Positions 1 through 64,000 of a DNA stretch of 64,000 bases are shown here, in pieces. The notes beneath the pieces are model-generated. The model made no database searches and was not told where the DNA came from. It saw nothing but the letters and a program-made list of their open reading frames with translations. Source of the stretch: Amycolatopsis echigonensis (lineage in GTDB: Bacteria > Actinomycetota > Actinomycetes > Mycobacteriales > Pseudonocardiaceae); NCBI RefSeq assembly GCF_014174495.1, contig NZ_JACJHR010000010.1, positions 1-64,000 on the forward strand. Reading direction: 5' to 3'. The translations under genes were made by a program, and so were the position numbers. Numbering within the stretch: the stretch's first letter is position 1; every line of letters begins with the position of its first letter.

Positions 1-2
1 GG

Positions 3-107
3 ATCGGCAAGAACGAGCTGACCTACTCAGGCTTCGGGGTGCCCCACCGCACCATCCCCCCGCAATGTCGCCGCCAGGCGACGAGCCGAACTACTGCCCC
101 GCATTAG
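3..107 (+). CDS. possible 3' end of a truncated CDS
   Basis: The third forward frame is open from the window edge to a TAG at 105-107 and would encode about 34 residues beginning IGKNELTYSGFGVPHRTI. It would overlap the 3' end of the convergent membrane-protein gene by about 17 bp. The first half looks protein-like, while the Arg/Thr-rich end does not. No family is recognisable, and this may be chance reading through an intergenic region. Confidence 0.2.
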   Translation: MGKNELTYSGFGVPHRTIPPQCRRQATSRTTAPH

Positions 108-975
108 ACGGAACCGCAGGCGCAGTAGGCGTCTGACTAGCACTAGGCACCTGCGAACTAGTCGTCGGAGTCGCAGACGAGGACGGCGTACGCGTCGGCT
201 GCTGCGTAGCCTGCGAAGACGGCGGAGCGGACTGCGTAGTACTCGGCACCGACGTCGGGGTGTTCTGCCTCGACTCCCCAGACGACGGAGTCTGCGGCGC
301 AGTGCTAGGCGTGTCGTCCCGGCGTTGATCCTGATGCTGGCTGGTATCCGGCTGCCGAGGAATCAACCCCGTAGACACGCTGCCCTGAGTCGACCAATCC
401 AAGCCGAGCAAGACCACCAACGCGGCGACAAAGGCAACGGCACTCGACCCGATAACCAACGGCCACCGCATCTTGCGCAGCTTCTCGCCCAGAGTCTCAG
501 CCTTCTCCGGTTCAGTCGGCTTCAGTTCGGACAACCGAACCGTAGGCATGTTCGCCAAGTCAGCAGGGAGATACACCGTCGGAGCCTCGCCAGGCCCGGG
601 CTGGCGAACCTGCTGGCTGAGGCCAGGCTCACGAACCTGCTCGCTGTGGCGGGTCTGGCGAACCGGATCGCCGGGCTGGCGAACCGGATGGCCGAGCGGC
701 ACGCGCACCGGGGCGAGGCTGCCGCGGCTTCGCCGGGCCGCCGTTTCCATCGCCTTGCGCGCGGCCTCGCGAGTGCGTTGCAGAGAACGCAGGTACAACT
801 CACCGCCGACCGTGCTGACCACACTGGCCACGCCGGCGCCGATCACTGTTCCCGCGACCCCCAGCGTCGAACCCAGCAACGCGGCGGTGACCGCCGCCAG
901 TGCCGAGGCCAGCACCGAGGTCATCCGGAGGTTTTTCTCCTTCTTCTCCGGCGCTTCTTTCTGCTCCTCGCTCAT
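91..975 (-). CDS. two-helix membrane protein with Pro/Ser/Thr-rich C-terminal tail
   Basis: This 294-residue protein has a charged N-terminus (SEEQKEAPEKKEK), a long Ala/Gly/Val-rich hydrophobic stretch at about residues 20-60, and a linker carrying repeated VRQPG-like units (about 95-130). A second hydrophobic helix lies at about 170-193. The last ~95 residues are almost only Ser, Thr, Pro, Gln and Ala, as in wall-spanning or extracytoplasmic stalks. No catalytic motif is visible. Function is unknown; a cell-envelope role is an inference from topology. The gene stands alone, divergent from the dehydratase gene. Confidence 0.7.
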   Translation of the reverse strand: MSEEQKEAPEKKEKNLRMTSVLASALAAVTAALLGSTLGVAGTVIGAGVASVVSTVGGELYLRSLQRTREAARKAMETAARRSRGSLAPVRVPLGHPVRQPGDPVRQTRHSEQVREPGLSQQVRQPGPGEAPTVYLPADLANMPTVRLSELKPTEPEKAETLGEKLRKMRWPLVIGSSAVAFVAALVVLLGLDWSTQGSVSTGLIPRQPDTSQHQDQRRDDTPSTAPQTPSSGESRQNTPTSVPSTTQSAPPSSQATQQPTRTPSSSATPTTSSQVPSASQTPTAPAVPSNAGQ

Positions 976-1130
976 GATCCCGTTCTGATCGTTTCCCGCC
1001 CGTTGTTCTCTGTTTCTTCAACGGTTAAGTCGTCCGAGACGCTCCCCGCGTTGCCCCGGCGTGAGGGACGCCACGTTGACTGTCCACAATGGATGGACTA
1101 AAGCTCACACATTCCTGACATACTCGCCTC

Positions 1131-2075
1131 ATGCAGCTCGTGACGATCTCCGACATCGAAACCGCGGCCGGGCGGATCAAGGGCACCGCGGTGCACACCC
1201 CCCTGCTGCGTCAGCTCTGGGTTCCCGGCGAATTCTGGGTGAAACCCGAGAGCCTGCAACCGATCGGCGCGTTCAAGATCCGCGGCGCGTACAACGCGAT
1301 CGCCGCGCTCACCGACGCCGAACGGGAACGCGGAGTGGTCGCGTATTCGAGCGGCAACCACGCGCAAGCGGTCGCCTACGCCGCCCGCGAATTCGGGATT
1401 CCCGCGGTGATCGTGGTGCCGGACGTCACTCCGCGACTGAAGGTCGAGGCCACCCTCCGCTGGGGCGCGGAAGTCCGCGAAGTGCCGATCGCGGAACGGG
1501 AATCGGCGGCGCTCGGACTCGCCGAGGAACGCGGTCTCACGCTGATCCCGCCGTTCGACCACCCGGACATCATCGCCGGGCAGGGCACCGTCGGTCTGGA
1601 GATCGCGCAAGACCTGCCGGACGTCGAGACCGTGCTGGTCCCGATCAGCGGCGGCGGCTTCGCCTCCGGCGTCGGGACCGCGATCAAGACGAAATGCCCG
1701 AACGCGAAGGTCTACGGCGTCGAACCGGAACTGGCGGCTGACACCGCCGCCAGCCTCGCCGCGGGCAAACGCGTCGACTGGCCCATCGCCGACCGCGCCC
1801 GCACCATCGCCGACGGTCTGCGCGCGCAACCGTCCGAGCTGACCTTCGCACATCTGCAGCGCGTCCTGGACGGCGTGCTCACCGTGACCGAGGACGAAAT
1901 CCGCGACACCGTCCGGGTGCTGGCCCAGCAGGGCCGCCTAGTCACGGAGCCGAGCGGTGCCACCGCTCCGGCCGCCTACCTGCACCACGCCGACGAACTC
2001 CCCGGCGGACGCACCGTCGCAATCGTTTCCGGCGGCAACATCGATCCGGCGATGCTGGCCGAACTGCTCGCCTGA
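1131..2075 (+). CDS. threonine/serine dehydratase-like PLP enzyme
   Basis: This 314-residue fold-type II PLP enzyme should deaminate threonine or serine to the 2-oxo acid and ammonia in the cytosol. Seen in the sequence are the PLP lysine context GAFKIRGAYNA (K49), the substrate loop SSGNHAQA (about 73-80) and the phosphate-binding SGGGFASG at about 168-175. The length matches the short catabolic, ACT-less type rather than the regulated biosynthetic IlvA of over 400 residues. The ATG at 1131 gives the family-typical N-terminus. It is convergent with the SDR gene, 10 bp away. A serine racemase or hydroxyaspartate dehydratase activity cannot be excluded. Confidence 0.85.
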   Translation: MQLVTISDIETAAGRIKGTAVHTPLLRQLWVPGEFWVKPESLQPIGAFKIRGAYNAIAALTDAERERGVVAYSSGNHAQAVAYAAREFGIPAVIVVPDVTPRLKVEATLRWGAEVREVPIAERESAALGLAEERGLTLIPPFDHPDIIAGQGTVGLEIAQDLPDVETVLVPISGGGFASGVGTAIKTKCPNAKVYGVEPELAADTAASLAAGKRVDWPIADRARTIADGLRAQPSELTFAHLQRVLDGVLTVTEDEIRDTVRVLAQQGRLVTEPSGATAPAAYLHHADELPGGRTVAIVSGGNIDPAMLAELLA

Positions 2076-2085
2076 CGCCGGGCGG

Positions 2086-2778
2086 TCACCAGTTGACGGT
2101 CTGGCCTTGGCGGTCCAGATAGTGCAGCCCGCCCTTGCCCGCCCAAGCCTCGATCGTGTCGGCGACGCCCGGGATGCTCTCGTCGATGGTCAGCCGCGCG
2201 CGGGGCCCGCCCAGGTCCGTCTTTACCCAGCCGGGAGCCATGAGCAGCAGCGTGCGCGGGTCGTCGGCGTGCCGCGCGGCGTAACTGCGCATCAGCTGGT
2301 TCAGCGCGGACTTGCTCGCCCGGTAGACCTCGAAGCCGCCGTTCGTGTTGTCGGCGACGCTGCCCTGACCCGACGACATCACGCCAATGGTGCCCGTCGC
2401 GGGGACCAGGTCCCGCAGGGTCTCGACGGCGCGCATCGGGCTCAGCGCGTTGGTCACCATGACCTGGACGAAGTCCTCGGTGGACACGTCGGCGAAGGTC
2501 GCCGCGGGGTCGGTCGTGTAGTTGGTTCCGGCATTGACGAACAGCAGGTCGAACGCCGACCCGGCCAGCCGCTCGCGCAGCGCCGAAACCTGGCCGGGCA
2601 CCGCGATGTCGACGGTCTCCACCGTCAGCCTTCCCTCGGCCGAGCCGGCCAGCTCGTGCAGCGCGGAGGGCGTGCGCTCGGTCGCGGTGACCTGCCAGCC
2701 GCGGCGGAGGAACTCGGCGGCCAGCGCGTAGCCCAGTCCGCGCGACGCCCCGATGATCAAAGCACTCTTGCCGGCCAT
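2086..2778 (-). CDS. short-chain dehydrogenase/reductase (SDR)
   Basis: This 230-residue classical SDR has the Rossmann motif GASRGLGYA at the N-terminus, the NAG motif (NAGTNY), the catalytic Ser (SSGQGS) and the YxxxK pair (YRASK). It is an NAD(P)H-dependent oxidoreductase of unknown substrate. The start is supported by a strong AAGGAG ribosome site. It is divergent from a MarR gene, and a perfect palindrome lies about 10 bp before its start, so repression by that MarR protein is the likely control. Confidence 0.85.
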   Translation of the reverse strand: MAGKSALIIGASRGLGYALAAEFLRRGWQVTATERTPSALHELAGSAEGRLTVETVDIAVPGQVSALRERLAGSAFDLLFVNAGTNYTTDPAATFADVSTEDFVQVMVTNALSPMRAVETLRDLVPATGTIGVMSSGQGSVADNTNGGFEVYRASKSALNQLMRSYAARHADDPRTLLLMAPGWVKTDLGGPRARLTIDESIPGVADTIEAWAGKGGLHYLDRQGQTVNW

Positions 2779-2788
2779 GCTCGCTCCT

Positions 2789-2808
2789 TAGCTATCAACT
2801 GATAGCTA
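2789..2808. promoter_or_regulatory. MarR operator 1 (perfect palindrome)
   Basis: TAGCTATCA-AC-TGATAGCTA is a 20-bp inverted repeat with perfect 9-bp arms. It is AT-rich in a GC-rich background and lies between the divergent SDR and MarR genes, close to the SDR start. Confidence 0.75.
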
Positions 2809-2827
2809 ATCTACGGCGCGCGATGGA

Positions 2828-2847
2828 TACCTGTCAAACGATAGCTA
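2828..2847. promoter_or_regulatory. MarR operator 2 (imperfect copy)
   Basis: TACCTGTCAAACGATAGCTA matches operator 1 at 16 of 20 positions. It lies about 10 bp before the GTG start of the MarR gene, as expected for autorepression. Confidence 0.65.
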
Positions 2848-2857
2848 TGCTGACCCG

Positions 2858-3292
2858 GTGAAAGACGAGCAGCTCTTCGAGGTGGCCGACCTGATCCTTG
2901 CGGTGGCCCGGCACATCAACGCCGCCAAGGAAGCCAACGCCGAGTCCGGGACGCCGCTGGAAGGAGCGGTGATGCGGTTCGTCGACCGGCACCCGGGAAC
3001 GACGGTCAACGCCGCGGCCGAGGCCACCCAGATGATCTCCAGCAACGTCAGCCGAGCTGTCCGGGGCTTGGAGAACAAGGGCCTGCTCCGCCGCGAAGCC
3101 GACCCCGACGACGCCCGGCGAGTACGCCTTTACCCGACCCCCAAGGCGGCCGAGAACCTGCAACGGCTCCGCGACACCTGGTCCGATCTGCTCGACGGGA
3201 CGCTCACGGATGCCGAGGAGCTCGGCACGTTGATCACCGCGCTGCAGCGCATCGAGACCCGGCTAGTCGCCCGATCCCGCGGCACCGGCTGA
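2858..3292 (+). CDS. MarR-family transcriptional regulator
   Basis: This 144-residue winged-helix protein has a recognition region ATQMISSNVSRAVRGLENKGLL followed by the wing DPDDARRVRLYPT, the MarR signature. The start is GTG at 2858. It is divergent from the SDR gene and both intergenic palindromes lie between the two starts, so it most likely represses itself and the SDR gene until a small ligand is bound. Its 3' end runs into the remains of a proC-like gene on the other strand. Confidence 0.85.
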   Translation: MKDEQLFEVADLILAVARHINAAKEANAESGTPLEGAVMRFVDRHPGTTVNAAAEATQMISSNVSRAVRGLENKGLLRREADPDDARRVRLYPTPKAAENLQRLRDTWSDLLDGTLTDAEELGTLITALQRIETRLVARSRGTG

Positions 3293-3906
3293 CCCGCGCA
3301 ACCGAGCCAGGACCGCGTCCAGCCCCTGCCGCACCATCTCCGGCATCCCGTCGCGGCGCAGACCGGTCAGCAGCTGCTCGTTGATCCCGCCCGGAGTCAT
3401 ATGCCGGGCGGTCAGCTCCGCCAGCGACCCGCCGTCGGCCAACGACTTTCCGACCTGCCCGAACACGTGCGCCACGTACGCCGAAGCCACCTCGTCCTCG
3501 ACCCCCTGCGCGACCATCCACCCGGCAATGGTCGCCAGATAGTCCAGGTGCGCGGCGAACGTAGACGTAGCCGCGCTGAACGCTTCCAGACTCGGCTCGT
3601 CGCGAGGCACCACCACCCCGCCGACGCGCTCGAACAAGTCCCGTGCGACGTCGTCTTCCGGGTACATCGCGGTAAGGCTCTGCCGCTGCGCCGCCTGCGG
3701 CAACGGACCGGCGGACGCACTGCCAGCGCCACTGTGTCCGCGCGATCGAGCACTTCCTGATTGCTCGCGCCCACCCGCACGTCCAGGTACCGCGCAGCCA
3801 GCCCCGCGCTGATCTCCCGCGAGCGCGGCGACAACACCACCGGCAGGCTCCCGTCGAGCCCGGTGACGATGGCGGCCGTCAGCTCCCCCGTACCGACAAA
3901 CCCCAC
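3263..3906 (-). pseudogene. broken pyrroline-5-carboxylate-reductase-like gene (internal deletion and frameshift)
   Basis: Two family halves lie in different frames. The N-terminal Rossmann half begins MGFVGTGELTAAIVTGL at 3906 and ends at LAVRP near 3715. The C-terminal dimerisation half begins near PLPQAAQRQSLTAMYPED and includes TPGGINEQLL, the P5C-reductase dimer signature. The roughly 45 residues that normally join the halves are absent and the frame changes at the same point. The 3' end overlaps the MarR gene by 30 bp. It lies 11 bp after the exporter gene and would be the last gene of the dasR operon. A sequencing error alone would not explain the missing segment. Confidence 0.7.
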
Positions 3907-3917
3907 CCACCGAAAGA

Positions 3918-5417
3918 TCAGCGATGCCCGCCTGGATGGACGTGCGTGGGCGGCCCTTCCACCCCGCAGTGCAAACAGTCCCCGGGATGCGGCGAATCAT
4001 CCGCTTCGGCGGCGCCGAGCACGCCGTTGTGAATTCCTAACGCGATAAGCCCGCCGACGATCGCCAGCACCGCGCAGATCACCAGCGCCGTCTGCCATCC
4101 GGCGGTCAGCGCGACCGGATCGCGATAAGCCGAACCCGTCAGACCCGCCGCGGCAGGCAGAACCGCCACCGCCAGAAGTCCACCCGATCGGGCGATCGCG
4201 TTGTTGACCCCGGACGCGACCCCGGCGTACCGGTCCGGTGCGGCGGCCAGCACCGTCGCGGTGACCGGAGCGACCACAGTGGCCAGTCCCAGCCCGAACA
4301 CCACCACCGCGGGCAGCACCGACCCGAGATACGACGACTCCGGTCCCACCCGGGTCAGCAGCAACATCCCGGCACCGACGACGATCGGGCCGACCACGAG
4401 CTGCAGCCGCGGTCCGATCCGCTGCGCGAGCGCTCCCGACCGGCCGGAGAGCAGCAGCATGATCACCGTGATCGGCAATCCGGCCAGCCCGGCCAGCGTC
4501 GGCGAGTAACCCAGCGAGACCTGAAGCTGCAGCACCAGCAACATCATCACGCCGCCGAGTGCCGCGTAAACCACGAACGTCAGCGCATTCGACAGCGTGA
4601 AGGTCCGGTCGCGGAACAACGAAGGCGGTACCAGCGGCTCAGCCGCCCGGTGCTGGAGCCAGAGGAACAAACCCAACCCGGCCACGCCGACCGCCAAGGC
4701 AATCAGCACGACCGGATCGCCGATCCCGCGCACCGGCGCCTCGACCAACGCGCCGGTCACCCCGGCGAGCCCGAGCGCGCCGACCGCCGCGGCCGCGTAG
4801 TCCGGATGCCCGGTCGCCGCCGTGTCCCGAGACTCGGGCACGAACCGCCGCGCCATCAGTACGACGATGACCGCGAGCGGCAGATTGATCAGGAACGCCA
4901 GCCGCCACGACCACGCCTGCACCAGCAGTCCGCCGAGCAGCGGCCCGACCGCCGCGGCGATGCCGCCGAGCCCGGACCACGAGCCGATCGCACGGGCCCG
5001 GTCGTCGTGCGAGAACGACGACTGCAGGATCGCCAGCGAACCCGGCGTCAGCAACGCCCCGCCGATTCCCTGCAGCACGCGGAACAGCACGAGCAGTTCC
5101 GTCGACGGCGCCGCCGCGCACAGCCCGGACGCGAGGCCGAACCAGACCACGCCGACCAGGTACACCCGCCGCCTGCCGTAGCGGTCGCCGAGCGACCCGG
5201 CGACCAGGATCAGCGCGGCCAGCGCCAGCAGGTAGCCGTCGAGGATCCACTGCAGACCGGCGACCGACGCGCCCAGCTCCTCGCCGATCCGGGGCAGCGC
5301 GACGTTCACGATCGTGCCGTCGAGCATCGCCATCCCCGAACCGAGGATGGTCGTCCAGAGCACGCCGCGAGCCGCGGGCGTGCCCCAGCGGATGCCGGTC
5401 TCCCCCGCGGTCGTCAC
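3918..5417 (-). CDS. MFS drug/small-molecule exporter, EmrB/QacA type
   Basis: This 499-residue integral membrane protein has about 14 predicted helices. It shows the DHA2 signatures LDGTIVNVALP in helix 1, GDRYGRRRVY in the loop between helices 2 and 3, and FRVLQGIGGALLTPG in the helix 5 region. It should be a proton-driven exporter. The unusual hydrophilic C-terminus carries CLHCG followed by several His residues. The GTG start at 5417 lies 4 bp after the stop of the GntR gene, so the two are probably one transcript. The substrate is unknown; the dasR context hints at, but does not prove, an amino-sugar link. Confidence 0.85.
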   Translation of the reverse strand: MTTAGETGIRWGTPAARGVLWTTILGSGMAMLDGTIVNVALPRIGEELGASVAGLQWILDGYLLALAALILVAGSLGDRYGRRRVYLVGVVWFGLASGLCAAAPSTELLVLFRVLQGIGGALLTPGSLAILQSSFSHDDRARAIGSWSGLGGIAAAVGPLLGGLLVQAWSWRLAFLINLPLAVIVVLMARRFVPESRDTAATGHPDYAAAAVGALGLAGVTGALVEAPVRGIGDPVVLIALAVGVAGLGLFLWLQHRAAEPLVPPSLFRDRTFTLSNALTFVVYAALGGVMMLLVLQLQVSLGYSPTLAGLAGLPITVIMLLLSGRSGALAQRIGPRLQLVVGPIVVGAGMLLLTRVGPESSYLGSVLPAVVVFGLGLATVVAPVTATVLAAAPDRYAGVASGVNNAIARSGGLLAVAVLPAAAGLTGSAYRDPVALTAGWQTALVICAVLAIVGGLIALGIHNGVLGAAEADDSPHPGDCLHCGVEGPPTHVHPGGHR

Positions 5418-5421
5418 GCGG

Positions 5422-6171
5422 TCAGGGCAGCAGCGTGGTGACGAATTTGTACCGGTCGCCGCGATAGACCGCGCGGGCGAACTCGACCGGCTTGCCGTCG
5501 GTGGCGAACGAATGCCGGGTCAGCATCATCACCGGCATGCCGACGTCCGCGCCGAGGATCTCCGCTTCCTGCGGCCCGGCCAGCGACGTCTCGATGGTCT
5601 CCTCCGCGCGCTCCAGCTCGACGCCGTAATGCTCGCGCAGCACCGCGTACAGCGAACCGCCCGCGGTGATGTGCTTGCGCAGCCCGCGGAACCGGCCGAG
5701 CGGCAGATGCGTGGTTTCGAGCGCCATCGGCTGGCCGTCGGCGAGCCGGAGCCGGCGCAGCCGCAGGATCTTCGCGCCGTTGCGCAGCTGCAGCAGCTTC
5801 GTCATCTCGCCCTCGACCGGCAGCTCTTCGAGCTCCAGCAACTGGGACGACGGCTTCAGGCCCTGCTTGCGCATGTCCTCGGTATAAGAGGACAGCTGCA
5901 GCCGCTGCGCGAGCTTCGGCTCGGCGGCGAACGTGCCCTTGCCCTGGACGCGGTGCAGTCTGCCCTCGGCGGTCAGATCGGCCAGCGCCTGGCGCACGGT
6001 GGTGCGCGAAACGGTGAACTCGCCCGCCAGCGCCCGCTCGGTCGGGATCGGCGATCCCGGCGGCAGTGCGTCGAGCAGGTCCAGCAGATGCTGCTTCAGC
6101 GCCCAGTATTTGGGTTCGCGCTGCCCTCGCGCAGCAGTCCCCGCCTCGCTCGCGGGGGGTGTCTCCAGCAT
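5422..6171 (-). CDS. dasR: GntR/HutC-family regulator, DasR-like
   Basis: This 249-residue protein has an N-terminal GntR winged helix (IPTERALAGEFTVSRTTVRQ) and a C-terminal UTRA ligand domain. Stretches such as SSYTEDM, EETIETSLA and YRGDRYKFV match Streptomyces DasR from memory. DasR represses N-acetylglucosamine and chitin genes and releases DNA on binding phosphorylated glucosamine. The ATG at 6171 has GGGAG upstream; longer frames are unsupported. A dre operator lies between this gene and the divergent SIS-kinase pair, which supports the DasR assignment. A paralogue of DasR is the main alternative. Confidence 0.8.
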   Translation of the reverse strand: MLETPPASEAGTAARGQREPKYWALKQHLLDLLDALPPGSPIPTERALAGEFTVSRTTVRQALADLTAEGRLHRVQGKGTFAAEPKLAQRLQLSSYTEDMRKQGLKPSSQLLELEELPVEGEMTKLLQLRNGAKILRLRRLRLADGQPMALETTHLPLGRFRGLRKHITAGGSLYAVLREHYGVELERAEETIETSLAGPQEAEILGADVGMPVMMLTRHSFATDGKPVEFARAVYRGDRYKFVTTLLP

Positions 6172-6259
6172 GCCCGGCTCCCTCAGTCTTCCCACATTAA
6201 ACGCGCCACTGCCCCGTGAGGAAACGTACCCTTCTCCCGACACCCTCCGCCCGGCTAGC

Positions 6260-6275
6260 ATTGGTCTAGACCTGA
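6260..6275. promoter_or_regulatory. dre site (DasR operator)
   Basis: ATTGGTCTAGACCTGA contains the palindromic core TGGTCTAGACC of the dre consensus known from Streptomyces. It lies 88 bp before the dasR-like start and about 50 bp before the SIS gene start, so it can control both directions. Confidence 0.8.
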
Positions 6276-6326
6276 CCGGACGCCGCTCAGCACACCGGGA
6301 CCCCCGTCCCGGCGGAGAGGAAAGTG

Positions 6327-7370
6327 ATGACCCAACTACGCCCCGGCGAGCACATGGCCGCGGAAATCTCGGAGCAGCCCGGCATTCTCGCCGGGCTGGT
6401 CGAGCGGCGGTCCGGCATCGCGGAAGTCGCGGAAAAGGTTTCACAGAAACCGCCCCGGTTCGCTTTGCTCGCCGCTCGCGGTTCGAGCGACCACGGCGCG
6501 CTGTACGCGAAATACCTGATCGAGGTACTCCTCGGCCTTCCGGCCGGGCTCGTGTCGCCGTCCACCGCGACGCTGTACGGCGCTCGTCCGGACCTGCGCG
6601 ACGTGCTCTTCATCACGGTCAGCCAGAGCGGCGGTTCGCCGGACTTGATCGAGGTCACCGAGGCCGCCCGCCGCCAGGGCGCGCTGACCGTGTCGGTCAC
6701 CAACACCCCGGACTCGCCGCTGCGCGCGGCTTCGGAGCTGGGCGTGGACATCGGCGCCGGGGTCGAGAAGGCGGTCGCGGCGACCAAGACGTACTCCGCG
6801 ACGCTGATGGCGCTGTACCTCTTCATCGACGCGATCCGCGGCGGCAAGGGCGAGGACGCCGAGAAGATCGGCGAACTGGCCCAGCAGACGCTCGACGGCG
6901 CCGTCGAAGGCGTGCAACGCGCGGTGGACCGCTATCGCTTTGTCGACCGCGTACTCACCACCGGTCGCGGCTATTCCTATGCCAGTGCGCTAGAAGCGTC
7001 GCTGAAGCTCGCCGAGACGAGCTATCTCGCGGCCCGCGCGTACAGCGGCGCGGACCTGCTGCACGGTCCGGTCGCGGCGGTCGACGGCGAGACCGCCGTG
7101 CTCGCCGCCACCAGCCTCGGCCGCGGCGGCGAGGCCATGCGCGAGGTCCTCGAAGCGGTCGGCGAGCGCGGCGCGGACGTGCTCGCGATCGGTTCGGCGG
7201 CCGACGACGTGCCCGCGGCGCTGCGCATCCCGGTCGCCCCGACCGTCGAGGAATTGGCTCCAGTGCTGGAAATCCTGCCGATCCAGCGGATCGCGCTCGG
7301 GCTGTCGCTCGCGCGCGGCGGCAACCCGGACAACCCGCGCGGCCTGCTGAAGGTGACCAAGACCCGGTGA
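6327..7370 (+). CDS. SIS-domain amino-sugar-phosphate enzyme (glucosamine-6-phosphate deaminase/isomerase type)
   Basis: This 347-residue cytosolic protein is built from two SIS domains, without the glutaminase domain of GlmS. The first domain shows ARGSSDHGA and SQSGGSPD, and the second shows GRGYSYASALEASLKLAETSY and ends with the GlmS-like NPDNPRGLLKVTKT. Such proteins bind glucosamine-6-phosphate and act as deaminases or isomerases. The ATG at 6327 is preferred to the adjacent GTG because GGAGAGG is then 7 bp away. Its stop overlaps the start of the sugar kinase gene and it is controlled from the dre site. Confidence 0.8.
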   Translation: MTQLRPGEHMAAEISEQPGILAGLVERRSGIAEVAEKVSQKPPRFALLAARGSSDHGALYAKYLIEVLLGLPAGLVSPSTATLYGARPDLRDVLFITVSQSGGSPDLIEVTEAARRQGALTVSVTNTPDSPLRAASELGVDIGAGVEKAVAATKTYSATLMALYLFIDAIRGGKGEDAEKIGELAQQTLDGAVEGVQRAVDRYRFVDRVLTTGRGYSYASALEASLKLAETSYLAARAYSGADLLHGPVAAVDGETAVLAATSLGRGGEAMREVLEAVGERGADVLAIGSAADDVPAALRIPVAPTVEELAPVLEILPIQRIALGLSLARGGNPDNPRGLLKVTKTR

Positions 7371-8329
7371 GCCTCGTAGTAGGCGTGGACGCCGGCGGCA
7401 CCTCGACGCGAGCGATCGCGGTCGACGCCGCCGGCGTCGTGCACGGCACCGGAGCCGCGGCGGGCGCGAACCCGAATTCGCATCCGCCCGCGGAGGCGGC
7501 GGCCCGGATCGCCGGAGCCATCGAGTCCGCAGTGGACGGACGGACCGACGTGCTCGGCGTCGTCGTCGGCATGGCGGGCGAGAGCAAGCTGTCCGACCCG
7601 GCGGTCGCCGCGGAGTTCACCGCGGCGTGGGAGCGGATCGGTCTCGGCGGCCTGGTCCGCACGACCGGCGACGCCGAGGTGGCCTACGCGTCCGCGACGG
7701 CCGAGCCGGACGGCACCGTGCTGGTCGCGGGCACCGGTTCGATCGCCGGGCGCATCCGCGGCCGCCGGATGGTCGCGACCGCGGGCGGGCACGGCTGGCT
7801 GCTCGGCGACGAAGGCTCGGGCTTCTGGCTCGGCCGCGAAGCCGTGCGCGCCACTCTTGCCGCGCTCGAAGGCGACGGCCCGCTCGACGGTCTGGCCGAG
7901 GCGGTCCTCGCCGAAGCGTTCGGACCGTCCGCAGTGGACTTGTCCGATCGCTTCGCCGTCATGTGGTCGCTGGTGACCCATGCCAATGCGGAACCGCCGG
8001 TCCGGCTGGCCCGGTACGCACCGCTGGTGAGTGCCGCGGCCGCGGCCGGCGAGCCGGTCGCGGAGGAAATCGTCGAGCGCGGCGCCCGGCATCTCGTGCG
8101 CGTAGCTCGCGCCACGCGCGAGCCGGGAGAAAAAACTCCGATCGTGCTCGTGGGCAGCGTGCTGGCCGAGAACAGCCCGGTCGGAGCTCGCGTGCGGGCC
8201 GAATTCGCCGGGCTCACCGTTCTGACCAGCTCCGATGGCGTGCTCGGCGCGGCCTGGCTCGCGGCGGTTCAAGCGTGGGGCGAGGACACCCCGCGACCAT
8301 CCCGACGGGTGAATGCCACCAAAACTTGA
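7367..8329 (+). CDS. N-acetylglucosamine kinase-like ATPase (BadF/BadG family)
   Basis: This 320-residue ASKHA-fold kinase has the phosphate-1 motif VGVDAGGTSTRA at the N-terminus, an adenosine/phosphate loop VAGTGSIAG and GWLLGDEGSGFWLG typical of GlcNAc kinases of this family. It should phosphorylate GlcNAc or a related amino sugar. The GTG start overlaps the stop of the SIS gene (GTGA). Kinase and isomerase together would feed GlcNAc into glycolysis, and their phosphorylated products are the ligands that release DasR. Confidence 0.8.
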   Translation: MSLVVGVDAGGTSTRAIAVDAAGVVHGTGAAAGANPNSHPPAEAAARIAGAIESAVDGRTDVLGVVVGMAGESKLSDPAVAAEFTAAWERIGLGGLVRTTGDAEVAYASATAEPDGTVLVAGTGSIAGRIRGRRMVATAGGHGWLLGDEGSGFWLGREAVRATLAALEGDGPLDGLAEAVLAEAFGPSAVDLSDRFAVMWSLVTHANAEPPVRLARYAPLVSAAAAAGEPVAEEIVERGARHLVRVARATREPGEKTPIVLVGSVLAENSPVGARVRAEFAGLTVLTSSDGVLGAAWLAAVQAWGEDTPRPSRRVNATKT

Positions 8330-8383
8330 GCGGAAGAGTCGAAACCGTCGACTCAACCCCTCCCGTCCGGGTACCGTAGGAAC

Positions 8384-8417
8384 CGGCCCCCGGACCCTCC
8401 CCCCTCGCCGGGGGCCG
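8384..8417. terminator. intrinsic terminator hairpin
   Basis: Perfect 10-bp arms CGGCCCCCGG and CCGGGGGCCG lie around a 14-nt loop, between the convergent kinase and DUF3159 genes. It probably works in both directions. Confidence 0.7.
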
Positions 8418-8419
8418 CC

Positions 8420-9103
8420 TTAACTTCCGGGTCCGTTTCCGGACTCGCCCGCACCCGGGTCTTTCGCCAGGCGAAGGCCCGGGTGTTCTGCGGGAAGGGT
8501 CCGGTAGAGGACCCAGCCGCTGACCGCGACGGTCGCGGCCACCAGCGGCCAGGAGAGCACCGTGCGCGCCACTCCGAGCGCCACCACCTGCCCGGTCCAC
8601 CACAACAGCCCGTAAACGACCACTCGCAGCAAGTACTGCAGTACCCACACGCCGCTCGCCCACGAGTACGCGCGCAGCAGGGCCGGATCGCGCCGCCAGC
8701 GGGTCTTCTGCCCGAGAAGCACTCCCACGATCACGCCGAGCAACGGCCAGCGGACCGCGATGCTCGCCGCGAACAGCAGCGCGCTCGCCGCGTTCGAGAA
8801 CAGCTGCAGCAGGAAGAAGTCCTCGGCCCGGCCGGTGTGCATCGCGATCAACGCGGCGATCACCACCGCGGCGAGGCTGACCACTACCGCGCGCGCCTTG
8901 TCGCCGCGGACCAGCCGGTACGCGCCGAGCAGCACGGCGACGCCGATCGCCACTCCGGCTCCCCAGGCGATCGACTGGCCAGAAGCGAGCCAGCCGACGA
9001 CGAACGCGGCGGGCGGGATGCTTGCGTCGATCGCGCCGCGCCGCCCGCCGAGGATCTGCGTGAGCGACTCCCGCGCCGGCCCTTTCGCAGTCTCGTCTGT
9101 CAC
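8420..9103 (-). CDS. DUF3159 family membrane protein
   Basis: This 227-residue protein opens with the family-typical ESLTQILGGRRGAIDASIPPAAFV and has about six hydrophobic helices. Charged residues KTRWRRDPAL sit between helices in the second half, and the tail after the last helix is short and polar. DUF3159 is an actinobacterial inner-membrane family without known function. The start is set to the GTG at 9103 because the reading frame further upstream is not protein-like. It is monocistronic, convergent with the kinase gene and divergent from the SGNH hydrolase. Confidence 0.8.
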   Translation of the reverse strand: MTDETAKGPARESLTQILGGRRGAIDASIPPAAFVVGWLASGQSIAWGAGVAIGVAVLLGAYRLVRGDKARAVVVSLAAVVIAALIAMHTGRAEDFFLLQLFSNAASALLFAASIAVRWPLLGVIVGVLLGQKTRWRRDPALLRAYSWASGVWVLQYLLRVVVYGLLWWTGQVVALGVARTVLSWPLVAATVAVSGWVLYRTLPAEHPGLRLAKDPGAGESGNGPGS

Positions 9104-9284
9104 AGCTTCCAGCCTGCCGCAACTCGCCGCGGACCCCCAGGTCGGGAGACCTACCCCACATGGAGTCCGGTACATGCCCGATCGCGAGGTTCGTCCCGGT
9201 GAAATCGGCGTAATAGGGAGGCGCGAAACCCCGACAAGGTAAGAGACTGTGACATCCGGCTGAACCGGTCGTGTCCGGCGGGAA

Positions 9285-9300
9285 GGATATGGGGATATCC
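9285..9300. promoter_or_regulatory. short palindrome in a divergent promoter region
   Basis: GGATAT-GGGG-ATATCC lies 80 bp before the SGNH hydrolase start in the 276-bp gap after the DUF3159 start. Its role is unknown; an operator is possible. Confidence 0.3.
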
Positions 9301-9379
9301 GACTGTTAGTTGGGGTGTACAACTAGGTCCGGGAGTTCACGGGGAACAGGCGCACACCAGCGGGAAAGGGGAACCCAGC

Positions 9380-10219
9380 GTGTACGGGATCAACAGCTAC
9401 GTAGCCATCGGGGACAGCTTCACCGAGGGCCTCAACGACCATCGGGGCGACGGGACGTTCCGCGGCTGGGCGGACCGGCTCGCCGAGATGCTGGCCGGCG
9501 ACGAGCCCGGTTTCCAGTACGCGAACCTCTCGCTGCGCGGCAAGATGCTCGACGAGATCATGGACGAGCAGCTCCCGATCGCGCTGGAACTGAAGCCGGA
9601 CCTGGTCACGCTGTGCGCGGGCGGCAACGACGTGATCGTGCCGGGGGCGGACGTCGACGCCATCGCGGAGCGCTTCGAGGCGGGGGTGGCGAAGCTGCGC
9701 GCGGCCGGGATCCCGGTGGTGATCTTCAACGGGCCGGACACCAAGACGCTGTCGGTGATGAGCGTGCTGCGCGGCAAGGTCGCGATCTACAACACGCACC
9801 TGTGGGCGATCGCGGCCCGGCACGGCGCGAAGATGGTCGACCTGTGGACCATGGAGCCGCTGCACGACCGTCGCGCGTGGAGCGACGACCGGCTGCACTT
9901 CACGTCGGACGCGCACCGCCGGATCGCGCTGCACACGGCCGAGGTGCTCGGCGTCCCGGTCACCGAGGACTGGCGGGAGCCGTACCCGGAGGGCACCGAG
10001 CCGGCCACCTGGATCACCTCGCGGCGGTCCGACCTCGCCTGGACCAAGGTCCACCTGCTGCCGTGGATCCGCCGTCAGCTGCGCGGCGAGTCCATGGGCG
10101 ACGGCCTGTCCCCGAAGCGCCCGGAACTGGCTCCGCTCATCCCGCTCGTGCCGGACAACCCGGCGAGCATCGACCTCGACGTGCGAGGCGATGTGCGAGG
10201 CAACGCGACCGCCTCCTGA
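9380..10219 (+). CDS. SGNH/GDSL-type hydrolase
   Basis: This 279-residue protein has block I GDSFTEG (nucleophile Ser13), block III GGND and block V DDRLH with the catalytic Asp and His. It lacks a signal peptide, so it is a cytosolic esterase, lipase or acyl-hydrolase of unknown substrate. The start is GTG at 9380 after a purine-rich AAAGGGGAA stretch. The polar C-terminal ~60 residues extend beyond the fold. A strong hairpin follows the gene, so it is monocistronic. Confidence 0.85.
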   Translation: MYGINSYVAIGDSFTEGLNDHRGDGTFRGWADRLAEMLAGDEPGFQYANLSLRGKMLDEIMDEQLPIALELKPDLVTLCAGGNDVIVPGADVDAIAERFEAGVAKLRAAGIPVVIFNGPDTKTLSVMSVLRGKVAIYNTHLWAIAARHGAKMVDLWTMEPLHDRRAWSDDRLHFTSDAHRRIALHTAEVLGVPVTEDWREPYPEGTEPATWITSRRSDLAWTKVHLLPWIRRQLRGESMGDGLSPKRPELAPLIPLVPDNPASIDLDVRGDVRGNATAS

Positions 10220-10228
10220 CCCCCGTCC

Positions 10229-10274
10229 CCCGACAGTGCCGGCACCGGTGACCACCGGTGCCGGCACTGTCGGG
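10229..10274 (+). terminator. very strong intrinsic terminator hairpin
   Basis: A perfect 21-bp stem (arms 10229-10249 and 10254-10274) with the loop GACC starts 10 bp after the SGNH gene. No U-tract follows, which is common in actinobacteria. Confidence 0.85.
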
Positions 10275-10339
10275 AGAGCCACCCGAACGGCGGCCGTCAC
10301 CAGGTCGCCAACCGGACGGGCCCGGCATATGGTCCTTTT

Positions 10340-11086
10340 ATGTCCGGTGCACGAGGGTGGCTTCGCTTGATCCCCGTCGCAGTGGTGGTCACGGCCCTGC
10401 TCGCGGGCCTCGTGACTTGGCTGCAGGGCAGCGGAATCCAGGACGACCTCGCCGCGCGGTCACGCTCCGCGCTCGACGCGGCCGGCCTCCGCGGCGGCGA
10501 GGTGAAATTCTCCGGACGGCAGGCGACCCTCGAAGGGTTCCCCGCCGACGAAGCCGGGCGCGCGCTGGGCATCGTGCAGGGAGTCGACGGGGTCGAATCC
10601 GCGCAAGCCTCCGGCGGTGCCGGGCCGGCGCAATCCGCGCCCTCGCCCCAACCGTCGACGACGCCGCCCAGCCCGCCGCCCTCGAGCCCGCCGCCGAGTT
10701 CGTCCGCCCCGCCTTCCGCGCCGCCGACCGACCGCGACGGAATCCAGGCCGAACTGGACCGCAAACTCGCGGCCGCGCCGATCACCTTCGAACCGGACAG
10801 CGCACAGCTCACCGACGAAGGCGAGCAGGCCGCGCGCGACCTCGCGCCGTTGCTCCGCGACGCGCCGGACAACTTCCGCTACCGCCTCGTCGGCCGGGTC
10901 GCCGACGGTCCGGGCGGACGCGGGGCCGCGCTGAAGCTTTCCCGCAACCGGGCGCTGACCGTGATCCGGCTGCTGATCCGGGAGGACGTGCCGCCCGACC
11001 GATTGCTCGCGGTGGGCAGCACGAGCGGTTCGGACAACGGGGACGACAGCGACCGGCGGGTCGAGATCACTGTGGAACAGAGGTGA
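10340..11086 (+). CDS. OmpA-domain envelope protein, ArfA-like
   Basis: This 248-residue protein has one N-terminal membrane anchor (about residues 10-28) and a BON-like domain (QDDLAARSRSALDAAGL to about residue 90). A Pro/Ser linker follows, then an OmpA-type peptidoglycan-associated domain with ITFEPDSAQLTDEG and LSRNRALTVIRLLI. The order anchor-BON-OmpA is that of mycobacterial ArfA (Rv0899). It probably sits in the membrane facing the wall. It forms a two-gene operon with the next gene, 6 bp downstream, reminiscent of arfA with its small membrane partners. Confidence 0.75.
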   Translation: MSGARGWLRLIPVAVVVTALLAGLVTWLQGSGIQDDLAARSRSALDAAGLRGGEVKFSGRQATLEGFPADEAGRALGIVQGVDGVESAQASGGAGPAQSAPSPQPSTTPPSPPPSSPPPSSSAPPSAPPTDRDGIQAELDRKLAAAPITFEPDSAQLTDEGEQAARDLAPLLRDAPDNFRYRLVGRVADGPGGRGAALKLSRNRALTVIRLLIREDVPPDRLLAVGSTSGSDNGDDSDRRVEITVEQR

Positions 11087-11092
11087 TGGCGG

Positions 11093-11521
11093 ATGCTCTG
11101 GCTCTTCGGGCAGATCTGGCTGTGGCTGCTCGTCTCGTTCCTGCTCGGAGCAGCGGTCATGTGGCTGTTCACGCGGGTCTCCCGGCCGAAGGCCGAAGCC
11201 GAGGCTGAGCCGTACCGGCCGGCCGCCGCTCCGGTGGAGGAGCCTGCCGAGGAGACCCGGCACATCCCGCCGGCGAACCCCTACGAGGACTACGAGGAAC
11301 CGGCGTACCCGCACTATGAAGACCCGCCGGAGCGCGTCTACAACGACTATCCGGAAGTCGATCCGGACGAGCCGTACCGCGGGCAGGACTCGGCCGGGCA
11401 TCCGCTGCCCGATCCCGAGCCGCGGCTGTCCGGCGAACTGAGCTGGCCCGAGGACGACCAGCGGAGTCCGCACTGGCCGCACGACCAACCCGCGCCCCGC
11501 CGACCTGGACGCAGTGGCTGA
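11093..11521 (+). CDS. single-helix membrane protein with acidic Pro/Tyr-rich tail
   Basis: This 142-residue protein begins with a membrane helix (LWLFGQIWLWLLVSFLLGAAV) and continues as a disordered tail rich in Glu, Asp, Pro and Tyr (for example NPYEDYEEPAYPHYEDPP). It follows the OmpA-like gene by 6 bp and is surely co-transcribed. Position and topology resemble ArfB/ArfC-type partners, but sequence similarity cannot be claimed. The repeated Tyr-Glu/Asp blocks could be interaction or phosphorylation sites (inference). Confidence 0.7.
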   Translation: MLWLFGQIWLWLLVSFLLGAAVMWLFTRVSRPKAEAEAEPYRPAAAPVEEPAEETRHIPPANPYEDYEEPAYPHYEDPPERVYNDYPEVDPDEPYRGQDSAGHPLPDPEPRLSGELSWPEDDQRSPHWPHDQPAPRRPGRSG

Positions 11522-11592
11522 CACCCACCTGGTAGATTCGGCTACGCACGGTAAGCGGGCGCCGAGGGCCCCGGGCGATGTCAGGAGGTCCG

Positions 11593-12069
11593 ATGGCGCT
11601 TCCGCACTGGACGCCACAGAACCTGCTGCCGCCGGGACGCCACCACGCCGACCTCGCCGACGTCTACGAGCGGCTGGTCTACGACGCGCCGCACCAGAAC
11701 GAGCGCGAGATCCTCTTCAGCGCGCTCAACAGCTATCTCGGGGTCGCCCAGCGAGTGATCACGTCCGGGCGGGCCTGGCTCGGCGGCGCGTTCGTCACCC
11801 GCACGGCGCATCCGCCGCGCGGGCTCGACGTGGTGCTGCTGCCGGACGAATGGGGCGCGTTGAAGCGGCTTGACGACACCGGCCGCACCGCGTTGTACGG
11901 CCTGCTGACCCTGCGCGGCATCATCGTCGGCCAGCCCGCGATGTACCTCGACCAGATCCAGCCGGTCGGCGGCATGCTCGACGGTTTCCTGTGCCGTCCC
12001 GGCGACGAGGACGTGTGGGAATCGGTGTGGGCCGAGGGCGGCAGAGGCATCCCGGAGATGGTGTGGTGA
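11593..12069 (+). CDS. unrecognised protein with degenerate nucleotidyltransferase-like signature
   Basis: This 158-residue protein is not confidently assignable. The segment WLGGAFVTRTAHPPRGLDVVLLP resembles the GSFV...DxD core of nucleotidyltransferase-like families, but the first acidic residue is replaced. The start ATG at 11593 follows AGGAGG; an in-frame ATG at 11578 lies before that ribosome site and is rejected. The stop overlaps the start of the next gene (GTGA), so the two are translationally coupled. A toxin-antitoxin or defence-type cassette is one possible reading. Confidence 0.6.
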   Translation: MALPHWTPQNLLPPGRHHADLADVYERLVYDAPHQNEREILFSALNSYLGVAQRVITSGRAWLGGAFVTRTAHPPRGLDVVLLPDEWGALKRLDDTGRTALYGLLTLRGIIVGQPAMYLDQIQPVGGMLDGFLCRPGDEDVWESVWAEGGRGIPEMVW

Positions 12070-12950
12070 GGAACGAGTTCCGGCGGATCGCGGACGAGAT
12101 CCCCGGCGGCACGTGGCTGGACGACCTCGCGCGCGCGTCGGCGATGGCGGCGAACGCGAAGTTCGAGCGCACCTGCCGCGCGCCTTTGCTGCACGTATCG
12201 GTGATCGGCGAAACGCACATCGACGCGTACACCTTTTCCGACATCAGCCGTGCGCTGCAGGACGCGACGGCGAAGATCGGGCACATCATCCGCAATCCGT
12301 CGAACGAGGTCACGTTCGTTCAGCAGGCGGACCGGGACAAGGCCCCGCTGATCCAAAAGGGACAGGCGGGCAACGCGATCTTCTTCGGTTTCCCGGAACC
12401 GGCGGTCGACGACGCGCTGATCCACGACGGCATCGAAACGCTGTCCGAGCGCGCGGTGAAGGAACTCTGCGATTTCCTTCCCGCCAACGGTTCCGACGAC
12501 GGCGCGCTCGACGCGGTGCTGCTGCAGCGCGACACGGTGCGCAACGCGGTCAGCGACGTCGTCAACGCGGTCAGCAAGCACGCCGGCATCGGGATGGCGC
12601 TCACGCCCACCGCGGGCGAGCAGGTGACCCGGAGCATGACCACCGAACAGGCCAGGGTGCTGCAGGGCAGTCTGCGCGAGTCGCGCGAGGCGGTCGGCTA
12701 CGAGACGGTGACCGGACGCCTCGACGGCGTGCGGACCCGGCGGCGGATTTTCTACCTGGAGCGGGAATCGGGCGGAACCATTCAGGGCGCGGTCGCCCCG
12801 GATCTGCTCGACCAGATCAAGGAAAACCTCGATCGCCCGGTGACCGCGCGGTTGCGCGTCGTGCGCACGACGACCATCGACGGGCGGCGCGGCAGGCCGG
12901 TGCACGAACTTCTCGAGATCACTCCGGAAGTCAGTCTTTTCGATCAGTGA
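12066..12950 (+). CDS. unrecognised partner protein of the two-gene cassette
   Basis: This 294-residue soluble protein of unknown family starts at a GTG that overlaps the previous stop. The N-terminal ~200 residues are predicted mixed alpha/beta without catalytic motifs. The last ~75 residues, from GRLDGVRTRRRIFYLERESG to VHELLEI, look like a small beta-rich domain often appended to accessory proteins. There is no signal peptide. No third gene follows: the next 230 bp are noncoding. Confidence 0.6.
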   Translation: MRNEFRRIADEIPGGTWLDDLARASAMAANAKFERTCRAPLLHVSVIGETHIDAYTFSDISRALQDATAKIGHIIRNPSNEVTFVQQADRDKAPLIQKGQAGNAIFFGFPEPAVDDALIHDGIETLSERAVKELCDFLPANGSDDGALDAVLLQRDTVRNAVSDVVNAVSKHAGIGMALTPTAGEQVTRSMTTEQARVLQGSLRESREAVGYETVTGRLDGVRTRRRIFYLERESGGTIQGAVAPDLLDQIKENLDRPVTARLRVVRTTTIDGRRGRPVHELLEITPEVSLFDQ

Positions 12951-13182
12951 ATGGCGCGCGGACCACCGCGTCGCCAGGCCAGGCTGTCGGCAAGCCCGCG
13001 GCCCTCTTCGGAATCATCCGGCTTTTCCGGCCAGCAAATGGCGCCGCTTCGCGCAATCCGACGGGAAATGACCTCGATCGCCCGGACGCGGTAAATGGAT
13101 GACATTGTCACTCGATAACGATTATTCCAACCTCTCGGACATCTGCGTTAGCGTCTTCGCCATCCCAGCGGAAGAGGCACGC

Positions 13183-13854
13183 ATGACGACCGAGCAGCCG
13201 TATCCGGCCGCACCCGCGCGACACAGCAGGACCACCACTCGCCCTGGTCCGCACCGTCCGCCCCAGCAGGAGTCACCCCGGCGGCGCGCGAACTGGCCCG
13301 GCGGTCTCGCGGTCGTTCTCGGACTGGCCGCGCTCGGCATCGCCTTCCTCCCGGACTGGGGTTTCCTCGCCTGGCCGGTCGCCGGGGTCGGGCTCGCCGC
13401 CGGAATCGCGGGAATAGTGCTGTCCTCCAAGGGAGCAATGCGCGGATTGGGTGTCGCGCTCACCGGAACCGCGCTTTCCGCACTGGCCGCCGTGCTGTGC
13501 GGCACGATGCTGCTGTACCCGTCGATGTTCGGCACCGCACGGGCGGGCGAACTGCACATCCCGCCGCAGCCGGGCGAGAAGCATTCGGTCGACTTCGTGG
13601 TGACCTCGGCGGGCGGCGCGACGGTCCGCTACGGCACGCTCAACGACCAGCGCACCGCCTCCACCCCGCCGAGCACCGACGACTGGCACGGCCACGCCTC
13701 CTACAACGGCGGCACGCCGATCCTGTCGCTCACCGCGGACACCGCCAACGCGGGCGTGACGAACCAGATCAGCTGCCAGATCCTCGTCGACGGCAAGAAG
13801 GTCGCCGAGAGCAGCGGCAGCTCGATCGCGCTCTGCACGGCGAACGTCGACTAG
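13183..13854 (+). CDS. membrane protein with extracytoplasmic MmpS-like domain
   Basis: This 223-residue protein has a cytosolic Pro/Arg-rich N-terminus (about 1-45), three hydrophobic segments with a short loop SSKGAMRGLGVAL as in DUF4190-type proteins, and an exported C-terminal beta domain. That domain includes SVDFVVTSAGGATVRYGT and two Cys residues (ISCQI and ALCTANVD) likely to pair. The C-terminal domain recalls MmpS-type proteins. The start is the ATG at 13183 with GAAGAGG upstream; a longer frame from 13099 lacks a ribosome site. Function is unknown. Confidence 0.65.
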   Translation: MTTEQPYPAAPARHSRTTTRPGPHRPPQQESPRRRANWPGGLAVVLGLAALGIAFLPDWGFLAWPVAGVGLAAGIAGIVLSSKGAMRGLGVALTGTALSALAAVLCGTMLLYPSMFGTARAGELHIPPQPGEKHSVDFVVTSAGGATVRYGTLNDQRTASTPPSTDDWHGHASYNGGTPILSLTADTANAGVTNQISCQILVDGKKVAESSGSSIALCTANVD

Positions 13855-14335
13855 GGCCTGGCGGCCGGCCGGCCTACCCCCATCTCGGCCGGCCAACCGC
13901 CACCGAACCGCTCCTGGCGGCTCTTCCAGGTCCGCGCGGTACTGCCGCGGTCCCGTCGCCGGCTTCACAGCCTGCCCCTCCCCTAGGGCTCCGCCAGCGT
14001 CGCGGCCGACCCTACGCGCGCTGACCGCCCGATGGCTAAGAATCCGCTAAGCGGACGCGATTATTACCACGCCGACCTGCGAAAACACAGCTGAACATTG
14101 TACAAGAGCCGGGCTCGCCGACCGCCCGCTCACTCCAGGTCGGCCGCTTGCCTGGCCCACCGGCACATTCTCCGGGCCGACCCAGCTCGGAGACCAGCGG
14201 CCACAGTCCTCCGGACGAATCGCCCTCCGCTGACCACACGCCACCTGCCACCGGCTGTAGCACTGCGGCCGGTATCAGCGGCATCGTGCCAGTCACGAGC
14301 CCCGAGATGGCTGCACAGCGTCAGGTGGCGTGGCG
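13855..14335. other. 480-bp gap between convergent genes
   Basis: No frame here looks protein-like. The gap holds a GC hairpin just after the membrane-protein gene. It also holds one copy (14132-14149) of an 18-bp sequence repeated inside the 3' end of the AfsR-like gene (14344-14361). It may contain decayed sequence. Confidence 0.5.
13863..13894. terminator. intrinsic terminator hairpin
   Basis: Arms GGCCGGCCG (13863-13871) and CGGCCGGCC (13886-13894) surround a 14-nt loop, 8 bp after the stop of the MmpS-like gene. Confidence 0.6.
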
Positions 14336-14361
14336 CTAGACCGACTCCAGGTCGGCCGCTT
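14132..14361. repeat. 18-bp direct repeat, 212 bp apart
   Basis: ACTCCAGGTCGGCCGCTT occurs at 14132-14149 and again at 14344-14361, where it encodes the last residues of the AfsR-like protein. It may mark a local duplication or a deletion scar behind the gene. Confidence 0.6.
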
Positions 14362-17089
14362 CCTTGCGCAAGTCCTCGACCTGCCGGGGGTTCATCCGCT
14401 CGTACCGCGCCACCGCGAGCCGGTACTGCTCGCGCGCCTCGTCCAGCCGTTCCTGGCCGCGCAGGATCCGCGCCAGGGTGACCCGCAGGATGCCCTCCTG
14501 CAGCTCGAACTGCCGCGATACAGCGAGGGACACGGCCTCCCTCGCGTAGCGTTCGGCGGCTTCCAGGTCGCCGATGCCCAGATGCAGTTCGGCGAGGTTG
14601 TTCAGGGACACCACGGCATAGCTGTCGTCGCCGAGCTGGCGGTCTATTTCCAGCGACGCCAGCTGATGCGTGATCGCCTCGGCGGGGCGGCCGGCGCGCT
14701 TTTCGGCCTCGGCGCAGTTGTTGAGCGCTTGGCCGCGCAGTTCGAGATCGCCGGTGCGTTCGGTCTCCGCGACGGCTTCCAGCAGCCGTTCGATCGCCTC
14801 CGAATAGCGGCCGAGCAGGGTCAGCACGCTGCCGAGGTGGATCTTGGCGACGATGAGCGAACGCCCGTCGAGGCGGGTCGCCAGGCCGACCGCGCGTTCG
14901 GCGTCGGCGATGCTGCCCTCGACCAGTTCGAAAGTGAGCGCGATGGCGCAGCGGGAGATCAACATCCAGCACTGGCCGAGCGGTTCGTCCGCGGCCTCGG
15001 CGGCGGCGAGACCGAGGTCGACGAGCCGGATCCATTCCTCGTACAGCGGGCAGACGACCCGGTAGGTGTGCGCGACGCGGGCGAGCCGCCAGACGTCGGC
15101 GTAGCGGCCGTCGGCGTGCGCGGCGTCCAGCACGGCCAGCAGGTTCGGCCATTCCGCGGCGAACCAGTCCTGTGCCTGGGCAAAGGTTTCCAGCGGCGGC
15201 AGCGCCTCGGCCGGCACGAGGCCGGTGAGGTCGAGCGGGTCGACGATGCGCAGCATCTTCCGCCGTGCGGTGTCGGAGGCGGCTTGGTGGTACCGGATCG
15301 CCCGGTCGAGCACCGCCGCGCGTTCCGCGGGGTCCAGTTCGGTTTCCGCCAGGTCCCGCAGGTACAGCCGGACGAGGTCGTGCGGGGCGAAGGCGTCGCG
15401 CGAGATCTCGGCGATCAGGTTGTGCGCGGCGAGCGTGCGGAGGTCGCGGCGGGCCTGCTCCACCGAGATCTCCGCGATGGCCGCCGTCAGGTGCGGTCCG
15501 GTGTGCCGGGCGGGCACCGCGGCCAGCAGCAGCAGCGTCCGGGCGAGTGCATCCGGCAGGCCGCGGAACGAGACGTCGAACGCGGCCCGCACGCCGTCGT
15601 CGGCTCCGGTCACGTCGAGCCCGGCCAGGCGGGTCCGTTCGTTTCCCAGCTCCCCGACGAGATCCTTGAGTGTCCACTGTGGACTGGCGGCGAGCTTGGC
15701 CCCGGCGATCCGCAGCGCGAGCGGCAGGTAGCCGCACAGCCGGGCGAGCGCGTGGTTGAGGTCGAAGTCCGCGGGCCCGGCCAATTCCTCGATGACGCTC
15801 ACCGCGTCTTCCGGCGCGAGCGTGCCGAGCACGCGCAGCTTCGCCGAATGGGACACCGCCAGCGCCTCCAGCCGCGACCGGCTGGTCACCACCGTCATCG
15901 ACCGCGCACCCGGCGGCAGCAACGGACGCACCTGTTCGGCCGAACGCGCGTCGTCGAGCAGCACGAGCATCCGCCGCCCCGCGATCAGCGAGCGGTACAG
16001 CGCGACGCGCTCGTGCAGGTGCTCCGGCACCTCGTCCGCGGGCACGCCCAGCCCGAGCAGGAACTGCGACAGCAGATCGCCCGGTTCGAGCGGCGGCTGA
16101 TGCGGATCGAAGCCTTGCAGCGCCGCGTACAGCACGCCGTCCGGGAACAGCCGGGCCGCGCGATGCGCCCACCAGATGACCAGTGCGCTCTTGCCGACTC
16201 CAGCGGTGCCGGACACGATCACCGTGCTGTCGCCGCGCTCAGCGAGCCCGTCGAGCCATGCCACCTCGGCCTCGCGCCCGGCGAGCGTCGGCAGCGCGGG
16301 CGGCAGCTGGGACGGGGCGACGGCCTGCTCCGGCACCGCGCTCTCGTGCGCGGCGAGATCGTCGTTGAGCACCCGCTCGTGCAGCACGCGCAGATCGGCA
16401 CCGGGTTCGACGCCGAGCGAGCCGAGCGTGGCCCGCGAGACGGTGCGGTACAGCTCGAGCGCTTCCCCGCGTCGCCCGGCGTGGTAGAGCGCGCGCATCA
16501 GCTGTCCGGCGGTGCGTTCGGCAAGCGGGTCGGCGCCGACGATCGGGCTCAGTTCGACGATCAGCTCGTCGTACCGGCCGAGATCGAGGTCCGCGTTGAC
16601 CCGGGCGTAGCGGATCGCGCGCCGCAGCTCGTCCAATTCGGGTGCGCGCACCGAATCGGGCACGCCCGACAACGTCGGGCCCTGCCACAGCGCGAGAGCT
16701 TCGGCGAGCAGCTTCGAGGCGTTCTCCGGCGATTCCAGCGCGGCCTGGTCCAGCAACGCCCGGGCCCGATGCGCGTCGATCCGGTCCGGCGCGACGGAAA
16801 GCTGGTAGCCGGGCGGACGGGTGCTGATCTCGGCGACCGGATCCGACATCTCCCGCAGCAGACGGCGCAGCTGCGAGACGTTGCCGTGCACGATCGTGCG
16901 TGCGGTGGCGGGCGGATCGTGGCCCCACAGCGCGTCGATGATCTCCTCGAGCGGCACCACCTTGCCCACGCGCAGCGCGAGCAGCGCCAGCAGCCCCTTC
17001 ACTCCGGGACCGCCGACGGGAACCGCGCGGCTGCCGTCGAGCAGCCGCACCGGGCCGAGCAGTTCGACCCGCGCGCCGCCATCGGCCAT
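14336..17089 (-). CDS. AfsR/SARP-type regulator (BTAD - NB-ARC - TPR)
   Basis: This 917-residue cytosolic regulator has an OmpR-like winged helix at about 5-95 (VNVSQLRRLLRE region) and a bacterial transcription-activation domain to about 245. An NTPase domain follows with Walker A SGTAGVGKSA and LVLLDDARSAEQV as Walker B, then TPR repeats from about 600 to the end. The domain order is that of AfsR, an activator of secondary metabolism. ATG at 17089 is chosen because the upstream GTG overlaps the GGGAGG ribosome site. No biosynthetic cluster adjoins it, so it is an orphan or acts at a distance. Confidence 0.85.
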   Translation of the reverse strand: MADGGARVELLGPVRLLDGSRAVPVGGPGVKGLLALLALRVGKVVPLEEIIDALWGHDPPATARTIVHGNVSQLRRLLREMSDPVAEISTRPPGYQLSVAPDRIDAHRARALLDQAALESPENASKLLAEALALWQGPTLSGVPDSVRAPELDELRRAIRYARVNADLDLGRYDELIVELSPIVGADPLAERTAGQLMRALYHAGRRGEALELYRTVSRATLGSLGVEPGADLRVLHERVLNDDLAAHESAVPEQAVAPSQLPPALPTLAGREAEVAWLDGLAERGDSTVIVSGTAGVGKSALVIWWAHRAARLFPDGVLYAALQGFDPHQPPLEPGDLLSQFLLGLGVPADEVPEHLHERVALYRSLIAGRRMLVLLDDARSAEQVRPLLPPGARSMTVVTSRSRLEALAVSHSAKLRVLGTLAPEDAVSVIEELAGPADFDLNHALARLCGYLPLALRIAGAKLAASPQWTLKDLVGELGNERTRLAGLDVTGADDGVRAAFDVSFRGLPDALARTLLLLAAVPARHTGPHLTAAIAEISVEQARRDLRTLAAHNLIAEISRDAFAPHDLVRLYLRDLAETELDPAERAAVLDRAIRYHQAASDTARRKMLRIVDPLDLTGLVPAEALPPLETFAQAQDWFAAEWPNLLAVLDAAHADGRYADVWRLARVAHTYRVVCPLYEEWIRLVDLGLAAAEAADEPLGQCWMLISRCAIALTFELVEGSIADAERAVGLATRLDGRSLIVAKIHLGSVLTLLGRYSEAIERLLEAVAETERTGDLELRGQALNNCAEAEKRAGRPAEAITHQLASLEIDRQLGDDSYAVVSLNNLAELHLGIGDLEAAERYAREAVSLAVSRQFELQEGILRVTLARILRGQERLDEAREQYRLAVARYERMNPRQVEDLRKEAADLESV

Positions 17090-17451
17090 GCTCGCGCGCA
17101 CCTCCCAGGCTCACCCCCAGCCAGACAGGCCAACTTACCGTCAACGGCACCCGGCAGAAACCGCTCTTTCGTGAATTTCGACCCCCGAACAGACGAGTCC
17201 GGCCCCGCACCATCAGTCCCGATCTGATGGTGCGGGGCCGGACTCATTGATCGTCGGCCGGGCCGCCAGGGGGCGCGGTCCACCCGTGCATCGCGGCCGT
17301 CCGCCCGCGGTTCGGGGGGCTCACCCCGAGCAAGAACCCGGACCGCCTGCGGACAACCATGCCTTCGCAGCGCGGCTGCGAGGTGGCGACAACGTAACAG
17401 GGCGCACATTCTTCGTTACGAGCGACCCGCCGTTGGCGAAGGTGTCGCTGG
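17090..17451. other. 362-bp gap between the AfsR-like start and the ectD stop
   Basis: It contains the ect operon terminator and the promoter region of the AfsR-like gene. No coding frame in it is convincing. Confidence 0.6.
17195..17245 (-). terminator. terminator of the ect operon
   Basis: A perfect 21-bp stem (arms 17195-17215 and 17225-17245) with a 9-nt loop lies about 205 bp beyond the ectD stop. It is the strongest hairpin between ectD and the AfsR-like gene and would insulate the two. Confidence 0.75.
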
Positions 17452-18354
17452 TCACCGCGTGATCGGGGTGGAGTTGCGGCCGGCGATGAACGACGGACGC
17501 GGCTCGCTCGCGGCGAACGGCTCCTGCAGCGCGTTGTCCACGCTGTTGAACACCAGGAAGATGTTCGACCGCGGGTACGGGGTGATGTTGTTCGCCGACC
17601 CGTGCATGATGTTCGAGTCGAACCACAGCGCCGAACCCGCCGAGCCGGTGAACTGCTCGATGCCGCAGTCGGCGGCGAGCTTGGTGATGTCGTCCGGCGA
17701 CGGCACGCCCACCCGCTGGTCCTTCAGCGAGCTCTTGTAGTTGTCCTCCGGGGTCTCGCCGACGCACTGCACGAACGTGCGCTGCGAACCCGGCATGACC
17801 ATGAGCCCGCCGTTGTACGGGTAGTTGTCGGTGAGCGCGATCGAGCAGCTCACCGCGCGCGGCGACGGCATGCCGTCCTCCGCGTGCCAGGTCTCGAAAT
17901 CGGAGTGCCAGTAGAAGCCAGTGCCCTTGAAGCCCGGCATGTAGTTGATCCGGCTCTGGTGGATGTAGACGTCGGAGCCGAGGATCTGCCGCGCCCAGTC
18001 GAGCACGCGGGGGTCGCGCACCAGCTCGGCGATCAGGCCGGAGATCTCGTGCACGTCGAAGATCGACCGGACCTCGCCGGTCCGCGCCTCGGTGATGACG
18101 CGCTCGTCGTCGCGCAGCTTCTCGTCCGACGACAGCCGGACGACCTCCTGCCAGTACGTCTGGACCTCACCGGGCGAGAGCAGTCCGTCCACGACCGTGA
18201 AGCCCTTGGCGTCGTGGTTCGCCAGCGTCGCGGCGTCGATCGGGCCGTCAGCCTCGGTACCCCACACGGTGGGGTGCACGCGCGGAAGGTGTTCCGGCGT
18301 ACCGGTGATCCGGGTCGGGTAACCGTCGTTGACCCGGGTGTCCATGATCGTCAC
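17452..18354 (-). CDS. ectD: ectoine 5-hydroxylase
   Basis: This 300-residue Fe(II)/2-oxoglutarate dioxygenase converts ectoine to 5-hydroxyectoine in the cytosol. The iron triad is visible: H150 and D152 in the segment WHSDFETWH, and H251 in IMHGSANN. The family signature region FYWHSDFETWHAEDGMP is intact and the length equals known EctD proteins. The GTG start at 18354 has GGAGG about 9 bp upstream. It is the last gene of ectABCD, 63 bp after ectC. Confidence 0.95.
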   Translation of the reverse strand: MTIMDTRVNDGYPTRITGTPEHLPRVHPTVWGTEADGPIDAATLANHDAKGFTVVDGLLSPGEVQTYWQEVVRLSSDEKLRDDERVITEARTGEVRSIFDVHEISGLIAELVRDPRVLDWARQILGSDVYIHQSRINYMPGFKGTGFYWHSDFETWHAEDGMPSPRAVSCSIALTDNYPYNGGLMVMPGSQRTFVQCVGETPEDNYKSSLKDQRVGVPSPDDITKLAADCGIEQFTGSAGSALWFDSNIMHGSANNITPYPRSNIFLVFNSVDNALQEPFAASEPRPSFIAGRNSTPITR

Positions 18355-18417
18355 AGTGGCTCGCCTCCAGTTCTTCTGGCGTTTCTTCTTTCTTGTGGTG
18401 GTGGGAGTGACGCAGTG

Positions 18418-18810
18418 TCAGGAGTCTTCGGTGACGAGCGGGTAGACCCCGTTCTCGTCGTGCACCTCGCGGCCGGTGACCGGCGGGTTGAACACGCACA
18501 CGCACTTGATCTCGGTCTTCGGGCGGACCTGGTGCTTGTCGTGGTCGTTCAGCAGGTACAGCGTGCCCGGCTTGAGCGGGTACACCTCACCGGTCGCGAG
18601 GTCTTCGATCTCGCCTTCGCCGGAGGTGATGAAAACGGCCTCGATGTGGTTGGCGTACCAGAAGTCGTTCACCGTGCCCGCGTACAGCGTGGTCTCGTGC
18701 ACCGAGAACCCGACGCCCTCCTTCGCGAGGATGATGCGCTTGCTGCGCCAATTCGGGGTCTTGATGTCAGCGTCGGTGTCGGTGATCTCGTCGAGCGTGC
18801 GGACCAGCAA
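18418..18810 (-). CDS. ectC: L-ectoine synthase
   Basis: This 130-residue cupin closes N-gamma-acetyl-diaminobutyrate into ectoine. The metal ligands known from the family are present at the expected numbers: E57, Y85 and H93. The start is a rare TTG at 18810 with AAGGAG 8 bp upstream. This gives the family N-terminus (M)LVRTLDEI, and no in-frame ATG or GTG fits. It lies 30 bp after ectB. Confidence 0.95.
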
Positions 18811-18840
18811 GTGACGGGCTCCTTCTTGTTCTTCGGGTGA

Positions 18841-20091
18841 TTACTTGAGGACGGCGGCGACGGACTCGGAGATGATCGAAAGCCCCTCGCTCAGCTCGTC
18901 GTCAGTGAGGGTAAGCGGCGGAAGCAGTTTCATCACCTCTCCGTCCGGGCCGGAGGTTTCCATCAGCAGGCCGCGCTCGAACGCCGCCTTGCAGACCGCG
19001 CCGGCCAGCTCGCCGCTGCCGAATTCGAGACCGCGCGCCAGGCCGCGGCCCTTCGCGACGAGGTTCGCCTCCGGGTAGCTCTCCACCAGGTCCTTGAAGG
19101 TGCTCGCGATCCGCTCGCCCTTGGCCTTGGTCGACTTCTCCAGCTCGTCGTCGCTCCAGTAGACGCGCAGCGCCTCGGTCGCGGTGACGAACGCCGGGCT
19201 GATGCCCCGGAACGTGCCGTTGTGCTCGCCCGGCTCCCACACGTCCAGCTCCGGCTTGATCAGCGTGAGCGCCATCGGAAGGCCGTAGCCGCCGATCGAC
19301 TTCGACAGGCACACGATGTCCGGCGAGATGCCCGCGTCCTCGAAGCTGAAGAACGGGCCGGTGCGGCCGCAGCCCATCTGCACGTCGTCGAGGATGAGCA
19401 GGATGTTGTGCCGCTTGCACAGATCGTCGAGGCCCCTGAGCCATTCCAGGCGCGCGGCGTTGATGCCGCCCTCGCCCTGCACGCCCTCCACGATCACCGC
19501 GGCGGGCTCGTTCAGGCCGCTGCCGGAGTCTTCGAGCAGCTTCTCGAAGTACATGAAGTCCGGCATCGCGCCGTCGAAGTACTTGTCGTAGGGCATCGGC
19601 GTCGCGTGCACCAGCGGAACGCCCGCGCCGCCCCGCTTCATCGAGTTCCCGGTCACCGACAGCGCGCCGAGAGTCATGCCGTGGAACGCGTTGGTGAAGT
19701 TGATGACCGATTCCTTGCCGGTCACCTTGCGCGCCAGCTTCAACGCGGCCTCCACGGCGTTCGCGCCGCCGGGACCGGGGAAGACGACCTTGTACTCCAG
19801 CTCGCGCGGCGCGAGGATCTTCTCCTGGAGAGTCTCCAGGAAGTCCCGCTTCGCGACGGTGAACATGTCCAGCGCGTGCGTGACACCGTCCCGCTGCAGG
19901 TAATCGATCAGCGCCTTCTTGAGATGCGGGTTGTTGTGCCCGTAGTTCAGCGCGCCGGCGCCGGCGAAGAAGTCGAGGTACGGCTTGCCGTCCTCGCTGT
20001 AGATCCTGCTGCCCTGCGCCCGGTCGAACACGACCGGCCACCCCCGGCTGTAACTGCGGACTTCTGACTCGAGCTCTTCGAAGATGCTCAT
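18841..20091 (-). CDS. ectB: L-2,4-diaminobutyrate-2-oxoglutarate transaminase
   Basis: This 416-residue class III PLP aminotransferase makes L-2,4-diaminobutyrate from aspartate semialdehyde with glutamate as donor. It shows [11 protein letters not shown] at the N-terminus, the [14 protein letters not shown] cofactor Asp region and the PLP lysine K264 in [12 protein letters not shown]. Length and order match EctB. It lies 41 bp after ectA in the same operon. Confidence 0.95.
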
Positions 20092-20132
20092 AACGATTTC
20101 TTTCGCTCCTACTCGGCGAAATTGACGGGTTA

Positions 20133-20627
20133 TTAGCGGCGCAACGGCCCGATGCGGTAAAGATCCTCGGGCTCGTGCGCCTCCCCCTGCGGAAAATCAG
20201 CGACTTCGAACAACCGGCGGTGTTCCAGATCCGCGTCCCATCGCTTCGCGAACGACTCGAAGAGCCGGATCGACGCCTGGTTGTCCGGAGTGATCGTGGT
20301 TTCCAGGTACCGCACGCCCTCACCGACCAGACGCGTGTACAGGCTGTCCAGCAACTGTCCGGCCAGGCCTTTTCCGCGCTGCGAGGCGTCGACGGCGACC
20401 TGCCACACGAGCGCGACGTCCGGTGCGGACGGCCTTCGGTAAGCGATCACGAATCCGACCGGCTCGCCGTCGACGCGGGCGACGACCGAGGTCTCCGCGA
20501 AATCCTTGCACCACAACAGGTACGCATACGGCGAGTTGAGATCAAGCTTCTGCGAATCGCGTGCGATTCGCCAGAGAGCGGCACCATCGGCCTTGGTCGG
20601 GGATTCGATCAAGTGCTTTCCGGACAT
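20133..20627 (-). CDS. ectA: L-2,4-diaminobutyrate acetyltransferase
   Basis: This 164-residue GNAT enzyme acetylates diaminobutyrate, the second committed step to ectoine. Seen are [16 protein letters not shown], typical of EctA, and the acetyl-CoA loop [14 protein letters not shown]. The ATG at 20627 ([10 protein letters not shown]) gives the usual family length; longer frames add unsupported sequence. The ribosome site is weak. It is the first gene of the operon, with a sigma-B-like promoter about 80 bp upstream. Confidence 0.93.
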
Positions 20628-20706
20628 ACTTTGGAAACGTAACAGAGAATTTTCGCGCCGCCAGCGATCCATGCCACGCCCACCGCCCTCACCTGGGACG
20701 ACGGGG

Positions 20707-20732
20707 ATACCCCGGTGAGGAGTGCCACAAAC
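20707..20732 (-). promoter_or_regulatory. sigma-B-like promoter of ectABCD
   Basis: Read on the minus strand, GTTT and GGGTAT are separated by 16 bp. This fits the GNNT-N14-16-GGGTAY pattern known for Streptomyces sigma-B. Transcription would start near 20700, about 75 bp before ectA. The -35 part overlaps the palindrome AAACATGTTT (20729-20738). Confidence 0.5.
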
Positions 20733-20858
20733 ATGTTTAGCCAGGCTGAGTTCTGGGCATGCCGTGCGTCTGGGCCGCACACCTGCGGTATGCGACCTGT
20801 GTCTCCGACGATGGGGCTTCGCGGGCCCGGCCGCAACTCCAGCGCCGAAAAGTGTGGT

Positions 20859-23800
20859 CTACCTGGGGCCGTGAGGTGGACTCTCCGCACGCGACCGCCG
20901 CTTCTTGCGACCGCGCCGTCCGAGCCCGGACAGCGGCGTCCAGACCGCGGGCAGCAGAAGCAGCGCCACCACGGCGAGCCACCACAGCGGAGCCTGCCCG
21001 CGTCGCCAACCGTCCACCACGGTACCCAGCCAGCCGAACAGCGGCTGCGCGATGGGCGGCAGAAAAGCCGCGAACAGCAACGCGGCTACCACCAGCACAC
21101 CCAGCACGGTGAGCACCATTCGCCACGTGCGCCTCAAAGTCAGCAGGCTCACCACGAGGAACACGAGCGCCCCGCCGGCTACCGGCAGGCCGAGCCATTG
21201 CAGGACGGACCCGCCCTCGCCGCTGAGCACGAACCCGGCGATCGCGGTGACGGCGGCGGCGAGCAGGTTCCAGGGGCGGCCCAGCCGTGTCGCGCCTTGC
21301 GTGACCCACCACGAGCTGCGGCCGCTGAGCTGGGCGAATTTCGCCAGCGGCTGGAGCGTTTTCGGGACCCGGGTGGCGGTGGACGCGGCGTTGAGCCCGG
21401 CGGCCCCGGCTTTGACGATCGTTTTGCTGAGCAGCGTGCTGCCGAGTTCGCCTTCGAAGCGTTCGGCGGAAACTCGGCAGGCTTGGAAAGCGCGCTGCGC
21501 CGGGTCCGGTTGACCGGGGTTTTCCGGCTGCGCGGCCGCTTTCCCGGCCGCTTGATCGAGCGGCCGGGAAACCATCAGCTTCCGGAAACTCTCCGACGCC
21601 TTTCCGTTGCCCTCCTTCGCGTCCGCCTCGGCCTGCCGCGCGAGCACCGGCAATTCCTCCCGCGCGATGTCCAGCTGCCGCGATTTGGCCAGCACCATCG
21701 ACGTCACCGGAAGGCTGGTCGGCACCTCCTTGCCGAAGTCGACCGGCGACAGATTCGCGTCCAGGCCAAGGAAAGCCAGTTCGTCGCCCAGTTGCGCGAG
21801 CAGCCCGGGCAGCTCGGACGGCATCCCGTTGTCCGCGGGCGAAGGCGGCTCCCAGCCGATCTCGCGGAACGTCGTCCGCACCTGCTCCCGGAATTCCTCC
21901 GGGCCCACGATATCGCGCAGCACCCGCAGGCGGTTCGGGTCGAGCAGGCACTGCGTCAGCCAGCCCGCGCCGTCGATCCGGCCCCACATCCAGTCGTTCG
22001 CGCGCCAGGACGCTTTGTAGAACGCGCCGAAGTTGTTCGCCTGCGTGCCGGTCAGCTTGTCCCGGCCGCGCGACCGCGCCAGGTCCAGCAGCGTCCGGCT
22101 GTCCGCGCTCAGCTGCACCAGGTCCACCCGCTGGTCCACCGATGGCGCCTCAGCCAGCAGGCCGCGCGTCGCCATGTGCAGCAACAAAAAGCGCGCCATC
22201 ACGAACCCGTCCGCGACGTCCGCGTTGTCCAGGCCGAACCAGTCCAGCAGTGTCGTCACCGTGTCCGCGGCGTCCGCGGACCACTGGTTTTCCTTGCCCG
22301 ACAACGCTTGCAGCACCGGAGCCGCCGACCGCAACGCTCCGACCAGCTCCGGCCACGCATCGCGTACCGCGTCCGACGCGCCGAGCTCCGCCCATTCGGC
22401 GGCGAGCTGACCGATCCAGTCCGGCATCGCGGTGCCTGGCTTCGGCGGCTCGTGCCGTGCCACCCACGCGGACAGCCGCACGTCGCGAGCCGCGCTCCGG
22501 CGGGCGGCGTGCATCTTCGCGCGGGCCTCGTTGAGCTGCGTCGCCTGCTCGAAATCCGGCCCCATCCGGAAGCCCGCGTTGATCAGCTGGATGCCGGTGG
22601 CGACCGCGTCGTCCAGCGTCGAGGTGCGGTAGCGGACCATCTCGCCGACCGGCACCGACTCGCCGGGCAGCGTGTCCGGAATCCCGCGGCGCAGTCCGTC
22701 CGCGGCGATGTCCTGCAGCAGCGCCGAGCTCCCGGCTGCCCAGCCACTGTCCTCATCGGACAGTTCGTAGCGGCGGGTGACCGCGCGCACCAGATCGGCC
22801 GCGTCGAGCGCGACCCGGCGGTCGAGATACGCCCGGTGCACCCGGTCGTCCACCAGCTGTCCGCCGCGCAGGCCGAGCGACGCGAGCGCGACCCGCGTGT
22901 CCCGGGTGCGGGTGACCGCGGAGTTGTGCCGGGTCAATTCCTCCAGCTCGACGCTGATGGTCTGGCTCATGATCGTCGAGGCGACCTTCGCCAGCGCGGT
23001 GCCGAGCATCGGCGGATCAGCCGGGTCGCACGGCATCGGTTTGACCTCGCCGTTGACGGTCGGGACGACGTACAGCAGCAGCCGCCGCACATCCGTCGAC
23101 GACGCGCGTTCGAAGATCTCCCGCAACGCCGGCCGCAGCGGTTTGTTCACCAGCACGCCGCCGTCGGCGAGCCAGTGCGAACGCACCAGCTCCGTGTAGT
23201 CGGTCATGTCCGGATGCGACTGGTCCGCCGCCTCGGCCCCGATCGGCATTCGCGACAGCTCGAAAGCGCCGGGGAAGGACGCGCTCGATCGGGCGGCGAG
23301 CGCGAGCGGAGCGTGCACCTGGTTATTCCACAATGGACCGTCGAACCGGAACAGCATGCGATGTTCGACGTCCCGCACGCGGTTTCCGAGCGCGTCGTCG
23401 TACTCGGTGGTCTCGCCGTCGAGCATGGTGCCGGTGAGCAGCACGGTCACGTCCGGCGGCTCGGTGGGCACGACGCCGGACACGGTGATGTCGTGCATCG
23501 CCTGAACCAGGCCGTTCAGCAGCACTTTGTCGCCGTTCAGCACCGAACGCGGCTGCGTCTCGCCGGGGTCGCGGATCAGATTCTCCAGCGATCCGGCGGA
23601 GAACCAGGTGTCGCGCAGCACCGCGGGCGTCGACCGGTACGCCTCCGCCAAGCCGAGACACGCGGCGTTGATGCCGCCCGCACTCGTGCCGGTGAGCACG
23701 TCCAGGCGCACCGAAGCGTGCAAAAGGTCGAGAAGTTTCCGGTAGCCGTTACGTTCGTCCGGCGTGCGCGAAGCGTGCAGCAACGCCGACGTCTCGGTAG

Positions 23801-23894
23801 CAACTCCCCCCATCCACACCGCCAGGCTGGATCCCCCCACCATGGCCATCGCGATCCGGATTTCCTGCGGCCACGGCTCCGCCGTCTCACCCAT
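20859..23894 (-). CDS. patatin-like phospholipase with DUF3376-type C-terminal region and membrane helices
   Basis: This 1011-residue protein has a patatin domain in the first ~300 residues: the oxyanion segment VGGSSLAVWMGG, the nucleophile elbow GTSAGG (S71) and the dyad aspartate in ADGGVLVNKP. It should hydrolyse acyl esters of phospholipids. The middle ~500 residues are helical and of unknown function. About four hydrophobic helices follow from roughly 885, and the tail is very basic (RRGRKKRRSR). ATG 23894 follows GGGAG. It lies 46 bp after DUF445 and is probably co-transcribed. Confidence 0.8.
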   Translation of the reverse strand: MGETAEPWPQEIRIAMAMVGGSSLAVWMGGVATETSALLHASRTPDERNGYRKLLDLLHASVRLDVLTGTSAGGINAACLGLAEAYRSTPAVLRDTWFSAGSLENLIRDPGETQPRSVLNGDKVLLNGLVQAMHDITVSGVVPTEPPDVTVLLTGTMLDGETTEYDDALGNRVRDVEHRMLFRFDGPLWNNQVHAPLALAARSSASFPGAFELSRMPIGAEAADQSHPDMTDYTELVRSHWLADGGVLVNKPLRPALREIFERASSTDVRRLLLYVVPTVNGEVKPMPCDPADPPMLGTALAKVASTIMSQTISVELEELTRHNSAVTRTRDTRVALASLGLRGGQLVDDRVHRAYLDRRVALDAADLVRAVTRRYELSDEDSGWAAGSSALLQDIAADGLRRGIPDTLPGESVPVGEMVRYRTSTLDDAVATGIQLINAGFRMGPDFEQATQLNEARAKMHAARRSAARDVRLSAWVARHEPPKPGTAMPDWIGQLAAEWAELGASDAVRDAWPELVGALRSAAPVLQALSGKENQWSADAADTVTTLLDWFGLDNADVADGFVMARFLLLHMATRGLLAEAPSVDQRVDLVQLSADSRTLLDLARSRGRDKLTGTQANNFGAFYKASWRANDWMWGRIDGAGWLTQCLLDPNRLRVLRDIVGPEEFREQVRTTFREIGWEPPSPADNGMPSELPGLLAQLGDELAFLGLDANLSPVDFGKEVPTSLPVTSMVLAKSRQLDIAREELPVLARQAEADAKEGNGKASESFRKLMVSRPLDQAAGKAAAQPENPGQPDPAQRAFQACRVSAERFEGELGSTLLSKTIVKAGAAGLNAASTATRVPKTLQPLAKFAQLSGRSSWWVTQGATRLGRPWNLLAAAVTAIAGFVLSGEGGSVLQWLGLPVAGGALVFLVVSLLTLRRTWRMVLTVLGVLVVAALLFAAFLPPIAQPLFGWLGTVVDGWRRGQAPLWWLAVVALLLLPAVWTPLSGLGRRGRKKRRSRAESPPHGPR

Positions 23895-23940
23895 GGGGGT
23901 CAGTCTCCCGGCCCGCACCGCTCCACCACAAGGGGACGTC

Positions 23941-25185
23941 CTAGACGGCGAGATGCTCCAGCACGAGCACCTGAGCCTCGCCGACCGCGAACCCGAGCAC
24001 CGCGCCGGTCGCGATGAGAATCCATTCGTCCTGCTGGAAAGCCGGGCGCAGCAGCTGCTCGAACTCCTCGGGCGACAGTTCCTTCATCTTGCCGACCAGG
24101 ACGTTCCGGATGTCCATCGCGTCGGTGGCGTAGTCCTCGATGTAGCGCATCGTGTCCGGCAGCCGGGTCATGATCTGCTCCGAGATGGCCAGCTTCATGT
24201 CCTGGTAGCGGCGGCTGCCGATGGCGAAGACCAGCAACGGTTTCGCCACGTTCGCCGCCCGGCCCAGCTCGCGGTCGAGCTGCCGCTGGATGAGCGCGAG
24301 CACGCGGTCGGACAGCGGGCCCCGCAGCACCGCCTCGATGACGTTGTGCGGCGTGATGATTTCTTTCGCGATCAGCTCGCCGTAGGCCTCGGCGACCTCC
24401 GCGCGCCGCTTGAGGAACAGGCCCTGCCAGGTCACGCCAAAGTATTTCTTCGGCTGCAGCGGGTAGAAAATCATCCGCAGCGCGAGCCAGTCGGTGAACC
24501 AGCCGGTGAAGAGCCCGAACAACGGCATGATCGGCGGGAATTTGAACAGCACCCAGGCGACCATCTGGATCACGCCGATCAGGCCGCCGAACACCAGCCC
24601 GGAGCGCGCGATGAACTTGAACTCCTCCGCGCCCGCTTCCTGGAAGATCCGGTTCAGCAGCCGTTTGTCCTTGACGAGGCTGGTCACCACCATGCCCTTG
24701 AGGTCGAACACACTGTCCACATCGGACTGAATGAGTTCGAGCACGGCCTTGACCATGTGCGGCGATTCGGCCTGCACGCGCTGGATCACCAGCCGCTGCA
24801 CGCCGACCGGCAGCGATTCCCACAGGCCCGGCTGGTAGTGCCCGGCCACCTCGCGGACGATGTCCTCGACCGCCGCGAGCAGCGGTTTCTCGATCTCCTT
24901 GGCGATCCGGTCCGCGTCGAGCCGGGCGACGACCTCGGCCGGCTTGATCAGCTGCTCGGTCATCGTGTCGCAGGCGATGCTCGCCATGCGCGCGGCCCGT
25001 TTGGGCACGATGCCCTGCCAGCCGAGGAACGGTTTGACGCCGATGAACTCGACCGGCTGGAACATCATCCGGATCGCGACCAGCTTCGTGCCGTACCCGA
25101 TCAGCGCGGCGACGATCGGGATGGAGACATAGAGCTGCCAGTGCCGGACGAAGTCGTCGAGGATGCCCGAGACGAACCCGCCCAT
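23941..25185 (-). CDS. DUF445 family membrane protein
   Basis: This 414-residue protein begins with a membrane helix (LYVSIPIVAALIGYGTKLVAIRMMF), the DUF445 signature, and has a second hydrophobic part near residues 195-240 (FGGLIGVIQMVAWVLF). A repeat of the motif, WLALRMIFYPLQPKKYFGVTWQG, follows, and a last helix lies near the C-terminus. The two copies of the F/YxP...G-WQG motif suggest an internal duplication. Function is unknown. It lies 5 bp after the DUF4393 gene and before the patatin gene. Confidence 0.8.
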   Translation of the reverse strand: MGGFVSGILDDFVRHWQLYVSIPIVAALIGYGTKLVAIRMMFQPVEFIGVKPFLGWQGIVPKRAARMASIACDTMTEQLIKPAEVVARLDADRIAKEIEKPLLAAVEDIVREVAGHYQPGLWESLPVGVQRLVIQRVQAESPHMVKAVLELIQSDVDSVFDLKGMVVTSLVKDKRLLNRIFQEAGAEEFKFIARSGLVFGGLIGVIQMVAWVLFKFPPIMPLFGLFTGWFTDWLALRMIFYPLQPKKYFGVTWQGLFLKRRAEVAEAYGELIAKEIITPHNVIEAVLRGPLSDRVLALIQRQLDRELGRAANVAKPLLVFAIGSRRYQDMKLAISEQIMTRLPDTMRYIEDYATDAMDIRNVLVGKMKELSPEEFEQLLRPAFQQDEWILIATGAVLGFAVGEAQVLVLEHLAV

Positions 25186-25190
25186 CGGGT

Positions 25191-25982
25191 TCAGCCCAGG
25201 CTCGGGTCGCAGGCCTGCCAGAACTGCGCGCCGAGCCGCGAGACGTGGATGGTGCGGCGGATGATCTTGATCCGCTTCACCTGCTTCTCCACCTCGCGGA
25301 CCGACTCGTCGGTCAGCAGGATCTCGTACTGCGTCTCGAGCGCGGGCACCTCCTCGTCCAGTTCGACCAGGCCGAGGCCGATCAGCCGGGTCACGTAGCC
25401 GGGCACCTGGTCCGGCAGCGACACCCCGGCCGCCTTGCCGACCGTCGAGGCGTTGCGCAGCACGATCCGGCCGGCGCCGCCGATGGCGGTCCGCTCGGCG
25501 ACGTCGATCGCCGGGAACGGCGAGCCGTCCGACAGCGCGGAAAGGATGCGCGCCTCGTCGGGCGTGAGCTGGCGGAGAATGATCGCGTACAGGTACTCGC
25601 GGGCGCGCTCGCGGCCGAAGCCGATGGAGTGGTTGAGCAGTTCGGCCATCGCCGCGCGCAGCGGTTCGACGTGGTCGCGGGCGGGCACCAGCGTCACGGT
25701 CGTTTCGACGGCGCGGCTGCCGACGTCGGCCCGGTTCATCGCGGACGCCGCGGTCAGCGCCGCGTGATAGGGATCGTCGACCTCGTCGAGGCGGCGGCGC
25801 AGTTCGCTCAGCAGCCCGCGTTCGACCTGCTTGAGGCCCCGTTCGGCGGTGTCGATCCCGGGGAGTTTGCGGGTCAGGCCGAAGCCGGTGCGCGCCGCCC
25901 ATCCGGCGAGCTGGCCTGCCCGGCGGGCCAGGTTGGCCACGTCCTCGGCGGTGCCCCGGCCGTCCGGTCGCTGGTAGTCCAC
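25191..25982 (-). CDS. DUF4393 (Abi-alpha) family protein
   Basis: This 263-residue soluble helical protein has a central segment PLRAAMAELLNHSIGFGRERAREYLYAIILRQLTPDEARIL, matching my memory of the DUF4393/Abi-alpha family, first named from abortive-infection loci. The C-terminal part (about 205-263) looks like a winged helix. GTG at 25982 has GGGGAG upstream. It is the first gene of the DUF4393-DUF445-patatin operon. A defence role is suggested only by the family name; most such genes are of unknown function. Confidence 0.7.
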   Translation of the reverse strand: MDYQRPDGRGTAEDVANLARRAGQLAGWAARTGFGLTRKLPGIDTAERGLKQVERGLLSELRRRLDEVDDPYHAALTAASAMNRADVGSRAVETTVTLVPARDHVEPLRAAMAELLNHSIGFGRERAREYLYAIILRQLTPDEARILSALSDGSPFPAIDVAERTAIGGAGRIVLRNASTVGKAAGVSLPDQVPGYVTRLIGLGLVELDEEVPALETQYEILLTDESVREVEKQVKRIKIIRRTIHVSRLGAQFWQACDPSLG

Positions 25983-26065
25983 GGGCTGCTCCCCTCAACT
26001 GTTCGCGCTGATGCTACCTGCGAGTAGGCCGAACGGCCCTGTGATGCCGGGCCAGTGGGTGTTGG

Positions 26066-26830
26066 ATGGCGCGCATGACCGCGCCGTGGGGACCGCCGAT
26101 CGACGTGCTGCCGCTGCTCGTCCGCGAGGAACAGGCGCTGATCGGGGTCCTCTCCGACCTCCGGACGCCGGAGTGGGCCTTGCCCGCCCACGGCGGATGG
26201 ACCGTGCACGACGTGACCGCGCACATCCTCGGCCTGAAGCTCAGGCGGCTCTCGCGGGACCGCGACGGCCACTTCGCGGACGGGACCTCTTGGGTATCGG
26301 CCTGTCGGCAGCTGTCGCCGGAGGTGCTGTTCGCGATGCTCGTGGACAGCACGACGCAGCTGACCGAACTGTGGAAGCACCGAGACCTGGACAAACCGGC
26401 CGAGGCGCCGTTGTGGCTGACGGTCGCTCGCGACTATGCCGAGCAGTGGGTGCTGCACCAGCAGGTCCGGGAGGCCGTGGAGGCCCCGTTGCTTGACGAG
26501 CCGGAGTTCCGGACGCCGGTAGTGGACACATTCCTGCGTTCGCTGCCGCAGACGTTGCGTCCGGTGACCGCGCGGACCGGACGTCAGGTGGCTTGTTCGG
26601 TGGAAGGGGCCGGGCGGTGGACCGCGCGCGCCACCGCGGCCGGCTGGACGATCGACCGGGGCGCGGCGACCTCCCGGACTCCGCTCGCGTCGATGACGAC
26701 CGACGCTGACGCGTTCTGGCGGTTGTGCAGCGGGACGCTGCCCGCGGCGGAAGCGAGCGCGCGCGTACGGCTCAGCGGGGATCCCGCGGTGTGCGAGATC
26801 CTGCTGAGCCTGCGGGCTCCGGCGGCCTGA
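26066..26830 (+). CDS. DinB/maleylpyruvate-isomerase-fold protein
   Basis: This 254-residue protein carries the mycothiol-dependent maleylpyruvate isomerase N-terminal fold, with GGWTVHDVTAHILGLK providing the first metal-site His and EQWVLHQQVREA near 135 the further site. The C-terminal SCP-2-like half covers about 170-254. The family includes thiol-dependent isomerases and transferases. The actual reaction is unknown. The ATG at 26066 is kept although an ATG 9 bp further is equally possible. It is convergent with the LapA-like gene. Confidence 0.75.
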   Translation: MARMTAPWGPPIDVLPLLVREEQALIGVLSDLRTPEWALPAHGGWTVHDVTAHILGLKLRRLSRDRDGHFADGTSWVSACRQLSPEVLFAMLVDSTTQLTELWKHRDLDKPAEAPLWLTVARDYAEQWVLHQQVREAVEAPLLDEPEFRTPVVDTFLRSLPQTLRPVTARTGRQVACSVEGAGRWTARATAAGWTIDRGAATSRTPLASMTTDADAFWRLCSGTLPAAEASARVRLSGDPAVCEILLSLRAPAA

Positions 26831-26839
26831 CGCAGCAGG

Positions 26840-27262
26840 TCAGCGTCGCCGACGCGCCTGCTTCCGCAGCTGGAGGATGCGGGCGCCGCCGATCAGCGCG
26901 ACCAGCGCCGCACCCGCGATGGCGGCGAACAGCATCGCCACCGCGAGCGGCATGCTGCCGGACGCGCCGAGGAAGTGGACGGTCGCCGTGTCCAGGTTCT
27001 GCAGGATGAACACCAGCAGGAACACCAGCAGGACGATCGCCACGATCACGGCGACCCAGGTGCCGCTGATCCGGGTGGACTTGACCTTCCCCTTGCCGGG
27101 GCGGCCCGCGGGTTTCGCGGCGGGCGGCCGCGCTCCGGGCTCGGCTCCCGGCGCGGTGCCCGGGGCGGCGTGGTCGGGTGCGCCGGGCACCTCGGTGCCC
27201 GGCGCCTCGGGAATTTCCGATTTCGAGACCCCGTCGGGGCCGTCGTTTCGCGCGTGGGACAT
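26840..27262 (-). CDS. LapA/DUF1049-type membrane protein
   Basis: This 140-residue protein has a disordered Pro/Ala/Gly-rich N-terminus followed by two helices. The first (VAVIVAIVLLVFLLVFILQNLDTATVHF) is the hallmark of the LapA/DUF1049 family. The tail is basic. Its role is unknown in actinobacteria; in Gram-negatives LapA works in envelope assembly. It starts 37 bp after the dipeptidase stop and is likely co-transcribed with it. Confidence 0.75.
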   Translation of the reverse strand: MSHARNDGPDGVSKSEIPEAPGTEVPGAPDHAAPGTAPGAEPGARPPAAKPAGRPGKGKVKSTRISGTWVAVIVAIVLLVFLLVFILQNLDTATVHFLGASGSMPLAVAMLFAAIAGAALVALIGGARILQLRKQARRRR

Positions 27263-27299
27263 ATCGTGATTGTCCGCCCACTCGACGTGATGCGCTAAT

Positions 27300-28430
27300 T
27301 CAAGCCTTCGCGTCGACGTCACGCAGCACTCGCAGCGTGTTGCGGCCGGCGAGTTTCGCGCAGTCCTCGTCGCTCCAGCCGCGTTCCATCAACGCGGCGA
27401 TGAGGACCGGATACTTCGACACGTCCTCGAGGCCCTCCGGCAGGACGCCGACGCCGTCGTAGTCGCCGCCGAGCCCGATGTGGTCGATCCCGGCGATCTC
27501 GCGAGCGTGCTCGATGTGCGCGACGACGTCCTCGATCGTCGCCTTCGGCTTGGGCGGACCGTCCCAGGTGTCGGCGAACCGGCCGCGCTCGCCGAGGTTG
27601 AGGAATTCCTTGCCGGCCGCGGTCATCGCGTCCTTGAGCTGGTTGTCCCATTCGGTGACCGCGGCGGAGATGAAGGCGGGCACGAAGGTGATCATCGCGA
27701 CGCCGCCGTTGCCGGGCAGCTGGGCGAGCACGTCGTCGGGGATGTTGCGCGGATGGTCGTTGACCGCGCGGCAGGACGAGTGGCTGAAGATCACCGGCGC
27801 GCTGGACACGTCGAGCGCGGCGCGCATGGTGCTCGGCGCGACGTGGGAAAGGTCCACGAGCATGCCGATCCGGTTCATCTCGCGCACGACCTCGCGGCCG
27901 AATTCGGTGAGCCCGTCGTGCTCGGGTTTGTCGGTTCCGGAGTCCGCCCAGGTGGTGTTGAAATTGTGCGTCAGCGTCAGGTACCGGACGCCGAGCCGGC
28001 GCAAAATCCGCAGCACGCCGAGGGATTCGGCGATGCTGTGCCCGCCTTCGGCCCCGAGCAGCGACGCGATCCGCCCGTCCGCGAACGCCGCCTCGGCCTC
28101 GTCGGCCGTGGTCACCAGCCGCAGCCGCTCGGGGTAGCGCTCGGCCAGCTGGTAAACCACCTCGATCTGTTCCAGGACCGCGGTGACCGCGCTGTCGCCC
28201 TCGAACTGACACGGGACGTACACCGACCAGAACTGCAGGCCCAGCTTGCCTTCGGCGAGTTTGGGAAAGTCCGTGTGCAGCGTCGGCTGGGGCACCGTGA
28301 GGTCCACGCCCGCCACCGCTTCGACCGGGTTCGGACCGGCCTTGTCGCGGAGGGCCCACGGCAGGTCGTTGTGTCCGTCGGCGAGAATCGTGGAGGCGAG
28401 CAGGTCTTGCGCGCGAGTCAGCTCGGTCAT
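27300..28430 (-). CDS. membrane dipeptidase (peptidase M19)
   Basis: This 376-residue zinc enzyme of the renal-dipeptidase family shows DGHNDLPW (first metal His and Asp), the bridging Glu in LLGAEGGHS, VDLSHVAPST and SHSSCRAVNDHPRN with further metal His residues, and GGDYDGVG. It cleaves dipeptides, possibly including D-amino-acid or mixed dipeptides. It has no signal peptide. It is divergent from the MarR gene, and the palindrome between them could control both. Confidence 0.9.
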   Translation of the reverse strand: MTELTRAQDLLASTILADGHNDLPWALRDKAGPNPVEAVAGVDLTVPQPTLHTDFPKLAEGKLGLQFWSVYVPCQFEGDSAVTAVLEQIEVVYQLAERYPERLRLVTTADEAEAAFADGRIASLLGAEGGHSIAESLGVLRILRRLGVRYLTLTHNFNTTWADSGTDKPEHDGLTEFGREVVREMNRIGMLVDLSHVAPSTMRAALDVSSAPVIFSHSSCRAVNDHPRNIPDDVLAQLPGNGGVAMITFVPAFISAAVTEWDNQLKDAMTAAGKEFLNLGERGRFADTWDGPPKPKATIEDVVAHIEHAREIAGIDHIGLGGDYDGVGVLPEGLEDVSKYPVLIAALMERGWSDEDCAKLAGRNTLRVLRDVDAKA

Positions 28431-28496
28431 GCCTCGACCCTAACGAGCCAAGCCTCCGCCGCGCGGGCTGCTGCGCGGACATCTCGTTGCCCAGGT

Positions 28497-28519
28497 AACT
28501 TCTCGCGCGCAAGAAGTAA
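28497..28519. promoter_or_regulatory. MarR operator A (shared with 39.86 kb)
   Basis: This inverted repeat has ACTTCTCG and CAAGAAGT arms around a CGCG centre. It lies 20 bp before the MarR start and 66 bp before the dipeptidase start. Its reverse strand shares the 17-nt core ACTTCTTGCGCGCGAGA with the site at 39859-39875. Confidence 0.75.
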
Positions 28520-28538
28520 TCCGGGTAGACTCCGGCAA

Positions 28539-28991
28539 ATGACCCCGGATCCGCAGACGGACGACGACGAGATCGTGACGTGGTGGGGCCTCGTGATCGA
28601 GGGCTATCTGGCCACGCAGAACACGCTGATGGGCGAGCTCGCCGAACGGTTCGGCCTGGCCCCCGCGTCCTTCGACATCCTGATGCGCCTGGTGCGTTCC
28701 CCCGAACACCGTATGCCGATGACCCGCCTCGCGACCGAAGCGGCCCTGTCGAGCGGAGGCTTCACCAAGGTGGCGGACCGGCTGGTCGCCGCGGATCTGA
28801 TCTGCCGAGTCCCGAGCCCGGAGGACCGCCGGGTGACGTTCGCCGCGCTGACGGAGCACGGGCTGGAGGTAGCGCTCAAGGCGAGAGCCGCCTGCGCGGA
28901 AATCCTGCGGCGGATCGTGCTCACCCCGCTGGGCCCCGATGCCGCGGGGCTGGCGGAGGCCATGCGGACGCTTCGGTCGGTGAACGGCTGA
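28539..28991 (+). CDS. MarR-family transcriptional regulator
   Basis: This 150-residue winged-helix regulator has the recognition region MTRLATEAALSSGGFTKVADRLVAADLI and the wing PEDRRVTFAALTEHG. The ATG at 28539 is preferred; a longer frame from upstream is not protein-like. It is probably autoregulated through operator A. Because the same operator core occurs in front of the hydratase pair and VOC gene at 39.9 kb, it is the best candidate regulator of that aromatic-catabolism locus. Confidence 0.85.
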   Translation: MTPDPQTDDDEIVTWWGLVIEGYLATQNTLMGELAERFGLAPASFDILMRLVRSPEHRMPMTRLATEAALSSGGFTKVADRLVAADLICRVPSPEDRRVTFAALTEHGLEVALKARAACAEILRRIVLTPLGPDAAGLAEAMRTLRSVNG

Positions 28992-29008
28992 TCCTGAGGT
29001 CCCCTCAG

Positions 29009-29512
29009 TCAGGGATAGCTGAAGCCTTCCGACTCCAGCCGACGTCGAAGGACGGCCAGGCAGCGGTGCCGGATCCGACTCACGCTCGACGGGGAGATGC
29101 CCAGCTCGGCAGCCAGTTGGTCGTGCCGAAGCTCCGGGCAGTGTGCCAGCAGGAGCATCATCCGACGGTGCCGCTCCGGGAACTTCTCCACCGCGCGCCA
29201 TAACGCGGCTGCCAACTCACTGGCCAAGGTCTCTTCCTCGGGCGAATCCGCGGGCTCGTGCGCCTCCAGTTGCGAGTCATCGACAAACTTCACCCGCGCG
29301 CGATTTTCCGCCGCCCTGAGTGCGTGCCTCCGCGCGACGGTCGTCAGCCAACCGGCCAGGCCGTTCGAATCCCGCAGGCTCGGCCGACGGCTGAGCAATT
29401 CCAGCCAGGCCGCTTGACAAGCGTCGTCCGCGTCGGCGCGAAAGCCCGGGTTCGCTCCGACGACCCGGTTCATTTTCGTCGACAACCGGCGCACCTCGTC
29501 CTCGTCCCGCAT
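29009..29512 (-). CDS. ECF-type RNA polymerase sigma factor
   Basis: This 167-residue protein has sigma region 2 (DDACQAAWLELLSRRPSLRD with WLTTVARRHALR) and region 4 (MLLLAHCPELRHDQLAAELGISPSSVSRIRHRCLAVLRRRL). No anti-sigma gene adjoins it. Its stop lies 18 bp from the convergent MarR stop. The group and its promoters cannot be told from the sequence alone. Confidence 0.8.
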   Translation of the reverse strand: MRDEDEVRRLSTKMNRVVGANPGFRADADDACQAAWLELLSRRPSLRDSNGLAGWLTTVARRHALRAAENRARVKFVDDSQLEAHEPADSPEEETLASELAAALWRAVEKFPERHRRMMLLLAHCPELRHDQLAAELGISPSSVSRIRHRCLAVLRRRLESEGFSYP

Positions 29513-29695
29513 TCCCGGCTCCCTTCCTCGGTCGGGAAGACTGACGGGCCGGGCATCGCGACGGATCCGTTTCAGCGGGGCAAGCGCCGAATCGAGTGAT
29601 CAACTTCGAGTGGATGTATCCAGGGCTGGGGCGGGTGCCACGCGCATGCGCAGGAAACCAAGCCAGGTCGACAAACCGGCCGGAGGCACCGGGAA

Positions 29696-30190
29696 TCAGC
29701 CCCGAGCGACAGCCTCCGCATAAGCCGCCGCCAAGCGTTCCGTGGCCGTCGGCCCGTCCCCGCCCGGACGCGGGATTCCCAGGTGCCGCTCCCGAAGCTC
29801 CGCCATGAATTCCTCCCACAGCGGCGGCCCGCCGGCCTCCAGCAGTTCCGCGCGCACGCGCAATTCCGGCGTCGTCGGCCGATGCCGCAAACCCCAGCTT
29901 CCGAGCTGCACCAAAACCGGCACCAGCTGAATTGCCGCTTCGGTCAAACTGTACGTCGCGCGCTGTCCGCGACCGGCCGAATCGCGCGTAAGCAATCCCG
30001 CTTCGGTCAGCGTGCGCAATCGGTCGGCGAGGATATTCGACGCGATTCCCTCCTCGGACTGCGACTGCAGTTGCCGGAAATGCCGCCGGTCGCCGAACAT
30101 CACGTCACGCAGGACCAGCAGGCTCCAGCGATCGCCGACGACCTCGATCGCGGCGTTGATCGGGCACCCCGAGCGCGGACCGTCCGGCAT
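29696..30190 (-). CDS. HxlR-family transcriptional regulator
   Basis: This 164-residue winged-helix protein has the family signature CPINAAIEVVGDRWSLLVLRDVMFG, with the conserved Cys, then FRQLQSQSEEGIASNILADRLRTLTEAGLL. HxlR proteins often respond to electrophiles or redox stress through this Cys. The ribosome site GGAGGAGG precedes the ATG. An 8-bp inverted repeat lies just upstream and may be its operator. No intact divergent target gene is present. Confidence 0.85.
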   Translation of the reverse strand: MPDGPRSGCPINAAIEVVGDRWSLLVLRDVMFGDRRHFRQLQSQSEEGIASNILADRLRTLTEAGLLTRDSAGRGQRATYSLTEAAIQLVPVLVQLGSWGLRHRPTTPELRVRAELLEAGGPPLWEEFMAELRERHLGIPRPGGDGPTATERLAAAYAEAVARG

Positions 30191-30203
30191 CGCACACCTC
30201 CTC

Positions 30204-30244
30204 CAAGCACTTGCACTTTACCATCACCTTCGGCATAGTGCTTG
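30204..30244. promoter_or_regulatory. inverted repeat before the HxlR gene
   Basis: CAAGCACT (30204-30211) and AGTGCTTG (30237-30244) are perfect 8-bp arms with a 25-bp spacer in the HxlR promoter region. It is a candidate operator. Confidence 0.4.
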
Positions 30245-30375
30245 CAGAAGACAAGTGGGCGGATCGATGCTCAAACACGTCGAACCCGTGAGAAAACCAT
30301 GACTGGCAAGGCTGGTGGGGCGACGAACCTCCGCTTCCTCGACCTCAGCGGAGTCGTGCATCTTGCGGAAGCAAC

Positions 30376-31230
30376 TCAGCGCAAGCCGGGCATCAGCCGT
30401 AGAGCGTTGCCGGACAGAACACCGTCCAGGACCTCCGCGGGCAAACCCAGATCGGCTACCGCACGGACGTTGACCGCGGTTCCCGGCACGCCAGGCCAAT
30501 CAGTGCCGAAAATCCACTTCCGAGCCAACCGCACCAGGTCGAACCGCGCGTAATACTCCGGCAGTTTCTTCGGCGGCAGCCCGGCGAGGTCGAGCCAGAC
30601 GTTCGGCCGCGCCTGAGCCATGAACGCCGCCACGTCATACCACCAGCCCCGCCCGCCGTGCGCGAACACGAAGTTCACCGACGGGAAGTCTTCGACCACA
30701 TCGGACAGCAGCGAAGGATCCCCATAGCTGGCACGTGAACCCGGGAACACCGACAGTCCAGAGTGGAGGATCACCGGGACCCCGCGTTCGGAGCACAAGG
30801 CGTACACCGGGTACAACTCCTTGTCCGCCGGGGAAAACGCGCCGTGCACGGGGTGGATCTTCAACGCCACCGCACCCAGCGCGAGCTGGCGTTCCACCTC
30901 GTCGACCAGCGGATAGTGCAGATGCGGGTTCACGTTGGCCACCAGCCGGAACCGCTCCGGGTTGTACTCGACCAACGGCAGATTGTCTTCAATCGCCTGG
31001 ATGCCGGTAGCCCGCGGACTGTATTCACAGAACAACAGCACCCGGTCGACGCCCTCGCGCGCCATCAGGTCGTCCAGCGCCGCGGGGATCACCGTGCCGT
31101 CCGCGTCGTACACCGTGCGCCACGGGTAGTCTCCGGCGAAGTCGCGCGCCCAGTCCAGCCACGCGGGCTTGAGGGTGGGCAGCCGCGGGGTGTGCACGTG
31201 AGCGTCCACCACGAAATGCTCGTCGATCAT
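30376..31230 (-). CDS. amidohydrolase-2-family TIM-barrel enzyme
   Basis: This 284-residue metal-dependent enzyme has the HxH motif in VDAHVHTP, KIHPVHG, HSGLSVFPGS, a barrel His in FAHGGRGW and the terminal metal Asp in IFGTDWPG. The family includes lactonases and non-oxidative decarboxylases (ACMSD relatives). It is the last gene of the boxC-boxB-ligase operon, 13 bp after the ligase, so a role in benzoyl-CoA breakdown or in making its precursor is likely. The exact reaction is unknown. Confidence 0.8.
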   Translation of the reverse strand: MIDEHFVVDAHVHTPRLPTLKPAWLDWARDFAGDYPWRTVYDADGTVIPAALDDLMAREGVDRVLLFCEYSPRATGIQAIEDNLPLVEYNPERFRLVANVNPHLHYPLVDEVERQLALGAVALKIHPVHGAFSPADKELYPVYALCSERGVPVILHSGLSVFPGSRASYGDPSLLSDVVEDFPSVNFVFAHGGRGWWYDVAAFMAQARPNVWLDLAGLPPKKLPEYYARFDLVRLARKWIFGTDWPGVPGTAVNVRAVADLGLPAEVLDGVLSGNALRLMPGLR

Positions 31231-31243
31231 GCCGGCCAGTCGA

Positions 31244-32806
31244 TCACGATTGCGGCTGCGGCACGCGCAGCGACTCGCGCACCATTTCGCGGATCACGTT
31301 CCGCCGGATCTTCCCGGTCGCGGTCTTGGGCAGCTCGGCCATCTCCACCACGCCCCGCGGTCGTTTGAACGCCGCCAAGCCCTCGCGGCAAAACTCGATC
31401 AGCTCGCCAGCGTCCACAGTGGCCGAAGGCGCGGCAACCACGCACGCCACTGGTTTGTCCAACCCGTCTTCGTCCGGCGCGGCGACCACCGCCACCTCGG
31501 CAACGGCCGGATGCTGCAGCAGTCGTTCCTCCACTTCGGCCGGAGACACCCAGATCCCGCCCGCCTTCAACATGTCCCCGAACCGGCCGAGACACGTGTA
31601 GGTGCCGTCCGAGTTGCGGACGTAACTGTCCCCGGTCCGCAGCCACGGACCCTGGAAAACCTGTTTCGTAGTCTCATACCGCGCCCAATACCCGGTGGCG
31701 ATCGACGGACCGGACACGAACAGTTCGCCCGGCCGCCCGGCTTCCGAAATGACCGCGCCCTGTTCGTCCCGGATCTCGACGGAGTACCCCGGCACCGCGA
31801 CCCCAGTGCTGCCCGGCCGCACCGCACCCGGCTGGTTCGAGAGAAAAATATGCAACGCCTCGGTCGACCCGATCCCGTCCAGGATCTCCACGCCGAACCG
31901 CTCGCGAAAGCGCGTGAACAACGCGGACGGCAACGGCTCCCCAGCCGAAACCGCATGCCGCACTGAGGAAAACGAATCGTCCGGCACGTCACTGGCCAGC
32001 AGCGCGGCATAGAACGTCGGCACCCCGAAGAACAAGGTCGGCCGGTCCGCCCGCGCCCGTGCGGCGATGATTCCCGGAGTCGGACGTGCCGGTTCCAGCA
32101 GCGTCGTCCCTCCACAAGAGAGCGGGAAGAACGCCGAATTCCCTAGACCGTAAGCAAAGAACAACTTGGGCACTGACAAGAACCGGTCCGAAGAGGACAC
32201 TCCCAGCACCTGCGAAGCATAAGTCGAGCACACCGCGCGGATGCTCCCGTGCCGGTGCATCGCGCCCTTCGGCTGTCCGGTCGTGCCCGACGTGTACAGC
32301 CACAGCGCGGGCGAATCCTCCCAAGTCGGCGAAGCCACGACGTCGTCCGTCGCGGTCAGCGGCCACCGATGCGTCCGCACTCCAGCGGGGAATTCCGCCG
32401 GATCCGCCCGGTCGAGCACCACGTCGGTCACCTCGGGCGCACCGGTCAGCGCGCCCGCCGCCTGCGCCGAGAACTCCCCGGACACGCACAGCACCCGCGC
32501 CCGCGAATCGGCGAGCACCTGACCGAGTTCCAGCCCGGTGACCATCGTGGACACCGGCACCGCGACCGCGCCGATGAGCATCGCGCCGAGGATCCCGCTC
32601 AGCAATTCGACGTCGTCGACCATGCAGAACATCACCCGCTCCTCCGGGCGCACGCCGAGAGCGCGCAACCCGGACGCGACCCGGTGGGTCTCGGCGGCGA
32701 GTTCGGCGTAGCTGAGCGTGCGCCGCGGCGAAACGACCGCGAGCGCGTCCGGACGGCCTTGGCCGAGCAGGTACTCCGCGGCGTTGAAGTTCGCGGGAAC
32801 CGTCAT
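31244..32806 (-). CDS. benzoate-CoA ligase-type acyl-CoA synthetase
   Basis: This 520-residue ANL-family enzyme activates an aromatic acid to its CoA ester with ATP. Seen are the AMP loop YTSGTTGQPKGAMH, the motif GSTEALHIF typical of benzoate-CoA ligases, LRTGDSY, GRFGDMLKAGGIWVSP and the catalytic lysine context PKTATGKIRR. The N-terminal FNAAEYLL is also family-typical. It sits 10 bp after boxB and 13 bp before the amidohydrolase. Benzoate is the expected substrate from the box context; substituted benzoates are possible. Confidence 0.9.
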   Translation of the reverse strand: MTVPANFNAAEYLLGQGRPDALAVVSPRRTLSYAELAAETHRVASGLRALGVRPEERVMFCMVDDVELLSGILGAMLIGAVAVPVSTMVTGLELGQVLADSRARVLCVSGEFSAQAAGALTGAPEVTDVVLDRADPAEFPAGVRTHRWPLTATDDVVASPTWEDSPALWLYTSGTTGQPKGAMHRHGSIRAVCSTYASQVLGVSSSDRFLSVPKLFFAYGLGNSAFFPLSCGGTTLLEPARPTPGIIAARARADRPTLFFGVPTFYAALLASDVPDDSFSSVRHAVSAGEPLPSALFTRFRERFGVEILDGIGSTEALHIFLSNQPGAVRPGSTGVAVPGYSVEIRDEQGAVISEAGRPGELFVSGPSIATGYWARYETTKQVFQGPWLRTGDSYVRNSDGTYTCLGRFGDMLKAGGIWVSPAEVEERLLQHPAVAEVAVVAAPDEDGLDKPVACVVAAPSATVDAGELIEFCREGLAAFKRPRGVVEMAELPKTATGKIRRNVIREMVRESLRVPQPQS

Positions 32807-32816
32807 CGGTGCCCCC

Positions 32817-34238
32817 TCAGGTGAGGTACACGTACTCGTAGTCGAAAGGTTTGCCGTTGATGCCCTGCCTCGGCGGCGCGACCCAGCTGGCGATCTTCCC
32901 GCGCTCGTACACCGGGTGCATGAGCGACCGGACGAACGTCAGGTCCTCGGCCGTCGGCAGCCATTTGTGCCGCGCTGCCTCCCACGTCGCCTCGTCGACG
33001 ATGCTGCCGTCCGGAGTGATGTGGTGGCCGGAGTTTATGCCCACCTCGCGGTTGAAACCAGGGTGCGGCAACGCGAACCGGAAGTCGATGCCGGCGTCGG
33101 CGAGGATCTTGTTCCACCGGTTCACGCCGGTCTGGCAGTCCGCCCTGTACTCGTCGCGCAGGTCGAGATTCAGCAGCAGGATGGCCTGCATCTCCTCGGA
33201 CGTCCAGGTCCCGTCGTCGCGCGGACGTTCCAGCAGACGGCTGTCCTCGGTGAGCTTGTGGTCGTCCTTGCGCCGCGTCTCCTGCCAGCGGCCCTTGAGC
33301 CCCGCGGTGTAGTAGTTCGCCGCGTTCGTCGACGTTTCGCTGCCGAACAGGTCGAGCGACACCGCGTAGTGGAAGTTCAGGTACCGCTGGATGATGTCGA
33401 GCGGGATCCCGCCGTGCGACGCGATGTCGTACGTGTCGTGCTCGCGGATGAGCTCGGCGCTGCGCTGCACCACCCGGTCGACGCCGGTGGTGCCCACCAT
33501 CATGTGGTGCGCCTCCTCCTTGAGCATGAACTCGCAGGTGCGCGACAGCGGGTCGAACGAGCTTTCCTTCAACGTGCCGAGCTGGTATTTCCCGTCGCGG
33601 TCGGTGAAGTACGTGAACATGTAGAACGCGAGCCAGTCGGCCGTTTCCTCGTTGAACGCGCCGAGGATGCGCGGCGCGTCGGGGCTGCCGGAGTTGCGCA
33701 GCAGCAAACCCTCGGCCTCGTCCCGGCCTTCGCGGCCGAAGTAGGCGTGCAGCAGGTACACCATCGCCCACAGGTGCCGGCCCTCTTCCACATTCACCTG
33801 GAAGAGATTGCGGAGGTCGTACAGGGAAGGCGCGGTGAGCCCGAGCAGTCGCTGCTGCTCGACCGACGCCGGTTCGGTGTCGCCTTGGATCACGATCAGC
33901 CGCTGCAGGTCGGCGCGGTACTCGCCGGGCACCTGCTGCCACACCGGTTCGCCGGCGTGCTCGCCGAACGCGATCCGCCGGTCCGGTTCCCGCTCGGCGA
34001 GGAAGATGCCCCAGCGGTAGTCCGGCACGTTGACGTGGTCGAAGTGCGCCCAGCCGTCGCGGCCGACGCTCACCGCGGTGCGCAGATAGACGCCCTCGGT
34101 TTCCAGCGTGGGGCCCATCTCGCCCCACCAGTTCATGAATTTCGGCTGCCAGCCCTCCAGCGCCCGCTGCAGCCTGCGGTCGTCGGCGAGGTGGACGTTG
34201 TTCGGGATTTTCGCGTCGTAGTCGATCTTTTCGGGCAT
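32817..34238 (-). CDS. boxB: benzoyl-CoA 2,3-epoxidase oxygenase subunit
   Basis: This 473-residue diiron oxygenase converts benzoyl-CoA and O2 to 2,3-epoxybenzoyl-CoA. Ligand motifs visible are FQVNVEEGRHLWAM, with Glu and His, and CEFMLKEEAHHMM. The N-terminus (YDAKIPNNVHL) and C-terminus (INGKPFDYEYVYL) are characteristic of BoxB. It needs electrons from BoxA, which is not encoded anywhere in this window. It lies between boxC (4 bp) and the ligase gene (10 bp). Confidence 0.93.
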   Translation of the reverse strand: MPEKIDYDAKIPNNVHLADDRRLQRALEGWQPKFMNWWGEMGPTLETEGVYLRTAVSVGRDGWAHFDHVNVPDYRWGIFLAEREPDRRIAFGEHAGEPVWQQVPGEYRADLQRLIVIQGDTEPASVEQQRLLGLTAPSLYDLRNLFQVNVEEGRHLWAMVYLLHAYFGREGRDEAEGLLLRNSGSPDAPRILGAFNEETADWLAFYMFTYFTDRDGKYQLGTLKESSFDPLSRTCEFMLKEEAHHMMVGTTGVDRVVQRSAELIREHDTYDIASHGGIPLDIIQRYLNFHYAVSLDLFGSETSTNAANYYTAGLKGRWQETRRKDDHKLTEDSRLLERPRDDGTWTSEEMQAILLLNLDLRDEYRADCQTGVNRWNKILADAGIDFRFALPHPGFNREVGINSGHHITPDGSIVDEATWEAARHKWLPTAEDLTFVRSLMHPVYERGKIASWVAPPRQGINGKPFDYEYVYLT

Positions 34239-34242
34239 CGGT

Positions 34243-35880
34243 TCAGACCCGCTTCCTGTCGAAGACCGCCTTCTGCCCGGTGCCGTAGCGACGCAGCGCG
34301 CCCTCGGGCCCGGAGGCGTTCGGTCGGGTGAAGATCCAGTTCTGCCAGGCGGTCAGCCGCCCGAAGATCTTGGTTTCGATCGTTTCGGGGCCGACGAACC
34401 GGTGGTTCGCCTCCATCCCGGTGAGCGCGTCCGGCGACAGCGAGGCCCGGCCTTCCAGCGCGATCCGGATCTCGTCCTCCCAGTCGAGGTCGTCCGGGGC
34501 GTCGGTGACCAGGCCGAGTTCGACGGCTTCCGCGGCGCTGAGCGGACGGTCGCGTTCGCGGGCCAGCCACGTCAGATGGTCGTCGTCGCCGTAAAACCGC
34601 GACTGAAGCCGGGACAGCCCGTTGCCCATCGGGAAAACGCCGAAATTGGCTTCGGACAAGGTGATCGACGCGCGTTCCGGCGAATCCTCGTCGTCGATCG
34701 GCGGCCCGTCCAGCAGGTACTGCCGGTCCGCCGCGAAGGCCAGCTCGAGCAGGCTGCCCGCGAAGCAGCTGCCCGGTTCGATCAACGCGATCAAGGTGCG
34801 GCTGGTGACGTCCAGCCGCTTCAGCGTGCGCTTGTAGTAGTGCAGGATTTCGTTGCTCAGCCAGTCTTTCCCGCTGAGCACGACCTCCTCGTGCGCGAGC
34901 ACCTGCTCCGGATCGCCTTCGGTGCGCAGGACCCAGGTGCCGAGTTCCGGTTCGTTCGTGCGCAGCCGCAGGATCGCGTCGTCCAGCTCGCGGGTCAGCC
35001 GCAGCAGCCAGCCGTCGAGCTGAGGTTCGCCCGACGGGCCGAGCACAGTGAGCGTGACCAGCGAGTTCGGCCGGTCGTACGCGACGCGGACGTGCCGGTA
35101 TTCGATCCCGTCGTCGGTCACCGACGGCTCCAGCGGGGCCAGCTCGATCCCCTGTTCGGCCGGCAACCGGTCGGATTCGGCGGCCAGTTCGTGCGCCCGC
35201 TCCAGCACCTTTTCGCGGAACCCGACGCGCGGCACCAGCTCGTCCACCAACCGCCAGTCGACCGCGGTCCGGCCCTTGACCCCGTCCGGCCGCGTCGCGA
35301 ACACATCCGCGAGATCCCGGCGGACGCGCCGTTTGTCGACCACGCGCGTGAGCCCGCCGGTGCCGGGCAGCACGCCGAGCAACGGCACCTCGGGCAACGC
35401 GACGGTGGACGAGTTGTCGTCCACGAGCAGGATCTTTTCGCAGGCCAGCGCTATTTCGTAGCCACCGCCGGCGCAGCTGCCGTTCACCGCCGCGAGATAG
35501 GTCTGGCCGGAGAACTCGGTGGCGTCCTCGATGCCGTTGCGGGTCTCGTTGGTGAACTTGCAGAAGTTCACCTTCCACTCGTGCGGCGAGGCGGCGAGCA
35601 TCCGGATATTGGCACCGGCGCAGAACACCTTGTCCTTGGCGCTCGTCACGATCACCGCGCGCACCTGCGGATGTTCGAACCGCAGCCGCTGCGTGGCGTC
35701 GTAGAACTCGATGTCGACGCCGAGGTCGTACGAGTTGAGCTTCAGCTCGTACCCGGGCACGAGGCCGCCCTGCTCGTCGACGTCCATCTCCAGCCAGGCG
35801 ACCTCGCCGTCGACGGTCAGCCGCCAGTGCCGGTAGGTGTCCGGATGCCGCTCGAACGTGACAGGTGTGGTGGTGGTCAC
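34243..35880 (-). CDS. boxC: 2,3-epoxybenzoyl-CoA dihydrolase
   Basis: This 545-residue crotonase-superfamily enzyme opens the epoxide ring hydrolytically, giving 3,4-dehydroadipyl-CoA semialdehyde and formate. The oxyanion-hole segments KVFCAGANIRML and NGSCAGGGYEIALACE and the LPEVPLLGVLPGTGGLTR region are present, followed by the long C-terminal half special to BoxC. The GTG start at 35880 is the first gene of the operon, directly behind a promoter with paired TGTCTACA sites. Confidence 0.93.
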   Translation of the reverse strand: MTTTTPVTFERHPDTYRHWRLTVDGEVAWLEMDVDEQGGLVPGYELKLNSYDLGVDIEFYDATQRLRFEHPQVRAVIVTSAKDKVFCAGANIRMLAASPHEWKVNFCKFTNETRNGIEDATEFSGQTYLAAVNGSCAGGGYEIALACEKILLVDDNSSTVALPEVPLLGVLPGTGGLTRVVDKRRVRRDLADVFATRPDGVKGRTAVDWRLVDELVPRVGFREKVLERAHELAAESDRLPAEQGIELAPLEPSVTDDGIEYRHVRVAYDRPNSLVTLTVLGPSGEPQLDGWLLRLTRELDDAILRLRTNEPELGTWVLRTEGDPEQVLAHEEVVLSGKDWLSNEILHYYKRTLKRLDVTSRTLIALIEPGSCFAGSLLELAFAADRQYLLDGPPIDDEDSPERASITLSEANFGVFPMGNGLSRLQSRFYGDDDHLTWLARERDRPLSAAEAVELGLVTDAPDDLDWEDEIRIALEGRASLSPDALTGMEANHRFVGPETIETKIFGRLTAWQNWIFTRPNASGPEGALRRYGTGQKAVFDRKRV

Positions 35881-35888
35881 GCCCTTGA

Positions 35889-35929
35889 TTGTCTACATCG
35901 TTTCAACGAACGTCAATGTTGTGTAGACA
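35889..35929 (-). promoter_or_regulatory. promoter and operator pair of the box operon
   Basis: On the minus strand TTGACG and GACAAT are spaced 17 bp, a good housekeeping-type promoter. TGTCTACA occurs in inverted orientation at 35890-35897 and 35922-35929. The proximal copy overlaps the -10 region and the distal copy lies just upstream of the -35. This arrangement fits a repressor dimer pair. Confidence 0.6.
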
Positions 35930-36350
35930 TTTGCCCGGCAACGCTCACCCGGTTGAGCCGCGTCGCCGCCCAGCACCCGAATACCCACAGCGCGACCGCC
36001 GCGAACGTGTCGGTGAAGATCGTCGCGAACCAGAACGCCGGGACCCGCGGCACGCCGACCAGGAAATGCCCCGCGCTCGCCAGCCCGGACAGTGAGTAGA
36101 CCAGCAGAAACGCGAGCGAACGCCAGTACTGGCCGCGCACGTAGGCGCGATAGCCGAGCGCGCCGAACACGGTGAAAACCACCCAGCTCGCCGCCACCAC
36201 GATCTGCGTGGCCAGCACGCTGATCCCCGGGACCTGCGGGTAATCCGCCGCGCGCACGACGTTGTGGGAGTAGTGCAGGATCGTGCTGACCAGGGTGAAC
36301 GCCAGGATCACCCGCAGCGGACCGAGTCCCTTCTCGCGCAGAACGTCCAC
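35913..36350 (-). CDS. small four-helix membrane protein
   Basis: This 145-residue protein has four hydrophobic helices (about 12-30, 45-67, 78-98 and 108-130), short loops and no recognised motif. The GTG start at 36350 is the only good start. Its 3' end reaches into the box promoter region (last codons at 35913-35930), so read-through from it could feed the box operon. A role in aromatic uptake is possible but unsupported. Confidence 0.65.
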   Translation of the reverse strand: MDVLREKGLGPLRVILAFTLVSTILHYSHNVVRAADYPQVPGISVLATQIVVAASWVVFTVFGALGYRAYVRGQYWRSLAFLLVYSLSGLASAGHFLVGVPRVPAFWFATIFTDTFAAVALWVFGCWAATRLNRVSVAGQMSTQH

Positions 36351-36412
36351 GCCGCTCGCCCCCTTGCGATTTGATAGAACGCTCTAGCGTGAGAGTACCC
36401 GGAGGGCGGCCG

Positions 36413-36847
36413 TCAGACCAGATCGCGCAAGGCGCGAAGCGTGCGCAGGGTCGTTTCCACATCCGCGGAGGGCAACCGCGAAGCGACGGCGTCCGCCCAC
36501 TCAGCCTGCCGGGGGCCAAGAAGACGCAGAGCCGCCCGCGCCTTGGCGGTAAGCCGCAACAGCGGAGCGCGGGCGTCGTCCGGATTGTCAGTGCGCGAGA
36601 GCATTCCGTCTCGCAGCAGGCGGTTCACTGTCTCCTGCACGCTCTGCCGCCGCAGCCCCCGACGCCGCGCCAACTCCGCTGCGGTCGCCGGACCGTCTTC
36701 GAGGAAGCCGACGACCTGCCATTGCGCGGCGGTCAAGCCCGCTTCCGCGGTGAGCGCGTCACCGACGGCCAGCAGCGCGCCATTCGCCACGAAGATCTCG
36801 TTGACGAGCTGGGTAAGGGCTTCTGCACGGCGCGTCCTCGGAGGCAT
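36413..36847 (-). CDS. MarR-family transcriptional regulator
   Basis: This 144-residue regulator has TAAELARRRGLRRQSVQETVNRLLRDGML as the recognition region and NPDDARAPLLRLT as the wing. The ATG at 36847 follows GGAG-like purines; the longer open frame upstream is a shadow of the hydrolase genes. It is divergent from a DUF1579 gene with a palindrome between them, implying autoregulation and control of the neighbours. Confidence 0.85.
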   Translation of the reverse strand: MPPRTRRAEALTQLVNEIFVANGALLAVGDALTAEAGLTAAQWQVVGFLEDGPATAAELARRRGLRRQSVQETVNRLLRDGMLSRTDNPDDARAPLLRLTAKARAALRLLGPRQAEWADAVASRLPSADVETTLRTLRALRDLV

Positions 36848-36866
36848 GCGTGCTAGTGTTCCGGAA

Positions 36867-36882
36867 CGACAGGCACCTGTCG
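36867..36882. promoter_or_regulatory. MarR operator (palindrome)
   Basis: CGACAGG-CA-CCTGTCG is a perfect 7-bp inverted repeat in the 51-bp space between the divergent MarR and DUF1579 starts. GTTCCGGAAC lies beside it. Confidence 0.6.
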
Positions 36883-36898
36883 AACTGGAGGGGACGCT

Positions 36899-37369
36899 AT
36901 GGAATTGCCCGTCGTCGGCGCCGCACACGAAGCCCTCGCCGCCCTCGTCGGAGACTGGTCCGGCACCGAAGACCTCGCCGCCGCGCCCTGGGCGCCCGCC
37001 GCGACCGCGACGGCCACCTGCAGTTACCGCCGCGCACTCGACGGATTCGCGGTGCTGGAGGACTACGTCCAGACCCGCGAAGACGGCACGCGAATGCTGG
37101 GACATCACGTCTTCACCGTCGACCCGGCCACCGGCGACACGCTGTGGTTCGGCTTCGACAGCTACGGTTTCCCGCCCAGCGTTCCGGCCCGCGGCGGCTG
37201 GCGCGACGGCACGCTGCACCTCGAAAAGCACACCGAACGCGGCGTCGCGGCTCACCGGATCACCCCGGAAGGCGACGTCCTCACCCACGAAATCGACGTT
37301 CGTCTCGGTTCGGACGACGACTTCCGCCCGTTCCTTCGCGCTCGCTACTTCCGGAGTGCGCGAGACTGA
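36899..37369 (+). CDS. DUF1579-type lipocalin-like protein
   Basis: This 156-residue protein has the family pattern LVGDWSGTEDLA near the N-terminus and a series of alternating beta strands (YRRALDGFAVLEDYVQT, TLWFGFDSYGFPP). It probably forms a small beta-barrel that binds a ligand. Function is unknown. GGAGGGG lies 6 bp before the ATG. The alpha/beta hydrolase gene follows 4 bp later, so the two form an operon under the divergent MarR protein. Confidence 0.75.
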   Translation: MELPVVGAAHEALAALVGDWSGTEDLAAAPWAPAATATATCSYRRALDGFAVLEDYVQTREDGTRMLGHHVFTVDPATGDTLWFGFDSYGFPPSVPARGGWRDGTLHLEKHTERGVAAHRITPEGDVLTHEIDVRLGSDDDFRPFLRARYFRSARD

Positions 37370-37373
37370 TCCC

Positions 37374-38231
37374 ATGACCGAGCAGACCATCGAGGCCGAC
37401 GGCATCACCCTGTGCCACGAATCGTTCGGCGATCCGTCCGCGCCGCCGTTGCTGCTGGTGATGGGCCTCGCCGCGCCGATGATCTGGTGGGACGACGAGT
37501 TCTGCGTCCAGCTCGCCGAGGCCGGCTTCCACGTGCACCGCTTCGACAACCGCGACGTCGGGCGCTCGCAGTGGTGGACCGGCCGGGCCAGCCTGCCGCT
37601 CGCGTACTTTCTGCGGTCCGCGCCGTACTCGCTCGGCGACCTGGCCGACGACGCGGGCAAACTGCTCGACGCCCTCGGCATCGAAAGCGCGCACGTGGTC
37701 GGCACGTCGATGGGCGGGATGATCGCGCAGGAGTTCGCGATCCGGCACCCGCGGCGGGTGCGGACGCTGACCTCGATCATGTCGACCACCGGCGCGCGAA
37801 CCGTCGGCCTGCCCAGCCCGCGGGCCGCGCTCGCGATGCTGGCCCCGGGGCCGCGCACGCGGGAGGATTACGTGACGCAACTAGTGCGCACGTCCCGGCT
37901 GATCGGCTCGCCCGGCTACGTGTTCGACGAGGACCATTTCCGCCAGCGCGCGGAACGCACCTACGACCGCGGCCTCAACCCGGCGGGCGTGTTCCGGCAG
38001 CTCGCCGCGATCCTGTCCTCCCGCGACCGGACCGCCGATCTGCGCCGGCTTTCCGTGCCGTCGCTGGTCATTCACGGTACGGCCGACCCGCTCGTGCACG
38101 TGTCCGGCGGCCGCGCGACGGCCCGCGCGCTGGGCGCCGACCTCGACCTGATCCCCGGCATGGGACACGACCTGCCGCGTGAGGTGTGGCCGCGGGTGAT
38201 CGCCGGGATCAAACGGCTCGCTACCCGCTGA
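37374..38231 (+). CDS. alpha/beta hydrolase
   Basis: This 285-residue serine hydrolase has the nucleophile elbow GTSMGG, the acid in HGTADPLV and the catalytic His in GMGHDLP. The oxyanion region is LLLVMGLAAP and the cap segment about 135-200. An esterase or lactonase is likely; the substrate is unknown. It is co-transcribed with the DUF1579 gene. Its 3' end overlaps the convergent hydratase-family gene by 11 bp. Confidence 0.85.
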   Translation: MTEQTIEADGITLCHESFGDPSAPPLLLVMGLAAPMIWWDDEFCVQLAEAGFHVHRFDNRDVGRSQWWTGRASLPLAYFLRSAPYSLGDLADDAGKLLDALGIESAHVVGTSMGGMIAQEFAIRHPRRVRTLTSIMSTTGARTVGLPSPRAALAMLAPGPRTREDYVTQLVRTSRLIGSPGYVFDEDHFRQRAERTYDRGLNPAGVFRQLAAILSSRDRTADLRRLSVPSLVIHGTADPLVHVSGGRATARALGADLDLIPGMGHDLPREVWPRVIAGIKRLATR

Positions 38232-38982
38232 TCGTCACCGAACCCAGGTTCGAGAAGTGCGCGGCGACGCGGGACCCCGGGCGCAGTTCGACGGCGTCGG
38301 TCATCCCGCCGGTCAGCACGAGCCAGCCCGGTTCGAGTGCCAATCCGCGTGCGGCCAGGGAATTCGCCGCCAGCGCCAGCGCCTCCGCCGGATGGCCCTG
38401 GACCGCGGCGCCGGTCGCGGTGTCGACGATCTGCCCGTCCACCTCGACCAGCGCGGCTTCCAGCGAAAGGTCCAATGAGGACGGTGGACGGCCGACCGGG
38501 CCGAGTCCGAACAGCGCGGACGAACCGTTGTCCGCGACGACGTCCGGCAGCGTGAACCGGTAATCGCGGTAACGGCTGTCGATGATCTCGATCCCGCCGT
38601 ACACCTGGGAAACCGCGGCGAGAGCGGTAGCCGCGGTGACACCCGGACCAGAGAGTCGCTCGCCGAGCACGAACACCAGTTCCGGCTCCGCGCGCGGGTG
38701 GATGAGCTGCGGTATCGGCGCGCCCGCGGGCAGCACCATCGCGTCGGTCAGCCAGGCGAGCAGCGGTTCCGCGACGCCCATCCGCTGCTGCTTCGCACGC
38801 GACGTGAGCCCGAGCTTCACCCCGATCAGCGTCTCGCCGCGTTCCTGGCGCAGCCGCAGGGCTTCGTCCTGGATCGCGTACGCCGTGGCCAGGTCGAGGT
38901 CCGGCCAGGTGTCGGTGAGCTGCGCGCTTTCGGCAGTCCGGTTGAGCAATTCCTGCGCTGCGGCAGTGATACCGGCGGTCAC
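38221..38982 (-). CDS. 2-keto-4-pentenoate hydratase/oxalocrotonate decarboxylase-family protein
   Basis: This 253-residue FAH-like enzyme has KLGLTSRAKQQRMGV, the metal Glu residues in PRAEPELVFVLGERL, IEIIDSRYRDYRF and DNGSSALFGLG. Its start overlaps the stop of the homologous upstream gene (GTGA). In meta-cleavage operons such a pair is the hydratase (DmpE/MhpD) and the decarboxylase (DmpH), which work as a complex. Which copy is which cannot be told here; the second position suggests the decarboxylase. Confidence 0.8.
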   Translation of the reverse strand: MTAGITAAAQELLNRTAESAQLTDTWPDLDLATAYAIQDEALRLRQERGETLIGVKLGLTSRAKQQRMGVAEPLLAWLTDAMVLPAGAPIPQLIHPRAEPELVFVLGERLSGPGVTAATALAAVSQVYGGIEIIDSRYRDYRFTLPDVVADNGSSALFGLGPVGRPPSSLDLSLEAALVEVDGQIVDTATGAAVQGHPAEALALAANSLAARGLALEPGWLVLTGGMTDAVELRPGSRVAAHFSNLGSVTISG

Positions 38983-39830
38983 TTGTCCTCCTCCGGCGCG
39001 AACACCGCGGTCACACTGCCCAGGCCGGCCATGGTCGCCACGACCGTGTCGCCGGGGCGGACGGTCTGCGCCGCGGTCATCGAACCGGGCAGTACCACGT
39101 GGCCGGGCTCCAGTGTCACGCCGAGCGGGCCGACGGTGTTGGCCAGCCAGACCAGGGCGTTGATCGGCGAACCCAGCACTGCCCCGCCCGCGCCGGTGGC
39201 CGCGAGCTGTCCGTTGACGTGCAGCGTGCACCCGGCGAGCCGCAGGTCGACGTCGCGCAGGTTGGTCGGGCTGCTGCCCAGGATGACCCCGCCGGACGAC
39301 GCGTTGTCCGCGACGGTGTCGAAGATCGAGATTTTCCAGTCGCGGACGCGCGAGTCGACGATCTCCAGCGACGGAAGCACGAAGTCGACCGCCCGGACGG
39401 CGTCGGCGACGGTCACGCCCGGGCCGCGCAGCGGCTCGCCGAGCACGAACGCGATCTCCGGTTCGATGCGCGGCTGCAGGAACCGGGTCGTCGGGATCGG
39501 CTGGTGTTCGAGCAGGAACATCGAGCTGGTGAGGTGCCCGAAGTCGGGCTGGTTCACGCCCATCTGGCGCTGCATCGCCGCGGAGGCGAGGCCGACCTTG
39601 TGGCCGCGCACCACGTCGCCCGCCGCCACCCACGCGCGGACTTGCTCCTGCTGCACGCGGTAGGCGTCTTCGATGGTCGCGTCGGGGAAGGTCTTCACGA
39701 GCGGATCGATCGGCTCGTGGCGCTCGTACGCGCTCGTCAGCAGCGCGACGGCGTCCTGCAGCTCAGCGGGTTCCACGGGCCGAACTTTGCCTGACCTCGC
39801 CGCGCGAGCCAACCCGATCGTTCCATTCAC
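38979..39830 (-). CDS. 2-keto-4-pentenoate hydratase-family protein
   Basis: This 283-residue protein has the same fold as its neighbour, with HKVGLASAAMQRQMGV, PRIEPEIAFVLGEPL (Mg2+ Glu pair), LEIVDSRVRDWK and DNASSGGVILG. It should hydrate 2-hydroxypenta-2,4-dienoate to 4-hydroxy-2-oxovalerate, late in meta-cleavage of catechols. The aldolase and dehydrogenase that should follow are absent from the window. The MarR operator at 39.86 kb lies about 30 bp before its start. Confidence 0.8.
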   Translation of the reverse strand: MNGTIGLARAARSGKVRPVEPAELQDAVALLTSAYERHEPIDPLVKTFPDATIEDAYRVQQEQVRAWVAAGDVVRGHKVGLASAAMQRQMGVNQPDFGHLTSSMFLLEHQPIPTTRFLQPRIEPEIAFVLGEPLRGPGVTVADAVRAVDFVLPSLEIVDSRVRDWKISIFDTVADNASSGGVILGSSPTNLRDVDLRLAGCTLHVNGQLAATGAGGAVLGSPINALVWLANTVGPLGVTLEPGHVVLPGSMTAAQTVRPGDTVVATMAGLGSVTAVFAPEEDK

Positions 39831-39857
39831 CGGTACGCGCTATTTCTCTCGCCAGAT

Positions 39858-39878
39858 AACTTCTTGCGCGCGAGAGTT
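39858..39878. promoter_or_regulatory. MarR operator B (shared with 28.50 kb)
   Basis: The core ACTTCTTGCGCGCGAGA at 39859-39875 is identical over 17 nt to the reverse strand of operator A at 28501-28517. It lies between the divergent hydratase and VOC genes, so the MarR protein of 28.5 kb probably controls both. Confidence 0.75.
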
Positions 39879-39928
39879 TTTGGGCGTACCGTTCTCCGTA
39901 TCAGCTCCCCGAGAGGACGTGACCCGAA

Positions 39929-40432
39929 ATGGCACCCACTGAGACCGAAGTCGCCCAGCTCGCCCAGGTCCGCGACCGGCTGCGGGAGCAGCACCTGCAC
40001 CCCGCGGCGGAACGCCCGGCGACCGTCGGCCGCGGCATCCACCACACCGCGCTGCTGTCCAGCGACGTCGAGCGGACGATCACCTTCTACCAGGACGTGC
40101 TGGGCTTCCCGCTCACCGAGCTGATCGAAAACCGCGACTACCCGGGGTCGAGCCACTTCTTCTTCGACGTCGGCAATGGCAACGCGGTCGCGTTCTTCGA
40201 CCTGCCGGGCCTCGACCTCGGCCCGTACGCGGAGGTGCTCGGCGGACTGCACCACCTGGCCTTGTCGCTCACCCCGGAAGCCTGGGCGGCCGCACGCTCC
40301 CGGCTCGACGCGGCGGGCGTGAAGTACCAGGAGGAAAGCGGCACGTCGATCTACTTCACCGACCCGGACGGCGCGCGGATCGAGCTGATCGCGGACGACC
40401 TCGGCGAGATGTACGGGTCGAAGATCGGCTGA
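39929..40432 (+). CDS. VOC-superfamily protein (glyoxalase/extradiol dioxygenase fold)
   Basis: This 167-residue single VOC module follows a helical N-terminal extension of about 30 residues. Metal ligands are probably His in GIHHTALL, His in GLHHLALSL and Glu in DGARIELI. The FYQDVLGF motif is typical. It could be a ring-cleavage dioxygenase of the one-domain type, a glyoxalase or a thiol transferase. The divergent position against the hydratase pair, with a shared operator, favours a role in aromatic degradation. Confidence 0.75.
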   Translation: MAPTETEVAQLAQVRDRLREQHLHPAAERPATVGRGIHHTALLSSDVERTITFYQDVLGFPLTELIENRDYPGSSHFFFDVGNGNAVAFFDLPGLDLGPYAEVLGGLHHLALSLTPEAWAAARSRLDAAGVKYQEESGTSIYFTDPDGARIELIADDLGEMYGSKIG

Positions 40433-40455
40433 ACCACTGGACTCGGTGCGCCGCC

Positions 40456-40474
40456 GGGCTCAGAGTGTGAGCCC
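40456..40474 (+). terminator. hairpin abutting the next start codon
   Basis: GGGCTCA and TGAGCCC pair around GAGTG. The right arm ends directly at the ATG of the 40475 gene. It may terminate the VOC transcript or hide the start of the next gene. No ribosome site is visible between hairpin and ATG. Confidence 0.4.
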
Positions 40475-41041
40475 ATGGGCGACTGGGCGGCTTCGCGGCG
40501 GAAAGCACGGCTCGACCGGCGGGAAGCGATCGACGACCTGATCGCGCGAGTCCGCTTCGAGGTGCGGCTGCATCTGGCGGAGCCGACCGCGGTCAGCCGG
40601 TACGACGAGCTCGCCGAGGTTTTCGCCCTCGGCCACCGCGAGTGTGCCGCGCTGCTGGCGCACCGTCGCCTGCTGCCCTGGTGGGAGCGACGGCTGCTTA
40701 CGCGATTTGCGCGTCGGCTGCATGGCCGCGCGATCGTGGACAGCGTCGCCGACGTGCCCGCGGGTGCGGCTGTCGCCGTCGCCTTCCGAGACGAAATCGC
40801 CCGTCTTCTACCGGACGCGGGCGACACCGGTGCCCGCTATGACCTGCAAGGACGCGGGTTGCTGACCGTCTTCCGCCTGGCCCTCGGCACCCGCGGCGAA
40901 GCCTGGCCAGACCGGCAGGAAGTCGCTTCGACCGTCGCGCGCAATGTTCTGGCATGCAGTTCCGCGTTCCTGCGGCGGTCGCCGTGGCAGGTGCTGTGGC
41001 CGGTGTACCGCGTCCGCGGCCTGCGGTTGTGGCGGCTGTGA
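40475..41041 (+). CDS. hypothetical basic helical protein
   Basis: This 188-residue protein is rich in Arg, Leu and Ala and predicted mostly helical, with no recognised domain, signal peptide or clear membrane helix. Coding bias at third positions supports it as a real gene. It has no visible ribosome site because a hairpin abuts the ATG. It lies between the VOC and CoA-binding genes on the same strand (42 bp on each side). Confidence 0.5.
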   Translation: MGDWAASRRKARLDRREAIDDLIARVRFEVRLHLAEPTAVSRYDELAEVFALGHRECAALLAHRRLLPWWERRLLTRFARRLHGRAIVDSVADVPAGAAVAVAFRDEIARLLPDAGDTGARYDLQGRGLLTVFRLALGTRGEAWPDRQEVASTVARNVLACSSAFLRRSPWQVLWPVYRVRGLRLWRL

Positions 41042-41082
41042 CGACGCGGAATCCCGAGCCACTGCAAGGTGTTTATCCAAGT

Positions 41083-41484
41083 ATGAAGCCTGAAGAGATC
41101 CTCGCCAACGCGCGCACGATCGCCGTCGTCGGCCTGAGCCGCGACCCGGGCAAGGCCGCGCACGGCGTACCGGCTTCGCTGCAGGCGCACGGTTTCCGGA
41201 TCATCCCGGTGCACCCGTCGGCGACCGAGTTGCTCGGCGAGAAGGTGTACCGGTCGCTGGAGGACATTCCGGAGCCGGTGGACCTGGTGGACGTCTTCCG
41301 TCCGGCTGAGGAAGCACCCGACATCGCGCGCTCCGCGGTCGCGATCGGAGCCAAGGCGTTGTGGCTGCAGCAAGGAATCGTGTCGGCGGAGGCACGGCGG
41401 ATCGCGTCCGAGGCCGGGATGGAGTATGTCGAGGACCGGTGCACCGCCGTGGTACGGGCAGTGGCGGGGATTTCAGTGAGTTAG
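41083..41484 (+). CDS. CoA-binding-domain protein (YccU-like)
   Basis: This 133-residue single Rossmann domain has the succinyl-CoA-synthetase-like CoA-binding pattern TIAVVGLSRDPGKAAHGVPASLQAHGFRIIPVHP and VDLVDVFRPAEE, with ALWLQQGIVSAEA near the end. It is a stand-alone nucleotide/CoA-binding protein without known reaction. The ATG at 41083 gives the standard family length. Its 3' end overlaps the convergent kinase gene by 12 bp. Confidence 0.85.
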   Translation: MKPEEILANARTIAVVGLSRDPGKAAHGVPASLQAHGFRIIPVHPSATELLGEKVYRSLEDIPEPVDLVDVFRPAEEAPDIARSAVAIGAKALWLQQGIVSAEARRIASEAGMEYVEDRCTAVVRAVAGISVS

Positions 41485-42015
41485 CCGCTGGAACGCTTGG
41501 GAACGCCCGGGTTTCGCGATGAACTCCGCGATTATCTGTGCACATTCCTTCGGACTATGCACCGACGTGTCGCATTCGAGATCATAAACGCCATGGGCGT
41601 GCACGATCGGGTATTGCCGCTCCGCTAACCCGGCGGGGCGATCGCCTCGCGCCTGTTCCCGCCGCCGCAGTTCCGGCAGCGGGCAGTGCACGCCCACGAA
41701 CGTGACTTCCTGCTCCCGCAACACTTCCAGGCAATCGGCGAGCCAATGGGGCCGGAGCACATGGTCGGCGATCACGCCGTTGCCCGCCGCCGCGAGCCCG
41801 GCCAGCGCTCGGTGATAGCCGCGCACAGTCCGTTCGAAAACCTCGCCGAACTCCGGCGTGCCGAATTGGGGTGTCCGGGTTCGCGAACGCATGCTGTTGA
41901 TCGCGTCCCTCGGCAGGTAGAAATACGGGCCCGGCAGCGAATCCAGCAGTTCCGCCGCGATACTCGACTTTCCGGAACTGGACGCGCCATTGAGAAAAAC
42001 GATATGCCCGCTCAT
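41473..42015 (-). CDS. chloramphenicol-phosphotransferase-like P-loop kinase
   Basis: This 180-residue kinase is close in length to Streptomyces CPT (178). It has the Walker A loop GASSSGKSS (10-18) and D37 at the position of the CPT catalytic Asp, followed by the ADHVLRPHWLADCLEVL and FVGVHCPLPELRRREQARGDRP lid region. CPT phosphorylates the 3-hydroxyl of chloramphenicol; the natural substrate here is unknown. Its ATG overlaps the response-regulator stop (ATGA), so its synthesis is coupled to the two-component system. Confidence 0.8.
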   Translation of the reverse strand: MSGHIVFLNGASSSGKSSIAAELLDSLPGPYFYLPRDAINSMRSRTRTPQFGTPEFGEVFERTVRGYHRALAGLAAAGNGVIADHVLRPHWLADCLEVLREQEVTFVGVHCPLPELRRREQARGDRPAGLAERQYPIVHAHGVYDLECDTSVHSPKECAQIIAEFIAKPGRSQAFQRLTH

Positions 42016-42680
42016 CCGACGAGCCGGTACCCCACCCCGCGCACCGTCTCGATCGTCCGCGTCCCGAACGGCGCGTCGATCTTCCGCCGCAAATACCCGA
42101 CATAAACCTCGACCACGTTCTCGTCGCCCTCGTAATGCGCGTCCCAAACGTGGCCGAGGATTTCGTTCTTCGTCAGCGCCGCCCCTTGCCGGCGCAGCAG
42201 GAACTCCAGCAATCCGAACTCGCGCGCGGTCAGCTCGATCCGCGTCTCTCCCCGGTGAACAGTGCGAGCAGCCGGGTCCAGCTGCAAATCCCCGGCGGTC
42301 AGCACTGCCGGACGAGCCGGTGCGCCCCGGCGGAGCAACGCCCGCAGCCGAGCCAGCAACACGACGAACGAAAACGGTTTCGAGAGATAATCGTCCGCGC
42401 CGAGGTCGAATGCGTCCGCCTCGTCGTATTCGCCGTCCTTCGCCGTGAGCATCAGCACCGGCGTCCAATTCTCCGCGGCCCGCAATCGTTTCAGCACTTC
42501 GTAGCCGGAAAGCTCGGGAAGCATGATGTCGAGCACCACGGCGTCGTAATCGTGCTCCATCGCCGACCAGAGCCCGTCCCGGCCGGTGTGCGCCACGTTC
42601 ACCGTGAATCCCTCGGCGACCAGGCCGCGGCGAAGGGTTTCGGCGAACTCCAGCTCGTCCTCCACGATCAGCAACCGCAT
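42012..42680 (-). CDS. OmpR-family response regulator
   Basis: This 222-residue protein has a receiver domain with the phospho-acceptor D51, acidic pair EDE at 7-9 and the lysine in YLSKPFS. It also has a C-terminal winged helix (LTAREFGLLEFLLRRQGAALTKNEILGHVW and VVEVYVGYLRRKID). It lies 2 bp after the histidine kinase gene and overlaps the kinase-like gene by 4 bp. Its cognate sensor is clearly the upstream gene. Targets are unknown. Confidence 0.93.
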   Translation of the reverse strand: MRLLIVEDELEFAETLRRGLVAEGFTVNVAHTGRDGLWSAMEHDYDAVVLDIMLPELSGYEVLKRLRAAENWTPVLMLTAKDGEYDEADAFDLGADDYLSKPFSFVVLLARLRALLRRGAPARPAVLTAGDLQLDPAARTVHRGETRIELTAREFGLLEFLLRRQGAALTKNEILGHVWDAHYEGDENVVEVYVGYLRRKIDAPFGTRTIETVRGVGYRLVG

Positions 42681-42682
42681 GC

Positions 42683-44104
42683 TCAGTCCTCCTCGATCCG
42701 GGGCAGTTCGATGCTCGGCAGTTCGATCACGAAATGCGCGCCCGGGTAGCTCGGGTCGGCCACGTCGACGTACCGCGCGCGGCCGCCGTGCCGGGCCGCG
42801 ATGCCGGCCACGATCGACAGGCCCAGTCCCGTCCCGCCGCGCCGTCGCGACGCGTCCAGTCGCACAAACCGCTCGAACACCCGCTCCCGGTCGTCCTCGG
42901 CGACGCCCGGGCCGTCGTCACTCACCTCCACCACAACCATCTCATTCTGCACCGAACTCGCAATTCGGATCCGCTTGCGTGCGTGTCCGCACGCGTTGTC
43001 GACGAGGTTGCGTACGGCGCGACGCAGCTGCGCCTCACTGCCACGCACCTTCGCCGGCCTCGCGCGTACTTCGATCTCGACAGCTGCTTCGCCGCGTACG
43101 CGTTCGGCTTCGGCGCGGACGATGTCGTCTAGATCGACTTCAGTGCGCGCGGGCCGGTCGGTGGCGTCATCGGTACGCGCGAGCATCAGGAGGTCGTCAA
43201 CCAGCTCTCGCAGGCGCGCAGTCTCGCGCGTAATCACCGGCACCAGTTCGTCGGTGGTCTCCGGGTGCTGGTTCGAAACGTCGAGCGCGGTACTGATGGT
43301 CGACAGCGGCGAGCGCAGCTCATGGCTCGCGTCGGCGACGAAGCGGCGTTGCGCGGCTTGCGCGGACCCTAGCCGTTCGAGCATCTCGTTCAGCGTGACA
43401 GCGAGCCGGTGCACCTCGTCGCCGCCAGGGGGCAGCGGTACGCGCAACGCGAGGTCGCGCGTAGAGATCTCGGCGACAGTGCGCCGCATCCGCTCCACCG
43501 GGCGCAGCGCAGAGCCGACCGAGCGGTACACCGCGAAGCCGGCGATACCGAGCAGTGGCAGCGAGATCAGGCCTAGCAGCAGCGTAAGCCGCGTCGAGGC
43601 TTCGGTGACTGGCTCAAGCGAGCGTGCGGAGATGACGGTGAACGGCCCACCCGGCCCGTTGACGCCTTCCGAGACCAAGCGGTACTCACTGCCGTCACCG
43701 TCTAGACCGAGCGGCAACGTCTCGACGGTTTCCTGCCCCGGAGCCGGGCGCGCGGCGGTGATGGCCGGACGGCCGACAATCGACGGGTCGCTCGCGATAG
43801 GCGTGCTTCGCGGCCCGAGTACCTGCGTCACGGCTTCAGTGTCGCCAGTGCTCGCGACATCGCTCGGCGACAGGTCTCGCGCACCCGCGCGCACGAGTTG
43901 GACGGCAACCTGCCGCGCGGTACTGCGCGCGCTCTCGGTGACGCTTCGATCGAGTGACTGCTGCAGCAAGAGCACCACGACGACGCACGCGGTCGCGATG
44001 GCCAGCGCGAGCGCCAACACGGCAACCGCGGTTGTCCGCATCCGGACGCCTGCTGCAGCGACAAGTCTCACGCACGCAGCGTAACGAGCAGCGAGTGACG
44101 TCAT
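42683..44104 (-). CDS. sensor histidine kinase (EnvZ/MprB-like layout)
   Basis: This 473-residue membrane sensor has helix 1 at about 24-48, an extracytoplasmic domain to about 165, helix 2 at about 168-190 and HAMP to about 245. The HisKA H-box is FVADASHELRSPLST and the ATPase has N-box LVDNACGHA, DDGPGV and GGTGLGLSI. The ATG at 44104 overlaps the gatD stop (ATGA); a start at the ATG 63 bp further in is possible but would lose the overlap. The signal is unknown; linkage to murT-gatD suggests a cell-wall cue. Confidence 0.9.
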   Translation of the reverse strand: MTSLAARYAACVRLVAAAGVRMRTTAVAVLALALAIATACVVVVLLLQQSLDRSVTESARSTARQVAVQLVRAGARDLSPSDVASTGDTEAVTQVLGPRSTPIASDPSIVGRPAITAARPAPGQETVETLPLGLDGDGSEYRLVSEGVNGPGGPFTVISARSLEPVTEASTRLTLLLGLISLPLLGIAGFAVYRSVGSALRPVERMRRTVAEISTRDLALRVPLPPGGDEVHRLAVTLNEMLERLGSAQAAQRRFVADASHELRSPLSTISTALDVSNQHPETTDELVPVITRETARLRELVDDLLMLARTDDATDRPARTEVDLDDIVRAEAERVRGEAAVEIEVRARPAKVRGSEAQLRRAVRNLVDNACGHARKRIRIASSVQNEMVVVEVSDDGPGVAEDDRERVFERFVRLDASRRRGGTGLGLSIVAGIAARHGGRARYVDVADPSYPGAHFVIELPSIELPRIEED

Positions 44105-44808
44105 CGGGCGCGGCGGGCGGCCAGCCTCTCCGAGCGCAGCGTGTCCACCTCAGCCAGCTCCAACGGCTTCAGCGCGTGGCCCATCACCCAGGACAACAGC
44201 AGGTCAGCGAGCTCGGGATTGCGCGCCAGCGCCGGGCCGTGAAGGTAGGTGCCGATGACGTGGTCGGTGACCGCGCCCTCGGTGCCGTCGCCGTTGCCGG
44301 TCCCCCGGACGACGCGCCCCAGCGGCGTGCTGCCCGGCCCGAGCACGCTTGCGCCCTGGTGGTTTTCGAAGCCGGTCAGCGGCGTCTCGAGCAGGTTCGG
44401 TTCGGCGATCAGCTCGGCCACCGCACGCTGCTGCGCCGGCTCGGTGACGAGATCGAGCAGCCCCAGCCCGGCGTGTTCGACGCCGTCGACGCCGCGGAAA
44501 CGGTTGCCCAGGATCTGCAGGCCCGCGCACACGCCGAACACCGGGCGTCCGGCGTTCGCGGCGCTCCGCAGGCCCGGCGAGTTGCGCAGGAAGTCCGCGG
44601 CCAGCACCTGCGCCATGTCCTCCCCGCCGCCGAGCAGGTAGAGGTCCAATGTGGACGGCACCGAGGAGTCCAGCGAAACCGGCACCACCTCGGCGTCGTA
44701 ACCGCGCCATTGCAAGCGTTTGCAGAGCACCTGTGCGTTGCCGGAGTCGCCGTACGTCCCCAGCACCTCGGGAAGCAAAAGGCCGATGCCGACCGTCGAA
44801 TCAGACAT
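44101..44808 (-). CDS. gatD: lipid II isoglutaminyl synthase, glutaminase subunit
   Basis: This 235-residue class-I-type glutamine amidotransferase has the nucleophile C94 in FGVCAGLQ and H190 in TYLHGP, both at almost the same numbers as S. aureus GatD. It releases ammonia from glutamine for MurT, which amidates D-Glu of the lipid II stem peptide at the membrane. It overlaps murT by 8 bp and the kinase gene by 4 bp. Confidence 0.93.
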   Translation of the reverse strand: MSDSTVGIGLLLPEVLGTYGDSGNAQVLCKRLQWRGYDAEVVPVSLDSSVPSTLDLYLLGGGEDMAQVLAADFLRNSPGLRSAANAGRPVFGVCAGLQILGNRFRGVDGVEHAGLGLLDLVTEPAQQRAVAELIAEPNLLETPLTGFENHQGASVLGPGSTPLGRVVRGTGNGDGTEGAVTDHVIGTYLHGPALARNPELADLLLSWVMGHALKPLELAEVDTLRSERLAARRAR

Positions 44809-46030
44809 CCGGCAACCGGTCCACCAGGTCACGGAAAGCAGTGTAGTTCGCGACGAGTTCGACGCCGCCGGGCGGCAGCGTGTCGATCGCGGCGACCGGG
44901 TCCGGCTCCGACCAGTGCGGCACCTCGGCGTAGCAAAGCCGCACCGCGAGATCCGCGCATCGCTCGCCGGCGACAACGACCTGACGGCCGCGCAACCGCT
45001 CGAAGTGCACGTCCCAGAGCCAGGAGAGGTCGCGGCCGTCCGCCTCGTGCGCGTTGACCGCGACGACGACCGGGGTGTCCTCGTCGAGCACCCGCAACGT
45101 TTCGGCCCAGCCAGCCGGATTTTTCGCAAGCATCAGCCGCACGGAGTGCCGGGTGCGGCGAATCGTGCGGTATCGCCCGCCGATATCGGTGATTGTGCGC
45201 AGCCGGGCCGCGGCGGTGTGCGGCGGTACGCCCACGCAGTGCGCGGCGGCGAGCGCGAGAGCGGCGTTCGCCCGGTTGGCCTCGCCGGGCAGCCGCAGGT
45301 CGAGGTCGACTTGCCGGCCGCCGGGCGTGTGGACCAGGTCGCCGTCGAGGGTCCAGGTCGGCTCCGGGCGAGCGAACGCGCAGACCGCGCAGCGCCATTC
45401 GCGGTCCGTGTGGGTGATCGCGCCGCCGCAGCGCGGGCAGGAGACGGAATCGCCCGACCAGCGCCGTCCGGTGCCGACCCACACCGGGCGCGCCGCCGCG
45501 GCGGCCGCCGACGTGACCAGGACGTCGTCGCAGTTCGCGACCACGACCGTGCGCGACAGCCCGGCGAACGCGGCACGCAGGTCGCGCTCCATCATCCGGA
45601 CCTCGCCGACACGGTCGAGCTGGTCACGGCTGAGGTTGAGCAGCACGAGCGCCGCCGGCTGCACCTGCTCGGCCACCCACGGAACGTAGGTTTCGTCCAC
45701 CTCCAGCACCGCGTACGGCGCGTCTGGGCGGGCAGCGAGAGCGGCCACCAGGCCGTCGGGCATGTTCGCGCCGTCGCCGTTGTGCGCGACCTCGGCGAGA
45801 GCTTCGAGCGCGCGGGTCAGCATCAGCGACGTAGTGGTCTTGCCGTTCGTGCCGGTGACGATCACGACCGTGCGGTCTTGACCGAGCCTGCGCAGCGCCT
45901 TGGGGTCGAGCCGCAGCGTGACGCGTCCGCCGATCACCCCGCCGCGGCCCAGCCGGGCGGTACGGGAAAACCACGCCGTCAGCCGCCCGGCAGCGACCGA
46001 CGCCCGGGTGCGCAGACGTGTGGACATCAC
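44801..46030 (-). CDS. murT: lipid II isoglutaminyl synthase, Mur-ligase subunit
   Basis: This 409-residue protein has a Mur-ligase ATPase domain with VTGTNGKTTTS (59-68), a zinc ribbon with C198, C201, C214 and C217 and a C-terminal DUF1727 domain with HEADGRDLSWLWDVHFE. It forms a complex with GatD and activates the D-Glu carboxylate in lipid II. The start is GTG at 46030 or ATG at 46027; no clear ribosome site decides. It is the first gene of a five-gene run. Confidence 0.93.
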   Translation of the reverse strand: MMSTRLRTRASVAAGRLTAWFSRTARLGRGGVIGGRVTLRLDPKALRRLGQDRTVVIVTGTNGKTTTSLMLTRALEALAEVAHNGDGANMPDGLVAALAARPDAPYAVLEVDETYVPWVAEQVQPAALVLLNLSRDQLDRVGEVRMMERDLRAAFAGLSRTVVVANCDDVLVTSAAAAAARPVWVGTGRRWSGDSVSCPRCGGAITHTDREWRCAVCAFARPEPTWTLDGDLVHTPGGRQVDLDLRLPGEANRANAALALAAAHCVGVPPHTAAARLRTITDIGGRYRTIRRTRHSVRLMLAKNPAGWAETLRVLDEDTPVVVAVNAHEADGRDLSWLWDVHFERLRGRQVVVAGERCADLAVRLCYAEVPHWSEPDPVAAIDTLPPGGVELVANYTAFRDLVDRLPDV

Positions 46031-46113
46031 GACAAACCGTGCGGCACGAGTGCTGTGAATTTCCTGAGAGGGTGACTCCAGTCTCCGCTACTCTTTGTAA
46101 GTAGTCTTACCGA

Positions 46114-46145
46114 TCGGAGGTTGAACCATTCGGAGCAACCTCCGA
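46114..46145. promoter_or_regulatory. inverted repeat in the murT-IclR divergent region
   Basis: TCGGAGGTTG (46114-46123) and CAACCTCCGA (46136-46145) form perfect 10-bp arms with a 12-bp spacer. A third CGGAGGTG-like copy lies near 46179. Candidate operator for the IclR protein and perhaps for murT. Confidence 0.45.
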
Positions 46146-46270
46146 CTCGCCAAATGACAGGGATCGGTCAAGATCTTCCGTCCATACATCGGAGGTGTTA
46201 GCGTCCAACCCCGCTTGATGGCACCACGCACCGGTGACCGGGAACGCAGAGCGACAGGCGGAGGGCGAAC

Positions 46271-47050
46271 GTGGACGCAGCAGTACGCGGGCTGGACCAA
46301 AGCGGCACCCTGGAGCGCGGGCTGGCGGTGCTCGAACACGTCGGGCAGCACCAGGAAATCTCCACGAACGCGCTCGCCCGGCAACTGGGCTTGTCGCGCA
46401 GCGCGGCGTACCGGATCGTCGGCACCCTGAAGCGGCTGGAGTTCCTGGAGGCGGACACCGTCACCGGACGCGTGCGGCTCGGCACCCGGCTGGTCGAGCT
46501 GGGCGCCCGCGCGATGGCGGCGACCGACCTGCACCGCTGCGCGCCGCGGTATCTCACCGCGCTGGCCGAACGTTCCGGAGAGACGACGTACCTCGCGGTG
46601 CCGGACAACGACGCGATGGTCTACGTCGCGACCGAACGCAGCGCCAGCGCGGTCACGCTCTCCTGCCGCCTCGGTACTCGACGGCCGCAGCACGCGACGT
46701 CGCTGGGGAAAGCCTGGCTGGCCGCGCTGCCCGAGGCCGATCGGGTGGAGCGCGTGCGCCGGATGAAGCTGGACAGCCTCACCCTCAAGACCATCAATGA
46801 TCCGGTCCGGCTGCTGGACGAACTGGCGCGGACCCGGCGTCGCGGCTGGGCCGTGGACGACCTGGAAAACGAGCCGGACGTCGGCTGCGTCGCGGCGGCC
46901 GTGCGGGACCACTCGGGCCGTCCGATCGCGGCGATCAGCGTCGCCGGGCCAGCGACCCGGGTGCTGCGCCGGGCGGACGAACTGGGCGCGACGGTGGCCG
47001 GGACCGCGGCCGCGTTGTCGATGCGGCTCGGGTACGTGCGTAACCGCTGA
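46271..47050 (+). CDS. IclR-family transcriptional regulator
   Basis: This 259-residue protein has an N-terminal winged helix (STNALARQLGLSRSAAYRIVGTLKRLEFL) and a C-terminal GAF-like effector domain with TTYLAVPDNDAMVYV, GTRRPQHATSLGKAWLAALP and AVRDHSGRPIAAISVAGP. The start is GTG at 46271. Divergent from murT across 240 bp containing an inverted repeat. The ligand and targets are unknown. Confidence 0.88.
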   Translation: MDAAVRGLDQSGTLERGLAVLEHVGQHQEISTNALARQLGLSRSAAYRIVGTLKRLEFLEADTVTGRVRLGTRLVELGARAMAATDLHRCAPRYLTALAERSGETTYLAVPDNDAMVYVATERSASAVTLSCRLGTRRPQHATSLGKAWLAALPEADRVERVRRMKLDSLTLKTINDPVRLLDELARTRRRGWAVDDLENEPDVGCVAAAVRDHSGRPIAAISVAGPATRVLRRADELGATVAGTAAALSMRLGYVRNR

Positions 47051-47110
47051 GGTCTTTCACCAGATCGGGTTGGGCGCCCTTTTTCTGCCGTCGCTACCAG
47101 CGGAAACAAG

Positions 47111-47140
47111 TTGTCCACAGGCGGGTCGACTTGTGGACAA
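47111..47140. promoter_or_regulatory. pair of inverted DnaA boxes
   Basis: TTGTCCACA at 47111-47119 and its reverse complement TGTGGACAA at 47132-47140 both match the actinobacterial DnaA-box consensus exactly. With one more base on each side the arms are 10 bp, separated by 12 bp. The pair lies between convergent genes. No dnaA, dnaN or origin-like cluster is present, so this is not oriC. A terminator hairpin is the alternative reading. Confidence 0.6.
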
Positions 47141-47234
47141 CCCTGGGGATGGCGGGGAGTGCGGCCAGGAACTGTCGGGCTGGTGGCGGACCGTTGCCGG
47201 CATGACGATCACTCCCGCACCGCATGGTGCCCAG

Positions 47235-48512
47235 CTACCTCGTTCCCGCTTCCAGCCTGCTGCACGACTCGGCCCGCTCCAGAAGCAGCGCGCGCTCCCG
47301 CTCGTTGCCGGTCATCTTCGCCGCGCGCTCGAATTCGGCGCGCGCCTCGTCCCGGCGGCCCAGTTTGTACAGAAAGTCGCCGCGCACGCTCGGCAGCAAG
47401 TGGTAGTTCTTCAGCGCGGGCTCAGCCAGCAGTTTGTCCACCAGCGCCAGCCCGGCTTCCGGCCCCTCGGCCATCGAGACCGCGACGGCCCGGTTCAGCT
47501 CGATCACCGGAGACGGCGTGAGCTGCGCCAGGCCCGCGTACAGCGCCGCGATCCGCGCCCAGTCGGTCTCGTCGGGAGTGACCGCCACGGCGTGGCAGGC
47601 GGCGATCGCGGCCTGCGCGGAATACGGCCCGTACGTGCCGTCCGCGAGCCGTTCGGACCGGGCCAGGGCGGTGAGGCCGCGCTGGATCAGCAGGCGGTCC
47701 CAGCGGCTGCGGTCCTGGTCCATCAGGAGCACCGGTTCGCCGTTCGGGCCGGTGCGCGCCGCCGAGCGCGACGCCTGGATCTCCATCAGCGCCACCAGGC
47801 CGTGCACCTCCGGTTCGCCGGGCATCAGGCCGGCCAGCACCCGGCCGAGCCGCAACGCGTCCTCGCACAGCGCGGGCCGCATCCAGTCGTCGCCGCGCGT
47901 CGCGGAGTAGCCCTCGTTGAAGATCAGGTAGATCACTTCGAGTACGGCGGGCACCCGTGCGACGCGCTCGTCGCCGACCGGCGTCTCGAACGGCACCTTG
48001 GCCTCGGCGAGCGTCTTCTTCGCCCGCACAATGCGTTGCGCGACGGTCGATTCCTTCACCAGGAACGCGCGAGCGATCTCGTCGGTGCTGAGCCCGCCGA
48101 GCATGCGCAGCGTGAGCGCCACCCGCGCCTGGGTGGACAGCACCGGGTGGCACGCGGTGAACACCAGCCGCAGCAGGTCGTCCTCGATCTGCTCGTCGTC
48201 GAGCACCGCGTCGAAGTCGGGCAGCACGCCCTCGCCGAGCTGTTCGGCTTCCCGGCCGATCTCGTCCAGCTTGCGGCCGAGGGTTTCGTTGCGCCGGAAC
48301 AGGTCGATGGCCCGCCGCTTCGCGATCGTCATCAGCCAGGCGCCCGGGTTGCGCGGCACCCCGGTCTCCGGCCACTGTTCGAGCGCGGCGACGAGCGCGT
48401 CCTGCGCCAGCTCCTCGGCGAGGCCCACGTCGCGGGTCATCCGCGCGAGACCAGCGATCACCCGCGCCGACTCGATCCGCCAAACGGCCTCTACCGCATT
48501 TCGCGTGTCCAC
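47235..48512 (-). CDS. ECF42-type sigma factor with long C-terminal domain
   Basis: This 425-residue protein has sigma region 2 (ELAQDALVAALEQWPETGVPRNPGAWLMTIAKRRAID) and region 4 (LRMLGGLSTDEIARAFLVKESTVAQRIVRAKKTL). A C-terminal helical TPR-like extension of about 240 residues includes IYLIFNEGYSAT and LNRAVAVSMAEGPEAG. This architecture with neighbouring DGPF genes defines the ECF42 group, in which the extension replaces an anti-sigma factor. The start is GTG at 48512. A terminator separates it from the DGPF genes. Confidence 0.9.
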   Translation of the reverse strand: MDTRNAVEAVWRIESARVIAGLARMTRDVGLAEELAQDALVAALEQWPETGVPRNPGAWLMTIAKRRAIDLFRRNETLGRKLDEIGREAEQLGEGVLPDFDAVLDDEQIEDDLLRLVFTACHPVLSTQARVALTLRMLGGLSTDEIARAFLVKESTVAQRIVRAKKTLAEAKVPFETPVGDERVARVPAVLEVIYLIFNEGYSATRGDDWMRPALCEDALRLGRVLAGLMPGEPEVHGLVALMEIQASRSAARTGPNGEPVLLMDQDRSRWDRLLIQRGLTALARSERLADGTYGPYSAQAAIAACHAVAVTPDETDWARIAALYAGLAQLTPSPVIELNRAVAVSMAEGPEAGLALVDKLLAEPALKNYHLLPSVRGDFLYKLGRRDEARAEFERAAKMTGNERERALLLERAESCSRLEAGTR

Positions 48513-48533
48513 CGGCCCATCAGACCGGCCCGG

Positions 48534-48559
48534 CCCGCCCGAGGCAACCCTCGGGCGGG
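48534..48559 (-). terminator. terminator between the DGPF and sigma genes
   Basis: Perfect 11-bp arms CCCGCCCGAGG and CCTCGGGCGGG enclose the loop CAAC, 8 bp after the stop of the second DGPF gene. Confidence 0.75.
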
Positions 48560-48566
48560 CGCGGCG

Positions 48567-48923
48567 TCAGAGCTCGCCCGCCATCGGACGGATCTCGACG
48601 GTGCCCGCACGCCGGTCCGGATTGGGCGCCCGCTTCATCAGCTCGACGATTTCGGCGAGCGACTCGCCCTCCAGGATCCACACGCCGGCGACGAGTTCCT
48701 TGGTCTCGGCGAACGGGCCGTCGACCACGCTCGGCTCCGTCTCGCCGTCGAACCACAGCAACCGGGCGCCTTCCGCGCTGGGCGTCAGCCCGGCGGCCTG
48801 CACGAGATGACCGGACGCGGCGAGTTCCTCGTTGAACCGGCCCATCTGCTCGATCAACTCGGCGCTCGGCGCGGCGCCCGCTTCCGATTCCTTGCTGGCT
48901 TTCACCAGCACCATGAACCGCAT
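48567..48923 (-). CDS. YCII-related DGPF protein 2
   Basis: This 118-residue ferredoxin-like protein begins MRFMVLVKASKESEAG and carries the name-giving motif VVDGPFAETKELVAGVWIL. Such proteins are constant partners of ECF42 sigma factors; their reaction is unknown. The ATG overlaps the stop of the first DGPF gene by one base (TGATG), so they are translationally coupled. Confidence 0.88.
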   Translation of the reverse strand: MRFMVLVKASKESEAGAAPSAELIEQMGRFNEELAASGHLVQAAGLTPSAEGARLLWFDGETEPSVVDGPFAETKELVAGVWILEGESLAEIVELMKRAPNPDRRAGTVEIRPMAGEL

Positions 48924-49348
48924 CAGTTCCGCGCGGCCTGCTCGCGCAGCTTCTCCTCGGCGTCCCGCAGTTCCGGAGTGAGGTTGTCGCCGAAGTCGTC
49001 GGCCTCGAAGATCCGCCGGATCTCGATCTCGTGGTGCGCGCCGTCGGTGTTGGGCACGCGCTTGATCCACTCCACGGCTTCCTCGAGCGAACGGACCTGG
49101 AGGATCCAGAAGCCGGCGATCAGCTCCTTGGTCTCGGCGAACGGACCGTCGACCACGCTGGGCTCGCCGTCTCCGGAGAACTTCACCCGGGCGCCCTCGG
49201 AGCTGGGCGCCAGCCCCTCGCCCGCGAGCATCACGCCGGCCCGCACGAGTTCCTCGTTGAACTTGCCCATCTCGGCGAGCAGCTCGGTGCTGGGCAGCTG
49301 GCCGGCTTCGCTCTCTTCGCTGGCCTTCATGATCACCATGAATCGCAT
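48923..49348 (-). CDS. YCII-related DGPF protein 1
   Basis: This 141-residue paralogue of the next gene begins MRFMVIMKASEESEAGQLPS and has VVDGPFAETKELIAGFWIL. Its extra C-terminus (RRIFEADDFGDNLTPELRDAEEKL) is typical of one DGPF subtype. It is the first gene of the pair and probably a target of the ECF42 sigma factor, as in studied Streptomyces cases (established for the group, not shown here). Confidence 0.88.
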   Translation of the reverse strand: MRFMVIMKASEESEAGQLPSTELLAEMGKFNEELVRAGVMLAGEGLAPSSEGARVKFSGDGEPSVVDGPFAETKELIAGFWILQVRSLEEAVEWIKRVPNTDGAHHEIEIRRIFEADDFGDNLTPELRDAEEKLREQAARN

Positions 49349-49483
49349 CTTCGGGTCCCCTTCGCTCTCGGCTTGCTTTCACCCCTGCGTCGAACGGGCC
49401 GCAGCCGGATCGACAAGGTCCTCGAACTTTTTTTCTGGTCGCGAAATTAGCAGGTCAGGCGAGCTTCGGGAGCCAAAACGGGC

Positions 49484-50482
49484 ATGGGAGAATCGTTGTC
49501 CGTGGCAGTACTCCCCGAAGCTCTCCGCGCCGCGCTCGACGACGAGCTGGCCCGGTACCCCGAATCCCGGCTCGCGCAGGCCGTGGAGCGGCTCAGCAAG
49601 CGTTATCGACAAGGTGACTCGGCGACGTCGCCGATCCTCTCTTCGGAGCTGGATGTCGTCGCGTACGCCGGATACCGGATGCCTGCCACGTACGCGGCAG
49701 TCAGCGCGGTGCTGGGCGAGGTGGCTGCCGCCGCGCCCGGATTCGCCCCGAAGACGCACGTCGACATCGGCGGCGGCACCGGAGCGGCAGTGTGGGCCGC
49801 GGCCGACGTATGGCCGTCGCTGGAGAAGTGCACTGTCTTGGAGCAGGTCGCGGCCGCGCTGGCGCTGGGCCGCAAGCTGGCGGCGAACGCCGACGAGCCG
49901 GCCGTCCGCACCGCGGTCTGGCAGCGCGGGCTGGTCGATTCCGCATCCGCGGCGCCGGAGGCCGACCTGGTCACCCTGTCGTACGTCCTGGGCGAGCTCC
50001 CCGAACGCGGCCGCGCCGACGTCGTCCAGTGGCTCGCCGCCAAGTCCGGTGCCGTCGTGCTCATCGAGCCCGGAACGCCAGCGGGATTCGCGCGGATCCG
50101 CGAGGCTCGCGAGGTGCTGCGCGGGATGGGCCTCAGCCTGGTGGCGCCGTGCCCGCACGACGACGTCTGCCCGATCAAACCGGGAGAGGACTGGTGCCAC
50201 TTCTCCGCCCGGCTGCCCCGAAGCGGGGTGCACCGGCGGATCAAGTCCGGCACCCTGGGATTCGAGGACGAGAAGTTCTCGTACGTGGCGGCCACGTCGG
50301 CACCGGTCGACCGTCCGTCGGCCCGGATCATCCGGCATCCGCGCAAGCACAAGGGGTTCGTGCAACTCGACCTCTGCGCGGTCGACGGACTCGCGCCCGG
50401 GACAGTCGTGTCGAAGCGGCATGGCGTGCGGTACCGCGCCGCCCGCGACGCGGACTGGGGAGACGCCTGGAGCGTGGAGTAA
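49484..50482 (+). CDS. Rsm22-family methyltransferase-like protein
   Basis: This 332-residue protein has an SAM-binding Rossmann motif VDIGGGTGAAVWA near residue 90 and the Rsm22 pattern LSYVLGELPERGRADVVQWL. A Cys/His cluster, PCPHDDVCPIKPGEDWCHF, could hold zinc or an iron-sulfur centre, and RKHKGFVQLDLC with an OB-like tail follows. The family is linked to small-ribosomal-subunit assembly or methylation. It is monocistronic, divergent from the DGPF operon. An alternative GTG start lies at 49502. Confidence 0.85.
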   Translation: MGESLSVAVLPEALRAALDDELARYPESRLAQAVERLSKRYRQGDSATSPILSSELDVVAYAGYRMPATYAAVSAVLGEVAAAAPGFAPKTHVDIGGGTGAAVWAAADVWPSLEKCTVLEQVAAALALGRKLAANADEPAVRTAVWQRGLVDSASAAPEADLVTLSYVLGELPERGRADVVQWLAAKSGAVVLIEPGTPAGFARIREAREVLRGMGLSLVAPCPHDDVCPIKPGEDWCHFSARLPRSGVHRRIKSGTLGFEDEKFSYVAATSAPVDRPSARIIRHPRKHKGFVQLDLCAVDGLAPGTVVSKRHGVRYRAARDADWGDAWSVE

Positions 50483-50574
50483 CCCGGGGACAGTTCCTCC
50501 GGCAGCGGTGTCTGGACGGCCGCGTCGGCTCCGACTTCCTGGTGCCAGCGGAGTTGAACCGGAGAGGACACCCC

Positions 50575-51333
50575 ATGGACTTCCACGAGCGCTGCGCCGA
50601 GATCCTGCGGCAGACAGAACAGCTCGCCGCGGCCGTCGAGGGCGCGGACCGGACGGTGCGGGTCGCGGCCTGCCCGGAGTGGAACCTCGGGCAGCTGCTC
50701 GATCACGTCGGGACCGGGCATCGGTGGGCGGAGGAAATCGTGCGCACGCGGGCCGACCGTTGGCCGCGGGAGGACGAACTCCGGAATCCGGTGGGCACCC
50801 CGCGCCCGGAGTCGTGGCTTGTAGACGGCGCGAAGGCGTTGGTGGCGACGCTGCGCGAAGCGGGTCCAGAGGCCGAAGTGTTCACGCCGGTGCCGAACGG
50901 GCCGCAACGAGCGGCGTTCTACGCGCGCCGGTTCATGAACGAGACGCTGATCCACCGCGCCGACGCGACACTGGCCGCGGGCTGGAAGTTCACCGTCTCG
51001 CCGGAAGTCGCGCACGACGCGCTGGAGGAATGGCTGGAACTAGGCTCGCTGCCGCAACTGCTGGAGCAAGTCCCCGAACGGCGCGAACTGCTCGGCCCGG
51101 ACCGCACGATCCACCTCGCGCCGATCGACCACGCGGCGTCCTGGACAGTCGACCTCACCGGCGACCAGCTGGCCTGGCATCCGGGTCCGCCGTCAAACGC
51201 GGCGGTCACCGTAGCCGCACCGCTGCGCGACCTGCTGCTGATGGTCTACGGCAGGCTGCCTTCAGAGATCGCGCACCGCACCGGCGACACGGAGTACCTG
51301 GACCGCTGGCTCTCGCTCGTCAGCTTCGGCTGA
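50575..51333 (+). CDS. maleylpyruvate-isomerase-family protein
   Basis: This 252-residue protein has a DinB-like N-terminal metal fold (CPEWNLGQLLDHVGTGHRWA with the first His, FMNETLIHRADATLAAG with the next) and an SCP-2-like C-terminal half. It is a paralogue of the 26.1-kb gene. It may use mycothiol, but the substrate is unknown. ATG 50575 with GGAGAGGA upstream. Its stop lies 5 bp from the convergent P450 stop. Confidence 0.82.
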   Translation: MDFHERCAEILRQTEQLAAAVEGADRTVRVAACPEWNLGQLLDHVGTGHRWAEEIVRTRADRWPREDELRNPVGTPRPESWLVDGAKALVATLREAGPEAEVFTPVPNGPQRAAFYARRFMNETLIHRADATLAAGWKFTVSPEVAHDALEEWLELGSLPQLLEQVPERRELLGPDRTIHLAPIDHAASWTVDLTGDQLAWHPGPPSNAAVTVAAPLRDLLLMVYGRLPSEIAHRTGDTEYLDRWLSLVSFG

Positions 51334-51338
51334 GCCGG

Positions 51339-52610
51339 TCAGTCCCAGCGGATCGGGAGGCTCTTGATCCCGTTCTGGAAGTTCGACCGCAGCCGGCGGG
51401 GTTCGCCCGCGAGACGGACCTCGCCGAGCTGGTCGAACACCGCCGCGAACAACGCCCGCATCTGTATCCGCGCGAGGTGCGAACCGAGGCAGAAATGCGG
51501 GCCGTGGCCGAACGTCAGGTGTTCGCTCGGCGCGCGCGTCACGTCGAACACGTCCGGGTCGGGAAAGACCGTCTCGTCGCGATTGGCCGAGGAAAACCAC
51601 ACCACGACCTTGTCCCCGGCCTTGATGTCCACATCGGACAGCCGGGTGTCCTGTGTCGCGGTGCGGCGAAAGTGCATCACCGGCGTGTGCCAGCGCAGCA
51701 TTTCTTCGACCGCACCGGGAAGGAGGCTCCGGTCGTCGAGCAGCTTGCGGTACTGCTCGGGATGCGCGAGCAACGCGGCCATGCCGCCGGGGATGCCGTT
51801 GCGCAGAGTTTCGTTGCCAGCTACGGAAAACAACCAGAAAAGGTTCTCGAACTCCTCGATCGACACGCGACCGCCGTCGTCGTCCACGTACCGCATCAGG
51901 TTGCTCATCACGTCGTCGCCGGGGTGCGCGCGTTTGTGCTCGCCGAGCGCGTGCGCGTAGGCGTAGAGATCCGGCATTCCGGCGCGGCTGCGCGGATCTG
52001 GCATCTGCCCGTCCGGTCCGGGTTCCGGGCGCACGGCGAGCGCGGCACGGGCGAGGTCGGTGACGTCGTCGGCTCTGACTGTCGCGCTCACCGCGTATTC
52101 GGCGTCCTGGAAGCCGATCACGCGGTTGCTCCAGTCGAACATCAGCCTGCGGTCCTGCTCGGGCACGCCGAACACCTCGGCGAGCGTGAGCAACGGCAGG
52201 TCGGCGGCGATGTCCTTGGCGAAATCGCATTCGCCGCGGTCGGCCACCGCCGCGACGAGATCCCGTGCCCAGCCTTCGATCCGTTCGGCGATCCGGCCGA
52301 CCGCACGCGGGGTGAACGCCTTGGTGAGCAGCCCGCGCAGCCTGCCGTGCTCGGGCGGGTCCATGTTGAGCATCATCCGGCGCACGTATCGCAAGTCCTC
52401 GGCGGTGGCCGGGTCGCGGATCTGTGTGCCGCCGAGCTGCGACGAGAACACCGCCGGGGTGCGGAGCACGTGCCGCACGTCGGAATGGCGCAGCACCGCC
52501 CAGAAGTCGCCGATCCGCGTCACCGGCGTTTCCCGGCGCAGACGGGCGAGCAGGTCGTAAGGCACGCCCGTGACGTAGGTGTCCGGGTCGGCGATGACAG
52601 CACTCGACAC
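51339..52610 (-). CDS. cytochrome P450 (CYP124/125/126-like)
   Basis: This 423-residue soluble P450 has the I-helix AGNETLRN, the ExxR motif EEMLRW and the heme loop FGHGPHFCLGSHLAR with the ligand C374. The segment MLNMDPPEHGRLRGLLTKAFTPRAV resembles steroid- and lipid-oxidising mycobacterial CYP124/125/126 relatives. No redox partner gene is adjacent. It is divergent from an alpha/beta hydrolase gene 47 bp away. Substrate is unknown. Confidence 0.88.
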   Translation of the reverse strand: MSSAVIADPDTYVTGVPYDLLARLRRETPVTRIGDFWAVLRHSDVRHVLRTPAVFSSQLGGTQIRDPATAEDLRYVRRMMLNMDPPEHGRLRGLLTKAFTPRAVGRIAERIEGWARDLVAAVADRGECDFAKDIAADLPLLTLAEVFGVPEQDRRLMFDWSNRVIGFQDAEYAVSATVRADDVTDLARAALAVRPEPGPDGQMPDPRSRAGMPDLYAYAHALGEHKRAHPGDDVMSNLMRYVDDDGGRVSIEEFENLFWLFSVAGNETLRNGIPGGMAALLAHPEQYRKLLDDRSLLPGAVEEMLRWHTPVMHFRRTATQDTRLSDVDIKAGDKVVVWFSSANRDETVFPDPDVFDVTRAPSEHLTFGHGPHFCLGSHLARIQMRALFAAVFDQLGEVRLAGEPRRLRSNFQNGIKSLPIRWD

Positions 52611-52657
52611 GGTCCGACCCTAGCCCCGAGACCGCCGCCTGCGGAAAGATCCGTCCG

Positions 52658-53386
52658 GTGGAAAAGCTGAAGCTGCGCGTCACCGGACAAGGCGAACCAC
52701 CGGTCCTGCTCCTGCACGGGCTCGGCGCGACTGGCGCGGTCTGGGACGGCCTCGCCGGCCAGCTCGACCGGCGGCTGCTCGCGCCGGACCTGCCCGGGCA
52801 CGGCGGCTCGCCGCGGCTGCCCGAGTACACGTTCGAGGCGCTCGCGGCCGCGGTCGCCGATGCGCTGGACGAGCCCGGTCCGGTCGCCGTGCTCGGCCAT
52901 TCGCTCGGCGGTGTCGTCGCGCTGGAGCTGGCGAGCGGCCGCTACGGGCTCGACGTCAGGAGCGTGCTGGCGGTGGGCATCAAGGTGGAGTGGAGCGATG
53001 ACGACCTGGCCCGGGCCGCCGCGATGGCAGCCCGTCCGCCGCGACTGTTCGATACCCGAGAGGAGGCCGAGACCGCCTATCTGAGGGTCGCCGGGCTGAC
53101 CGGTCTGGCTCCGGCCGACCCGGACGGTGTGACCGAAACCGCGGGCGGCTGGCGGCTGGCCCTGGACCCGCCCACCTTCGGCGTCGGCCGTCCGGACATG
53201 CCGGGCCTGCTGGCCGCCGCGCGCTGCCCTGTGGTGCTCGCCACCGGCGAAAACGACCCGATGTGCCGTCCCGAGCAGCTGCGCTCTCTCGTTCCCGAGG
53301 CAGTGGTCCTGGCCGGGCTCGGGCACAACGCGCACGTTGAGGACTCGGCCGCGGTAGCGGCACTGCTCACCCCGCGGGCCGACTGA
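52658..53386 (+). CDS. alpha/beta hydrolase
   Basis: This 242-residue protein has the oxyanion region LLLHGLGATGAVWD, nucleophile elbow GHSLGG, acid in ATGENDPMC and catalytic His in GLGHNAHVED. An esterase or related activity is likely. GTG start at 52658. The TesB gene follows 21 bp later on the same strand, so both may be co-expressed and act on acyl substrates. Confidence 0.85.
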   Translation: MEKLKLRVTGQGEPPVLLLHGLGATGAVWDGLAGQLDRRLLAPDLPGHGGSPRLPEYTFEALAAAVADALDEPGPVAVLGHSLGGVVALELASGRYGLDVRSVLAVGIKVEWSDDDLARAAAMAARPPRLFDTREEAETAYLRVAGLTGLAPADPDGVTETAGGWRLALDPPTFGVGRPDMPGLLAAARCPVVLATGENDPMCRPEQLRSLVPEAVVLAGLGHNAHVEDSAAVAALLTPRAD

Positions 53387-53407
53387 GCAAGCGCTTAGAC
53401 TGACCGG

Positions 53408-54232
53408 GTGACGACGATCGATCCGACCCGGACCGGGCTAGACCAGCTCCTGAAGCTCGAACCGCTCGAGCTGAACCTGTTCCGCGGCTGGTGCCACCAG
53501 GGTTCGCCGCAGCGGGCGTTCGGCGGTCAGGTCGCGGCGCAGGCGCTCACCGCGGCCGGCGCGACCGTGCCCGCCGCGCGGCGCGTGCACTCGCTGCACG
53601 GCTATTTCATCCGGGGCGGCCGCACCGACATGCCGATCATCTACGAGGTCGAACGCACCCGCGACGGCGGTTCGTTCACCACGCGCCGGGTCGTCGCGAT
53701 CCAGAACGGCGAGAGCATTTTCAGCCTGTCCGCGTCGTTCCAGACCGAGGCGGAAAGCAGTGCGCACCAGGCGCGGATGCCGGACGTCCCGGCCCCGGAC
53801 GAAGCGGGCGTCGTCGAGCAGGACCGCTCGCCGATCGTTCTGTCCGCCATCGAAGTCCGCTTCGTCAGCAACCCGGAAACCGGCCTGCCCGACACCGGCC
53901 GCGGTCCGCGTCAGCAGATCTGGGTGCGGGCGAAGGACGCATTGCCGGACGCCCCGCTGGCGCACGTCTGCGCGCTCACTTACATCTCCGACATCCGGCT
54001 GGCGGGCACTGCCCTGCTGCCCCACCGCGACGACCCGGGCGAGCCGCAGCTGACGTCGCTGGACCACGCGGTGTGGTTCCACCGTCCGTTCCGCGCGGAC
54101 GAATGGCTGCTTTTCGACATGGAAAGCCCCAGCTACGCGAGCACTCGGGGGTTGACCCACGGCGAATTCTTCACCACCGACGGGCGGCTCGTCGCCTCAG
54201 TGACGCAAGAAGTACTGCTGCGCAGGCGCTGA
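53408..54232 (+). CDS. tesB: acyl-CoA thioesterase II
   Basis: This 274-residue double-hotdog enzyme hydrolyses medium- to long-chain acyl-CoA. Visible family segments are FRGWCHQGSPQRAFGGQVAAQAL, RRVHSLHGYFIRGG, GGSFTTRRVVAIQNGESIF and, at the C-terminus, LDHAVWFHRPFRADEWLLFDMESPSYASTRGL. Length fits bacterial TesB. GTG start at 53408. Confidence 0.92.
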   Translation: MTTIDPTRTGLDQLLKLEPLELNLFRGWCHQGSPQRAFGGQVAAQALTAAGATVPAARRVHSLHGYFIRGGRTDMPIIYEVERTRDGGSFTTRRVVAIQNGESIFSLSASFQTEAESSAHQARMPDVPAPDEAGVVEQDRSPIVLSAIEVRFVSNPETGLPDTGRGPRQQIWVRAKDALPDAPLAHVCALTYISDIRLAGTALLPHRDDPGEPQLTSLDHAVWFHRPFRADEWLLFDMESPSYASTRGLTHGEFFTTDGRLVASVTQEVLLRRR

Positions 54233-54252
54233 CTCAGTCCGATGTAGACAGT

Positions 54253-54813
54253 TCAGCCGAGCCGGACGCGCACCGGCCCGACCGGCTCCGCGGCAGTCTT
54301 GGCAACCGGCTCGCGCAGCACCTTCGACAGCTGCCACGCCTCGAGCCCGGCGAGAACGGTGTTGGCGACCACGAGCACCAGATACAACCCGGCCTGCACC
54401 GAAAGCCGGAACGGGTGCTGGTCGGAAGCACCGGCCAGCAACGAAATGTGGCATGCGACCACGACCACCATCGAGGCCGCGGACAACCCGCCCAGCACGA
54501 TGAGCAACGCCCGCAGCGCCCGGGTGCGCCGCCAGTTCAGGTAGCCGGTCTGGACCAGATCCGGCGTGCTGACCATGACCAGCCCGCAGCCGTAACCGGA
54601 AAAACCGCCGACCACGCCGCCGCCCGCGACCAGCGCGGTCGTCAGGTGATACGAAACCGGCACCCGGTAGGCGGCGAGGATCGCGGCCACGCAGACCAGC
54701 AGCCCCAGCGGCAGGTGCGGCCAGCCGTACAGGGGAAGCCGACGCTCCATCCGGAGAATCGTCGGCAGATCGATATCGCGGTACGCCTCGGGGTCGCGCA
54801 AAGCCATTCGCAC
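54253..54813 (-). CDS. hypothetical membrane protein, four helices
   Basis: This 186-residue protein has four hydrophobic helices (about 33-50, 57-78, 102-125 and 138-160) and a polar tail. The N-terminus is amphipathic (DPEAYRDIDLPTILRMERRLPLYGWPHLP). No family recognised. A GTG at 54813 (4 bp after GAGAGG) or an ATG two codons later are both possible starts. It ends 20 bp from the convergent tesB stop. Confidence 0.6.
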   Translation of the reverse strand: MRMALRDPEAYRDIDLPTILRMERRLPLYGWPHLPLGLLVCVAAILAAYRVPVSYHLTTALVAGGGVVGGFSGYGCGLVMVSTPDLVQTGYLNWRRTRALRALLIVLGGLSAASMVVVVACHISLLAGASDQHPFRLSVQAGLYLVLVVANTVLAGLEAWQLSKVLREPVAKTAAEPVGPVRVRLG

Positions 54814-55136
54814 CGTTCCTCTCGTCCCGGAAACCCCCGGTGTGTGCGCGGTGACCGGCGAAGCCTAGGGCAGGCCGCCCGGCCGTGCAAAATCCGCCGG
54901 AACCCGCCGATCGGCGGGACCAGATCACCGGCCCCTCTACTTTCGCACCCGGCCTCCGAACCTCCGGTCAACCGGGGAAGACCGCGTGACCCACGCCACC
55001 CGTCAGTCCGCTCGCATCCTCATGACCAGCAGGAACTTTCCCCGAACCCGCGTTCATTTCTTCCGCTTCCGGAGGGGCCTTCCCGGGATGTCCGGTAGAG
55101 CGATTTTCTGTCGGTGGTGCCAGTTAGGCTGCAGGC
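54814..55136. other. 323-bp divergent intergenic region
   Basis: No convincing coding frame was found. It should hold the promoters of the membrane-protein gene and of the small gene at 55137. No strong repeat or hairpin was seen. Confidence 0.5.
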
Positions 55137-55349
55137 ATGAACACCGACGAACCCACCGTCGCCGCCGAAGATCTCGCCCAGGGCCAGTGGTTCTGGCACG
55201 AACCCGCTCCTGGCCTGCGTTCCTGGCCGCTGCAGGTGGCCACGGCCGAGATCCTGGAAGACGCCGTCCGCATCATCACCACCGACGAGGTCCGCGAGCT
55301 GGTCTCGTACGCCCGCGACCGCCGGGTCCGCCTGGCCGTCGCCTCCTGA
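55137..55349 (+). CDS. small hypothetical protein
   Basis: This 70-residue acidic soluble protein (QGQWFWHEPAPGLRSWPLQVATAEILEDAVRIITTDEVRELVSYARDRRVRLAVAS) has actinobacterial codon bias and a plausible fold. No known domain. Only a weak ribosome site precedes the ATG. A hairpin 40 bp after the stop supports a real short transcript. Confidence 0.55.
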   Translation: MNTDEPTVAAEDLAQGQWFWHEPAPGLRSWPLQVATAEILEDAVRIITTDEVRELVSYARDRRVRLAVAS

Positions 55350-56025
55350 GCCGCCACATCGACAGCACCACCACTGGGGAAATCTGGGGGACCGGGCCGG
55401 CCGCGCACCCGCGAGCGGCCCGTCCTATATGGACACCGCACCCGGCGCTTCGGCCTTCGGTCGGATCTCGCGCTGAATTCCTTGTCTTTTCAGCAGGCTT
55501 GCCGCCCTGCGCCCACCACGCCACGGCTGCCCGACGATGGTCGTCAGTCCGGTGCGACGTTCCGCTGAGCGGACTCGTCATGTCGAGCTCGCCTGCTCAC
55601 GGCCCACATTCATCACAGTCGCGGTACCCGAGCGCTTCGCGTGATCGCGTCGCGGTGGTAAGACTTCTCCGCTCCAGCACGCATGCCGTATCGCGGTCTT
55701 CGGCTCTTCGGCGCCGAAGTTACCAGTCCACATTGGTGTGACGGCCGGACCACACCGCGTCTGCCGGTCGAACAACCGCACTGCACCGCGCAGCCGCCAT
55801 CGCATCCGCCCTGCGCAACGCCTAACTGCATCAGCGCGGTGCATCGCTGTGTGCTGACTGCTGCACACGCTGGCGCAGCCCAGTAACCATGTCGCGATCG
55901 TCGCCAGCCACGGGTGGGGAATCCGTTGCCTCGTAAGCAAAGCTCGTCCGCGCCGGTCCTTCAGTTAGGCAGGAAGAAGAGCGTCGACCGGGGCCATCCG
56001 CTCAATGCGACAAAACCGGGCCTGG
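55350..56025. other. 676-bp region without a convincing gene
   Basis: Short open frames exist on both strands but none has the codon bias or protein-like composition of the neighbours. Base composition is visibly less GC-rich than the surroundings. It may be decayed coding sequence or hold an undetected RNA. Confidence 0.5.
55389..55425 (+). terminator. hairpin after the small gene
   Basis: GGACCGGGCCG and CGGCCCGTCC pair with one bulged base around a 16-nt loop and are followed by TATAT. Confidence 0.5.
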
Positions 56026-56571
56026 TCAGCGGGAAAGGACTCCTCGCAGCAGGACGTCCAGGAGGTGCCGAGCGCGGGAATCCCACTCGTCCTCCTCCAG
56101 GCGGGTCAGGTACCCCGACAAGATGAAGAAGTCGCGCGCGTCGATGTCACCGCGGATCGTTCCTTCAGCCTTTCCGGCGTCGAGCAGGAGGGTGATGGCG
56201 TCGCCGAGCGGGCCGTGGCTTTCTTCGGACAGGCCTTTCCACACCGCGGTTTCCAGTGCCGCGAAGACGCCGCGCTTGACTCGCGCGTATTCGGCGATCC
56301 GGTCGAACCAGCGGGACAGCGCCTCGACCGGATCGTGGGCGGCCAGCAGTTCCGGGGCCAGCGCGACCAGGTCCTCCACCTCCTGCCGGTACACCTCGGC
56401 AAGCAGGTCCTCGCGCGTCGGGAAGTGCCGGTAGAGCGTTCCCTGCCCGACCCCCGCCGACTTGGCCACCGCGTTCAGCCGCAACTCCCCGGAACCGGCG
56501 ATCGCCTCGCGGGCGATCTCGACGATCCGCTCCCGGTTCTCCCGGGCGTCCGCCCGCTGAGCCGCGCTCAT
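56026..56571 (-). CDS. TetR-family transcriptional regulator
   Basis: This 181-residue protein has an N-terminal TetR helix-turn-helix (LNAVAKSAGVGQGTLYRHFPTREDLLAEVY) and a helical ligand domain. It ends with LLDVLLRGVLSR. The palindrome 31 bp upstream is almost certainly its operator. No divergent enzyme or transporter gene lies close, so its targets are unclear. Confidence 0.88.
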   Translation of the reverse strand: MSAAQRADARENRERIVEIAREAIAGSGELRLNAVAKSAGVGQGTLYRHFPTREDLLAEVYRQEVEDLVALAPELLAAHDPVEALSRWFDRIAEYARVKRGVFAALETAVWKGLSEESHGPLGDAITLLLDAGKAEGTIRGDIDARDFFILSGYLTRLEEDEWDSRARHLLDVLLRGVLSR

Positions 56572-57013
56572 CGCCGCCTACCGGTACCTGTGGAAACGCG
56601 CATACCGCAACGGTATCGCGAACCGGGCGAGAGCTGCATAATCTGCGGCCCGGCACGCCCGCCAGTGACCCAGGCAAGCCCGGGGCACAGCAGCGCCACT
56701 GCCCCTCCATGACCAAGCGAGGAGAGCGGCGTCCCCGGCCGTGCCCACGCCGACCACCCCAACGCCGCTCCCGGCACAACCAGCGCCCCAACGCGTTGTC
56801 CGGCAAGCAACCCCGGCCATTGATAACCGCCACCACCGGGTTGAAACACGCCACGCATAACTCGCCGATTCGATTGACAACCCTTCCAGCCCCAGCAGAG
56901 GCTGGTCACAAGCTGCCCATGCCCGGAGCGGTCCGGTTACCCTGTCAACGAGCCGAAAACCGCACCGAAAGGCCTACCCGGCACTCGTCCCGACTTCTCT
57001 GGTGAGGAAAACG
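56572..57013. other. 442-bp gap upstream of the SnoaL-like gene
   Basis: Contains the TetR operator and presumably the promoter of the SnoaL-response regulator pair. Open frames inside it are not protein-like. Confidence 0.5.
56602..56616. promoter_or_regulatory. TetR operator
   Basis: ATACCG-CAA-CGGTAT is a perfect 6-bp inverted repeat with a 3-bp centre, 31 bp before the TetR start. It matches the usual short TetR operator pattern. Confidence 0.7.
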
Positions 57014-57631
57014 ATGTCTCTCGAGCACCGCGCACCGTCCGACCCGGCCGACGACAGCCAGGACCGGCGGGTGGCCGCGCTGGAGGAGACCGTCGCGGGG
57101 CTGGTTCGGCGGGTCCGGGTGCTCGAGGCCGAGGCGGAGATCCGCCGGGTGCAGGCACGCTACATGTTCCTCTGCGATACGCCGTGCCCGGAGTTCGGTG
57201 TCGCGGGCGACGACGAGCGGATCGACCTCATCATGGAGCTCTACACCGACGACGCGGTCTGGGAGGGCGTCGGCGAGTACTACGACGGGCAGTTCGGGCG
57301 GGCGGAAGGCGCCGCCGCTATCCGGGCGCATTTTCAGCGGTTCTGGGGCGAGAAAAAGGACCCCGCGCTTCTGCTCAACGCGCATTACCTCACCTCCGAG
57401 CAGATTCACGTCGACGGTGACGAGGCCACCGGGCAATGGATCCACATGCAACCGTGGCTGTTCTCGGACGGGAAAGCGCTCCTGCGGTCCAGCCGGTTGA
57501 ACAACGCGTTCCGCCGCGTAGACGACACCTGGCGGATCACCCGCACTCGCACCGAAAACGTCTTCATCGCCCCGCTGCCAGAAGGCTGGGCCAGCGACTA
57601 TCCCTCGGCCTCGGTGCTGATGAAGCCATGA
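57014..57631 (+). CDS. SnoaL-like/NTF2-fold protein, IacI-like
   Basis: This 205-residue protein has an N-terminal coiled segment (RRVAALEETVAGLVRRVRVLEAEAEIRRVQARYMFLCD) and an NTF2-like cone (LIMELYTDDAVWEGVGEYYDGQF, TGQWIHMQPWLFSDGKALL). The ATG at 57014 has GAGGA 5 bp upstream. Its stop overlaps the response-regulator start (ATGA). In the indole-acetate cluster IacI is a SnoaL-like protein, so this is the likely counterpart; its step in the pathway is uncertain. Confidence 0.7.
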   Translation: MSLEHRAPSDPADDSQDRRVAALEETVAGLVRRVRVLEAEAEIRRVQARYMFLCDTPCPEFGVAGDDERIDLIMELYTDDAVWEGVGEYYDGQFGRAEGAAAIRAHFQRFWGEKKDPALLLNAHYLTSEQIHVDGDEATGQWIHMQPWLFSDGKALLRSSRLNNAFRRVDDTWRITRTRTENVFIAPLPEGWASDYPSASVLMKP

Positions 57632-58242
57632 GCGACGACCCGGTCGTGCACGTGGTGGACGACGACGAGGACCTCCGGCAGTCCCTGGTGTTCCTGCTGG
57701 AGAGCGTCGGCGTGCAGGCGTTGACGTACCCGGACGCCCAGACGTTCCTCGACGAGTTCGATCCGGCCGAACCCGCGGTCGTGATCGTCGACGTGCGCAT
57801 GCCCGCGATCAGCGGTTTTCAGCTGCAGGAAAAGCTCGCCGAAATCGACTGTCCGGCTCCGCTCATTTTCTGTTCCGCGCATGGCGACATTCCAATGTCG
57901 GTCCGTGCGCTCACCGCGGGGGCGGTCGATTTCCTGGAGAAGCCTTACCAGGCCCAGCGCATGGTCGAGGTGGTCCAGACGCAGCTCATCGAGGCCCGCC
58001 GACGGTTCGCGGAGCATGCGGAACGGCAGGCGGTCCGGGCTCGGCTCGACACGCTGACCCAGCGCGAGCGTGAGGTGCTGCGGCTGGTGGTCGACGGGAT
58101 GCCCAGCCAGGCGATCGCGCACCGGCTCGGCACCAGCGTCAAAACCGTCGACGTGCACCGGGCGCGGATCAAGGCGAAGACGTCGGCGGACAGCCTGGGG
58201 ACGCTCGTCCGCGACATCCTCACCCATCGCGTCACCGTTTGA
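57628..58242 (+). CDS. FixJ/NarL-type response regulator
   Basis: This 204-residue protein has a receiver domain with acidic HVVDDDEDL, phospho-acceptor D55 in VDVRMPA and FLEKPYQ. It ends with a LuxR-type helix-turn-helix (LTQREREVLRLVVDGMPSQAIAHRLGTSVKTVDVHRARI). It is translationally coupled to the SnoaL-like gene. The PAS histidine kinase 2 kb away is the likely partner. Two-component control of iac genes is known in some proteobacteria. Confidence 0.9.
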   Translation: MSDDPVVHVVDDDEDLRQSLVFLLESVGVQALTYPDAQTFLDEFDPAEPAVVIVDVRMPAISGFQLQEKLAEIDCPAPLIFCSAHGDIPMSVRALTAGAVDFLEKPYQAQRMVEVVQTQLIEARRRFAEHAERQAVRARLDTLTQREREVLRLVVDGMPSQAIAHRLGTSVKTVDVHRARIKAKTSADSLGTLVRDILTHRVTV

Positions 58243-59446
58243 GCGCGGTCTCCACCCAGCGGCCGGTGCCCAGCAGGGCAGCTTCACCGGAGGCACTGCC
58301 GACCAGCTGCAATCCCAGCGGCAATCCCGCCGCGTCGCGCAGTCCAGGCACGGCGATGACCGGCAGGCCCAGCGCCTGCCACGGGCGGCTGAGCACCGGG
58401 TCTCCGGTCGCGGCCAGGCCGGAAGGGGCCGAACCAAGCGCGGCTGGGGTGAGGACGGCGTCATAGCCGGTCACGATCTCGGCGAGTCGCGAAGCACCGG
58501 AAGCGACGACGTCCAGTGCGGCCTCGTATTCCGCGCGCGGCATCTCCGCGCCGGTACGCAGCAGTTGCGCCAGCGGGTCGCTGAGCCGGTCCGCGGAAGC
58601 AAGCTCAACGGAACGTTCCCGCGCCGCTTCGTAGGCCATCACCACGGGATGCGCGGCAGTCAAAGCAGCAACCACTGCCGGATCCGGGAATTCGTCGACC
58701 ACGGCACCGGCGGCTCGCAGCTGAGAAACCGCGGTACGAAGCGCCTTCTCCATAGCTGGACTCACATCCGGCGAGGACCACACCAGCAATCGCTGTACCG
58801 AAGCCTCCACCTCCGGCTCCCCGGACAGCGCGGACCAGGCCAAGGCCAGATCGGAAACCGTCGCGGTGAACATGCCGTGGCTGTCCAGGCTCGGGCTCAG
58901 GCCGGTGACACCGTCGACCGGGAACCGGCCCCGGCTCATGACCAGCGAGGCGACTCCGCAGAACGCGGCCGGTCGCGTGACCGAACCTGCGGTTTGGGAC
59001 CCGAGCGCCAACGGGACGTGTCCAGCGGCAACGGCAGCGGCGGAACCGCTGGAGGAGCCACCGGGCGTGTGGCCAGGCGCAGCGGGGTTATCCGTGGGGC
59101 CGGGCGCGAAGAAGGCGAATTCCGTGGTGACCGTCTTGCCGATCGGCACCGCACCGGCCCGCCGCCATTCGCGGACGATCGAAGCGTCCACAGTGGCCGG
59201 TGGAGCGTCCGCACGCAACACCGAACCGCAGCGGGTCGGAAGTCCGGCCAAGTCGATGATGTCCTTGACGCCCAAGGGAACCCCGCCGATCGGACCTGCC
59301 GAGGCAGGCACGTAAGCAGACGAAACCCAAGCGTTGAAAGAAGCCGCAGCGATTCGCGAGCGGGCCTCCGCCACGGCGGCTTCCGGCGTTGTCCGGCCGG
59401 CGGCGAGATCGGCGACCAGGGCGCGCAGCGACCACGGACCGGTCAC
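58232..59446 (-). CDS. amidase-signature hydrolase, IacH-like
   Basis: This 404-residue enzyme has the Ser-cisSer-Lys triad: K61 in PLGVKDII, the Ser-rich loop GGSSSGSAAAVAAG (129-142) and S155 in GSQTAGSVTRPAAFCG. It cleaves an amide, or an ester. IacH in the indole-acetate cluster is an amidase; it may release indole-acetate from conjugates. The GTG start overlaps the stop of the small upstream gene. Its 3' end overlaps the convergent response-regulator gene by 11 bp. Confidence 0.85.
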   Translation of the reverse strand: MTGPWSLRALVADLAAGRTTPEAAVAEARSRIAAASFNAWVSSAYVPASAGPIGGVPLGVKDIIDLAGLPTRCGSVLRADAPPATVDASIVREWRRAGAVPIGKTVTTEFAFFAPGPTDNPAAPGHTPGGSSSGSAAAVAAGHVPLALGSQTAGSVTRPAAFCGVASLVMSRGRFPVDGVTGLSPSLDSHGMFTATVSDLALAWSALSGEPEVEASVQRLLVWSSPDVSPAMEKALRTAVSQLRAAGAVVDEFPDPAVVAALTAAHPVVMAYEAARERSVELASADRLSDPLAQLLRTGAEMPRAEYEAALDVVASGASRLAEIVTGYDAVLTPAALGSAPSGLAATGDPVLSRPWQALGLPVIAVPGLRDAAGLPLGLQLVGSASGEAALLGTGRWVETALKR

Positions 59447-59700
59447 GGCTGGGTCCAGGCGGCGTCGGCGGTCCAGTAGTCCATGCCGCTGGCGCTGACC
59501 GCGTGCCGCCACTCGGACGTCCGGCGCAGCAGCGGCTCGACGCGGGCGGTGGCCTCGTCGGCGGCGTCCGGCCCGTCGGCCGGGGCCTGCCAGTGCACCC
59601 AGTCCAGCTCGCGGCCGTGCTCGTCGTGCACGAAGAGGTCGACGTGCCGCCAGCCGTAGCCGTGCGTGTCGTTGTAGCAGGTCAGGGTCATCCGTTCCAC
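59443..59700 (-). CDS. small Trp/His-rich protein of the iac-like cluster
   Basis: This 85-residue soluble protein (for example YNDTHGYGWRHVDLFVHDEHG and ELDWVHWQAP) has no recognised family. The GTG start at 59700 follows GAGGAG. It lies 9 bp after the flavin reductase gene and overlaps the amidase start (GTGA), so all three form one transcript. The content of His, Trp and Asp suggests ligand or metal binding (inference). It is not part of the classical iac gene list as I know it. Confidence 0.6.
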   Translation of the reverse strand: MERMTLTCYNDTHGYGWRHVDLFVHDEHGRELDWVHWQAPADGPDAADEATARVEPLLRRTSEWRHAVSASGMDYWTADAAWTQP

Positions 59701-59709
59701 GGGTTCTCC

Positions 59710-60216
59710 TCAGGCGCTGAGTGCGGTAAGCCGGTGGAAACGGCGCTGGAAGTACACCAAAGCACCGGTGTCCGGCGCGGTCAGCACCTTCTCGATCTCC
59801 ACGAACAGCACCGAATGCGACCCGTGTTCCTGTTCGGCGACGATCCGGCCGACCAGCGACGCGGCCGCGCCGCGCAGGACCGGGGCGTCCTCGCTGTCGA
59901 GGTCCCAGCAGTCCTGATCGAACCGTTCGGCGGTCGGCACCTTCGTCGCGCCGGCAAAGTGCATGGCCAGGTCCTCCTGGCCGGGGCCGAGGACGTTGAC
60001 GCAGACCCGGCCGTTGCCGACCAGGATCGCGTGCGACCGGCTCGACCGGTTGACGCACACGAGCACGGTCGGCGGGCTGTCGGTGACCGAGCAGGCGGCG
60101 CTCACCGTCATCCCGGCGAGGCCGTGCGGGCCTGCGGTGGTCACGACGTTGACGGCCGCGGAGAGGTTGGCCATCGCGGTGCGGAATTCGCGCTGGGTCC
60201 GGGTCAGCTCGGACAC
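59710..60216 (-). CDS. flavin reductase, HpaC/IacG-like
   Basis: This 168-residue FMN-binding split-barrel protein has FRTAMANLSAAVNVVTTAGPHGLAGMTVSAACSVTDSPPTVLVCVN, the classic N-terminal part, and HSVLFVEIEKV near the C-terminus. It supplies reduced flavin to a partner monooxygenase, here most likely the IacA-like enzyme at 61.9 kb. GTG at 60216 with AGGAGG 4 bp upstream; the longer frame is rejected. Confidence 0.88.
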   Translation of the reverse strand: MSELTRTQREFRTAMANLSAAVNVVTTAGPHGLAGMTVSAACSVTDSPPTVLVCVNRSSRSHAILVGNGRVCVNVLGPGQEDLAMHFAGATKVPTAERFDQDCWDLDSEDAPVLRGAAASLVGRIVAEQEHGSHSVLFVEIEKVLTAPDTGALVYFQRRFHRLTALSA

Positions 60217-60301
60217 GGTGCCTCCTAGTACTGGGGCCGGGGCTGTCCCGACCGTACAAAGCCGCACCGCTCGCGCGATATCGAGAACTTCCCCGGCACA
60301 G

Positions 60302-60315
60302 CTGAAGAATTCCTA
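60302..60315. promoter_or_regulatory. possible response-regulator motif, copy 1
   Basis: CTGAAGAATTCCTA lies 86 bp before the flavin reductase gene and overlaps the 3' end of the kinase gene. A similar CTGAAGAAATCCCCTA lies before the IacA-like gene. Confidence 0.25.
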
Positions 60316-61770
60316 ACCCGGGCCGGTCGCGGGCAGTGCGAAGCCGAAGCGCGAACCGCCGCCGGCGCGGTGTTCGGCCCAGATCGTCCCGTGCTGGCGG
60401 GTGATGATGCGGTGGCTCAGTGCCAGTCCGATGCCGCTGCCGCGCTCCTTCGCGGTGAACGACTCGTCGAACGGGTTGCGCGGGAAGCCGCGGCCGCGAT
60501 CGTCCACGGTGACCACGCCGGTGTCGCCGTCGCGGCGCGTGGTGAGCACGAGGCTGCGCCGCTGCGGCGGACACTGCGCCATTTCCTCGATCGCGTTGAA
60601 GCACAGGTTCAGCACGACCTGGCCGGTCAGCACGCGTTCGCAGTGCACCGGCACCGCGTCCGCGGACCGGTCGAACGTCACCTCGATCGCGGCCGGTTCG
60701 GCTCGCAACCGCACGAAATACAGGCATTCCTCGACGATCTCGTTGAGGTCGGCGACCTGCTCCACGTGCTCCAGATGCCCCACGAACGCCCGCACGGACG
60801 CCACGATCTGGCTCGCCCGTTCGATCTGCCGGACGGCGCTGTCGATGCCGTACACGACCGGCGCGGCATCGAGCGTCCGCGACCGGACACCGGCCAGGAA
60901 GTTGCCTGCCGCGGCGAGCGGCTGGCTCAGCTCGTGCGCGATCGCCATCGCCATGTCGCCCATCGCGGTGTAGCGGGCCAGGTAGTTCTCCCGGTGCAGC
61001 TCCCGCTCGCGCCTGACCTCGCCGCGCACGCGTTCAGACACGTCGTGGAGCAGCAGCAGAAACGCGTCTCCACCAGGCTCTCGAAGCCGTTCGACGCTGC
61101 CTTCCAGCCACACGCGACCCTGGATTTCCAGTCGCACCTGGGTGGCAGGCGTCGCTCGTTCGCGGACCTCCTCCCAGGTGGCCGGACGGTCTTCGAGGCG
61201 CAGACCGGCGTAGTCGGTCAGGCGGCCGAGCGGCTCGTCCGGCGTCGCGCCGAACAGCGCGACCGCGGAGTCCGTGGCGAACCGCAGCTCGCCCGAACCG
61301 TCGAGCATCAACGCGACCGCCGACGTCTGCCGGGCCAGTGCGTCGACCCAGGACGTGGTCAGCCGCAGCTCACGCTCGATTTCCTGCTCGCGTTCGATAT
61401 CGCGGAACTGCACCATCACCGCCGGGCCCTGGGCCAGCTCGACCCGGGTCGCCACCGCGTCCGTCGGAATGACCCGGCCGGATTTCGTGCGGTAGTGCCA
61501 TTCGATCCGGCTGACGCCCTTGTCGACCGCCTCCTGCAGCCACGCCCGCCCGATCACCCGGTCGTACTGCTGCGCGGAGCTGCTCATGTGGTTCGCCTTC
61601 AACGGCCGCAGCTCGGTGACGCTCCACTCGAGCATCTCGCAGGCAGCCGGATTGGCCCACAGGATGTTCTTCGTCGCGCCGTCGTGCACGAGCACGCACG
61701 TGCGGCTCGCGTTGAGCATCGCGACGAAATCGTGCGTCGTCAGCTCGGGCGCGCGCGGGTCTGCCTCCAT
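60313..61770 (-). CDS. cytosolic PAS-PAS sensor histidine kinase (FixL-like)
   Basis: This 485-residue kinase has two PAS domains (about 15-125 and 140-255). The H-box AHELSQPLAAAGNFLAGVR is typical of the FixL/DctB type, and the ATPase domain has LNLCFNAIEEMA, DDRGRGFP and GSGIGLALSHRII. No membrane helices are seen, so it senses a cytosolic ligand, possibly indole-acetate. The ATG at 61770 is chosen; GTG at 61806 is possible. It pairs by type with the FixJ-like regulator at 57.6 kb. Confidence 0.88.
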   Translation of the reverse strand: MEADPRAPELTTHDFVAMLNASRTCVLVHDGATKNILWANPAACEMLEWSVTELRPLKANHMSSSAQQYDRVIGRAWLQEAVDKGVSRIEWHYRTKSGRVIPTDAVATRVELAQGPAVMVQFRDIEREQEIERELRLTTSWVDALARQTSAVALMLDGSGELRFATDSAVALFGATPDEPLGRLTDYAGLRLEDRPATWEEVRERATPATQVRLEIQGRVWLEGSVERLREPGGDAFLLLLHDVSERVRGEVRRERELHRENYLARYTAMGDMAMAIAHELSQPLAAAGNFLAGVRSRTLDAAPVVYGIDSAVRQIERASQIVASVRAFVGHLEHVEQVADLNEIVEECLYFVRLRAEPAAIEVTFDRSADAVPVHCERVLTGQVVLNLCFNAIEEMAQCPPQRRSLVLTTRRDGDTGVVTVDDRGRGFPRNPFDESFTAKERGSGIGLALSHRIITRQHGTIWAEHRAGGGSRFGFALPATGPG

Positions 61771-61805
61771 CGGCTCAGCGTAAAGCCCCTGGCTGGCGGC
61801 TCGCA

Positions 61806-61821
61806 CTGAAGAAATCCCCTA
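61806..61821. promoter_or_regulatory. possible response-regulator motif, copy 2
   Basis: CTGAAGAAATCCCCTA lies in the divergent region between the kinase and IacA-like genes, 85 bp before the latter. It resembles the motif before the flavin reductase gene. Confidence 0.3.
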
Positions 61822-61905
61822 CGCCCGCTCAGGCACTACCAATTCCCGCGCGGCGGCGGGGTTCGTACCGTCGGAGCGACCGCACCGGCATTCTGAGGAG
61901 CAGCG

Positions 61906-63027
61906 ATGAGCGAAGTCACCATGGAGGAGGTGCTCGCCGAGCTCGCCCAGCGCAAGGACGAGTTCCAGCAGCAACGCTACGTTCCGCGCGACTTCGTCGA
62001 CCGGCTCAAGCAGCTCGGCGTCTACCGGGCCAGCACTCCGGCGAAGTTCGGCGGCAATCCGCTTCCGCCCGCCGAATTCCTCCGCCTGATCGAGCGGATT
62101 TCCACAGTGGACGGTTCGACCGGCTGGGTCGCCAGCTTCGGCTCGTCGCTGATCTACCTCGCCGCGCTCCCGCTGGACACGCAGGCCGAGCTGTACAAGG
62201 ACGGTCCGGACGTCGCGTTCGCCGGCGGTCTCTTCCCGGTCCAGCCCGCCCCGGCGACCGAAACCGGCTTCCGCGTGGACGGCCGGTGGAAGTTCGCCAG
62301 CGGCTGCATGGGCGCGGACATCCTCGGCGTCGGCATCCCCGGAGACGAATCGACCGGCGGGAAACCGCGCACCGCGCTGCTGCGGCCCGAGCAGGTCGAA
62401 ATCGTCCAGGACTGGGACGTCGTCGGCATGCGCGGCACCGGTTCGTTCGACCTGGTCGTGCGCGACGTCGAGGTCCCGCGCGAGTGGACGTTCATCCGCG
62501 GCGGCGCGCCCACGGTGGACGAACCGCTCTACCGCTACCCCACCATCGCTTATGCCGCACAGGTTCTCGCCATCGTCGGCGCGGGCGTCGCGCGCGCCGC
62601 TCTCGACCACGCCCGCGAGGTCGGCGCTGGCTACACCGGTGTCACCGGTGCGCCGAAGCTCGCCGACCGCGGCTATTACCGCACCGGGTACGCCGACGCC
62701 GAGGCCGCGCTGCGGTCCGCTCGCGCCTGGTTCTACGAGGTCAGCCACGAGGTCTGGGACACCGTCGTTTCCGGCGACGAAGCCACCGACGAGCAGAACG
62801 CCCAGTTGCGGCTTTCGTCCGCGCACCTCGCGAAGACTGCGTCCGAGGTCGTGTCGAAGCTCGTCGAGATTTCCGGCACCGCGCCGATCTACTCGACCCA
62901 TCCGCTGCGTGGACTTCAGGGCGACGCACTGGTACCCAAGCAGCATGCGTTCCTGGGCCCGGCCATCCACGACGCCGCCGGTGCGGTCCTCATGGGACAG
63001 CCGCCGACCAGCCCCGGATTCCGCTGA
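61906..63027 (+). CDS. iacA: acyl-CoA-dehydrogenase-fold flavin monooxygenase, IacA-like
   Basis: This 373-residue protein belongs to the group-D two-component monooxygenases. It has FGG near residue 48, DGSTGWVASFGSS, DGRWKFASGC, DWDVVGMRGTGSFDLVVRDVEVP and a C-terminal helix bundle ending YSTHPLRGLQGDALVPKQH. IacA hydroxylates indole-3-acetate using reduced flavin. The neighbours (iacB-like, Rieske oxygenase, flavin reductase, amidase) support this over related hydroxylases such as HsaA. ATG 61906 follows GAGGAG. Confidence 0.8.
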   Translation: MSEVTMEEVLAELAQRKDEFQQQRYVPRDFVDRLKQLGVYRASTPAKFGGNPLPPAEFLRLIERISTVDGSTGWVASFGSSLIYLAALPLDTQAELYKDGPDVAFAGGLFPVQPAPATETGFRVDGRWKFASGCMGADILGVGIPGDESTGGKPRTALLRPEQVEIVQDWDVVGMRGTGSFDLVVRDVEVPREWTFIRGGAPTVDEPLYRYPTIAYAAQVLAIVGAGVARAALDHAREVGAGYTGVTGAPKLADRGYYRTGYADAEAALRSARAWFYEVSHEVWDTVVSGDEATDEQNAQLRLSSAHLAKTASEVVSKLVEISGTAPIYSTHPLRGLQGDALVPKQHAFLGPAIHDAAGAVLMGQPPTSPGFR

Positions 63028-63060
63028 CCAGCCACCACCACGACGAGGAGTCTCCGACTG

Positions 63061-63440
63061 TGAGCACGCAGCCCCTGCGGGTGCTTTTCTGCATCGGCAT
63101 CAACCAGAACTTCTTCGACCTGCCCGCCGACGGCATCACCATCGGCGACGTCTGGCAGGCCTTCGTGTCCATGATGGACCAGCTGAAAGCGTTGCCGGGC
63201 ATCACTTTCATCGGCGATATCGACGATGACGCGCACATGGTCGGCCCGTCCGACGGCTGGCCGTGGACCTGTTACATCCTCGCCGACGCCGACAGCCAGG
63301 AAACCGTCAAGGCCGGGTGCAACCTGCTGCGCACCACGGAGGTCGGCAGCAATGGCGTCAAGCTGTGGCGGTTCGCCAAGATCGAAGCCCGGATCGGCCG
63401 TCCGCTGACCGTCCGCGAAGACGTCGAACTGCCCGACTGA
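63061..63440 (+). CDS. iacB: IacB-like small protein
   Basis: This 126-residue protein (LRVLFCIGINQNFFDLPADGITIGDVWQAF, DIDDDAHMVGPSDGWPWTCYILADA, TTEVGSNGVKLWRFAKIEARIGRPL) sits between the monooxygenase and Rieske genes. That is exactly where iacB lies in known indole-acetate clusters. Its function in the pathway is not settled. GTG start at 63061 with GACGAGGAG upstream. It is 33 bp after iacA. Confidence 0.7.
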
Positions 63441-63452
63441 ACCGGAGACCTG

Positions 63453-64000
63453 ATGACTGAGAACGCCAGCGTTCCCGCCGATTTCGCCGAAAGCGACCGC
63501 GTCGCCGCCCGGCTTTACACCGACCCGGAAATCTTCGAACGCGAGATGACGCAGATTTTCGAGCGTTCGTGGGTGTGGGTCGCGCACGAAAGCGAATTGG
63601 CCCAGCCGGGGAACTTCAAGTCCACCTATGTCGGCCGCCAGCCGGTAATCGTGACACGGGACCGCAAGGGCACGCTGCACACGATGCTCAACCGCTGCCG
63701 CCACCGCGGCGCGAGCCTGTGCGAGAAGCCGAGCGGCAAGGCCAACGGCTTCACCTGCCCGTACCACGCCTGGAGTTACGGCCTCGACGGCAAGCTTCGC
63801 GGCATCCCCTACCCGGACGGCTACGAAAGCGTGTTGGAAAAAGGCGAGCTGTCGCTGAAGAAACTCCGCACCGAGTCGTACGGCGGCATGATTTTCGCGA
63901 CCTTCGCCGAGGACGGCGAATCGCTTGAGGACTTCCTCGGTGACGCGAAACTGTGGATCGACCGTTTCATGAAGCAGGGCGGCGGCTACCCGATCAAGGT
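63453..64000 (+). CDS. iacC: Rieske ring-hydroxylating oxygenase alpha subunit, IacC-like (cut by window edge)
   Basis: The frame is open from ATG 63453 to the window end (182 residues seen). The Rieske 2Fe-2S motif CRHRGASLC...CPYHAWSYGLDG is complete, preceded by IFERSWVWVAHESELAQPGNF. The catalytic mononuclear-iron domain lies outside the window. It would oxidise the hydroxylated indole-acetate intermediate on the way to catechol. It starts 12 bp after iacB and is surely in the same operon. Confidence 0.85.
   Translation, partial: MTENASVPADFAESDRVAARLYTDPEIFEREMTQIFERSWVWVAHESELAQPGNFKSTYVGRQPVIVTRDRKGTLHTMLNRCRHRGASLCEKPSGKANGFTCPYHAWSYGLDGKLRGIPYPDGYESVLEKGELSLKKLRTESYGGMIFATFAEDGESLEDFLGDAKLWIDRFMKQGGGYPIK

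Follow-up and report, generated by a model that had tools for sequence, protein, structure and literature searches.

Does the actinomycete Amycolatopsis echigonensis carry a complete pathway for the catabolism of the plant auxin indole-3-acetate, and what would switch it on? The question is raised by genes resembling those of the iac pathway in a window of 64,000 bases, which constitutes the first part of the 147,068-base contig NZ_JACJHR010000010.1. The contig was read on to position 81,000.

Gene content and organization of the cluster

Examination of the right end of the window and of the adjoining part of the contig revealed the following features:

57002 to 57631, plus strand: iacI counterpart, SnoaL-like protein of 209 amino acids (SnoaL_4, 72 bits)
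57628 to 58242, plus strand: FixJ-type response regulator with receiver and LuxR-type domains
58232 to about 59446, minus strand: iacH counterpart, amidase (Amidase, 191 bits)
59710 to 60267, minus strand: iacG counterpart, flavin reductase (Flavin_Reduct, 125 bits)
60313 to 61806, minus strand: PAS histidine kinase without a membrane segment (PAS at residues 26-137, HATPase at 395-494)
61806 to 61823, plus strand: CTGAAGAAATCCCCTACG, predicted response-regulator binding site in the gap between the kinase gene and iacA
61906 to 63027, plus strand: iacA, flavin-dependent monooxygenase of acyl-CoA dehydrogenase build
63060 to 63440, plus strand: iacB, 126 amino acids, no Pfam or NCBIfam match
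63453 to 64724, plus strand: iacC, Rieske dioxygenase alpha subunit (Rieske domain), cut by the window end at 64000
64717 to 65220, beyond the window: iacD (Ring_hydroxyl_B)
65217 to 65960, beyond the window: iacE
65982 to 66938, beyond the window: iacF
67119 to 68444, beyond the window: MFS transporter gene, 3' of iacF
68467 to 69036, beyond the window: HTH-cupin regulator gene

The GTG start of iacH at 59446 is a guess, as its reading frame is open beyond this position, and the kinase may start at the GTG at 61806 or the ATG at 61770. The ATG of the response regulator overlaps the stop codon of iacI. An earlier note on this DNA had placed IacA-, IacB- and IacC-like genes in canonical order, with a flavin reductase, an amidase, a SnoaL-like gene and a sensor kinase beside them, and all of these were confirmed in place. 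It had claimed most of the known iac set and proposed extension to the right for iacD, iacE and iacF; since the contig past the window adds all three 3' of iacC, counterparts of all nine genes iacA to iacI are present. The note also described a split into two divergent units around a sensor kinase: the split around the kinase stands, while the transcription units number three and the response regulator partner of the kinase had been overlooked.

The iac markers of Conway et al. (iacA, iacB and iacI) were all found at the locus, iacI being the weakest, and the iacC and iacD homologues are adjacent, as an iac-type locus requires. None of the genes assigned within 56026-69036 is of the iadA or iadB type, as judged by gene assignment. 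The regulators of this interval are a TetR, the FixJ-type and the HTH-cupin proteins; a MarR regulator IacR, the Pseudomonas putida-type criterion, was not found among its genes, and MarR is not among the iac markers in the parts of Conway et al. 2022 drawn on here (PMC9613470).

Distribution and reduced versions of the cluster

The comparison set comprised 63 loci, 57 of them actinobacterial and fetched with IacA as probe, in which gene presence was judged by preset bit-score limits. Among the 57, iacA to iacF occur together in 40, the plus-strand order ABCDEF is found in 36 and all of iacA to iacI are present in 35, a grouping beyond chance. Among these actinobacterial loci the split layout is usual, and the kinase gene diverges from iacA in every locus possessing the kinase-regulator pair (44/44). 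Amycolatopsis circi DSM 45561 (L008) shows this layout too, with an IacA that is 99% identical.

A few relatives retain iacA-B-E without iacC, one of them having no iacC match genome-wide, which suggests that IacB tends to travel with IacE. Actinophytocola gossypii carries iacA, iacB, iacE and iacG together with the kinase, the regulator and the conserved site described below, and gave no IacC match. The two could also have been kept together in reduced loci merely as neighbours by descent, without joint work, an explanation to which we give somewhat less than an even chance. It agrees with the production of dioxindole-3-acetate in E. coli by IacE of C. glathei without IacB, as described in PMC7225977, and with locus L090, which keeps iacA, iacB and iacF and lacks a close iacE; moreover, iacC and iacD lie between iacB and iacE in most full loci, so that both need a clean loss. 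Against it, IacB is accompanied by IacE in all 51 loci that have IacB and in six of ten stretches without IacC, including beside a distant IacA-like protein, and an older study cited in PMC7225977 obtained more product with IacB and IacE together.

A two-component system and a conserved site in front of iacA

The kinase and the regulator fit the FixL/FixJ build, with a phospho-acceptor histidine and an ATPase domain in the former and a receiver aspartate and a LuxR-type domain in the latter. This domain build is shared with other PAS kinase/FixJ-type pairs, but the proteins are not FixL and FixJ themselves, both being below the equivalog cut-offs (150 of 850 bits for the kinase and 200 of 255 for the regulator). 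Catalytic residues are retained in both; by our own assignment, the phosphorylated residues are H291 of the kinase and D53 of the regulator, and D53 and K103 of the latter are conserved in 95% or more of 47 relatives. The largest 19-residue hydropathy mean of the kinase is 1.09, which indicates no membrane segment. Its PAS domain, the most conserved sensory part of the protein, is likely the sensor of the inducer.

A conserved site, CTGAAGRAATCCCCTACG, lies in front of iacA. The window contains a single match to it at up to three mismatches (0.18 expected). Of the 44 actinobacterial loci that have the kinase-regulator pair, 42 show the site near iacA, against two of 13 without the pair and 17 of 1814 random 350-base control pieces; the loci are related, and these counts are thus not independent (43 rows fell to 28 once near-identical ones were dropped). 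The exceptions are L055 and L064, which have the pair and no site near iacA, and L039 and L065, which have the site without the pair. Further copies precede catB in L013-L016 and L020, a DUF485-symporter gene pair in L018, L021, L022, L056 and L064, and MFS genes in L019 and L058. No site was found near either catechol dioxygenase gene of the A. echigonensis genome, and a literature search on two 9-base cores of the site listed papers with titles on unrelated subjects.

Might the site belong instead to the kinase promoter, or to a regulator other than the FixJ-type one? We regard this as unlikely, while giving it some weight: in the 40 loci with both genes nearby only 1-37 bases separate the site from the extrapolated kinase start, and L089 carries the site with iacA-B-E and no kinase or regulator in the 19 kb of sequence covered, L039 and L065 being similar. 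Absence of the site from 11 of the 13 actinobacterial loci without the pair argues the other way, as do the copies that precede catB and transporter genes, well away from the kinase. The reading frame of the kinase in the window meets a stop inside the site, which is therefore not conserved as coding sequence. Binding by the FixJ-type response regulator is the reading retained below.

Proposed pathway and identity of the enzymes

This analysis established which genes are present, their order and similarities, and the conserved site; the enzyme steps of the IacA to IacF route are taken from other bacteria, as described in PMC9613470 and PMC7225977. On these grounds we consider it probable that A. 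echigonensis carries a complete iac cluster, predicted to convert indole-3-acetate to catechol and likely switched on by the PAS kinase/FixJ-type regulator pair. Auxin would enter the cell, perhaps by the MFS transporter encoded 3' of iacF, and auxin or one of its products would be sensed by the PAS domain of the kinase. The phosphorylated regulator would then bind the conserved site in the divergent gap and start transcription of iacABCDEF, and probably also of the kinase-iacG-iacH unit. IacA would oxidise auxin using reduced flavin from IacG, IacE, likely with IacB, would give dioxindole-3-acetate, and the IacC/IacD dioxygenase, served by the reductase IacF, would lead on to catechol. IacH and IacI may take part in roles outside the assigned steps. 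Ring opening could be carried out by two catechol 1,2-dioxygenases, which score over the cut-off and are encoded elsewhere in the genome.

A different 3-substituted indole, for example indole-3-propionate or a compound derived from tryptophan, might be the true substrate, with auxin only incidental; this appears improbable, given that the full iacA to iacI set is tied to growth on auxin in characterised strains, according to PMC9613470. A steroid (HsaA) or phenol-type hydroxylase acting on some other aromatic compound is hardly tenable for IacA as far as its sequence goes: HsaA is its top NCBIfam match and three deposited records (H25, H30 and H33) give such IacA-like proteins that name, yet it reaches only 135-136 bits with the HsaA profile NF045629 (cut-off 450) and 92 with p-hydroxyphenylacetate hydroxylase (cut-off 650), a true HsaA (696 bits) is encoded at another place in the genome, and iac genes from other phyla match the window IacA best among the four genome paralogues compared. 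The IacA-type identity proposed in the earlier note is thus upheld. IacA of Acinetobacter baumannii scores 335 bits with the window IacA and 136 and 105 with two genome paralogues, the second being HsaA, and among solved chains Rv3094c comes closest to the window IacA (188 bits), with HsaA behind at 101.

Among the other Iac proteins, IacG is below the HpaC cut-off (186 of 206 bits). IacC was rejected as a known benzoate, anthranilate or phenylpropionate dioxygenase, with scores under the NCBIfam equivalog cut-offs (228 of 672, 208 of 830 and 206 of 781 bits, respectively); its best solved chain is 3-phenylpropionate dioxygenase (181 bits). IacD, IacF, IacG, IacH and IacI share modest identity (27-39%) with their A. 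baumannii counterparts, the iacI product having 33% identity to its counterpart in A. baumannii locus L063 and 32% to that in L070. A further protein search gave Burkholderiaceae relatives among the matches listed.

Comparison with known systems

Pathways of this kind are already known, and the characterised iac loci that the cited papers name, in the parts used here, are proteobacterial. By the description in PMC9613470, P. putida 1290 carries iacABCDEFGHI and the MarR gene iacR; the A. echigonensis cluster shares the nine catabolic counterparts and the route from auxin to catechol, but has a kinase and response regulator, no MarR gene having been found in it, and three transcription units. 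The iad loci of Variovorax, Achromobacter and Bradyrhizobium have homologous iacCD-type genes and aerobic auxin breakdown in common with it, whereas iacA is missing from the Variovorax iad locus and the iad pathway leads via isatin to anthranilate (PMC9613470).

In Proteobacteria, a putative two-component system has been reported next to iac genes before: Paraburkholderia phytofirmans PsJN and four Pseudomonas strains have a LuxR-type regulator together with IacS (PMC11630574). Cupriavidus sp. P-10 and Burkholderia arboris have relatives of the kinase (38%) and of the regulator (52-53%), with the kinase gene upstream of iacA and divergent as in A. echigonensis, although the genes are arranged in a different order; neither record shows the site near iacA (at least 4 mismatches).

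Actinobacterial iac loci of the same pathway type are also already catalogued, Actinobacteria being one of five phyla listed in Conway et al. 2022 (PMC9613470) and Nocardiaceae being covered by rhizoSMASH 2025 (PMC12462448). Layout, regulators and control site are not described in the parts of the text of these two papers drawn on here. Our searches of the literature found no actinobacterial iac cluster with a mutational test and no publication linking Amycolatopsis, iacA and indole-3-acetic acid. No earlier description appears to exist of either the shared site before iacA or the reduced clusters in relatives.

Significance of the cluster

As a broader and tentative proposal, which we hold slightly less likely than its opposite, auxin catabolism in actinomycetes may be governed by a two-component circuit that senses auxin in the cytosol, acts through an operator of its own and in some species would also drive catechol and uptake genes; in a few relatives, the circuit would drive a reduced iacA-B-E(-G) cassette that only disarms auxin, to dioxindole-3-acetate, and does not use it for growth, IacB remaining the partner of IacE throughout. 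Published work disagrees on what IacB does, and the A-B-E relatives without the dioxygenase permit a direct test. These relatives also suggest that certain soil actinomycetes may inactivate plant auxin rather than feed on it. Actinomycetes gain a complete candidate pathway together with a defined candidate control site, which might be developed into a cytosolic sensor of auxin for laboratory use.

Gene content and identity of the iac cluster

The genes at the right end of the window and those that follow on the contig (147,068 bases, of which the window is the first 64,000, in a genome of 9.66 Mb) are a true, complete iac cluster, that is, the known indole-3-acetate pathway in an actinobacterial variant. 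Counterparts of all nine genes, iacA to iacI, are carried by the contig.

Features of the iac cluster
57002-57631, +: SnoaL-like protein, iacI counterpart
57628-58242, +: FixJ-type response regulator, its start overlapping the stop of the IacI-like gene
58232 to about 59446, -: amidase, tail to tail with the response regulator
59710-60267, -: flavin reductase
60313-61806, -: PAS kinase, divergent from iacA
61906-63027, +: iacA
63060-63440, +: iacB
From 63453 (window) to 64724 (contig), +: iacC
64717-65220 (contig, right of the window): iacD
65217-65960 (contig, right of the window): iacE
65982-66938 (contig, right of the window): iacF
After iacF (contig): MFS transporter, then HTH-cupin regulator

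The canonical order of iacA, iacB and iacC proposed in the earlier note is thus borne out, as are the IacG-, IacH- and IacI-type genes to their left (flavin reductase and amidase on the minus strand, SnoaL protein on the plus strand), and iacD, iacE and iacF are all found where a rightward extension had been suggested. The cluster is split and divergent around a sensor kinase as claimed, but gene spacing indicates three transcription units rather than two, and a response regulator accompanies the kinase. Left of the cluster, genes resembling a cytochrome P450 (51339-52610, -), an alpha/beta-hydrolase (52658-53386, +) and a TesB-type thioesterase (53408-54232, +) were recognised by eye from translation.

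Identity of the window proteins to those of Acinetobacter baumannii (L063) and of a Klebsiella variicola plasmid (L070) is, respectively, 44 and 47% for IacA, 53 and 51% for IacB, 56 and 56% for IacC, 38 and 40% for IacD, 49 and 51% for IacE, 39 and 36% for IacF, 27 and 45% for IacG, 30 and 31% for IacH and 33 and 32% for IacI. The plasmid differs in layout, with a MarR gene upstream of a single run H-A-B-I-C-D-E-F-G in which iacB is annotated by name. According to Conway et al. (PMC9613470), A. baumannii is one of the species where a need for iacA has been demonstrated; we assume that the L063 genes are those tested. The steroid A-ring hydroxylase HsaA, named earlier as a rival identity for IacA, fails on sequence comparison. 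Several actinobacterial IacB orthologues already bear that name in UniRef, and some IacA orthologues are labelled indole-3-acetate monooxygenase in JGI.

Distribution and layout in Actinobacteria

An IacA search of genome_contigs, whose patterns favour close relatives, gave 53 loci, all actinobacterial by title; ten more were picked from 388 plasmid-collection records with a match, making 63 loci, 57 of them actinobacterial. By IacA, the closest named records come from Amycolatopsis circi (99%), A. dendrobii (99%) and A. nivea (98%). Among the 57, iacA-F counterparts occur in 40 and iacA-I in 35, the order ABCDEF on the plus strand in 36, and kinase plus regulator in 44, the kinase being divergent from iacA in all 44.

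IacB has no Pfam match. It was detected in 54 of 297 genomes sampled from the Pseudonocardiaceae, in 46 of them with at least 64% identity along almost the whole length, and in 5 of 396 from the phylum, counting the window's own, the other four at 31-48%; it is therefore common in the family and patchy elsewhere. Orthologues also occur in Streptomyces, Rhodococcus, Arthrobacter and Nocardioides. On the 393-kb linear plasmid pYLL1 of Rhodococcus sp. YL-1 (L064), the iac genes form the runs I-C-D and A-B-E-F.

The iac genes are already catalogued in Actinobacteria (PMC9613470, section 8) and Nocardiaceae (PMC12462448), and Paraburkholderia phytofirmans as well as four strains of Pseudomonas are reported to have a putative two-component system beside iac (PMC11630574). 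Literature searches confined to the main text of openly accessible papers found no account of how the actinobacterial loci are laid out, and none of the site upstream of iacA or of the reduced A-B-E clusters treated below, which is a weak negative. Rhodococcus strain PBTS2 is reported to grow on auxin, yet its authors detected no iac homologues (PMC7002392); actinobacterial queries might recover homologues missed by proteobacterial ones. An IacA relative (P0226, 75%) labelled Rhodococcus fascians was among our protein search matches.

The kinase-regulator pair and a conserved site

No membrane segment was seen in the window kinase (largest 19-residue hydropathy mean 1.09). Pfam places a PAS domain at residues 26-137, and a second PAS stretch passes at E 0.01 only; residues kept in at least 95% of 47 kinases number 43 of 111 in 26-136 versus 9 of 111 in 150-260. 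In 36 loci, identity of the PAS region to that of the window kinase is 75-100%. The iac cluster is likely under two-component control.

The gap between kinase and iacA contains CTGAAGRAATCCCCTACG, whose core is largely invariant or nearly so across 28 rows (near-identical ones removed). Allowing up to two mismatches to the 14-base core within 350 bases upstream of iacA, 42 of the 46 loci that have the pair show the site, versus 2 of the 17 that lack it (42 of 44 versus 2 of 13 in Actinobacteria). Random 350-base pieces give a background of 17 matches in 1814, a figure into which the additional copies described below also enter. Five of the 42 matches have two mismatches, one (L028) on the opposite strand. 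The exceptions are L055 and L064, with the pair and no site found near iacA, and L039 and L065, with the site and no recognised pair; a response-regulator gene is present at the far end of L065. The site is predicted to be the operator of the pair.

Reduced clusters

The 51 loci with IacB carry IacE in every case, IacC and IacD in 50, IacI in 47, IacG in 45, IacF in 44 and IacH in 41. Actinophytocola gossypii (L029) retains the reductase, kinase, regulator, site, A, B and E, and IacC was not found in its whole genome at E 0.001; its IacB has the same location as in G031, a genome rated 99% complete. IacC was not found at E 1e-100 in 13 of the 54 IacB-positive family genomes, and stretches from 10 of these were examined:

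L089: A-B-E and site
L092: A-B-E-G, kinase, regulator, site in opposite orientation
L091, L096: B-E
L095, L097: B-E, distant IacA-like protein (24-26%), reductase
L090: A, B and F, no close E
L093, L094, L098: B broken, lone or very weak

The last two rows count against the pattern; overall, the co-occurrence favours a partnership of IacB and IacE. On help of IacB to IacE, two studies disagree (PMC7225977). In L095 (6070-12082) and L097 (8747-11308), IacB- and IacE-like genes adjoin the distant IacA-like acyl-CoA dehydrogenase, a flavin reductase and a LysR regulator, with a CoA ligase, a thiolase-like and a ChsH2-type gene also present in L095; these are possibly a related indole pathway via CoA esters.

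Eight IacA relatives (L045, L046, L047, L049, L050, L051, L057, L069; five Nonomuraea, two Pseudonocardia, one Amycolatopsis) form one clade (support 100/99). B-F are absent from the stretches examined around all eight, and IacB from the seven genomes searched throughout. L045 and L049 retain the flavin reductase, kinase, regulator and site, and therefore appear to hold a single monooxygenase under two-component control. In Paraburkholderia largidicola (L062, 12001-13800), an IacA relative (51%) stands with a flavin reductase (53%), and iacB-F are absent from the 25 kb examined.

Further copies of the site

Accepting either orientation, copies, several with two mismatches, precede catB (L013-L016, L020), a DUF485-symporter pair (L018, L021, L022, L056, L064) and MFS genes (L019, L058); 9 of 72 sites overall have no tested gene within 450 bases. 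The operon in L013 and L014 encodes a catechol 1,2-dioxygenase that exceeds its cut-off, together with a relative of muconate cycloisomerase that does not reach its own. The L064 copies, before the DUF485/acetate-symporter pair and before iacC, have two mismatches.

In the window's own genome, the sole perfect core copy is the one in front of iacA. Five copies differ from the core at one position: four are within ORFs and the fifth is in a gap between convergent genes. No copy lies within about 1.5 kb of either of the genome's two catechol 1,2-dioxygenase genes. One of these genes has, roughly 3 kb away, a second Rieske dioxygenase stretch (G000:C242:37572-41074; 68% identical to iacC at the DNA level over 313 bases), perhaps part of a benzoate-type operon. 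The predicted operator would be dedicated to iac in A. echigonensis and common to catechol or uptake genes in some of its relatives.
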